Below the pieces are notes generated by a model. That model saw only the letters and a list, made by a program, of their open reading frames with translations, had not been told where the DNA came from and did not search any database. A DNA stretch of 34,549 nucleotides from Betaproteobacteria bacterium (lineage in GTDB: Bacteria > Pseudomonadota > Gammaproteobacteria > Burkholderiales > SG8-41), in NCBI GenBank assembly GCA_025363435.1, contig JANYDY010000037.1, positions 1 through 34,549 of the forward strand, written 5' to 3'. A program made the position numbers and the translations under genes. This document shows, piece after piece, positions 1 to 34,549 of this stretch (position 1 is its first letter; each line of letters begins with the position of its first letter).

Positions 1-582
1 TTCGCCGTTGAACATGAGCCCGGCGCCGGCAAATGCCAGCATGCGCGCGCCGATGCTCAAGACCGCCATCGCCGCGATTGTTGAGCGCAGCTCGGCTTTT
101 TCGTGCACGCGGCGCGTCAGGTACATCACATACGGCGGCGCGCCGGCGCCGAACAGCGTGCCCATCACGCCGCCGACAAATCCGGCCGGCGCGCCCCAGC
201 CGCGCGCCACCGGTTTGGTATAAACAGGATCGTAGAGCTGGTAGGCGGCGTAGACCAGTGTGAAGATGCCGATCGCCATCATCAGCGCTTCGCGCGGCAG
301 GCTCACCAGCAGCGTCACGCCGAGCGCGGAACCGAGCAGCGTAAACGGAATCAGCCAGGTTACTTCGCCGCGCGCCATGTCGGCGCGGAAACGCGCGCCG
401 AGTATCAGCGCGGCGCTGATGTCGAGCACCACCAGCATCGGCAACAGATCGGTGGGGGCCGCGACGTGCGACAAAATCGGCACCGTGATGAGTGAGGCGC
501 CGAAACCCGAAATGCCGAACATGAAGTAGCCGATGAAGATCACCGGCAATGCGACGTACCAGAAATCCGGATTGTGCAACAT
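1..582 (-). CDS. TauE/SafE-family membrane permease, C-terminus cut by window edge
   Basis: Only the N-terminal 194 residues or so lie in the window; the stop is beyond position 1. The translation (MLHNPDFWYVALPVIF...) is a chain of hydrophobic segments with motifs typical of the TauE/SafE (DUF81) anion exporter family: GISGFGASLITVP near residues 24-36 and GGVMGTLFGAGAPPYVMYL in the second half. Family members move sulfite, sulfoacetate or other small anions across the inner membrane; the substrate here cannot be read. The ATG at 582 lies 13 bp after the stop of the upstream permease (596-1339), a clear paralogue with the same motifs in the same order, so the two are probably co-transcribed and may work as a pair. 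No strong ribosome binding site is visible, which fits translational coupling. Family assignment is fairly sure; the substrate is unknown. Confidence 0.85.
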   Translation of the reverse strand, partial: MLHNPDFWYVALPVIFIGYFMFGISGFGASLITVPILSHVAAPTDLLPMLVVLDISAALILGARFRADMARGEVTWLIPFTLLGSALGVTLLVSLPREALMMAIGIFTLVYAAYQLYDPVYTKPVARGWGAPAGFVGGVMGTLFGAGAPPYVMYLTRRVHEKAELRSTIAAMAVLSIGARMLAFAGAGLMFNGE

Positions 583-595
583 CAGGCGGCCATGC

Positions 596-1339
596 TCAGG
601 CAAATGCCTTGATCAAGACTGACGTGCCGATCAGCAGCACCAGCACGCTGATGAAACGGCCAAGTTGTTCGCGCGAAATGCGCCCCTGCAAACGGTTGCC
701 CAGCCAGAGACCGGCCAGCGCAAACGGCAGCAGGATTGCGAACATCAGCAGGCGGTCGGCGAGCATCAGGCCACCGACGGTAAACACCAACGCGCGTATG
801 CCGGTCGAAATCAGCACCATGGTCGACAAGGTGGCGCGCAATTCGGCTTTGTCGGTAAAGCGGTGCGACAGGTACATCGCGTAGGGTGGCGCACCAACAC
901 CGAACAGCGTACCCATCAAGCCGCCGGAAAATCCAGCCACCGGCGCCCACAGCCGGCTGACCAAACGCGCGCCCTCGTCGCGGCGCAGCGTATAGACGCC
1001 GTAGAAAATCAGGAAACTGCCGAAGGCGGCGAGTGTCGCCTGGCGCGGCAGATTCACCAGCAGGGTGACGCCCAGCACCGCGCCAATCAGACAGAGCGGC
1101 GCCATCCACTTCAGTTCCTGCCGGTCGGCTTGCCGCGAAAACCGCGTCCCCATGGCAATTGCCGCGGAAACGTCGAGCAGCACGCACACCGGCAATACAA
1201 AATCGAGCGGGTAGAAATGCGACAGTACCGGCACCGTAATCAGCGCCGCGCCGAAGGCCGAAATGCCGAACACGACAAATGCGCCGGCGACCACCAGCGC
1301 GGCGATGAGCAGCGTGCTCGATTCAAAAGGAATATTCAT
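596..1339 (-). CDS. TauE/SafE-family membrane permease
   Basis: A complete 247-residue integral membrane protein, the usual size for TauE/SafE family proteins. It carries the glycine-rich family motif in both repeat halves: GISAFGAALITVP at about residues 25-37 and GGLMGTLFGVGAPPYAMYL at about 139-157. Roughly seven or eight hydrophobic segments are visible. Its close relative starts 13 bp downstream (1-582), indicating tandem duplication. The ATG at 1339 has no Shine-Dalgarno sequence; the bases just upstream on the coding strand are the T-run of the pilU terminator. Transcription therefore either reads through that terminator or starts very close to the gene. It probably exports a small sulfur-containing or carboxylic anion, but nothing nearby identifies which. 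Confidence 0.88.
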   Translation of the reverse strand: MNIPFESSTLLIAALVVAGAFVVFGISAFGAALITVPVLSHFYPLDFVLPVCVLLDVSAAIAMGTRFSRQADRQELKWMAPLCLIGAVLGVTLLVNLPRQATLAAFGSFLIFYGVYTLRRDEGARLVSRLWAPVAGFSGGLMGTLFGVGAPPYAMYLSHRFTDKAELRATLSTMVLISTGIRALVFTVGGLMLADRLLMFAILLPFALAGLWLGNRLQGRISREQLGRFISVLVLLIGTSVLIKAFA

Positions 1340-1345
1340 GGTTAC

Positions 1346-1374
1346 AAAAAAACACCGGCGCTAATCACCGGTGT
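1346..1374 (-). terminator. Rho-independent terminator after pilU
   Basis: On the minus strand a 7-bp perfect stem (ACACCGG / CCGGTGT, positions 1368-1374 and 1352-1358) with a 9-nt loop is followed directly by a run of seven T (1346-1352, one shared with the stem). It lies about 80 bp after the pilU stop and ends 7 bp before the TauE/SafE start at 1339. Confidence 0.7.
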
Positions 1375-1455
1375 CCTGTTTTCGCCGCGCCGGTTGAATG
1401 GCGGCTTGCCGTCCATTCGTACCGGCGCATGTGATCCGGCGCGCAGCGCCCGGCA

Positions 1456-2592
1456 TCACACGATATTCAGGTGCTCGATACCCGCCATCACGTCCTTGTC
1501 CTTCGATTCCTTGCTTTCGAGCTTGATCTTCAACCGCAGCTCGTTGACCGAGTCGGCGTTGCGCAGCGCGTCTTCGTAGCTGATCGCGCCCTCTTCGTAC
1601 AGATCGAACAGCGCCTGGTCGAAGGTCTGCATGCCGAGCTCGCGCGATTTCGACATGATCGACTTGATCTCATGCACGTCGCCCTTGAAGATCAAATCCT
1701 GAATCAACGGCGAACTAAGCAGAATTTCGATTGCGGCGCGCCGGCCCTTGCCTTCCTTGGTCGGGATCAGGCGTTGGGCGACCAGCGCGCGCATATTCAG
1801 CGAGAGGTCCATCAGCAGTTGCTGTCTGCGTTCCTCGGGGAAAAAATTGATGATGCGATCCAGCGCCTGGTTGGCGCTGTTGGCGTGCAGCGTGCCCATC
1901 GCCAGGTGACCGGTTTCGGCAAAGGCGATCGCGTGTTCCATCGTTTCCTTGTGCCGGATCTCGCCGATCAGAATCACGTCGGGCGCCTGCCGCAGGGTGT
2001 TGTGCAACGCGTTTTCCCATGAATCGGTATCGACGCCGACTTCGCGCTGCGTGATCACACAGTTCTTGTGCTCGTGCACGTATTCGACCGGGTCTTCGAT
2101 CGTGATGATGTGGCCGTAGCTGTTTTCGTTGCGGTAACCGATCATCGCCGCCATCGAGGTCGATTTGCCCGAGCCGGTGCCGCCGACAAAAATAACGAGA
2201 CCGCGCTTGCTCATCACCACGTCTTTCAGCACCGGTGGCAGTTTCATCGCGTCGAAATTCGGGATTGAGGTCGTAATCGTCCGCATGACGAGGCCGACGC
2301 GCTGCTGCTGCATGAACGCATTGACGCGGAAACGGCCGATACCGGAGGGCGCGATCGCGAAATTACATTCCTTGGTCGATTCGAACTCGGCGGCCTGTTT
2401 GTCATTCATGATGCCGCGCGCGAGATCGGCGGTCATCTGCGGCGTCAGCGTCTGGTTTGACACCGGCGTCATCTTGCCGTCAACCTTGAACGCCGGCGGA
2501 AAGCCTGCGGTAATAAACAAGTCCGAGGCTTTTTTGCTGAGCATGGCGCGCAGCAGGTTGTGCATGAACTGAACTGCCTGATCACGATCCAT
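1456..2592 (-). CDS. pilU: PilU, type IV pilus retraction accessory ATPase
   Basis: A 378-residue PilT/GspE-family ATPase. Visible motifs are the N-terminal KKASDLFITAG segment (about 20-30), Walker A GGTGSGKST (137-145), the Asp box (TIEDPVEYVH, about 164-173), Walker B DVILIGEIR (205-213) and the His box AETGHLAMGTLHANSA (225-240). PilU is a cytoplasmic hexameric motor that assists PilT in depolymerising pilin during twitching motility. It is called PilU rather than PilT because it is longer at the C-terminus, ending in a charged tail rich in K, E and S, and because it follows pilT, as in Pseudomonas aeruginosa. The start at 2592 has a good ribosome binding site (GGGGAG, about 7 nt upstream). 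It probably forms an operon with pilT, 57 bp upstream, and ends at the terminator at 1346-1374. Confidence 0.95.
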   Translation of the reverse strand: MDRDQAVQFMHNLLRAMLSKKASDLFITAGFPPAFKVDGKMTPVSNQTLTPQMTADLARGIMNDKQAAEFESTKECNFAIAPSGIGRFRVNAFMQQQRVGLVMRTITTSIPNFDAMKLPPVLKDVVMSKRGLVIFVGGTGSGKSTSMAAMIGYRNENSYGHIITIEDPVEYVHEHKNCVITQREVGVDTDSWENALHNTLRQAPDVILIGEIRHKETMEHAIAFAETGHLAMGTLHANSANQALDRIINFFPEERRQQLLMDLSLNMRALVAQRLIPTKEGKGRRAAIEILLSSPLIQDLIFKGDVHEIKSIMSKSRELGMQTFDQALFDLYEEGAISYEDALRNADSVNELRLKIKLESKESKDKDVMAGIEHLNIV

Positions 2593-2649
2593 TGCCGACT
2601 CCCCTAATGCAGTGATGAACGATGCGCGGGCATTCCTGCCGGCGCACTT

Positions 2650-3690
2650 TTACTTGAAATTGTCTTTGTTGGTCGCTTTGCCGCGCGCCTCGTCAACCGA
2701 AACGATGTTGCGCTTGACCAGGTCCTGCAGATTCTGATCGAGCGTCTGCATGCCGAAGGCCTGGCCGGTTTGGATCGCCGAATACATCTGCGCGATCTTG
2801 GCTTCGCGGATCAGGTTACGAATGGCCGGGGTACACATCATGATCTCGTGCGCGGCGACACGTCCTGTGCCGTCTTTGGTTTTCAGCAGCGACTGCGAAA
2901 TCACCGCGCGCAGCGATTCGGACAACATGGCGCGGATCATTTCTTTTTCTTCCGCGGGGAATACGTCGATGATGCGATCGATGGTCTTGGCGGCGGAACT
3001 CGTATGCAGCGTGCCGAACACCAGATGGCCGGTTTCCGCGGCGGTCATGGCCAGACGGATGGTTTCCAGGTCGCGCATTTCGCCGACCAGAATAACGTCC
3101 GGGTCTTCACGCAACGCCGAGCGCAGTGCGTTGGAAAACGACAGCGTATGCGGGCCGACCTCGCGCTGGTTGATCAGGCATTTCTTCGATTCGTGCACGA
3201 ATTCAATCGGGTCTTCGACCGTCAGAATGTGGCCGTATTCCTCTTCGTTCTTGTGATTGACCATCGCCGCCAGCGTGGTCGATTTGCCCGAACCGGTCGG
3301 GCCCGTCACCAGCACCATGCCGCGTGGCTGATCGGAAATATCCTTGAAAATCTTCGGCGCCTTCAAATCCTCCAGCGACAGAATTTTCGACGGGATGGTC
3401 CGCATTACCGCCGAGGCGCCGCGTTGCTGCACGAACGCATTGACGCGAAAACGCGCCAGATTCGGAATCGCAAAAGAAAAATCGCATTCGAGATTTTCTT
3501 CGTAGAACTTGCGCTGGCCGTCGTTCATGATGTCGTACACCATGCCGTGCACGTCTTTGTGTTCCATCGCCGGCAGGTTGATGCGCCGGATGTCGCCATG
3601 CACGCGTATCATCGGCGGCAGACCGGACGAGAGATGCAGGTCCGAGGCCTTGTTCTTGACGACAAACGCGAGCAGTTCCGAGATGTCCAT
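2650..3690 (-). CDS. pilT: PilT, type IV pilus retraction ATPase
   Basis: A 346-residue cytoplasmic hexameric ATPase that powers retraction of type IV pili; the length matches the family. Motifs: MDISELLAFVVKNKASDLHL at the N-terminus, Walker A GPTGSGKST (130-138), Asp box VEDPIEF (158-164), Walker B DVILVGEMRD (198-207), His box GHLVFGTLHT (221-230) and the PilT-specific C-terminal AIRNLIRE (289-296), known to be needed for retraction. The frame stays open upstream to 3918, but the start at 3690 is chosen because the N-terminus then matches PilT, AGGGA lies about 8 nt upstream, and the longer version would run into yggS on the other strand. It is transcribed away from yggS, the same divergent arrangement as in Pseudomonas. 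Confidence 0.97.
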   Translation of the reverse strand: MDISELLAFVVKNKASDLHLSSGLPPMIRVHGDIRRINLPAMEHKDVHGMVYDIMNDGQRKFYEENLECDFSFAIPNLARFRVNAFVQQRGASAVMRTIPSKILSLEDLKAPKIFKDISDQPRGMVLVTGPTGSGKSTTLAAMVNHKNEEEYGHILTVEDPIEFVHESKKCLINQREVGPHTLSFSNALRSALREDPDVILVGEMRDLETIRLAMTAAETGHLVFGTLHTSSAAKTIDRIIDVFPAEEKEMIRAMLSESLRAVISQSLLKTKDGTGRVAAHEIMMCTPAIRNLIREAKIAQMYSAIQTGQAFGMQTLDQNLQDLVKRNIVSVDEARGKATNKDNFK

Positions 3691-3790
3691 TATAATTTCC
3701 CTGTTAAAGCGGGCTGGCAGGCAGCGGTGATGGGCGGCATGCGGCAACCGTGAAAATTGCACGCCTGAACCCGAATAATCGCTTGAAATT

Positions 3791-4480
3791 ATGGACACAA
3801 TCGGCGCCAACTTGCAAGCGGTGAAAGCCCGCATCGCGGCCGCGGAAAACCTGTGCGGGCGCGTTGCCGGCAGTGTTGCGCTACTGGCGGTGAGCAAAAC
3901 CTTCAGCGCTGACGCCATACGCTGCGCGTGCGCCGCCGGACAGCGCGCTTTTGGCGAAAATTATGTGCAGGAAGCAGTCGACAAAATCGCGGCCTTGCAG
4001 GGGCTGGAACTGGAATGGCACTTCATCGGGCCGATTCAAAGCAACAAAACACGTCAGATCGCCGAACATTTCGACTGGGTGCACAGTGTTGACCGCCTGA
4101 AAATCGCAGAGCGTCTGTCCGCAGCGCGTCCCGCCGCAATGGCGCCGCTGCAGCTGTGTTTACAGGTCAACATCGGCAATGAAGACAGCAAAAGCGGCGT
4201 TGCGCCGGGCGACGCGCTTGCCCTGGCACGCAGTATCGCCGCGCTGCCGCGCTTGAAATTGCGCGGCATGATGACGATACCGCCGGCCAGCGATGACAGC
4301 ACCGTGCAACGCGGCTACTTTGCGCAATTGCGGCAATTGCGTAACGAACTAACGGCCAACGGCTGCGCACTCGACACGCTGTCGATGGGCATGTCGGCGG
4401 ATATCGATGCGGCGATTGCCGAGGGTGCAACCATGGTGCGCGTGGGCACGGCGATTTTCGGCGCGCGGGCGCGCCCATAA
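3791..4480 (+). CDS. yggS: YggS/PROSC-family pyridoxal phosphate homeostasis protein
   Basis: A 229-residue single-domain TIM-barrel PLP-binding protein without known enzyme activity; the family buffers PLP and affects amino-acid pools. The PLP lysine is K36 in LLAVSKT. Other family motifs are FGENYVQE (54-61), HFIGPIQSNK (about 77-86), LSMGMSADIDAAI and VRVGTAIFGAR near the C-terminus. It diverges from pilT across 100 bp and is followed by proC after 78 bp. In Gram-positive bacteria the homologue YlmE sits beside sepF and ylmG (yggT) in a division cluster, so the neighbouring yggT is a conserved association. No strong Shine-Dalgarno sequence precedes the ATG. Confidence 0.95.
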   Translation: MDTIGANLQAVKARIAAAENLCGRVAGSVALLAVSKTFSADAIRCACAAGQRAFGENYVQEAVDKIAALQGLELEWHFIGPIQSNKTRQIAEHFDWVHSVDRLKIAERLSAARPAAMAPLQLCLQVNIGNEDSKSGVAPGDALALARSIAALPRLKLRGMMTIPPASDDSTVQRGYFAQLRQLRNELTANGCALDTLSMGMSADIDAAIAEGATMVRVGTAIFGARARP

Positions 4481-4558
4481 AGTTTGATTTTTCCGGCCCG
4501 GGCCCGGAGTCACTACAATGACGGGCTTAGGGTAGCGGTTGAACCTCGGGGATCTCGC

Positions 4559-5371
4559 ATGAAAATTACTTTTATCGGCGGCGGCAACATGGCCGGCGCG
4601 ATCATCGGCGGCCTCACGCGCGACGGCTACGCTGCAACCAACATCAATATCGTCGAACCGGTTGCGGCAGCGCGCGAACAACTCGCGCAACGCTTCGGCG
4701 TCATGGTCGGCGGCAGCATTGCCGAACTGGCGCAGATCGGCGACGTTGTTGTGCTCGCAGTGAAACCGCAGCAGATGCGCGAGGCGATCAAACCGCTGGT
4801 CGCGCGTTTGCAGCAGCACGTCGTGCTCAGTATTGCCGCCGGCCTGCGTGTCGCCGATCTGTCACGCTGGCTTAACGGCTATACGCGTATCGTGCGCTGC
4901 ATGCCGAACACGCCGGCACTGATCGGCGCCGGCATTACCGCGGCCTGCGCGCCCGGCGACCTCGCGGCCGAAAAACGCAGCGCTGTCGAACGCATATTGA
5001 AGTCGATCGGCAAAGTGGTGTGGGTTGATGACGAAAGCCAGCTCGATGCCGTGACCGCCGTCTCCGGCAGCGGCCCCGCCTATGTGTTTTATTTTATGGA
5101 AGCGCTGCGCGATGCGGCCAAAGAACTGGGGCTGCCGGCCGCTACTGCCGCCGAATTGACACTCGAAACCATGCTCGGCGCAGCTAAACTTGCCGCCGGC
5201 AGCAGCGACGACGTTGCGGTGCTGCGCGAACGCGTAACGTCCAAAGGCGGCACCACCGAAGCGGCACTCAAAAGCATGATGACCGACAAGGTCAAGGAAG
5301 CGATCGTGCGTGCCGTTAAATCTGCCAATGAACGCAGCCGGATTCTCGGCGCGGAACTCGGCAAAGACTGA
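4559..5371 (+). CDS. proC: Pyrroline-5-carboxylate reductase
   Basis: A 270-residue enzyme that catalyses the last step of proline synthesis, reducing 1-pyrroline-5-carboxylate with NAD(P)H in the cytoplasm. The Rossmann signature FIGGGNMAGAIIGGL lies at residues 5-19, followed by VKPQQM (68-73), MPNTPALIG (115-123), SGSGPAYVFYFMEAL (169-183) and VTSKGGTTEAAL (226-237), all diagnostic of ProC. The reading frame is open from 4484, but the ATG at 4559 gives the standard N-terminus and has GGGGAT about 7 nt upstream. A TACAAT sequence at 4514-4519 could be a weak -10 box, but no good -35 goes with it. It lies between yggS and yggT; yggT starts 8 bp after its stop. Confidence 0.97.
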   Translation: MKITFIGGGNMAGAIIGGLTRDGYAATNINIVEPVAAAREQLAQRFGVMVGGSIAELAQIGDVVVLAVKPQQMREAIKPLVARLQQHVVLSIAAGLRVADLSRWLNGYTRIVRCMPNTPALIGAGITAACAPGDLAAEKRSAVERILKSIGKVVWVDDESQLDAVTAVSGSGPAYVFYFMEALRDAAKELGLPAATAAELTLETMLGAAKLAAGSSDDVAVLRERVTSKGGTTEAALKSMMTDKVKEAIVRAVKSANERSRILGAELGKD

Positions 5372-5379
5372 CCTCGACC

Positions 5380-5955
5380 ATGCTGGCGCAAACCCTGACT
5401 TTTCTGGTAACGACGATAGGCGACCTGTTCGCCTTCGCGCTGATGACGCGCTTTTTGCTGCAATGGGTGCGCGCGCCGGCACGCAACCAGCTGTCCGAAT
5501 TTGTTGCCGCGCTGACCAATTTCGCAGTGATTCCGGCGCGCCGCTTTATTCCCGGTTTGTGGGGCCTCGATCTGGCAACGCTGTTGCTGGCCCTGCTGAC
5601 CGAAACATTGAAGTTATGGCTGCTGCTCGAAATCAAGGGCATGCAGCTCGGCGCCGCGGCCGGCGTGGCGCTGGTGGCGCTATTTGCCCTGGCGGCAATC
5701 CAGCTCGCGCAACTCGCGGTGTACCTGGTCATGGGCGCGCTGATTCTGCAGGCAATCCTCAGCTGGGTGAATCCCTATAGCCCGGTTGCGCCCATTCTCA
5801 ACAGCATAACGCGGCCCTTCCTGCGGCCGTTCCAGCAGATCATTCCCCCCATCGCCAACGTTGATCTATCGCCGCTGGCAGCGTTACTGGTGTGCCAGTT
5901 GATACTGGCGGTACCGCTAGCCTGGCTGGAAGCGAATCTGGGCCGTCTTTTGTGA
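5380..5955 (+). CDS. yggT: YggT-family integral membrane protein
   Basis: A 191-residue inner-membrane protein with two YggT repeats, each with paired hydrophobic segments: roughly residues 3-27 and 60-85 in the first half, 90-118 and 160-185 in the second. Characteristic sequences are FALMTRFLLQWVRAPARN and ILQAILSWVNPYSPV followed by RPFLRPFQQIIPP. The family is linked to osmotic tolerance in E. coli, and the homologue YlmG to division and envelope organisation in Gram-positives and plastids; the molecular role is unsettled. It starts 8 bp after proC and its stop overlaps the GTG start of the next gene (GTGA, 5952-5955), so translation is probably coupled. Confidence 0.93.
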   Translation: MLAQTLTFLVTTIGDLFAFALMTRFLLQWVRAPARNQLSEFVAALTNFAVIPARRFIPGLWGLDLATLLLALLTETLKLWLLLEIKGMQLGAAAGVALVALFALAAIQLAQLAVYLVMGALILQAILSWVNPYSPVAPILNSITRPFLRPFQQIIPPIANVDLSPLAALLVCQLILAVPLAWLEANLGRLL

Positions 5956-6275
5956 CGGTGGCGGGCTGGTGGACCGGGGACCCGCGCAGCGGAAAAATTA
6001 CGTTGCCATTACATGTGCAGCCGAATGCGCGGCGTACCGCGGTGGCCGGCTGTTACGGCAACGCGTTAAAGCTCAAAATTGCCGCGCCGGCGCTCGACGA
6101 CAAAGCGAATCTGGTGCTAATTGACTTTTTACATCAATGGTTTAAGCTACCACGCTCGCAGATCCGTATCCGCCAAGGTAGTCGCAGCAGGCGTAAAATC
6201 GTGGAACTCGCCAGTTGCGACGCCGATACAATGAACCTGCTTGCCCATCTGGAGTCGTCATGCCCAGCCAATTAG
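5952..6275 (+). CDS. yggU: DUF167/YggU-family protein
   Basis: A 107-residue small basic protein of the DUF167 (YggU) family, whose function is unknown. The core is recognisable: LPLHVQPNARRTAVAG, then LKLKIAAPALDDKANLVLIDFL and IRQGSRSRRKIVEL. The frame is open further upstream to 5892, but the GTG at 5952 overlaps the yggT stop in a GTGA arrangement and gives the usual family N-terminus; a second in-frame GTG at 5958 is also possible. Its 3' end overlaps the start of the first dynamin-like gene by 16 bp, tying that gene to this conserved operon. Confidence 0.85.
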   Translation: MTVAGWWTGDPRSGKITLPLHVQPNARRTAVAGCYGNALKLKIAAPALDDKANLVLIDFLHQWFKLPRSQIRIRQGSRSRRKIVELASCDADTMNLLAHLESSCPAN

Positions 6276-8152
6276 AACAGCGCATTGCCCAATTCACCGA
6301 CTGGCGCACCAAGCTCGTATCTTCGATCGATGAATTTCGCACGTGGCAGGATGCCTATGGCCACGCCGACATCGAACAGACATTACGCATTTATGACATG
6401 GTCGAAGGCCTGCGCAATGACCGTATCCGCCTCGCTTTCATGGGCGAATCGGCCGAAGACAAGGTCGGCCTGATCAACGCGCTGCTGTTTTCGGACATGC
6501 CCGGCGGTCTGCTGCCGCTGGGTGCCGGCTGCGAATTTTTGTGTGCAACGGAAATCTTCCACGATCCGACCGAATCGCCCTATGTTCGGGTGCTGCCGAT
6601 CGACACGCGCAAAAAACAGGAAAGCATCGCCAGCCTGCGGCGCAGTCCGATCGAGTGGATCACCATGCGGCTGAATGCCGACTCGCCGGAATCGATCGCG
6701 GAAGCCACGCGCAGCCTGATGGAATCGCGCGCGGTCAGCATCGACGAAGCCAAGTCGCTGACTCTGACCAATGTCGAGCGCAGCGGTGACGCAGTGATGG
6801 TGCCGGCCTGGCGCTACGCGCTGATCAACATGCCGCACCCGATGCTGAAAAGCGGCCTGATCGTGCTGTATACGCCCGGAACGCAGATGCTGGCATCCGA
6901 GCCAGAGGTTGCGCTGCGCATTGCATCGAGCGCGCAGTCGCTGTTGATGGTGCTGGGCAAGGAACTGGCATCGTCTTCGCGCGATGTGTGGAAACAATAC
7001 GTGCAGAATTCGCAAGCGCATAAATTCGTCGTCCTCGACAGCGGCGCCGGCGCCGACGCGGCGACCGCAGCCAGCGTTGCGCATGCACTCGAATTGCCCG
7101 ACAACAATGTGCTCGCCCTGCCGATCAAACAGGCGGTGGCGGCGCGTCTTGCGCACGAAGAATCCAGCGAATTGATGGAAGGTTTTATCCGTCTGGAAAA
7201 ATTGCACGGCGAAAAACTGGTGCCCGAACGCCAGGCGCTGTTGCTCTCGGCGGTGGCCAAGGAAATCGGCCCGCTGGTGCAGTCGGCGCGTCAGGCAGTG
7301 GCAGCGCGCTTCATTGCCACCGTCAAGGAAATGCAGGACCTGACCTCGACCTCGGGTAAAAACCGCAGCGTCGCGCAGGACATGCTGACGCGGCTTGAGA
7401 GCGAGCGCAAGCTCTACCAAAAAAGCGTCGCCCAGTTCAACGTCACCTATTCCGACCTCAATGCCAAAGGCCAGGAGTTGCTGGCGACGCTGCACGATGA
7501 CCGCATCGAAGAAATTCTCAGCCACGACCGCGAATTCATCCAGGGCGCATGGACCACCGCCGGCATGTGGAAAAACATGCAGGGGCTGTTCGGCTATTTC
7601 GCCACCCAGGTCGAAAAAATTCTCAACTACGCGCAAAAACTGCGTGATGCTGTTGACGGCATTTACCAGAGCTTTCACGAAAACTTCGGCCTCGCCAAAC
7701 TGAGCCCGCCGCCGATCACGCTGCAAAAACACCTCGACGCCATGCATGCGCTCGAGGAAAACGCGCGTTCGTTCTGCCACGATGCGCTCAATATCGCCAC
7801 TTACAAGGATTTCCTGCTCAAGAAGTTCTACGACGGACTGGTTGAAGAAGCGCGCCAGCAGTTCGAACTGACTCGAATTGACACCGAGCACTGGCTGCGC
7901 GGCGCGTTGGGACCGTTGAACGGGCAGATCATGGAGCGCCAGACCCTGATGCTCAAACGGGTCGAGAGCCTGCGCAACATGAAAGACAACCTGACGTCGG
8001 TGCAAGAACGCATCAAACAGCTCGACAGCCAGCGCCAGGGGCTGAAAAAGCAGGGCGAGCAGCTGGATCTGCTGCGCACCAATCTGGCACTGAATACTCC
8101 GCAGCCGCCGGCCAAACCGGCAACCGAAAACACCTCCGTTCCGGCGACATGA
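6260..8152 (+). CDS. Dynamin-like protein with degenerate GTPase motifs (pseudo-GTPase)
   Basis: A 630-residue protein clearly related to the next gene from end to end, and both have the layout of bacterial dynamin-like proteins: short helical N-terminus, GTPase domain (about 55-300), long helical stalk, and a C-terminal coiled coil (about 565-610). The nucleotide-binding motifs are ruined. G1 reads GESAEDKV (62-69) instead of GxxxxGKS/T. The G2 region reads CEFLCATEI (91-99) where the partner has RTTMCPTEI. G3 reads YTPG (204-207) instead of DxxG. G4 is DSGA (about 260-263) instead of NKxD. The probable membrane-contact region (EFIQGAWTTAGMW and following) is preserved, as is the overall frame, so it is not a decaying gene. 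The ATG at 6260 has GGAG upstream and overlaps the yggU stop. It is probably a non-hydrolysing partner of the next protein; this role is inference. Confidence 0.88.
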   Translation: MPSQLEQRIAQFTDWRTKLVSSIDEFRTWQDAYGHADIEQTLRIYDMVEGLRNDRIRLAFMGESAEDKVGLINALLFSDMPGGLLPLGAGCEFLCATEIFHDPTESPYVRVLPIDTRKKQESIASLRRSPIEWITMRLNADSPESIAEATRSLMESRAVSIDEAKSLTLTNVERSGDAVMVPAWRYALINMPHPMLKSGLIVLYTPGTQMLASEPEVALRIASSAQSLLMVLGKELASSSRDVWKQYVQNSQAHKFVVLDSGAGADAATAASVAHALELPDNNVLALPIKQAVAARLAHEESSELMEGFIRLEKLHGEKLVPERQALLLSAVAKEIGPLVQSARQAVAARFIATVKEMQDLTSTSGKNRSVAQDMLTRLESERKLYQKSVAQFNVTYSDLNAKGQELLATLHDDRIEEILSHDREFIQGAWTTAGMWKNMQGLFGYFATQVEKILNYAQKLRDAVDGIYQSFHENFGLAKLSPPPITLQKHLDAMHALEENARSFCHDALNIATYKDFLLKKFYDGLVEEARQQFELTRIDTEHWLRGALGPLNGQIMERQTLMLKRVESLRNMKDNLTSVQERIKQLDSQRQGLKKQGEQLDLLRTNLALNTPQPPAKPATENTSVPAT

Positions 8153-8212
8153 CCGTTGCATAGTGCGGCTCCGCCTTGGCCCGCCGGTCCGGGGCGGCAA
8201 GATGCGCCGGGC

Positions 8213-8240
8213 TTGCGTTTGCCCAAATCCGATGTATCAT
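8213..8240 (+). promoter_or_regulatory. Possible promoter before the second dynamin-like gene
   Basis: The 172-bp gap between the two dynamin-like genes contains TTGCGT (8213-8218), a 16-bp spacer and TATCAT (8235-8240), a passable sigma-70 pair. A second gene-proximal promoter would let the active partner be made independently. The match is weak and the rest of the gap shows only GC-rich imperfect inverted repeats. Confidence 0.25.
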
Positions 8241-8324
8241 GTGAGGTATTGCGTATAAGCTCCGGAAAAAGCGCGGTTTTTTATCCTCGCCCGGATGCGG
8301 CGCCTGCCCACGACCCTAACGCGG

Positions 8325-10289
8325 ATGACGAGCCAGCTCGAACAGGAAGTCGCCCACTACCAAGAGTGGCGGGTGCAGATGATCACCGGGATCGAGTCCT
8401 ACAAATCGTGGCTCGATACCAACGGCTATGCTGACATCCAGCAATCGCTGCGCATCTACGACCTGATCGAAAGCCTGCGCAACGACCGCATGACGCTGGC
8501 CTTCCTCGCCGAGTTCTCGCGCGGCAAAACCGAGCTCATCAATGCGATGTTCTTCTCGGATTTCAAGCAGCGCCTGCTGCCCTCCAACGTCGGCCGCACC
8601 ACCATGTGCCCGACCGAGATTTTTCACGACCCCGCCGACGAACCGTACATCCGCCTCCTGCCGATTGAAACGCGCAAACGCCAGGAAAGCGTCAGCGCAC
8701 TGAAACGCCAGGCAGTCGAGTGGATCAAGATCAAACTCGACGTTGATTCGCGCGACGAGATGACCAACGCCATGAAGAATCTGGTCGAGGTCAAGACGGT
8801 CAGCCTCGAAGAAGCAAAATCGCTCGGCCTGTGGGACGAAGACGACCCGATGGCAAGCACGGTTGTTGTCAAGGAAGGCGGCCTGGTCGAAATACCGGCG
8901 TGGCGGCACGCCATCATCAGCTACCCGCATCCGCTGCTGAAAAGCGGGCTGGTCGTACTCGACACGCCGGGACTCAACGCGCTGGGCACCGAACCGGAAC
9001 TGACGCTGTCGATGATTCCGAACGCGCATGCGATTCTGTTTCTGCTGGCGATCGACACCGGCGTCACCAAATCGGATCTCGACGTCTGGCAAAAATACGT
9101 GCAAACCGCGGCGACTCGCCGCATCGCCGTGCTGAACAAAATCGATCTGATGTGGGACGAATTGAAAACCACCGAACAGATTGCCGCCGACGTCGACCGC
9201 CAGATTGAATCGACATCGAATTTGCTGACGGTGCCGCGCTCGCATGTAATCGCCGTGTCGGCGCAAAAAGCCCTGCTTGCCCGCGTGCGCGAGGACAACG
9301 CACTGCTGGCGAAAAGCGGCATCGAGCAACTCGAGCATCTGCTTGCTTCCGAAATCATTCCGGCCAAGCAGGAAATCATGCGCGCCGCCGTGCAGCGCGA
9401 AATCGGCACCATGGTCGCAGCCTCGCGCTCGGCAGTGGCCAACCAGCTCACCGCAACCGCCACCGAGTTGAAAGAACTCGCCGTGATGTCGGGCAAGAAC
9501 CGCAGCATGGCGCAAACCATGGTGGCGCGGCTGGAAGCCGACCGCAAGAATTATCAGGCCACGGTGCAGGCTTTCCGCGCCACCTACAACACGGTCACCG
9601 GCCAGGGCGCCACCCTGCTCAAGCAACTCGACGAAGATGCGCTCGAAACCGTGCTCAACAAGGATCGCGAATACATCGAGGGCGCGTGGACCACGGCGGG
9701 TCTGTGGAAAAGCATCCAGATGCTGTTTCAGCATTTCACGCTGGTGTCGAGCAAGATTCTCAACTTCGCAAACCAGATCAAGAGGCTGGTCGACATGACC
9801 TACAGCCACTTTCATGAAAAATTCGGTTTTGCGAAACTCGTGCCACCGTCGCTGAATCTGGAAAAACACACGCTGACGATGACCCATTTGCAGTCCACCG
9901 CCAAACAGTTCTGTCACGATCCGGTCAACGTCGCCAAATACAAACGCTTTGTGGTGCAGAAATTCTACGATGGGCTGGTCGGCGAGGCGCGCGGCGTCTT
10001 CGAAATGACGCGGCTGGATGTCGAAGCCTGGCTGAAATCGGCGTTGAATCCGCTCAATCTGCAGATCAAGGAACACGAATCGGTGCTTTCCAAGCGGCTT
10101 GAAAATTTCAAGAAGATCCGCGACAACATCGGTTCGGTCGAAGGCCGCATCAAGCAGCTTGAAACACAGCGTGTCGTGCTCGAACAGCAGCGCGACGTGC
10201 TGGCGCGCATCCAGGCCAGTCTCGATGGTGACGCGCCGATGCCGACTTCAATACCCACCGCCGTGGAAGAACCGGCCGCCGTCGCTTAA
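8325..10289 (+). CDS. Dynamin-like GTPase
   Basis: A 654-residue bacterial dynamin-like protein, a large GTPase that should bind and remodel membranes from the cytoplasmic side. The GTPase motifs are present: G1 AEFSRGKT (62-69, with Ala instead of the first Gly), G2 threonines in RTTMCPTEI (91-99), G3 DTPG (213-216) and G4 NKID (271-274). A long helical stalk follows, with a conserved segment EYIEGAWTTAGLWKSIQ and a hydrophobic stretch where a membrane-contact paddle would be, then a C-terminal coiled coil (about 590-640). The frame is open from 8295, but the ATG at 8325 aligns with the start of the upstream paralogue (MTSQLEQ versus MPSQLEQ); neither has a strong ribosome binding site. Its stop overlaps the stop of the convergent polyphosphate gene. 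The paired arrangement recalls heteromeric bacterial dynamins such as Campylobacter DLP1/DLP2 and Streptomyces DynA/DynB. Confidence 0.92.
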   Translation: MTSQLEQEVAHYQEWRVQMITGIESYKSWLDTNGYADIQQSLRIYDLIESLRNDRMTLAFLAEFSRGKTELINAMFFSDFKQRLLPSNVGRTTMCPTEIFHDPADEPYIRLLPIETRKRQESVSALKRQAVEWIKIKLDVDSRDEMTNAMKNLVEVKTVSLEEAKSLGLWDEDDPMASTVVVKEGGLVEIPAWRHAIISYPHPLLKSGLVVLDTPGLNALGTEPELTLSMIPNAHAILFLLAIDTGVTKSDLDVWQKYVQTAATRRIAVLNKIDLMWDELKTTEQIAADVDRQIESTSNLLTVPRSHVIAVSAQKALLARVREDNALLAKSGIEQLEHLLASEIIPAKQEIMRAAVQREIGTMVAASRSAVANQLTATATELKELAVMSGKNRSMAQTMVARLEADRKNYQATVQAFRATYNTVTGQGATLLKQLDEDALETVLNKDREYIEGAWTTAGLWKSIQMLFQHFTLVSSKILNFANQIKRLVDMTYSHFHEKFGFAKLVPPSLNLEKHTLTMTHLQSTAKQFCHDPVNVAKYKRFVVQKFYDGLVGEARGVFEMTRLDVEAWLKSALNPLNLQIKEHESVLSKRLENFKKIRDNIGSVEGRIKQLETQRVVLEQQRDVLARIQASLDGDAPMPTSIPTAVEEPAAVA

Positions 10290-11761
10290 AGCGCAGCCTC
10301 AAGACGCTCACATAAGGTCTTGAGTATTTCGATCCGCGCAAAATACTTGTCGTTGGCGGGAATCAGCAGCCACGGCGCATGGTCGTTGCTGGTGCGTTCA
10401 ATCATGTCGCAGACCGCCGTTTCGTAGGCGCCCCACTTTTTGCGATTGCGCCAGTCGTCCGGCGTGATTTTGAAGTTCTTGAACGGCGTTTTTTTGCGCT
10501 CGTGAAAACGCCGCAACTGTTCTTCTTTGGTAATGGTCAGCCAGAACTTGGTGACAATACCGCCGGCTTCGGCCAGTTGCTCTTCAAAATCGTTGATCTC
10601 GTGATAAGCGCGCATCCAGTCTTCTTCGGCGCAGAATTTTTCAACACGCTCGACCAGCACGCGCCCGTACCACGAACGGTCGAAAATCGCGATGCGCCCG
10701 CTGCGCGGCAGACTGCGCCAGAAACGCCATAAATAGGGCTGGGCGCGTTCCTCTTCACTCGGCGCTGCAACCGGCGTCACATTGTAGTGACGCGCATCCA
10801 GCGCACCGGTGACACGGCGGATGGCGCCGCCTTTGCCGGCAGCGTCCACGCCTTCAAACACAACGATCAGCGATTTCTGCCGGAATTTTTTGTGGCGGCT
10901 GAGCAGATTGAGCTGTCCCTGGTACTTTTCGAGCTTTTTTGCGTAGTGCTTGTGCGCGAGCCTGCTGTTGTAATCGAGGCTCGACAGGAGGGTGCGACCG
11001 TCCACCGCGGGTGGCGCCAGCGCCGCCGATTTGCTCACGGTAAGCCGTTTGCCGGCCAGCCGCTTGTTGAGCGCACCGAGCACCGCGCGACCCACGGTTA
11101 GGTAGCGATAGTTCGGATCGCTGCCTTCGACCACCTGCCACGGCGCGTAGCCGGTGCTCGTCTCGCGCAAGGCGTCTTCGGAAACCTGGCAGAATTTGTC
11201 ATAGCGCTTGAAGCGCTGCCAGTCGGTTTCGGTCACGCGCCAGCGCGTTTTCGCGTCGGCCTCCAGCGCCTTGAGGCGTTTCTTCTGCGCCTTCTTCGAC
11301 AGATGAAACCAGAATTTGAGTATCAGCGCGCCTTCGTCGGCCAGCATGCGCTCGAACTGGACGATTTCCTCCATCGCCAGTTCCATGCCGGCAGCGTTGA
11401 TTTTTCCCATCACCCGGTTGACGATCGGATCACTGTGCCAGGCGCCAAACAGGATTCCGGTTTGTCCGCGCGGCGGCAAGGCGCGCCAATAGCGCCACAT
11501 GCGCGGGCGCTCACGCTCCTCGTCGGACATTTCACCGAACGCGTGGGTATGGATGTGGCGCGGGTCCATCCATTCGTTGAGGATGTTGGCGGTTTCGCCC
11601 TTGCCGGCGCCGTCAACACCGCCGATGATGATAATGACCGGGAAACTCTTGTCCGCCAGCAACTCGTACTGCGCCTTCAGCAGCGCTTCACGCAGCTTCG
11701 GCACCGCCTTGTCGTAATCGCGGGCGGAAATGCAATGACCGAGTTCAGCCGATTCAAACAT
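10286..11761 (-). CDS. pap: Polyphosphate:AMP phosphotransferase (two-domain PPK2)
   Basis: A 491-residue cytoplasmic enzyme with two fused PPK2 domains, the class that phosphorylates AMP to ADP with polyphosphate. The N-terminal half has Walker A GGVDGAGKG (47-55), but where the Walker B/DR motif belongs it reads ILFGAWHSDPIV (103-114). The C-terminal half has the complete set: EGVDAAGKGG (303-312), the lid YLWRFWRSLPRSG (343-355) and IFDRSWYGRVLVERVE (359-374). This division into a structural N half and a catalytic C half is usual in the family. The ATG at 11761 is chosen because GGAG lies about 9 nt upstream; a TTG two codons earlier is too close to that site. It is convergent with the dynamin-like gene, their stop codons overlapping, and lies 32 bp downstream of rng. 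Confidence 0.95.
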   Translation of the reverse strand: MFESAELGHCISARDYDKAVPKLREALLKAQYELLADKSFPVIIIIGGVDGAGKGETANILNEWMDPRHIHTHAFGEMSDEERERPRMWRYWRALPPRGQTGILFGAWHSDPIVNRVMGKINAAGMELAMEEIVQFERMLADEGALILKFWFHLSKKAQKKRLKALEADAKTRWRVTETDWQRFKRYDKFCQVSEDALRETSTGYAPWQVVEGSDPNYRYLTVGRAVLGALNKRLAGKRLTVSKSAALAPPAVDGRTLLSSLDYNSRLAHKHYAKKLEKYQGQLNLLSRHKKFRQKSLIVVFEGVDAAGKGGAIRRVTGALDARHYNVTPVAAPSEEERAQPYLWRFWRSLPRSGRIAIFDRSWYGRVLVERVEKFCAEEDWMRAYHEINDFEEQLAEAGGIVTKFWLTITKEEQLRRFHERKKTPFKNFKITPDDWRNRKKWGAYETAVCDMIERTSNDHAPWLLIPANDKYFARIEILKTLCERLEAAL

Positions 11762-11793
11762 GTGCAAAGACTCCGGCGCCGCCTGCCGCGCTG

Positions 11794-13248
<1,455 letters not shown>

Positions 13249-13264
13249 GGTGCCCTAATTTGTT

Positions 13265-13864
13265 TCAATCCGGGGTAATGCCCAGAGTGCCGAGTAATTC
13301 CGCCGTTTCGAACAGCGGCAATCCCATGATGCCTGAATAGCTGCCGCTGATGCTTTTGATGAAAATCGCCGCGCGGCCCTGTACTGCGTATGCGCCGGCC
13401 TTGTCGAGCGGTTCACCGGTGGCGACGTAATGTTCGATTTCCGTTTGCGCGATGCCGCGGAATTCTACCGTAGAGGTCGACAGGCGCGTTGCCGGGCCCG
13501 CAGCATTTGCCAGTGCAACTGCTGTGTAGACCTGATGCACGCGTCCCGACAAACGCTGCAACAGCTCGCGCGCGTGCGCAGCGTCTTCGGGTTTGCCGAG
13601 TATCGCGCCGTCAACCACTACGGTGGTATCGGCGGTCAGCACCGGCAACACGGTGAGCCCGCCGGTCTTGACTGCACGCCAGCCCGCGGCCGCTTTGTCG
13701 CATGCCACCCGCAGCACATAGTCAACCGCCGCTTCGCCGGCACGCGGCGTCTCATCCACATCGGCGGCACCCAACGGCAGCTGGGCATAGGCAAAACCTG
13801 CCTGCGCGAGCAATTCGCGCCGGCGCGGGCTGCGTGTAGCGAGATAGAAGCGCGGGTTGGACAT
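13265..13864 (-). CDS. maf: Maf-family nucleoside triphosphate pyrophosphatase
   Basis: A 199-residue Maf protein, a cytoplasmic house-cleaning pyrophosphatase for dTTP/UTP or modified nucleotides. Family motifs are LATRSPRRRELL (8-19), DVDETP (35-40), ADTTVVVDGAILGKP (78-92) with the catalytic Asp at 79, and DKAGAYAVQGRAAIFI followed by SYSGIMGLPLFET near the C-terminus. The KAGAYAVQG form points to the YhdE-like (dTTP/UTP) subgroup, though this subgrouping is less certain. It sits between rlmH (27 bp upstream) and rng (16 bp downstream) on the same strand. Confidence 0.95.
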   Translation of the reverse strand: MSNPRFYLATRSPRRRELLAQAGFAYAQLPLGAADVDETPRAGEAAVDYVLRVACDKAAAGWRAVKTGGLTVLPVLTADTTVVVDGAILGKPEDAAHARELLQRLSGRVHQVYTAVALANAAGPATRLSTSTVEFRGIAQTEIEHYVATGEPLDKAGAYAVQGRAAIFIKSISGSYSGIMGLPLFETAELLGTLGITPD

Positions 13865-13891
13865 AAAGCAGATCGTATTCCGGGATTGAAT

Positions 13892-14368
13892 CTAGTCTCT
13901 GTGATACGGGTGTCCGGCCAGCAGCGACACCGCCCGATACAACTGTTCGGCGAGCAAAACGCGGCATAGTCCGTGCGGCAGCGTGAAGGCGGACAGGCCA
14001 AGCAGCAGATCCGCCTCGCACTGAATATGCGCCGCCGTGCCATCGGCGCCACCGATAATAAATGCAACATCAGCGCCATCCTGCCGCCAGCGCTCGATAC
14101 GCCGCGCCAATTCAACGGTGCTGCAGGCTTTACCGCGCTCATCGAGCACGACTTTGACGCAGCGCGCCGGCAACGCTGCGGCAATGCGCGCCGCTTCGAT
14201 CGCCAGCCATTTTTCGGCGGTTTTTTCGCCGCTGCCGCTGCGCGTCGCCGGTTTGATTTCAACCAGCTCAAGGCGCGACTCGCGCGGCATACGCTGCGCG
14301 TACTCGCCGAATCCGGCCTTGATCCAGTCCGGCATCTTGTGGCCGACCGCAACAATGAGAAATTTCAT
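13892..14368 (-). CDS. rlmH: 23S rRNA pseudouridine-1915 N3-methyltransferase
   Basis: A 158-residue SPOUT-class methyltransferase that methylates pseudouridine 1915 in helix 69 of 23S rRNA on assembled 70S ribosomes, using SAM. The knotted SAM site is visible as FIIGGADG (103-110) and LPHGLCRVLLAEQLYRA (130-146), and the protein ends in HPYHRD (153-158), the nearly invariant RlmH tail. Length and start are standard. It follows rsfS after 99 bp in which no terminator or clear promoter was seen, so the ribosome-linked genes rsfS and rlmH are probably one transcript. Confidence 0.97.
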   Translation of the reverse strand: MKFLIVAVGHKMPDWIKAGFGEYAQRMPRESRLELVEIKPATRSGSGEKTAEKWLAIEAARIAAALPARCVKVVLDERGKACSTVELARRIERWRQDGADVAFIIGGADGTAAHIQCEADLLLGLSAFTLPHGLCRVLLAEQLYRAVSLLAGHPYHRD

Positions 14369-14467
14369 GCCGGTGCGTTCAGGCGACGCTGCAAAAATTT
14401 TTCAATGGTTGAAGGCGTCATCGGAGTCAGGGCGCAAACAGGAAGGTGCCCCCCGGTGCAGTGTTTC

Positions 14468-14827
14468 CTAGCGCGCGCCGCCGGCCCGGCGCTTGGGCGC
14501 TATGACCGCGGCGCTCCACAACTCTTCGAGATTGTAGTGCTGGCGTACCGCCGGCTGCATGACGTGAACGACAATCTCGCCAAGATCGACCAGCACCCAT
14601 TCACCGGGGTCCACGCCTTCGACGCCGATCACGGTGGCGCCAAGCGCCTTGAGTTTTTCCTGCACGTTGTTCGCCAGCGCCTTGTTCTGGCGCGTCGAAT
14701 CACCGGTCACCACAATCACATGATCAAACAATGCCGTCATCTTGCGCACATCAATCACGACGATGTCGCGACCTTTGATATCTTCAAGTGCGGCAACTGC
14801 GGCTTTCAGCATCTTATCGGGTTTCAT
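14468..14827 (-). CDS. rsfS: Ribosomal silencing factor RsfS
   Basis: A 119-residue protein of the RsfS/Iojap family, which binds ribosomal protein uL14 and blocks subunit joining in starved cells. Recognisable sequence: ALEDIKGRDIVVIDVRKMTALFDHVIVVTGDSTRQNKALANNV in the first half, then VEGVDPGEWVLVDLGEIVVHVM and YNLEELW. A short basic tail rich in Arg, Ala and Gly follows. Its start overlaps the end of nadD by 14 bp, so the two are translationally linked, as in many proteobacteria. Confidence 0.96.
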   Translation of the reverse strand: MKPDKMLKAAVAALEDIKGRDIVVIDVRKMTALFDHVIVVTGDSTRQNKALANNVQEKLKALGATVIGVEGVDPGEWVLVDLGEIVVHVMQPAVRQHYNLEELWSAAVIAPKRRAGGAR

Positions 14828-15494
14828 TCACCTCCTGCGTGACATACAAGTTGTTGCGACGAATATAGTTGAGAACCGGATCGGGCAGCAAATAACGCGG
14901 ACTGACGCCGCGTGCGAGTGAGTCGCGGATCATTGATGCCGAAATATCGAGTGCCGCAATCGACTGCGTGACGATGCCGCCGGCCGGCGACAGATGCACG
15001 CCGAAGGGCTGCCGCAACAGGCGTGCCGAATATTCGCGCGCCAGCGGTTCAGGCATGCGCGACAGCCACGAATCCGGCGGAAATCCCGGACGGTGCGCGA
15101 TCACCAGATGCGCCAGCGAAAACAAATCGTGCCAGCGATGCCAGGTCGCGAGTTCGAGAAATGCGTCGGCGCCCAGCAGCAAACACAGCGGGCGCGCAGC
15201 ACCCACGCTTTGGCGCAATTCGGCGAGCGTATCGACGGTATAACCCGGACCGCTGCGCAGCACTTCGCGATCATCCACGCTGAGCAACGGATTGCCGGCT
15301 GCCGCCAGCCGCACCATTTCGAGCCGCTGTTCGGCGCTGACCTGGGGGGCTGCGCGATGCGGCGGCGTGCCGCCGGGAATGATGCGCACTTCAGCGAGCC
15401 GCAGCGACTCGCCGAGCTCCTGCGCCAGACGCAGATGCCCGAAGTGAACCGGATCGAAGGTGCCGCCGAAAACGCCGATGGGAGCGATGGACAT
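14814..15494 (-). CDS. nadD: Nicotinate-nucleotide adenylyltransferase
   Basis: A 226-residue enzyme that adenylates nicotinate mononucleotide to deamido-NAD in the cytoplasm, in NAD synthesis. The nucleotidyltransferase signature GGTFDPVHFGHLRLA lies at 10-24; TPPHR, LLLGADAF and the C-terminal ISASMIRDSLARG, equivalent to ISSTxIR, are also visible. It overlaps rsfS by 14 bp. It heads the nadD-rsfS-rlmH-maf-rng series and starts 69 bp after the aceF stop, just past a probable aceF terminator, so it probably has its own promoter, although none is evident by eye. Confidence 0.96.
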   Translation of the reverse strand: MSIAPIGVFGGTFDPVHFGHLRLAQELGESLRLAEVRIIPGGTPPHRAAPQVSAEQRLEMVRLAAAGNPLLSVDDREVLRSGPGYTVDTLAELRQSVGAARPLCLLLGADAFLELATWHRWHDLFSLAHLVIAHRPGFPPDSWLSRMPEPLAREYSARLLRQPFGVHLSPAGGIVTQSIAALDISASMIRDSLARGVSPRYLLPDPVLNYIRRNNLYVTQEVNETR

Positions 15495-15528
15495 CGGCTC
15501 AAGAGTAATGCGTCATGTGCATGGAGTC

Positions 15529-15560
15529 AAAACCAAAACCGCGGCCGCGCCGGGCGCCGC
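15529..15560 (-). terminator. Probable terminator of aceEF
   Basis: Immediately after the aceF stop, on the minus strand, a very GC-rich hairpin (outer stem GCGGC/GCCGC, 15541-15560) is followed by GGTTTTGGTTTTG. The T tract is interrupted by GG, so termination may be only partial. Confidence 0.45.
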
Positions 15561-15563
15561 TGC

Positions 15564-16847
15564 TTACAGAACAAGGCGACGGATGTCCGACAACACGCTG
15601 CCGAGAAAGGCGATGAAACGCGCGCCCTGCGCACCGTCGATTACGCGGTGATCGTACGACAGCGAAAGCGGCAGCATCAGGCGCGGCACGAACTGCTTGC
15701 CGTCCCACACCGGCCGCATCGAGGCTTTGCCGACGCCGAGTATCGCCACTTCCGGCGCATTGATGATGGGTGTGAAATGCGTGCCGCCAAGACCGCCCAG
15801 ACTCGAAATCGAAAAACAACCGCCCTGCAGATCGGCCGGATTGATTTTGCCGTCGCGCATGCGGCTGCTGACTTCACCGAGTTCCCTGGCAATTTCGCGC
15901 AGACCTTTTTTGTCGGCATCACGTATCACCGGCACCACCAGACCGTTCGGCGTGTCGACGGCAACACCCACGTGAAAATAATGTTTGAGGATCAGGCTCT
16001 CACCGTCGGGCGCGAGCGAAGCGTTGAAATGCGGATATTCTTTCAGCGCAACGACCACCGCCTTGACCAGAAAACCCAGCACCGTGAATTTGATGCCGGA
16101 CGCGCGCGCTTCGTCGGCCTGGCTTTTGCGGAAGGCTTCGAGTTCAGTGATATCGGCGTCATCGTTCTGCGTGATATGCGGAATCGACAACCAGTTGCGA
16201 TGCAGAAATGCGCCCGACAGTTTTTTGATGCGGGAGAGCGCCTGCGTTTCGATCGGGCCGAATTTGGCAAAATCCACCGGCGTCAGTGGCGGCAGATTGA
16301 AGCCGAGCCCGCCGCCGCCCGCCGGACGCGCCAGCACCGCCTTGACGTAGGTCTGCACATCTTCGCGCAGGATGCGGTTCTTCGGGCCGCTGCCGCCGAC
16401 TTTGGATATATCGACACCGAGTTCGCGCGCGAAACGGCGAATCGACGGACTGGCGTGCGCATTGCGTGCAGCCGCTTCATCGATCACCGGCATACTGGCC
16501 GGCGCAGCAGGCGCGACGCGTGCCGGCTGCGCTGCCGCAGCGGGCGCTGCAGCCACAGCAACCGGCGCCGCCGCCGGTTTGGCCGTTTCTTTTGCTGCTG
16601 CCGGCGCATCGATGCTTTCGAGCGTCATGACCAGCGCGCCTTGCGACAGCTTGTCGCCGATTTTGACCTTGAGTTCCTTGACCACGCCGGCCACCGGCGA
16701 CGGCACTTCCATCGTCGCCTTGTCCGACTCGAGTGTAAGCAGCGGATCTTCGGCGTTGACGGTATCGCCGGGTTTGACCAGTACTTCGATCACCGGAATG
16801 TCTTTGTAGTCCCCGATATCGGGAACTTTTATTTCTATAAGGCTCAT
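15564..16847 (-). CDS. aceF: Pyruvate dehydrogenase complex E2, dihydrolipoamide acetyltransferase
   Basis: A 427-residue core subunit of the pyruvate dehydrogenase complex that transfers acetyl groups from lipoamide to CoA. Domains in order: one lipoyl domain (about 2-78) with the lipoylated lysine K43 in ESDKATME; an Ala/Pro-rich linker (about 80-125); the E1/E3-binding domain (131-168, SPSIRRFARELGVDISKV); and the catalytic domain (about 195-427) with the active-site histidine H400 in SYDHRVIDG. Only one lipoyl domain is present, whereas E. coli has three and many relatives two. It follows aceE after 6 bp. No lpd gene for E3 is found downstream. Confidence 0.96.
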   Translation of the reverse strand: MSLIEIKVPDIGDYKDIPVIEVLVKPGDTVNAEDPLLTLESDKATMEVPSPVAGVVKELKVKIGDKLSQGALVMTLESIDAPAAAKETAKPAAAPVAVAAAPAAAAQPARVAPAAPASMPVIDEAAARNAHASPSIRRFARELGVDISKVGGSGPKNRILREDVQTYVKAVLARPAGGGGLGFNLPPLTPVDFAKFGPIETQALSRIKKLSGAFLHRNWLSIPHITQNDDADITELEAFRKSQADEARASGIKFTVLGFLVKAVVVALKEYPHFNASLAPDGESLILKHYFHVGVAVDTPNGLVVPVIRDADKKGLREIARELGEVSSRMRDGKINPADLQGGCFSISSLGGLGGTHFTPIINAPEVAILGVGKASMRPVWDGKQFVPRLMLPLSLSYDHRVIDGAQGARFIAFLGSVLSDIRRLVL

Positions 16848-16853
16848 CTGCAG

Positions 16854-19523
16854 TTATACCGTGGTCGGGTTCGGCTTCTCGGGATTGATGCCGTATTTAC
16901 TGATCGCCGCAGCGACCGTCGATTGCGGCACAACTTCCTCGTCGGCGAGCGATTTGAGCGCGGCGACGGTAACGTAATGACGATTGACTTCAAAAAAGCC
17001 GCGCAGTTTTTCACGCGTGTCGGAACGGCCGAAACCGTCGGTGCCGAGCGCAAAGAATTTGCGTCCGGGGATAAAACCGCGCACCTGGTCGGCAAACAGC
17101 TTCATGTAATCCGTGGCAGCGATGATCGGCCCCTTGCGGTCCTTCAGACATTCTTCGATGTGAGACAAACGCGGCGATTTTTCCGGATGCAGCATGTTCC
17201 AGCGCTGCACATCGAGCCCGTCGCGGCGCAGTTCGTTGAAGCTGGTAACACTCCAGATGTCGGCAGAAACACCGTATTCTTTTTCCAGCAGATCGGCGCC
17301 GGCAAGGACTTCGCGCAATATCGTGCCGCTGCCGAGCAGTTGTACTTTCGGCGCGCCCTTTTTGCCCTTGCCTTCGCGCAGCAGGTACATGCCCTTGAGG
17401 ATGCCGGACTCGGCGCCTGCCGGCATCGCCGGATGCTCGTAGTTCTCGTTCATTACCGTGATGTAGTAATAAACGTCTTCCTGCACCTGATACATGCGGC
17501 GCATGCCGTCCTGAATAATGACCGCGAGTTCGTAGGCATAGGTCGGATCGTATGACACGCAGTTCGGAATGGTCGCTGCCTGCAGGTGGCTATGGCCGTC
17601 CTCGTGCTGTAAGCCCTCGCCGTTGATGGTGGTGCGCCCGGCGGTGCCGCCGAGCAGAAAACCGCGCGCGCGCATATCGCCGGCGGCCCACGCCAGATCG
17701 CCGATGCGCTGAAAGCCGAACATCGAGTAATAAATATAAAACGGAATCATCGGAATGCCGTGGGTGCTGTACGAAGTCGCCGCGGCAATCCACGATGACA
17801 TCGCGCCCGCCTCGTTGATGCCTTCTTCGAGAATCTGGCCCTTCTTGTCTTCCTTGTAGAACATCAGCTGCTCGGAATCCTGCGGCGTGTAGAGCTGGCC
17901 GACGTGCGAATAAATGCCGAGCTGGCGGAACATGCCTTCCATGCCGAACGTTCTGGACTCATCGGGCACGATGGGCACGACGAATTTGCCGATGGTTTTG
18001 TCGCGCACCAGCGTCGTCAGTATGCGCACGAAAGCCATGGTGGTCGACATCTCGCGGCCTTCGCCCGACGCCTTCAACAGCGCATCGAAGGCCGACAGCG
18101 GCGGCACCGCAAGCGGTTCGGCTTTGCGCCGGCGCGCCGGCAGAAAACCGCCGAGCGCTGCGCGGCGTTCGCGCATATAAATCATTTCCGGCGAGCCCTC
18201 CGGGAAGGTCACGTACGGCACTTCTTCGAGTTTGTCGTCCGGCACCGGAATCTCGAAACGGTCGCGGAAGGTCTTGATTGACGAGGTGCCCATCTTTTTC
18301 TGCTGATGCGTGATGTTCTGCGATTCGCCGGCCTCGCCCATGCCGTAACCCTTGATGGTCTTGGCGAGAATAACCGTCGGCTGGCCGGTATGTTTCATTG
18401 CCGCCGAGTACGCAGCAAAAACTTTATGCGGATCGTGGCCGCCGCGATTCAAACGCCAGATGTCGTCGTCCGACATGGTGGCAACGAGTTCAGCGAGCTC
18501 CGGATATTTGCCGAAGAAATGCTTGCGCACGTAAGCGCCATCCTTCGACTTGAAGGTCTGAAATTCGCCGTCGACGCATTCTTCCATGCGCTTGAGCAAC
18601 ATGCCCGATTTATCGCGCGCAAACAGTGCATCCCAATAACCGCCCCACACCACCTTGACCACGTTCCAGCCGGCGCCGCGGAAATCGGCTTCCAGTTCCT
18701 GAATGATTTTGGCGTTGCCGCGCACCGGGCCGTCAAGGCGTTGCAGATTGCAGTTGATGACGAAAACGAGGTTGTCGAGTTTTTCGCGGCCGGCCAGCGA
18801 AATCGCGCCCAGCGATTCGGGCTCGTCCATTTCGCCGTCGCCCATGAAGGCCCAGACCTTGCGCCCCTGCGACTGGATGATTTCACGGTCGCGCAAGTAA
18901 CGCATGAAGCGCGCCTGATAAATCGCCATCAAGGGGCCGAGCCCCATCGACACCGTCGGGAACTGCCAGAAATCCGGCATCAACCACGGGTGCGGATAGG
19001 ACGACAGCCCCTTGCCGTCCACTTCCTGACGGAAATTATCGAGGTGTTCTTCGGTCAACCGGCCGAGCATGAAGGCCCGCGCATAAACGCCGGGCGCCGA
19101 ATGGCCTTGCATGAACAGCAGGTCGCCGCCGAAATTTTCGTTCTGCGCGCGCCAGAAATGATTGAAGCCGACATCGTAGAGTGTCGCCGCCGAGGCAAAG
19201 CTCGCAATATGGCCGCCGACGTTGGTGTCTTTGTTGGCGCGCACCACCATCGCCATCGCATTCCAACGCACGAAGGAACGGATGCGGTGCTCGATTTCGT
19301 GGTCGCCGGGCGAACGATCCTCGTTCTCCGGTGTGATCGTGTTGCAATACGCTGTGTTGAGAGAAAACGGCAGATAGGCGCCGCTGCGGCGTGCTTTATC
19401 GACCAGTTGCTCAAGCAGAAAATGCGCGCGCTCGGCGCCTTCCTGGCGTATGACGCCTTCGAGCGCGTCCAGCCATTCCTGGGTTTCCTGCGGATCAACG
19501 TCAGGAATATCCTGCATATCCAT
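16854..19523 (-). CDS. aceE: Pyruvate dehydrogenase E1 component, homodimeric type
   Basis: An 889-residue thiamine-diphosphate enzyme that decarboxylates pyruvate and acetylates the lipoyl group of AceF. The length fits the single-chain proteobacterial E1. The ThDP-binding motif runs from GDGEMDEPES (228-237) to INCNLQRLDG (256-265). YLPFSLNTAYCNTI, GGHIASFASAATLYDVGFNHFW and GINEAGAMSSWIAAATSYS are also typical. The ATG at 19523 has AGGTAG 5-6 nt upstream; a second ATG two codons later is possible. It is transcribed from a good -10 box about 90 bp upstream. The product feeds acetyl-CoA to the PHA and acyl-CoA enzymes encoded next door, but the shared location is only suggestive. Confidence 0.97.
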   Translation of the reverse strand: MDMQDIPDVDPQETQEWLDALEGVIRQEGAERAHFLLEQLVDKARRSGAYLPFSLNTAYCNTITPENEDRSPGDHEIEHRIRSFVRWNAMAMVVRANKDTNVGGHIASFASAATLYDVGFNHFWRAQNENFGGDLLFMQGHSAPGVYARAFMLGRLTEEHLDNFRQEVDGKGLSSYPHPWLMPDFWQFPTVSMGLGPLMAIYQARFMRYLRDREIIQSQGRKVWAFMGDGEMDEPESLGAISLAGREKLDNLVFVINCNLQRLDGPVRGNAKIIQELEADFRGAGWNVVKVVWGGYWDALFARDKSGMLLKRMEECVDGEFQTFKSKDGAYVRKHFFGKYPELAELVATMSDDDIWRLNRGGHDPHKVFAAYSAAMKHTGQPTVILAKTIKGYGMGEAGESQNITHQQKKMGTSSIKTFRDRFEIPVPDDKLEEVPYVTFPEGSPEMIYMRERRAALGGFLPARRRKAEPLAVPPLSAFDALLKASGEGREMSTTMAFVRILTTLVRDKTIGKFVVPIVPDESRTFGMEGMFRQLGIYSHVGQLYTPQDSEQLMFYKEDKKGQILEEGINEAGAMSSWIAAATSYSTHGIPMIPFYIYYSMFGFQRIGDLAWAAGDMRARGFLLGGTAGRTTINGEGLQHEDGHSHLQAATIPNCVSYDPTYAYELAVIIQDGMRRMYQVQEDVYYYITVMNENYEHPAMPAGAESGILKGMYLLREGKGKKGAPKVQLLGSGTILREVLAGADLLEKEYGVSADIWSVTSFNELRRDGLDVQRWNMLHPEKSPRLSHIEECLKDRKGPIIAATDYMKLFADQVRGFIPGRKFFALGTDGFGRSDTREKLRGFFEVNRHYVTVAALKSLADEEVVPQSTVAAAISKYGINPEKPNPTTV

Positions 19524-19546
19524 AGATCTACCTTTTTGGGGTTGTC

Positions 19547-19568
19547 GGTGTCTGGATGGTGAGACACC
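19547..19568. other. Hairpin in the aceE leader
   Basis: A perfect 7-bp inverted repeat (GGTGTCT / AGACACC) with an 8-nt loop lies between the putative aceE transcription start and the aceE ribosome binding site. It could act as a regulator-binding site or an RNA structure, or be chance. Confidence 0.3.
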
Positions 19569-19612
19569 CCGGAACCGCCATCGGCGCTTTTGGCGTCGTG
19601 CAGTTTTTCCCC

Positions 19613-19618
19613 ATTATA
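19613..19618 (-). promoter_or_regulatory. -10 box upstream of aceE
   Basis: A perfect TATAAT on the minus strand (within GATGATATAATGGGG), 90 bp before the aceE start. The best -35 at about 16 bp spacing is only TTCGGC, so the promoter may need an activator. It lies in the 159-bp gap between echA and aceE, making aceEF independent of the phaC operon. Confidence 0.5.
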
Positions 19619-19682
19619 TCATCGCAGGGCGCGCGCCGAAGCGCTGCGCCGGCGCTGCTGCAGCAAGGTCAAGCGCAGAAAA

Positions 19683-20468
19683 TTACTCGCCTTTGAATTG
19701 CGCCGGGCGCTTTTCGAGAAACGCCGTCATGCCCTCGAGCCGGTCGGCGCTGCCGAACGTCAGTGCAAACAAACTGGTTTCGAGCGCGCAGGCGTTGGCG
19801 AGATCCATGTCGAGGCCGCAGCGCACCGCCTGTTTGCACGCCTGCACGGCCAGCGGCGCCTTCGACGCAATCAGGCGCGCCTGCGCGAGGCCGCCGGCCA
19901 TCAAGGCATCGACAGCGACCACTTGATTGACCAGCCCGATGCGCAACGCCTCTTCAGCCTTGATCTGGCGGCCGGTTATAACAAGTTCCATCGCCAGCGC
20001 GCGGCCGACACGGCGCGCCAGCCGCTGCGTGCCGCCGAAACCCGGCGGAATGCCGAGATTCACTTCGGGCTGGCCAAAGACCGCGCGCTCCGAAGCGATC
20101 ATCCAGTCGCAGGCGAGGGCCAATTCGCAGCCACCGCCCAGCGCATAACCATTCACCAGCGCAATCACCGGCACCGGCAATTCTTCAATCGCGCGCGCGG
20201 CCTGCTGGCCGGCCTGCGAAAACGCAAATGCCTGCTGCGCATTCATCGGCTTCATTGCCGCGATGTCGGCGCCGGCGACAAAGGCTTTTTCGCCGGCGCC
20301 GGTGAGCAACACGACGCGCGCGGCGCGGTCGCCGCCGACACGCGCGAGTGCGGCGGCGAGTTCCTCCAGCGTTGCTGCGTTCAGCGCGTTGAGCGCCTGC
20401 GGGCGGTTGACGGTCAATACGTAGATGCCGGGTTCGGCGTGTTCGAGAATAATGTTCTGGTAAGTCAT
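19683..20468 (-). CDS. Enoyl-CoA hydratase (crotonase family)
   Basis: A 261-residue crotonase-fold enzyme that should hydrate short-chain 2-enoyl-CoA to (S)-3-hydroxyacyl-CoA. Both catalytic glutamates are present: E115 in GGGCELALACD and E135 in FGQPEVNLG. The oxyanion-hole region AFVAGADIAAM (62-72) and PGFGGTQRLARRVG (142-155) are also typical. The start at 20468 is fixed by a GGAGG site 5 nt upstream. It is the third gene of the leftward operon phaC - dehydrogenase - hydratase, with a 19-bp gap before it. With the dehydrogenase and the thiolase across the operator region it could complete the lower part of short-chain beta-oxidation. The exact chain length is not evident. Confidence 0.92.
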   Translation of the reverse strand: MTYQNIILEHAEPGIYVLTVNRPQALNALNAATLEELAAALARVGGDRAARVVLLTGAGEKAFVAGADIAAMKPMNAQQAFAFSQAGQQAARAIEELPVPVIALVNGYALGGGCELALACDWMIASERAVFGQPEVNLGIPPGFGGTQRLARRVGRALAMELVITGRQIKAEEALRIGLVNQVVAVDALMAGGLAQARLIASKAPLAVQACKQAVRCGLDMDLANACALETSLFALTFGSADRLEGMTAFLEKRPAQFKGE

Positions 20469-20487
20469 GGTTTCCTCCGGCTGCGCG

Positions 20488-21255
20488 TTACTTCGCAGCC
20501 ATACGAATGGCACCGTCGAGACGGATCACTTCACCGTTGAGCATGGGGTTTTCAACAATAAATGCGGCAAGGCGCGCGTACTCTTCGGGTTTGCCGAGGC
20601 GCGACGGAAACGGCACCTGCGCACCCAGCGATGCGCGCACATCGTCCGGCATCGCCGCCAGCATGGGTGTATCGAAAATGCCCGGCGCGATGGTCATCAC
20701 ACGAATGCCGACGCGCGTCAGTTCGCGCGCGACCGGCAGCGCCATTGCAGCCACCGCGCCTTTTGATGCGCTGTAGGCGGCCTGGCCGATTTGCCCCTCA
20801 AAGGCGGCAACCGAAGCAGTGTTGATAACGATGCCGCGTTCGCCATCAGCGTTCGGCGTGTTGGTCGTCATCGCCTGCGCGGCGAGCCGCAAGGTGTTGA
20901 AAGTGCCGATCAGATTGATGTTGATGACACGGCTGAAGCTGTCGAGTGCATGCGGGCCGTTGCGACCGAGTACGCGTTCGGCCGGTGCGATGCCGGCGCA
21001 ATTGATCAAACCATGCAGAGCACCGAAAGTTTTGACCGCGGTATCAACGGCGCGCTGCACCTGCGCTTCGTCGGTCACGTCGGTGACGACAAAACACGCG
21101 TTGGGACCGAGACTCGCTGCGCATGCCGCGCCAGCGGCCGCATTGAGATCGGCCAGTACAACCTTGCCGCCGCTGGCGATCAGTTGCCGCGCAGTTGCTG
21201 CGCCTAATCCTGATGCGCCGCCGGGAATCAGAAAACAATGGTCTTTGATTTGCAT
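20488..21255 (-). CDS. Short-chain dehydrogenase, 3-hydroxyacyl-CoA dehydrogenase type II-like
   Basis: A 255-residue NAD-dependent SDR. The cofactor motif is GGASGLG (12-18), the LADL segment (34-37) suggests NAD, and the catalytic residues are S148, Y161 and K165 (YSASKG). The sequence resembles the HSD17B10-like 3-hydroxyacyl-CoA / 2-methyl-3-hydroxybutyryl-CoA dehydrogenases ([34 protein letters not shown]), which oxidise (S)-3-hydroxyacyl-CoA in fatty-acid and isoleucine breakdown. It lies between phaC (19 bp upstream) and the enoyl-CoA hydratase. An acetoacetyl-CoA reductase (PhaB) is the alternative given the phaC neighbour, but the sequence favours the type II dehydrogenase. Confidence 0.88.
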
Positions 21256-21274
21256 GGCGAACGCTGTCGAAGAA

Positions 21275-23071
21275 TTAGCCTGTGGCGAGTTTAACCTTTA
21301 CATAGGAGCCCGGTGCGTCTTCGAGCGCGCGCAACTTGCCCGCGCCGGGTTTGCGCGCGGGAATTTTCTCCAGGGCTTTCGGCTCGGCCCACTGCGCCCA
21401 GTCGGTCCACCACGATCCCGGCTGCTGTTTCGCCGCCTCGAACCACGCTTGCGGCGTATCGGCGAGTTTGTCCTGCGTCCAGTAGCCGTATTTGTTGGCG
21501 ACCGGCGGATTCATGATGCCGGCGATATGACCTGAGCCGCCGAGCACAAAACGCGTTTCGCCGGCGAACAGTTGTGCACCGGCGTAAGTCGATTTCCACG
21601 GCGCGATATGGTCATCGACGGTCGATATGAAATAAGTCGGCGTTTTTACTTTGGTCAGATCGATGGCAACACCGTCGAGCGTGATGCCGCCGGGCGTGCG
21701 CAGGATATTGCGCAAATACATATTGCGCAGATAAAAGCTGTGCATCGCCGCCGGCATACGCGTCGAATCCGAATTCCAATAAAGCAGATCAAACGGAAAC
21801 GGTGCCTTGCCGAGCAGATAGTTGTTAACAACGAACGACCAGATCAGGTCGTTGGCGCGCAGCATGTTGAAGGTGTTCGCCATCTCGGCGCCCTCGAGAT
21901 AGCCGCGCTCCTCCATTTTTTTCTCGAGATTGGCGACCTGCTGCTCATCGATGAAAACTTCAAGCTCGCCGGGTTCCGAAAAATCGATCATGGTGGCGAG
22001 AAACGTCGCGCTGGCAATTCTGTCGTCTTTTTTCGCCGCGAGATACCCGAGCGCACACGCCAGCAGCGTGCCGCCGAGGCAAAAACCGATCGCGTTAATT
22101 GATTTTTCACCGGTCGCCTGTTCGATGGCGTCGAGTGCGGCAAGCGGCCCCTTTTTCAGGTAGTCGTCAAAGCTGCAACGGGCGTTGGTCAAATCCGGAT
22201 TAACCCACGACACCATGAACACCGTGTGGCCCTGCGCCACCGCCCAGCGCACGAAGGAATTGTTCTCGCGCATGTCGAGGATGTAGAACTTGTTGATCCA
22301 CGGCGGAATGATCAGGAGCGGCCGCTGCCACACTTGCGGCGTCGACGGCTTGTACTGGATTAACTGCATCAGCTCGTTTTGATAAACAACCTTGCCCGGC
22401 GTGGTGGCCAGATTGCGCCCGACCTCGAATGCCGAGGCATCGGTCATCTTCACACGCAGTTTGCCGTCACCGGATTCCAGATCCTCCAGCAGATTGTTCA
22501 AACCCTTCAACAGATTCTGCCCACCGGAATTGATGGTTTCGCGCAACACCTCCGGATTGGTCGCGAGGTAATTGCTCGGCGACATCGCATCGATGTACTG
22601 GCGCGTGTAGAAATCGACTTTCTTCGCGGTGTTTTCGTCCAGTCCTTTGACGCTGCTGACCATTTCGTGCAGATTCCTGGCGGTAATCAGATACGACTGT
22701 TTGATGTAGTCGAACAAAAAATTCTGTTGCCAGTCTTCATGCTTGAAACGGCGATCGCCTTTGGGCGTTTCGATCACTGGTTTGGCGTCGAGCCCCCAGA
22801 ACCGCAGCATCGAGTTCTGCCACAGCGATGAATAGTCCTGCCACATCTTCATCTGCGTGTCGGCAATCTTCGACGGATCGGCGAACAGCTTGCCCATCAT
22901 GTCGTAAAACGCTTTGCCGATGCCCAACTCATCGTTGAATGCCGGTGTTGCGCTGCCATTGTGGGTGGCTAAATAACGGCTGACGATCTGGCTACTGCGT
23001 TGGGCGATCTCGGCGTAGGCGCGTGCGAGTTCGGCCGGGTCATAGTTGGGGGGCGATTGCGGTTCGGTCAC
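21275..23071 (-). CDS. phaC: Class I poly(3-hydroxyalkanoate) synthase
   Basis: A 598-residue polymerase that joins (R)-3-hydroxyacyl-CoA units into PHA at the granule surface. The lipase-like box GFCLGG (329-334) carries the catalytic C331; the partner residues are the Asp in [10 protein letters not shown] and the His in [13 protein letters not shown]. The N-terminal domain ([41 protein letters not shown]) is that of class I enzymes. The start is GTG at 23071 with GGAG about 9 nt upstream. It leads the leftward operon and is divergent from the MerR-type regulator, with two overlapping palindromes in the shared region. No phaB, phaP or phaR is present in the window. Confidence 0.96.
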
Positions 23072-23122
23072 TTTTGATCTCCACTAATCAGCAGTTCAAG
23101 CTCGATTTTCTATCGCAAGATA

Positions 23123-23144
23123 TTGACGTTAACGTTAACGTAAT
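23123..23144. promoter_or_regulatory. Double overlapping operator between phaC and the MerR-type regulator
   Basis: Two copies of the perfect palindrome ACGTTAACGT (23126-23135 and 23132-23141) overlap by 4 bp, giving 6-bp phasing, in the 122 bp between the divergent phaC and regulator genes. The left copy extends to TTGACGTTAACGTTAA with one mismatched pair. A third copy lies in front of the thiolase. The position and sequence suit autoregulation by the adjacent regulator. Confidence 0.6.
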
Positions 23145-23152
23145 ATTAAAAT
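23123..23152 (+). promoter_or_regulatory. Probable promoter of the MerR-type regulator
   Basis: TTGACG (23123-23128), a good -35, is followed after 18 bp by TAAAAT (23147-23152). The operator pair occupies the -35 and spacer, the usual position for MerR-family binding. Confidence 0.4.
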
Positions 23153-23193
23153 GGGTTTCCGGTATGGGTCAGATCAATATATTGCAACGCACA

Positions 23194-23598
23194 ATGACAT
23201 CAGTATACACGATTACCGACCTCGCAAAAGAGTTCGAGATAACCACCCGCGCGATCCGTCATTACGAGGACGAAGGGCTGCTCAATCCGCAGCGCGACGG
23301 CAGCAATCGACTATTCAGCAATCGCGATCGCGTGCGTCTCAAACTCGCCTTGCGCGGCAAACGTCTCGGCTTCAGCCTCGCAGAAATTCGCGAGCTGTTC
23401 GACCTCTACGACAATGCGGGCGACGAACGCCCGCAGCTTGAAGCGCTGCTGAGCAAACTCGAACGTCATCGCGCGCAGCTTGAGCAGCGCCGCGAAGATC
23501 TCAACGTAATGCTGAGCGAAATTACTTTTTTCGAGAATCAGTGCCGCAAGCTGTTGGCGGCCGGGCCGAATAAAGCGAAGCCGGGCGCCTCTCAATGA
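23194..23598 (+). CDS. MerR-family transcriptional regulator, LiuR-like
   Basis: A 134-residue DNA-binding regulator. The winged-helix domain is ITDLAKEFEITTRAIRHYEDEGLL (about 7-30) followed by RDRVRLKLALRGKRLGFSLAEIRELFDLYD (44-73). A dimerising coiled coil occupies about 79-115. This form of the MerR family matches LiuR, a regulator of branched-chain acyl-CoA catabolism in proteobacteria; the effector domain is short and lacks metal-binding cysteine clusters (its one cysteine is near the C-terminus). The frame is open much further upstream, with ATG codons at 23164 and 23194. The latter gives the usual N-terminus (MTSVYTITDLA), but neither has a ribosome binding site. It is flanked by ACGTTAACGT palindromes on both sides and probably controls itself, the phaC operon and the thiolase operon. 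Confidence 0.88.
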   Translation: MTSVYTITDLAKEFEITTRAIRHYEDEGLLNPQRDGSNRLFSNRDRVRLKLALRGKRLGFSLAEIRELFDLYDNAGDERPQLEALLSKLERHRAQLEQRREDLNVMLSEITFFENQCRKLLAAGPNKAKPGASQ

Positions 23599-23614
23599 CG
23601 CCACGCAAAATATA

Positions 23615-23643
23615 TTTACCTTTACGTTAACGTAAACTAAAAA
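23615..23643 (+). promoter_or_regulatory. Operator and probable promoter of the thiolase operon
   Basis: A perfect 16-bp palindrome TTTACGTTAACGTAAA (23621-23636) shares its 10-bp core with the two copies upstream of the regulator. It fills almost the whole 17-bp spacer between TTTACC (23615-23620) and TAAAAA (23638-23643). An operator sitting in the spacer is characteristic of MerR-family control. The thiolase start is 80 bp downstream. Confidence 0.6.
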
Positions 23644-23723
23644 ATGGCGGTTTGGGGTGTTTTCAAGTCAATTTATCAGTCAACCCGGCTGTTTCCGGCC
23701 GCGAAACAGGTATTGGAGCGGGT

Positions 23724-24923
23724 ATGCAGGATGATCCGGTAGTCATCGTCGGTACCGCCCGCACGCCGATGGGCGCATTTCAGGGCGACTTCAAAAATTT
23801 GAGTGCGGCAGCACTCGGCGCGGTTGCCCTCAAGGCGGCGATCGAGCGCAGCGCCATTCAGGCCGCCGACATTGATGAAGTAATCATAGGCAATGTGTTG
23901 TCGGCCGGACAGGGGCAGGCGCCGGCGCGCCAGGCTGCCCTCGCCGCAGGTCTGCCGCAAAGCACCGGTTGCACGACGATCAACAAGATGTGCGGCTCCG
24001 GCATGAAAGCGGCGATGCTCGCGCACGATCTGCTGCTCGCCGGCAGCAACCGGATCATGCTTGCCGGCGGCATGGAGTCGATGAGCAACGCGCCTTATCT
24101 GCTGCCGAAAGCGCGCGGCGGTTTGCGCCTGGGTCACGGCGAAATCAAGGACCACATGTTTCTCGACGGCCTTGAAGACGCTTATATGCGTGACGACAAG
24201 GGCGGGGCCCGCCTGATGGGCAGCTTCGCCGAAGATGCCGCAACGAAATACCGGTTCTCGCGCGAAGCGCAGGACGGCTACGCCATCACCTCGCTCAAGC
24301 GCGCGCAGGCGGCGATACAAAGCGGCGCGTTCGCTGCAGAAATCGCCGCCGTCACTTTCAGCGCGCGCGGCAGCGAAACAAACATCGCGCAGGACGAGCA
24401 ACCACTCAAAGCCAACCTCGAAAAAATTCCGCAGTTGAAAGCGGTATTCCGCAAAGACGGCACGGTGACCGCGGCGAATTCAAGCTCGATTTCCGACGGC
24501 GCAGCGGCGCTTGTGTTGATGCGTTTGTCGGAGGCCAACAAGCGCGGCCTCGCACCGCGCGCGCGCATAGTTGCACACGCCACGCATGCGCAGGAACCGA
24601 ACTGGTTCACCACCGCACCGGTCGGCGCCCTGCGCCAGTTGTTCGAAAAAACCGGCTGGAACAAAAACGCGGTCGATCTCTTCGAAATCAACGAAGCTTT
24701 CGCGGTGGTGACAATGGCAGCCATGCACGACCTCGAACTGCCGCACGACAAGGTCAATGTGCATGGCGGCGCCTGCGCGCTCGGCCATCCGATCGGCGCC
24801 AGCGGCGCACGCGTCATGGTGACGCTGCTGGCGGCACTCGAAAAATACGATCTTAAACGCGGTGTTGCCGCGCTGTGCATCGGCGGCGGCGAAGCCACCG
24901 CGATTGCGATCGAACGATTCTAG
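23724..24923 (+). CDS. Acetyl-CoA C-acetyltransferase (thiolase)
   Basis: A 399-residue thiolase, cytoplasmic, which either condenses two acetyl-CoA to acetoacetyl-CoA or cleaves 3-ketoacyl-CoA. Motifs: RTPMGAFQG near the N-terminus, the nucleophilic C90 in INKMCGSGMKA, MAGGMESMSNAPYLL-type sequence in the middle, H355 in GHPIGASGAR, and C385 in LCIGGGEATA, where most relatives have GGGMG or GGGQG. The ATG at 23724 has GGAG upstream; the frame is open from 23652, but that region is promoter and operator. It heads a rightward operon with the DsbA-fold protein (11 bp later) and the macro-domain gene. It could serve PHA synthesis as PhaA or beta-oxidation with the divergent operon. Confidence 0.95.
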   Translation: MQDDPVVIVGTARTPMGAFQGDFKNLSAAALGAVALKAAIERSAIQAADIDEVIIGNVLSAGQGQAPARQAALAAGLPQSTGCTTINKMCGSGMKAAMLAHDLLLAGSNRIMLAGGMESMSNAPYLLPKARGGLRLGHGEIKDHMFLDGLEDAYMRDDKGGARLMGSFAEDAATKYRFSREAQDGYAITSLKRAQAAIQSGAFAAEIAAVTFSARGSETNIAQDEQPLKANLEKIPQLKAVFRKDGTVTAANSSSISDGAAALVLMRLSEANKRGLAPRARIVAHATHAQEPNWFTTAPVGALRQLFEKTGWNKNAVDLFEINEAFAVVTMAAMHDLELPHDKVNVHGGACALGHPIGASGARVMVTLLAALEKYDLKRGVAALCIGGGEATAIAIERF

Positions 24924-24934
24924 AAAGGACTGCC

Positions 24935-25537
24935 ATGGCCAATCCGATCGATTTTTATTTCGACTACTCGTCGCCGTACGGTTACATCGCAGCAATGAAA
25001 ATCGACGCGCTCGCGGCAAAACACGGCCGCAGCGTCAACTGGAAGCCGATATTGCTCGGCGCCGTCTTCAAGATGACGGGCGCAAAACCCCTGACTTCGC
25101 TGCCGCTGAAAGGCAACTACGCGCTGATCGACATTCCACGCTCGGCGCGCTTTCACGGCCTGGCGTACAAACATCCGTCGAAATTTCCGATTGCCGGCCA
25201 GGCGCCGTCGCGCGCTTTCTATTGGGTCAACGCACGTGACCCAGTGCTGGCGCGCCAACTCGCGCGCACGTTGTATCAGGCATTCTTCGTCGACGACCGC
25301 GACATCTCGAGCCCTGAAGTCACTGCCGACGTCGCCACAACGCTCGGCCTCAAGCGCGACGACGTACTGGCCGCGCTCAATGACCCTGCAGTCAAGGAAA
25401 TGCTCAAGAACGAAGTTGACGCGGCGATCGCGCGCGGGGTTTTCGGTTCGCCCTACTTCGTGATCGACGGCGAGGTGTTCTGGGGTGTCGACCGCTTCGA
25501 GCAGATTGAACGCTGGCTCGCCAGCGGCCCGTTTTAG
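24935..25537 (+). CDS. DsbA-fold oxidoreductase, 2-hydroxychromene-2-carboxylate isomerase family
   Basis: A 200-residue thioredoxin-fold protein of the GST-kappa / HCCA isomerase family. The N-terminal [15 protein letters not shown] (5-19) carries the active-site serine used to activate glutathione, and there is no CxxC pair. The C-terminal [26 protein letters not shown] is diagnostic. The namesake enzyme isomerises an intermediate of naphthalene breakdown, but no aromatic pathway genes are here, so the substrate is unknown and could be a CoA- or glutathione-linked compound. AAGGA lies 8 nt before the ATG. It is located between the thiolase (11 bp) and the macro-domain gene (4 bp), so all three are probably co-transcribed. 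Confidence 0.88.
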
Positions 25538-25541
25538 CTGC

Positions 25542-26060
25542 ATGCCGGCGAGCGACAAACTGCAGGCGGTTGAAACCGATATCGTCACGCTCGCCGTTGA
25601 TGCCATCGTCAACGCCGCCAACACCACGCTGCTGGGCGGTGGCGGCGTCGATGGCGCCATACACCGCGCCGCCGGTCCACAACTTCTGGAAGAATGCCGC
25701 GCGCTCAACGGTTGCCGCACCGGGGACGCAAAAATCACGCGCGGCTATAAGCTGCCGGCGCAGTTCGTGATCCACACCGTCGGCCCGGTATGGCACGGCG
25801 GCACGCGGCACGAACCTGAACTGCTCGCCTCGTGTTATCGCGCAAGCCTCGCGCTGGCGCGCGAACACGGCATCAAAACAATCGCGTTTCCCGCCATCAG
25901 TTGCGGCATTTACCGTTACCCGCTCGAACCGGCGGTCGCAATTGCCGTGCGCGAGACGGCCGCGTTCGCCGCCGCCACGCCCGCAATTGAAAAAATTATT
26001 TTTGCCTGCTTCGATAAGACGGCGCTCACCGCCTACACGCGCGAACTCGAACGCCTGTGA
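25542..26060 (+). CDS. Macro-domain protein, O-acetyl-ADP-ribose deacetylase-like
   Basis: A 172-residue protein consisting of a single macro domain of the MacroD/YmdB type. The ADP-ribose-binding and catalytic motifs are complete: [19 protein letters not shown] (23-41) with the conserved Asn and Asp, [13 protein letters not shown] (61-73), and the phosphate loop [10 protein letters not shown] (118-127). Relatives remove the acetyl group from O-acetyl-ADP-ribose, the by-product of sirtuins, or ADP-ribose from acidic residues. The start at 25542 is 4 bp after the upstream stop. Its presence in a thiolase operon is unusual and may relate to acetylation balance; that is inference. Confidence 0.93.
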
Positions 26061-26076
26061 CGGCGCGACCGCGCCG
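26061..26076. terminator. GC hairpin between convergent genes
   Basis: A perfect 6-bp stem (CGGCGC / GCGCCG) with a GACC loop starts right after the macro-domain stop and ends 3 bp before the stop of the convergent Bug receptor. There is no T tract on either side, so it is at best a weak bidirectional terminator. Confidence 0.25.
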
Positions 26077-26079
26077 CGC

Positions 26080-27054
26080 TTAGTCGATACGGATATTGCC
26101 CTGCCTGACCACGGCGGCCCAGCGCGCCAGATCGTTGCCGATGATTTTTGCGAATTGCGCCGGCTCGTTACCGACCGGCTCCAGCCCCAGCGCGGCGAAA
26201 CGCGCCCGCACATCGGGCAGCTGCACAGCGCGCGCGATTTCGCGATGCAGCGCATTGACGATCACCGCCGGCGTGCGCGCCGGCGCCAGCACGCCGTACC
26301 AGGAATCCACTTCGAAACCGGGATAACCGCTTTCGGCAACCGTTGGAATCTCCGGCATAGTGCTTGAACGTTTGCTGCCGGTCATCGCCAGCACCTTGAT
26401 GCGGCCGGCCTTCATCAGCGGCAAAATCGATGCCGCACTGCCGAACAGCATCGGCACATGTCCGCCCACCACATCGTTGAGTGCGGGGCCGGTGCCTTTA
26501 TACGGCACGTGCGTGAGTTCGATTTTCGCCATTTGCTTTAACAGTTCCATCGCCAGATGCGGCGCACTCCCGGCGCCACCCGAGGCGTAGTTGAGCTGCC
26601 CCTGCTTTGTTCTGGCGAGCGCGACGAGTTCGGCCACATTCGCCGGCTGGAATGCAGGATGCGTCGCCAGCAGATAAAAACCCGACACGATCAGCGACAC
26701 CGGCGCCAGATCCTTGACCGGGTCGAAGGGCAGCTTTTGATACAGGCTCGGGTTGATGCAAATCGTGCTGACCGTGCCCAGCAGTACGGTGTAACCATCG
26801 GCGCTCGACTTGGCGACAATATCCGAAGCGACGTTGCCGCCGCCACCGCCGCGATTGTCGATGACAAATTGCTGCTTCCACGTTTCGGTGAGTTTCTGCG
26901 CGAGGATGCGCACGATAGGATCGGTGCTGCCGCCCGGCGGATAGGGCACCAGAAAACGGATCGGTTTGTCCGGATAAATATCCGCGCCCCGCACTGCCGC
27001 GCACGGCCACAGCAGCGCTGCGGCGAGAATCAATGTCAGCAGTTCAATCCGCAC
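26080..27054 (-). CDS. Bug/TctC-family periplasmic solute receptor
   Basis: A 324-residue secreted binding protein of the tripartite tricarboxylate transporter receptor (Bug) family, which binds small carboxylates or amides in the periplasm. A signal peptide is visible (MRIELLTLILAAALL, cut about residue 23). The mature part starts IYPDKPIRFLVPYPPGGSTD and has VIDNRGGGGGNVASD, the DGYT segment and APHLAMELLK, all typical. The frame is open to 27126, but GTG at 27054 is chosen because an AGGAGG site lies 9 nt upstream and only this start gives a normal signal peptide. It overlaps the preceding receptor by 11 bp. No TctA/TctB membrane subunits are encoded nearby, so it is an orphan receptor. 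Confidence 0.92.
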   Translation of the reverse strand: MRIELLTLILAAALLWPCAAVRGADIYPDKPIRFLVPYPPGGSTDPIVRILAQKLTETWKQQFVIDNRGGGGGNVASDIVAKSSADGYTVLLGTVSTICINPSLYQKLPFDPVKDLAPVSLIVSGFYLLATHPAFQPANVAELVALARTKQGQLNYASGGAGSAPHLAMELLKQMAKIELTHVPYKGTGPALNDVVGGHVPMLFGSAASILPLMKAGRIKVLAMTGSKRSSTMPEIPTVAESGYPGFEVDSWYGVLAPARTPAVIVNALHREIARAVQLPDVRARFAALGLEPVGNEPAQFAKIIGNDLARWAAVVRQGNIRID

Positions 27055-28003
27055 GGATGCCGGCCTCCTTGATGACCCTGGCCCATTTCGCAATTTCTTC
27101 GCGTATGTACTGCGTGAACTCGGCACGCGAATTGGCGACTACTTCGTAACCCTGTCCGAACAGGCGTTCCTTGACGGCCGGAATCGTCAGCACGGCAACG
27201 AGATCGCGATGCAACTGCTCGACGATGGCCGGCGGCGTGCGCGCCGGTGCGAGTATGCCGTACCACTGCGTTGAATCGAAATTGGCGACTGCGGCTTCGG
27301 TTATGGTCGGCAGCTCCGGCACAATCGCCGAGCGCTTGCTGCCGGTCACCGCAAGCGCGCGCACCCTGCCGGCGCGGATGTGCGGCAGCGATGACGGCAG
27401 GCTGCCGAAGTACATCGAGACCTGCCCTGCAATCAGATCGATGAACGCCGGCCCCGCGCCCTTATACGGTACGTGATTCATATTGACGCCGGCCATACTC
27501 TTGAACAGCTCCGCCGACAGGTGCGGCGAACTGCCATTGCCGGCCGACGCATAGTGAAAATAACCGGGTTTGGCTTTCAGCAGCGCGATCAATTCCTTCA
27601 CGTTCGCCGCCGCCAGCGCGGGATGCACTACCAGCACGTTCTGCGCCACCGCCACCATCGTGATCGGCGCCAGGTCTTTGACCGGATCGTACGGCAGCTT
27701 GCCGAGACTGACGTTGACCGATATGGGGGCGATGTAACCCATGACGATGGTGTAGCCGTCGGGCTGCGACTTGGCGGCGAGATCAACGCCGATGGTGCCG
27801 CCGGCGCCGCCGCGATTGTCGATCACCACGTTGTGGCCCCAGCGCTCGCCGAGTTGTTGCGTCAGCGTGCGCGCCAGCAGATCAGTGCCGCCGCCCGGCG
27901 GCAGCGGCACGATCAACCGTACCGGTCGTTCCGGAAACGCCGCATGTGCGACGCCGGCAAACGCCACCAGCAATAACGTTGCCGCAAGGCCACTAAAACG
28001 CAT
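27044..28003 (-). CDS. Bug/TctC-family periplasmic solute receptor
   Basis: A 319-residue second receptor of the same family as the next gene, and clearly its paralogue: FPERPVRLIVPLPPGGGTD, VIDNRGGAGGTIGVDLAAKS and YHYASAGNGSSPHLSAELFKSM-like sequence. A signal peptide MRFSGLAATLLLVAFAGVAHA is cut after AHA, at about residue 21. The ATG at 28003 overlaps the end of the upstream SDR gene by 11 bp; earlier in-frame codons would lie deep inside that gene and give no signal peptide. Two receptors in one operon suggest that the transported compound exists in two forms or that one receptor is a sensor, as some Bug proteins are. The ligand is unknown. Confidence 0.92.
   Translation of the reverse strand: MRFSGLAATLLLVAFAGVAHAAFPERPVRLIVPLPPGGGTDLLARTLTQQLGERWGHNVVIDNRGGAGGTIGVDLAAKSQPDGYTIVMGYIAPISVNVSLGKLPYDPVKDLAPITMVAVAQNVLVVHPALAAANVKELIALLKAKPGYFHYASAGNGSSPHLSAELFKSMAGVNMNHVPYKGAGPAFIDLIAGQVSMYFGSLPSSLPHIRAGRVRALAVTGSKRSAIVPELPTITEAAVANFDSTQWYGILAPARTPPAIVEQLHRDLVAVLTIPAVKERLFGQGYEVVANSRAEFTQYIREEIAKWARVIKEAGIRAD
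27064..27069 (-). promoter_or_regulatory. Ribosome binding site fixing the GTG start of the second Bug receptor
   Basis: A perfect AGGAGG on the minus strand lies 9 nt upstream of the GTG at 27054, inside the 3' end of the preceding receptor gene. It is stronger than most sites in this window and sets the start. Confidence 0.7.
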
Positions 28004-28745
28004 AGCGGCGCAGCCCGCCATCAACAGGAATGACCGTGCCGGTGATATAGCGCGCCAGCGGCGAAGCGAGGAACACCACGAGATTGGCAACGTCTTCGGG
28101 CTGGCCGAGTTCACCGAGCGGAATGTCTTCGCGCGCGTACTTCTCGCGCACTTCCGGCGAATAGTTGCGCAAAATCTGTTCGCTGATGATCTTGCCCGGC
28201 GCAATCGAATTGACGGTGATCGCATAACGCCCGACTTCGCGCGACAACGCTTTCGCCCAGCCGTGCACCGCGGCTTTGGCGGCGTAGGCGATGTTCATGC
28301 GGTCAGGTTCGGATTTGCCCGACATATTGATCACACGGCCGAAGCGGCGCGCCATCATGTCGGGGAGCACCGCCTGCGTGAGCTGGCGCACGCGCGTGAA
28401 ATTGAGCATCAGGCCGTCTTCCCAGATATTTTCCGCACCAATAATAGGCAGCTGCCGGCTGCCGCCAGCGGAGTTGACCAGAATCTGTATGTGGCCAAGG
28501 GCCTGCCGCGCCGCCGCGGTAATTTGCACCGGCGCTTCGGGCTGCATCATGTCAGCGACTATGACGGCTGGCTTCACACCGCCGGCGGCAACAATTTCCG
28601 CAGATAGCTGTTCAAGCAATTCACCGCGCCGCGCCACTATCGCCACCTGCGCGCCCTCGAGCGCCAGCGCTTTGGCGCAGGCGCGGCCGATGCCGGCGCT
28701 GGCGCCGGTCACCAGCACCGTTTTGTCTTTTAATTGCGTTTCCAT
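27993..28745 (-). CDS. Short-chain dehydrogenase/reductase with atypical active site
   Basis: A 250-residue SDR-fold protein. The cofactor motif GASAGIG (14-20), NSAGG (91-95) and the C-terminal YITGTVIPVDGG are regular. The catalytic region is not: the sequence reads NMSGKSEPDRMNIAYAAKAAVHG, so the tyrosine (154) is three residues before the lysine (157) instead of four, and the serine-to-tyrosine spacing is also short. If the lysine is aligned with other SDRs, Ala153 takes the catalytic tyrosine position. It may use another residue, act as a non-classical enzyme or bind ligand only. The start at 28745 lies 13 bp after the MmgE/PrpD stop, and the 3' end overlaps the next receptor by 11 bp. 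Confidence 0.87.
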   Translation of the reverse strand: METQLKDKTVLVTGASAGIGRACAKALALEGAQVAIVARRGELLEQLSAEIVAAGGVKPAVIVADMMQPEAPVQITAAARQALGHIQILVNSAGGSRQLPIIGAENIWEDGLMLNFTRVRQLTQAVLPDMMARRFGRVINMSGKSEPDRMNIAYAAKAAVHGWAKALSREVGRYAITVNSIAPGKIISEQILRNYSPEVREKYAREDIPLGELGQPEDVANLVVFLASPLARYITGTVIPVDGGLRRYAF

Positions 28746-28758
28746 AATGAGCGACCGG

Positions 28759-30174
28759 TTACTTCGACTGCGCAGCGGCAAGTATCGCGGTGAGTTTGCC
28801 GAGATCGTCGAGTTTGTCGAGGTCGCGCACCAGCGCAATCAACTCGTTGCGCTGCGCATCAGACAAACACTGCTTTGTCAGTATGCCGAACTTGCGGTAA
28901 ACCTCGTCTTCGGACGCCGGATTCTCCGGGCTGCCGAGACGATGCAGTACTTCCTTGTAGATCTTGCGGCCGTCTTTGGTATGCACGGTGAGCCGCGCGG
29001 CATGCCGGAACAGCGCGCCCATGTCGTCGATACCTTTGTCCGCCGTGGCTTCGATGCGTTTGATAAAAGCGAGAAATGCCGGATCGCGCAAACGATCCTC
29101 GCGATACTGCTCGACAAAAGCGTCGCCGTCGTTGGCAATCGCGGCGAGCCCGAAAAACAAATTCATCTGCGCAGCGGTCACGCCCTGCGCCTTGTATTCC
29201 CAGGCGCAGTGCACATGCGTCATGGTGCTCAATCCCGTTTCGACGCGCGTGATGTCGCCGGCCTTGAGATTGTTGTCGCGCATGATCTGGCGCAGACCGT
29301 CGAGCGCGCTTTGTATGCTGGCGACCGACGAAAAAAGTTTATAGCCAACGTTCAGAGTCTCCCATTCGCTGCCGAGACCCTGCGTGACTTTCGGCATGTC
29401 GTGTTTGTCACTTAACGTCGAGAGAAATCCGCCGAAGTCGGCTTCGACCACGTTCTTGATGCCGGTGAAGCCGCGGCGCGCCAGCAGTGCGCCATAGACG
29501 CCGCTTTGCGCCGCGCGCCCCGAGTGCATGCGCTTGACCATCGCGCCTTCCTGCGCCGACATCAGCCCCGAACACTGGGTGGCGGCAATGCCGATTGCAT
29601 CCTGTGCCTGATCGGCATTGAGTTTCAGCATGTTTGCCGCGGTCGCGCCGGAAACAAAAGTGCCCGAAGTGCCCTGCGGATGCCAGCCGCGGAAAAACAA
29701 TCCCATGGTGGCCGCCATGCCGACGCGCGTGCCGACCTCATAACCCGCAACCATTGCGGTGATGACATCGCGACCGTTGCGCCCACCCTCGGCTTCAGCG
29801 CAGGCCAGTGCCACCGGCAGGCAGATCGAGCCCGGGTGAAACAGCGAGGCCTTGTGCATGTCGTCGCTCTCGAAAGCGTGGCCGGCCGTGCTGTTGACCA
29901 GCACCGCCTGCGACGCCGACGATTTGAAACCACCGCCGATCACGGTGGAGCGTGCAGCGCCGCCTTCGTCGCGCACCATGTCCATCAGCTTCTGCGTCCA
30001 CGGCAAGGCCGAGCCATACAGGCAGCAGCCGATCGCGTCGAGTGCGAGCACCTTGGTATGTGCAACCACCGCGGGCGGCAGATCCTTGAATTTGAGGCCG
30101 GCCGTAAATTCGGCAAGTTTGCGCGTGGCGTCGGGCGCCTGTTGCGATAGCTTCGGACCGCTGGCGTTGTCCAT
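28759..30174 (-). CDS. MmgE/PrpD-family protein
   Basis: A 471-residue protein of the MmgE/PrpD family, which includes 2-methylcitrate dehydratase, cis-aconitate decarboxylase and iminodisuccinate epimerase. Family features: LALDAIGCCLYGS near residue 50, the segment NSTAGHAFESDDMHKASLFHPGS around 95-117, GYEVGTRVGMA and GWHPQGTSGTF. The start at 30174 (ATG) has GAGGAG about 6 nt upstream. It is the first gene of an operon with an SDR and two Bug receptors, so it probably acts on a di- or tricarboxylate or a similar acid taken up from outside. The exact reaction cannot be read; no prpB or prpC is adjacent, which argues against a standard methylcitrate cycle. Confidence 0.9.
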   Translation of the reverse strand: MDNASGPKLSQQAPDATRKLAEFTAGLKFKDLPPAVVAHTKVLALDAIGCCLYGSALPWTQKLMDMVRDEGGAARSTVIGGGFKSSASQAVLVNSTAGHAFESDDMHKASLFHPGSICLPVALACAEAEGGRNGRDVITAMVAGYEVGTRVGMAATMGLFFRGWHPQGTSGTFVSGATAANMLKLNADQAQDAIGIAATQCSGLMSAQEGAMVKRMHSGRAAQSGVYGALLARRGFTGIKNVVEADFGGFLSTLSDKHDMPKVTQGLGSEWETLNVGYKLFSSVASIQSALDGLRQIMRDNNLKAGDITRVETGLSTMTHVHCAWEYKAQGVTAAQMNLFFGLAAIANDGDAFVEQYREDRLRDPAFLAFIKRIEATADKGIDDMGALFRHAARLTVHTKDGRKIYKEVLHRLGSPENPASEDEVYRKFGILTKQCLSDAQRNELIALVRDLDKLDDLGKLTAILAAAQSK

Positions 30175-30505
30175 CAAAACTCCTCAGTGAGTGTTGCGGG
30201 TGTTACCGCGCGCGGCGGCCCGCTATGCGCCGCCATACACGCCGGCAACTATTATATTGTTGCGAGCTGTGATGATACGACAGCTTGCGACACCGCCGGA
30301 AGCGCACATAAATGCATTGGACGGAGTCCTTGCCGCGGCTGCCTGTTGCGCGGTTTACCGTTCTATGGCGCCGGCAGTACACGCAGCTTACAATCGCGCT
30401 TCGGTTTGAGCCGCGGCGCGCTGGCGGCGTGACAGCGGCAGGGGACGGCTTATCCACGGATGGCCGGATTGATATTTGCGCCTTGAATCCGCAGGAAAGG
30501 TCGAC
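30175..30505. other. 331-bp divergent intergenic region
   Basis: The longest non-coding stretch in the window, between the leftward MmgE/PrpD operon and the rightward cytochrome b561. It contains a TATAAT-bearing inverted repeat at 30245-30263. No convincing promoter was found for the rightward gene. Short open frames across it (for example 30187-30432 on the plus strand) have no recognisable product and are not called. Confidence 0.6.
30245..30263 (-). promoter_or_regulatory. -10 box within an inverted repeat, upstream of the MmgE/PrpD operon
   Basis: The inverted repeat GCAAC-N9-GTTGC encloses a perfect TATAAT on the minus strand (30251-30256), about 80 bp before the MmgE/PrpD start. No good -35 accompanies it. 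A regulator bound here would block or assist the operon promoter; such operons are often controlled by LysR or GntR proteins, none of which is encoded in the window. Confidence 0.4.
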
Positions 30506-31075
30506 ATGAATCTCAAAAACAGCAGCACCCGCTACGGCGTATGCACCAAATTTTTTCACTGGCTGGTTTTTATCGGTTTTGTCATGCAATATTTTGTCGC
30601 CGCAATCATGTTGCGGATCAAGGATGCCGAAACGTTCTGGGGTTTTACCCAGGGCGTGTTTTACGACTGGCACAAGTCGGTCGGCCTGATCATTTTCGGC
30701 ATTGTTATTTTCCGTTACCTCTGGCGGCATTTCGCCAGCCTGCCCGACTGGGCGCCCGGTCTGAGCGACGGCGAGAAAAAATATCTGCACTGGGTCGAAC
30801 GCATCCTCTATATCTGCATGTTCGCGATGCCGGTCAGCGGCTATATTTTTGTCATGGCCGGGGATTATGGCGTGCTTTTTTTCGGTAAGTTCCCTTTGCC
30901 CAACCCGATCGGCAAAATCGAATGGCTGGCAACCGTCGCCGATTACACTCACATCGTTACCGCATTGGCGATAGCTCTCGCCTTTTTTGCGCACATGGGC
31001 ATGGTCTGCAAGCGCCACTTCATCCACCGCGACGGCTATCTTTGGCGCATGTTGCCGTTTACGCATCAGAAATAA
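30506..31075 (+). CDS. Cytochrome b561-family protein
   Basis: A 189-residue inner-membrane di-heme cytochrome with four hydrophobic segments (about 15-36, 56-75, 98-118, 145-168). The candidate heme-ligand histidines are H18 (TKFFHWL), H56 (YDWHKSVG), H149 (DYTHIV) and H163 (FFAHMG), each in the expected position of the bacterial b561 family (CybB-like). It probably passes electrons between quinone and an unknown partner. AGGAAAGG lies 5 nt before the ATG at 30506; longer in-frame starts lack this. The downstream enoyl-CoA hydratase starts 73 bp later and could be co-transcribed, but the functional link is unclear. Confidence 0.92.
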   Translation: MNLKNSSTRYGVCTKFFHWLVFIGFVMQYFVAAIMLRIKDAETFWGFTQGVFYDWHKSVGLIIFGIVIFRYLWRHFASLPDWAPGLSDGEKKYLHWVERILYICMFAMPVSGYIFVMAGDYGVLFFGKFPLPNPIGKIEWLATVADYTHIVTALAIALAFFAHMGMVCKRHFIHRDGYLWRMLPFTHQK

Positions 31076-31148
31076 AACAGGCGCTCAGCAGCATCGCTGC
31101 AATGACTGCCCATATGAACCTACAACTCAAGCAACGACTGGAAGAATC

Positions 31149-31967
31149 ATGACGAGCAAGGTGTTGTCGCAAATCGACAAGGACGGTAATGCGACTGTCG
31201 CATTGAACCGCCCGGATGTACATAATGCGCTTGACCCCGAAATGGGCGCGCAACTGATCACCACGCTGAAGGCACTCGAAGCCAACCCGAAAGTGCGCGC
31301 GGTGGTGATCATGGGCCAGGGCGAAAGCTTCTGCGCCGGCGCCGACATCGGCCATATGCGCAAGAGCGCCAACTTTTCGAAAAAACAGAATTACCAGGCC
31401 GCCTTCGCGCAGGCGCAGGTCTACAACACCGTTTATGCGTTGAAAAAACCAACTATCGCGCGCGTGCACGGTGCGGTGCGCGGCGGCGGTGTCGGCATCG
31501 TCGCCGCCTGCGATATCGCCATCGGCTCGTACGACGCAAGCTTCCGCCTGTCCGAAGTACGCCTCGGTATCGCGCCGGTGATGATCAGCCCCTACGTCGT
31601 CGCTGCTATCGGTGAGCGCCAGTCGCGGCGCTATTTTCTGACCGGCGAAATTTTCGATGCCGCCGAAGCTTTTCGCATCGGCATGCTGCACGACATTGTT
31701 GACGCCGATAAACTCAATGCGCGCATCGGCAATGCGCTGGCCGAACTTTATTGCGGCGGACCGAAAGCGATTGGTTTTGCCAAACGGCAGATCGCCAGAA
31801 TCGCGCATGCCGATATCGGCCCGGAAATTGTCGAAGAAACCGCGCAGCTCATTGCGGCGATCCGCGCCACGCCGGAAGCACAGGAAGGCCTCGGCGCGTT
31901 TCTGGAAAAACGCCGCGCAGCGTGGGTAGCCCCCGTAACTGCCGCTAAAAAAACCAAAAAGCGTTAA
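31149..31967 (+). CDS. liuC: Enoyl-CoA hydratase, LiuC (methylglutaconyl-CoA hydratase)-like
   Basis: A 272-residue crotonase-family protein. The region SFRLSEVRLGIAPVMISPYVVAAIGERQSRRYFLTGEIFD (131-170) is characteristic of LiuC-type 3-methylglutaconyl-CoA hydratases of leucine breakdown. Only one of the two crotonase glutamates is present, E136 in SEVRLG; the other position is Gly116 in GGGVGIVAACD. The tail is Lys-rich. The ATG at 31149 has GGAAG upstream. The next gene, 9 bp later, encodes HMG-CoA lyase, which uses the product HMG-CoA. The earlier pathway genes (liuA, liuB, liuD) are not in the window, so the symbol is given with moderate confidence. Confidence 0.82.
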   Translation: MTSKVLSQIDKDGNATVALNRPDVHNALDPEMGAQLITTLKALEANPKVRAVVIMGQGESFCAGADIGHMRKSANFSKKQNYQAAFAQAQVYNTVYALKKPTIARVHGAVRGGGVGIVAACDIAIGSYDASFRLSEVRLGIAPVMISPYVVAAIGERQSRRYFLTGEIFDAAEAFRIGMLHDIVDADKLNARIGNALAELYCGGPKAIGFAKRQIARIAHADIGPEIVEETAQLIAAIRATPEAQEGLGAFLEKRRAAWVAPVTAAKKTKKR

Positions 31968-31976
31968 CGGTGCAGC

Positions 31977-32888
31977 ATGGCAATCCCGAATAAAGTCCGC
32001 ATCGTCGAAGTCGGCCCGCGCGACGGTCTGCAAAATGAAGCTCAGAACGTGCCGGCAGCGATCAAGATCGAACTGATCGACCGCCTCACCGACGCCGGTC
32101 TGCCAGTCATTGAAGCGACCGCGTTTGTGTCGCCGAAGTGGGTGCCGCAGATGGCCGACAACGCCGAGGTCATGAAAGGCATACGCCGCAAACCCGGCGT
32201 CGGCTACCCGGTGCTGGTGCCGAACCGTAAAGGACTGGATGCGGCCATCGCCGCGGGCTGCGATGAAGTGGTTGTATTCGGCGCAGCGACCGAATCGTTC
32301 TCCAAACGCAACACGAACTGCAGCATAGACGAAGGCCTCGCGCGCTTTTCCGAGGTCTGCGCCGAAGCGATCGCGCGCGGCCTCAAAGTACGCGGCGATA
32401 TTTCGGTCTGCCTCGGCTGCCCGTATGAAGGCGAAGTTAGTCCGGCACAGGTCACCCGCGTGGCGCGCGAACTCTTTGCAATGGGCTGCTACGAAATCAC
32501 TATCGCCGACACCATAGGCGCCGGCACACCGGGTAAAACGCGTGCCGTGATCGAAGCGGTCGCCATACATATTCCGGCGCAAAAACTCGCCGGGCATTTT
32601 CACGACACTTACGGTCAGGCGCTGGCCAACACGCTGGCGGCGCTCGAATGCGGCGTCGCCACCTTCGACAGCTCGGTGGCCGGGCTCGGCGGCTGCCCGT
32701 ACGCCAAAGGCGCTACCGGCAATGTCGCCACCGAAGACCTGCTCTATATGCTGGACGGCATGGGCATCAGCACCGGCATCGATATGCAAAAACTCGTCGC
32801 CGCCGGAGAATTCATTTCGAAAGCGCTCGGCCGTCCGACGCAATCGCGGGTGGCGCGCGCAATGGCCGCCAAATCCGCCACGGCATAA
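31977..32888 (+). CDS. Hydroxymethylglutaryl-CoA lyase
   Basis: A 303-residue TIM-barrel lyase that cleaves HMG-CoA to acetyl-CoA and acetoacetate, the last step of leucine degradation. Catalytic and metal residues match the family: R15 and D16 in [13 protein letters not shown]207 and H209 in [10 protein letters not shown], and the active-site C240 in [14 protein letters not shown]. The related citramalyl-CoA lyases share this fold, so a different 3-hydroxyacyl-CoA substrate cannot be excluded. It starts 9 bp after the LiuC-like gene and its stop overlaps the next ATG (TAATG). Confidence 0.94.
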
Positions 32889-33067
32889 TGGAAGACGAAG
32901 TCGAATCGCCGTGCGTGCGCGATTGCGTGATCGACCCGAAGAGCGGTTATTGTCACGGCTGTTTTCGCACGCTGCGCGAAATTTCGTACTGGACAACTTT
33001 TACACCGACGCAGCAACGCGCCCTGCTCGCCGAGCTTGAGCAGCGCCGCGCCGGCGCCACACATTAA
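32888..33067 (+). CDS. DUF1289-family small cysteine-rich protein
   Basis: A 59-residue protein of the DUF1289 family, recognised by the pattern SPCVRDCVIDPKSGYCHGC (7-25) and FRTLREISYW (26-35). The four cysteines (9, 13, 22, 25) look like a metal site. The ATG overlaps the HMG-CoA lyase stop by one base (TAATG), so it is translationally coupled. The function is unknown; members commonly lie downstream of unrelated metabolic genes. An open frame continues upstream inside the lyase gene but is not used. Confidence 0.88.
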   Translation: MEDEVESPCVRDCVIDPKSGYCHGCFRTLREISYWTTFTPTQQRALLAELEQRRAGATH

Positions 33068-33084
33068 TTCACGGAGTTTCAGCC

Positions 33085-33642
33085 ATGCCCCTGTCAGCCG
33101 CAGTTCCCAGAAAACACATGCACACGCGCGACATCCAGTGTTGCGGCTATGAACGCGACGACGGCCTGTGGGACATCGAAGGCCATCTGATCGATACCAA
33201 AACATTCCAGACCACGGCGCGCGACACCGGACGCGCCCGCCGGCCCGGTGAACCAATACACAATATGTGGCTGCGCCTGACCATCGATCTCGATATGACC
33301 ATACAGGATGTTGAAGCGGCCACCGATGCAAGCCCGTATCAGCTATGCCCGTCGATCACGCCCGATTTCAAAAAATTGAAAGGCATTACGATTGGCCCGG
33401 GTTGGCGCAAAAAAATGCTGGAACACCTCGGTGGCGCCAAAGGCTGTACACATCTCGTCGAGTTGCTCGGCCCGCTCGCCACCACGGCGTTTCAGGCGAC
33501 CAATCGCGCGCGCGAAAACCGCCGCGCTGCGGACCCGAAAATCGGCGCCAAGCGGCCGTTCCAGATCAACGCCTGCCACATGTACAAAGACGACGGCGAA
33601 TGGGTGAAGGAACGCTGGCCGGCTTTTTACACCGGAAAATAA
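33085..33642 (+). CDS. DUF2889-family protein
   Basis: A 185-residue soluble protein of the DUF2889 family of unknown function. Recognised by RKHMHTRDIQCCGYERDDGLWDIEGHLIDTKT near the N-terminus, HNMWLRLTIDLDMTI, and the central GWRKKMLEHLGGAKGCTHLVELLGPLATTAFQ. No signal peptide or membrane segment is visible. GGAG lies about 9 nt before the ATG. It follows the DUF1289 gene after 17 bp and ends the rightward operon, 4 bp before the stop of the convergent MFS gene. Its steady association with acyl-CoA catabolic genes would be worth testing. Confidence 0.87.
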   Translation: MPLSAAVPRKHMHTRDIQCCGYERDDGLWDIEGHLIDTKTFQTTARDTGRARRPGEPIHNMWLRLTIDLDMTIQDVEAATDASPYQLCPSITPDFKKLKGITIGPGWRKKMLEHLGGAKGCTHLVELLGPLATTAFQATNRARENRRAADPKIGAKRPFQINACHMYKDDGEWVKERWPAFYTGK

Positions 33643-33646
33643 AACC

Positions 33647-34549
33647 TCAACCGCGCGCGCCGCGCTGCGCAAGCCAGCGCGCGAGCGGCGCGAACGCGCC
33701 GAAAATGCCGATGCTCGCAAAAGCAAGCCCCCACGCCACGGGGTTCTGGTTGCCGCCGGCGAGATCGAGCACTACACCGAAGATCAGCGGCGCCAGAAAC
33801 GCCGTGGTAAATCCGGACAGCGAATAGACCGCCATGGTGGCACCGCGCTGTTCCGGCTTTGTGCTCGCCACCACGCCCGAAGTCAGCGCGCCGGAATCAC
33901 CGAGCATGCAGCCGTAATGCACGCACATCAGCAGAATCACCAATACCCACGGCAGCGGTGCCGTGAAGCCAATTGCGCAGGCCAGCGTGCCGGAGGCCCC
34001 CATGAAAAAAAAGATCATGCGTTCGCGGCCGAACCTGAGCGCCAGTTCGTTGCCGCAGACACTCATCACCGGCCCCAGTGCGTTAACAATGGCGGCAAAC
34101 GTCGCAGCGGCCAGCGGCAGACCCGCGCCATCAGGTTGCAGGCTACCGCAGAAAACCAGAAAGGCCACCATCCACGAGCGTTGCCCGAACAACTCGTAGT
34201 TGTGCAGCGAATAGCCGAGCACGTAGAGGCGTGTCGTGCGGTTTTTCAACACTGGCCTGAAATCGAGCAATGCGGGCGATGCAGCGTGTGCGGCACGCAC
34301 GCGACCGCCGGGCATGCCGAAAAAGACAAGGCCTGCCGCGATCAGCGGGCCGGTCGCACCGAATACGAATGCCGCCGGCCAGCCGTACTTCGCTGCAATC
34401 ATGCCACCGAGCAGGATCGAGATGCTCGAACCAACGCCGAAGGCAGCGGTATAAAACGCCGTGGCGCGCGACTGCGCGCGGCCTTCAAGATGATCGGTCA
34501 GATTTTTGAGCCCCGGCATATAAGTGCCGCCGAGGCCGGCGCCGATCAC
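33647..34549 (-). CDS. MFS transporter, N-terminus cut by window edge
   Basis: The C-terminal 300 residues of a major facilitator superfamily permease; the start lies beyond position 34549. About ten hydrophobic segments are visible. A cytoplasmic basic loop (about 78-105) lies between the two halves, and the second half has a GRERMIF-type loop and GALTSGVVASTKPEQRGATMAVYSLSG. The sequence resembles uptake permeases of the cyanate/nitrate-type or uncharacterised MFS groups, but the substrate cannot be assigned. It is convergent with the DUF2889 gene with a 4-bp gap and no terminator. Confidence 0.88.
   Translation of the reverse strand: MIGAGLGGTYMPGLKNLTDHLEGRAQSRATAFYTAAFGVGSSISILLGGMIAAKYGWPAAFVFGATGPLIAAGLVFFGMPGGRVRAAHAASPALLDFRPVLKNRTTRLYVLGYSLHNYELFGQRSWMVAFLVFCGSLQPDGAGLPLAAATFAAIVNALGPVMSVCGNELALRFGRERMIFFFMGASGTLACAIGFTAPLPWVLVILLMCVHYGCMLGDSGALTSGVVASTKPEQRGATMAVYSLSGFTTAFLAPLIFGVVLDLAGGNQNPVAWGLAFASIGIFGAFAPLARWLAQRGARG

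Follow-up and report, generated by a model that had tools for sequence, protein, structure and literature searches.

In Campylobacter jejuni, Cj-DLP1 and Cj-DLP2 work as a hetero-oligomer, and the available passages of that report state that hydrolysis needs both P-loops (PMC6104087). In the LeoABC system of enterotoxigenic E. coli, the cited sections describe LeoC and LeoB as splitting one GTPase and keeping the P-loop and switch motifs between them, and LeoA as retaining most catalytic residues (PMC4159319). For IniA and IniC alike, the excerpt cited reports a GTPase domain (PMC6715688). According to the passages at hand, the vertebrate IRGQ quasi-GTPases lack the conserved GTP-binding motifs and are linked to active IRG genes (PMC1297648), and eukaryotic pseudo-GTPases are listed in the cited part of a general pseudoenzyme review (PMC10211241). 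No pair of bacterial dynamins in which one partner lacks the motifs was found among the titles and abstract openings of the best-ranked open-licence PubMed Central articles, which leaves its absence from the literature unproven.

The window analysed here, that is, the whole stretch of 34,549 nucleotides, carries two adjacent dynamin-like genes, P1 and P2, with the following features.

5380..5955, + strand: yggT, marker upstream of P1 (synteny, Pfam)
5892..6275, + strand: DUF167/YggU ORF, marker upstream of P1 (synteny, Pfam)
6260..8152, + strand: P1, dynamin-like pseudo-GTPase of 630 aa (ATG 6260, stop 8152; intact ORF)
6443..6466, + strand: P1 former P-loop (G1) GESAEDKV, G to D and S/T to V, Lys kept (residue table, translation)
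6530..6556, + strand: P1 former switch 1 (G2) CEFLCATEI (residue table)
6869..6880, + strand: P1 former G3 YTPG, Asp lost (residue table)
7037..7048, + strand: P1 former G4, DSGA instead of NKxD (residue table, P1/P2 alignment)
7544..7564, + strand: P1 GAWTTAG turn, candidate membrane-touching tip (alignment, predicted model)
8325..10289, + strand: P2, dynamin-like GTPase with intact motifs (Pfam; open from ATG 8295)
8508..8531, + strand: P2 G1 AEFSRGKT (motif reading)
8961..8972, + strand: P2 G3 DTPG (motif reading)
9135..9146, + strand: P2 G4 NKID (motif reading)
11794..13248, - strand: RNase E/G family gene, convergent marker downstream (synteny, Pfam)

By Pfam, the locus is framed by proC, yggT and DUF167 upstream and by RNase G, Maf and a SPOUT methyltransferase downstream, some of these gene names being provisional. 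The start of P1 lies inside the 3' end of the DUF167 ORF (5892-6275). The P2 ORF is listed from ATG 8295, but only ATG 8325 is conserved in all of the aligned intergenic regions (8/8), and 8325 is therefore the likelier start. In the closest species, the gap between P1 and P2 (window 8150-8325) holds a conserved block TTGCGT...TATCAT followed by CCGGAAAAAG, which might be a P2 promoter. A consensus scan for promoters and terminators over 5900-10500 gave a count no higher than in shuffled sequence and did not flag this block. A PPK2-type polyphosphate kinase gene (window 10286-11767) stands between P2 and RNase G; some species of the genus carry it there, and G001, G004, G007 and G011 lack it between P2 or P1 and RNase G. 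Two metagenome-assembled records with both genes at the locus (L034, L040) are titled Chitinophaga pinensis and Bordetella parapertussis, and these titles look misassigned.

P1 and P2 are paralogues. A preliminary description had aligned them along their whole length, and BLASTP bears this out with 43% identity over 645 columns (572 bits), the alignment spanning the full length. P2 keeps its GTPase motifs, as had been described: it has the G domain with motifs G1 to G4 that marks a bacterial dynamin-like protein, and it matches Pfam Dynamin_N at 1.9e-15. The same model gave no match in P1 at E up to 1. Across the family it matches 24 of 34 members, which is the number of the non-P1 rows (the result is named for the first member only). 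The earlier statement that P1 lacks all four motifs stood for the binding residues and needs amending for the rest. The residue table contains 14 P1 rows from 13 genomes, G013 counting twice since contig breaks divide its gene, and gapped cells were excluded. The P-loop Gly and the P-loop Ser/Thr are replaced in 14/14 rows each, both switch-1 Thr in 13/13, and the G3 Asp as well as the N, K and D of G4 in 11/11, so that the same loss is seen in every row covering each site, while the P-loop Lys (K68) remains in all 14 rows and 8 of 11 rows retain the G3 Gly. P1 also carries a short deletion just after G4 relative to P2. P1 thus lacks the nucleotide-binding motifs G1 to G4 of a bacterial dynamin-like protein, save for the P-loop Lys and mostly the G3 Gly; it is by sequence a pseudo-GTPase, a GTPase homologue without the conserved binding and catalytic motifs that is conserved in this state.

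The P2 copies and the sampled single-copy relatives retain the GTPase motifs, and the non-P1 rows of the residue table keep the residues, except for G049b, a stalk-only gene with no G domain. At 56 loci of relatives in the order (a subset of at least 200 matching genomes, with some loci covering one gene twice), the readable motifs were kept with one exception, TPR for TPG in L142, a frame-broken copy. The motif loss of P1 is common to sequences down to 60% identity and is therefore not due to chance. We considered whether the remaining lysine serves an unconventional ligand site in P1, as K68 is unchanged and G62, E63, S64 and A65 are invariant in a 10-row alignment. The Mg-coordinating Ser/Thr, the switch-1 Thr, the G3 Asp and the entire G4 are gone, however, and we regard such a site as very unlikely.

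Within the genus, P1 was found in 13 of 15 genomes and P2 in 12, the two occurring together in 12 (fragments only in G005 and G012; genes split over contigs in G001). G011 has P1 alone, G003 has neither, and the G010 assembly is broken at the locus. No genome with P2 but without P1 was seen among the 15. In G003 the locus is contiguous and P1, P2 and yggT are all gone, so the pair is dispensable.

The search covered 60 relatives and the 15 genomes of the genus. Neither gene was found in 21 genomes of the family's other genera, and in G020 the locus is intact and empty of both. At L216 (G022) and L217 (G019), about 1.5 kb lies between RNase G and DUF167/yggT; similarity of this stretch to P1, P2 and the stalk-only protein was sought and none was found. 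Outside the genus, identity to P1 reached at most 42% among the matches listed. Of 18 loci in other families, seven (G040, G058, G046, G047, G041, G051, G057) have one P2-like gene with the framing genes on at least one side, G049 holds a stalk-only gene, and ten copies, mostly of type B, are placed elsewhere. In a tree of 37 rows, from which nine fragment rows had been excluded, P1 and P2 each form a clade (100/100 for both) with a similar species order, and two clades of single-copy relatives were labelled type A and type B. The sister relation of P1 and P2 is weakly supported (56/47), and the duplication may for that reason be older than the genus. Synteny and trees point to a tandem duplication within a long-standing proC-yggT-DUF167-dynamin-RNase G locus, with P1 in the operon-proximal place. 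Horizontal import of P1 was also considered; given the resemblance between the two gene trees and the synteny of the locus, it is not favoured.

P1 is under purifying selection. By the Nei-Gojobori method, dN/dS over ten overlapping species pairs was 0.03-0.15 for P1 and 0.05-0.20 for P2, rough values since several dS exceed 1, and relaxed selection is not indicated. The preliminary description had proposed that P1 is a pseudo-GTPase kept by selection, and had named relatives of P1 with intact motifs and relaxed selection as the findings that would speak against it. Neither was encountered, because the motif loss is clade-wide and dN/dS is as low as in P2, and on these sequence grounds the proposal holds; the role of a regulatory or structural partner of P2, also suggested there, is hypothetical. 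The stem of the P1 clade is long (0.81 changes per site vs 0.14 for P2 in the 37-row tree), and within the genus the two proteins keep an equal pace, with mean distances of 0.189 and 0.185 (9 genomes). It suggested one burst of change in P1 followed by stability. The distances of P1 and P2 correlate (r 0.956), which also follows from their shared species history.

The constraint within P1 is inverted. When the two halves were compared in 9 genomes (G011, G013 and the fragment genomes excluded, and the pairs non-independent), the mean distance of P1 was 0.222 for the G part and 0.153 for the stalk, while that of P2 was 0.146 and 0.229. Of the two halves, the G part evolves more slowly in 36/36 pairs of P2, 15/15 of type A and 27/28 of type B, and in only 5/36 of P1. 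In P1 the stalk is thus the slower half, whereas in P2 and nearly all other pairs it is the G domain, and therefore the stalk is the part that matters most in P1.

The open frames and the dN/dS of 0.03-0.15 rule out decay of P1, and we give next to no credence to its being a decaying duplicate. The observations in favour of decay are the loss of both genes in G003 and an in-frame TAG after residue 532 in the P1 copy of G006 (L053, G006:C20, 7789-9627; 95% identical to P1), which would remove the last 98 residues and is either a sequencing error or a real truncation. However, the other ten long P1 copies of the genus have no stop within the match, and truly broken copies elsewhere in the family (G041, G118, G279, G413) show frame changes or several stops.

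It is also conceivable that P1 is an antagonist of P2, acting as a built-in dominant negative that caps its assemblies or blocks the dimer of its G domains. Mean conservation in P1 is 0.96 for the former P-loop against 0.83 for the average of the G part, a level that a surface still in use might show, and P1 stands in the promoter-proximal place. On the other hand, this conservation may just reflect the protein core; the former G3 (0.80) and the former G4 (0.73) are below the same average, and a pure inhibitor should not outlive P2, yet P1 does so in G011. We therefore hold antagonism to be improbable.

The G011 genome is a natural experiment on the bond between the two genes. There, P1 has yggT on one side and RNase G on the other; about 30 bases separate it from RNase G, too few to accommodate P2, and P2 was not found elsewhere in this 69%-complete genome. 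P1 therefore does not strictly require P2. The G011 copy is an open frame of 643 codons, and comparison with three other P1 copies gives dN/dS of 0.20-0.29. It is 60% identical to P1 of the window, about 13 points below the 73% of G004, and nine neighbouring genes in the same comparison differ by -1 to +10 points. P1 of G011 has thus diverged modestly beyond what its neighbours predict.

A second natural experiment is a genus of another family, g23, that shares the locus and has there a stalk-only protein without a G domain (338 aa from the ATG in G049). The gene is present in 11 of 12 g23 genomes (loci L074, L165-L170, L175-L178); all 11 show framing genes next to it, six of them on both sides and the others on one or more, and its dN/dS is 0.20-0.44 in six pairs. 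In the remaining genome, G432 (L187), yggT, DUF167 and RNase G are present and the stalk gene is absent, the match being only the leader before the start codon. Nine of the 12 genomes also carry a type-B frame of 660-672 codons, the motifs of which were read in G049 only. In the genus g81, of the same family as g23, the motifs are full in 8/8 genomes (locus order checked in three).

These two cases bear on the main rival explanation, which holds that P1 is a GTP-independent membrane scaffold acting alone and that its closeness to P2 is a trace of the tandem duplication. It owes this rank to the persistence of the non-catalytic part without an adjacent active copy in G011 and in g23, in both cases with open frames or dN/dS as given above, and the two cases count against a partnership of P1 and P2. 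However, a P2-only genome was never seen among the 15 of the genus, P1 of G011 has moved somewhat further than its neighbours, and G432 has lost the stalk-only gene from the locus. Moreover, the stalk-only proteins are without the tip tryptophan in 11/11 rows, and for this reason they may do another job. We consider a lone scaffold unlikely, at odds that still deserve attention.

The motifs may have been partly lost in a third lineage. The type-A gene of the genus g42 has GECGRARS at G1 (read in G068 only) and HPTG or HPAD at G4, with G3 kept; the case consists of two near-identical genomes (G068 L195; G112 L171/L196), and the locus order was read in G112 only. The contig end of G112 is probably misassembled, an RNase E/G-like stretch and the dynamin apparently having been joined there. 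In a quick tree of the stalk region, with many long branches, P1, the stalk-only clade and the g42 pair stand separately among intact genes. Tentatively, and at somewhat less than even odds, bacterial dynamins may repeatedly have shed catalysis and kept the stalk, which would then have a GTP-independent structural role in a class of non-catalytic dynamin subunits. Within this order, a single locus would possibly have seen two or three such losses of the GTPase. Point substitutions next to a still active sister copy might account for one, complete removal of the G domain for another and partial decay of the motifs perhaps for a third, though we put forward this list with the same reserve. In a Desulfovibrionaceae record (L045:2468-5509), a 1014-codon open frame holds a P2-like stretch of 32% identity, possibly a fused dynamin.

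The predicted structures agreed with the common descent of the two proteins. The AlphaFold2 model of P1 has a mean pLDDT of 81.4 and that of P2 79.5, and the best Foldseek match of both is BDLP 2j69 (E 1.7e-16 and 1.4e-18, respectively); the best matches of both also include IniA, SynDLP and the Campylobacter pair besides the Nostoc BDLP. According to the models, the dynamin architecture is retained in both. P2 is predicted to have the G domain and long helical stalk of the BDLP type, and P1, besides its 43% identity to P2, a G-domain fold and a helical stalk. Both proteins had been said to keep the GAWTTAG segment, which is true of P1 and nearly so of P2. This turn joins two long predicted stalk helices and may touch the membrane. 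Within the stalk part, hydropathy over 19 residues peaks at 0.71 in P1 and 0.88 in P2, which is not transmembrane-like. A search of solved structures with a P1-only sequence profile gave five matches, none of them a dynamin, and a mixed-profile search found BDLP and mitofusins.

Our preferred reading, to which we assign a probability of about 0.6, is that after a tandem duplication P1 lost its GTP site and settled as a non-catalytic subunit that would work with P2. The tandem duplication of a dynamin-like gene at the conserved locus would date to the ancestor of the genus or earlier. The upstream copy, P1, would have undergone one fast change in which the GTP site was lost, and then come under strong purifying selection. 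P2 would supply the GTP-driven cycle of the G domain, and P1 would build or size a mixed assembly via its stalk and membrane tip, without cycling. The mixed assembly is favoured because of the adjacency of the genes, their similar trees, their complementary constraint and the lack of a P2-only genome, and the hetero-oligomer of the Campylobacter pair offers a precedent; physical assembly of P1 with P2, binding to the membrane and any effect on P2 are inferred.

Dynamins are thought of as GTP-driven, and a sister gene without a GTP site that is yet preserved suggests that part of a membrane machinery works without burning GTP. The active/inactive pair separates the role of the stalk from that of GTP in a small and tractable system, and the P1-only species and the stalk-only genus help to part the two functions. 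As the Dynamin_N model does not find P1, annotation based on domains misses proteins of this kind.

Among the known systems, the Campylobacter pair likewise consists of two adjacent dynamin-like genes, as the paralogues P1 and P2 do, and its chains 5oxf/5owv are among the Foldseek matches of both models. It differs in that both partners have P-loops in the passages available (PMC6104087), whereas P1 has no GTP site; since both P-loops are needed there, that mechanism cannot apply unchanged to P1 and P2. LeoABC also comprises tandem bacterial dynamins, and P2 is similar to LeoBC and LeoA in PADLOC (LeoBC model 7.1e-13), while the PADLOC models gave no match to the P1 protein; in the cited sections LeoB and LeoC hold P-loop and switch motifs between them and LeoA most catalytic residues (PMC4159319), unlike the motif-less P1. 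The Nostoc BDLP (2j68/2j69) and the mycobacterial IniA (6j72/6j73) are the best structural matches of both models, but the query-normalised TM-scores are 0.34-0.46, so just the overall architecture is common to them and to P1 and P2. The IRGQ proteins resemble P1 as motif-less dynamin-like relatives linked to an active one, and they were proposed as possible regulatory heterodimer partners; they belong to vertebrates and to another family, and the passages cited describe no long stalk of the BDLP type (PMC1297648). Paired and split bacterial dynamins and vertebrate quasi-GTPases are thus known already.
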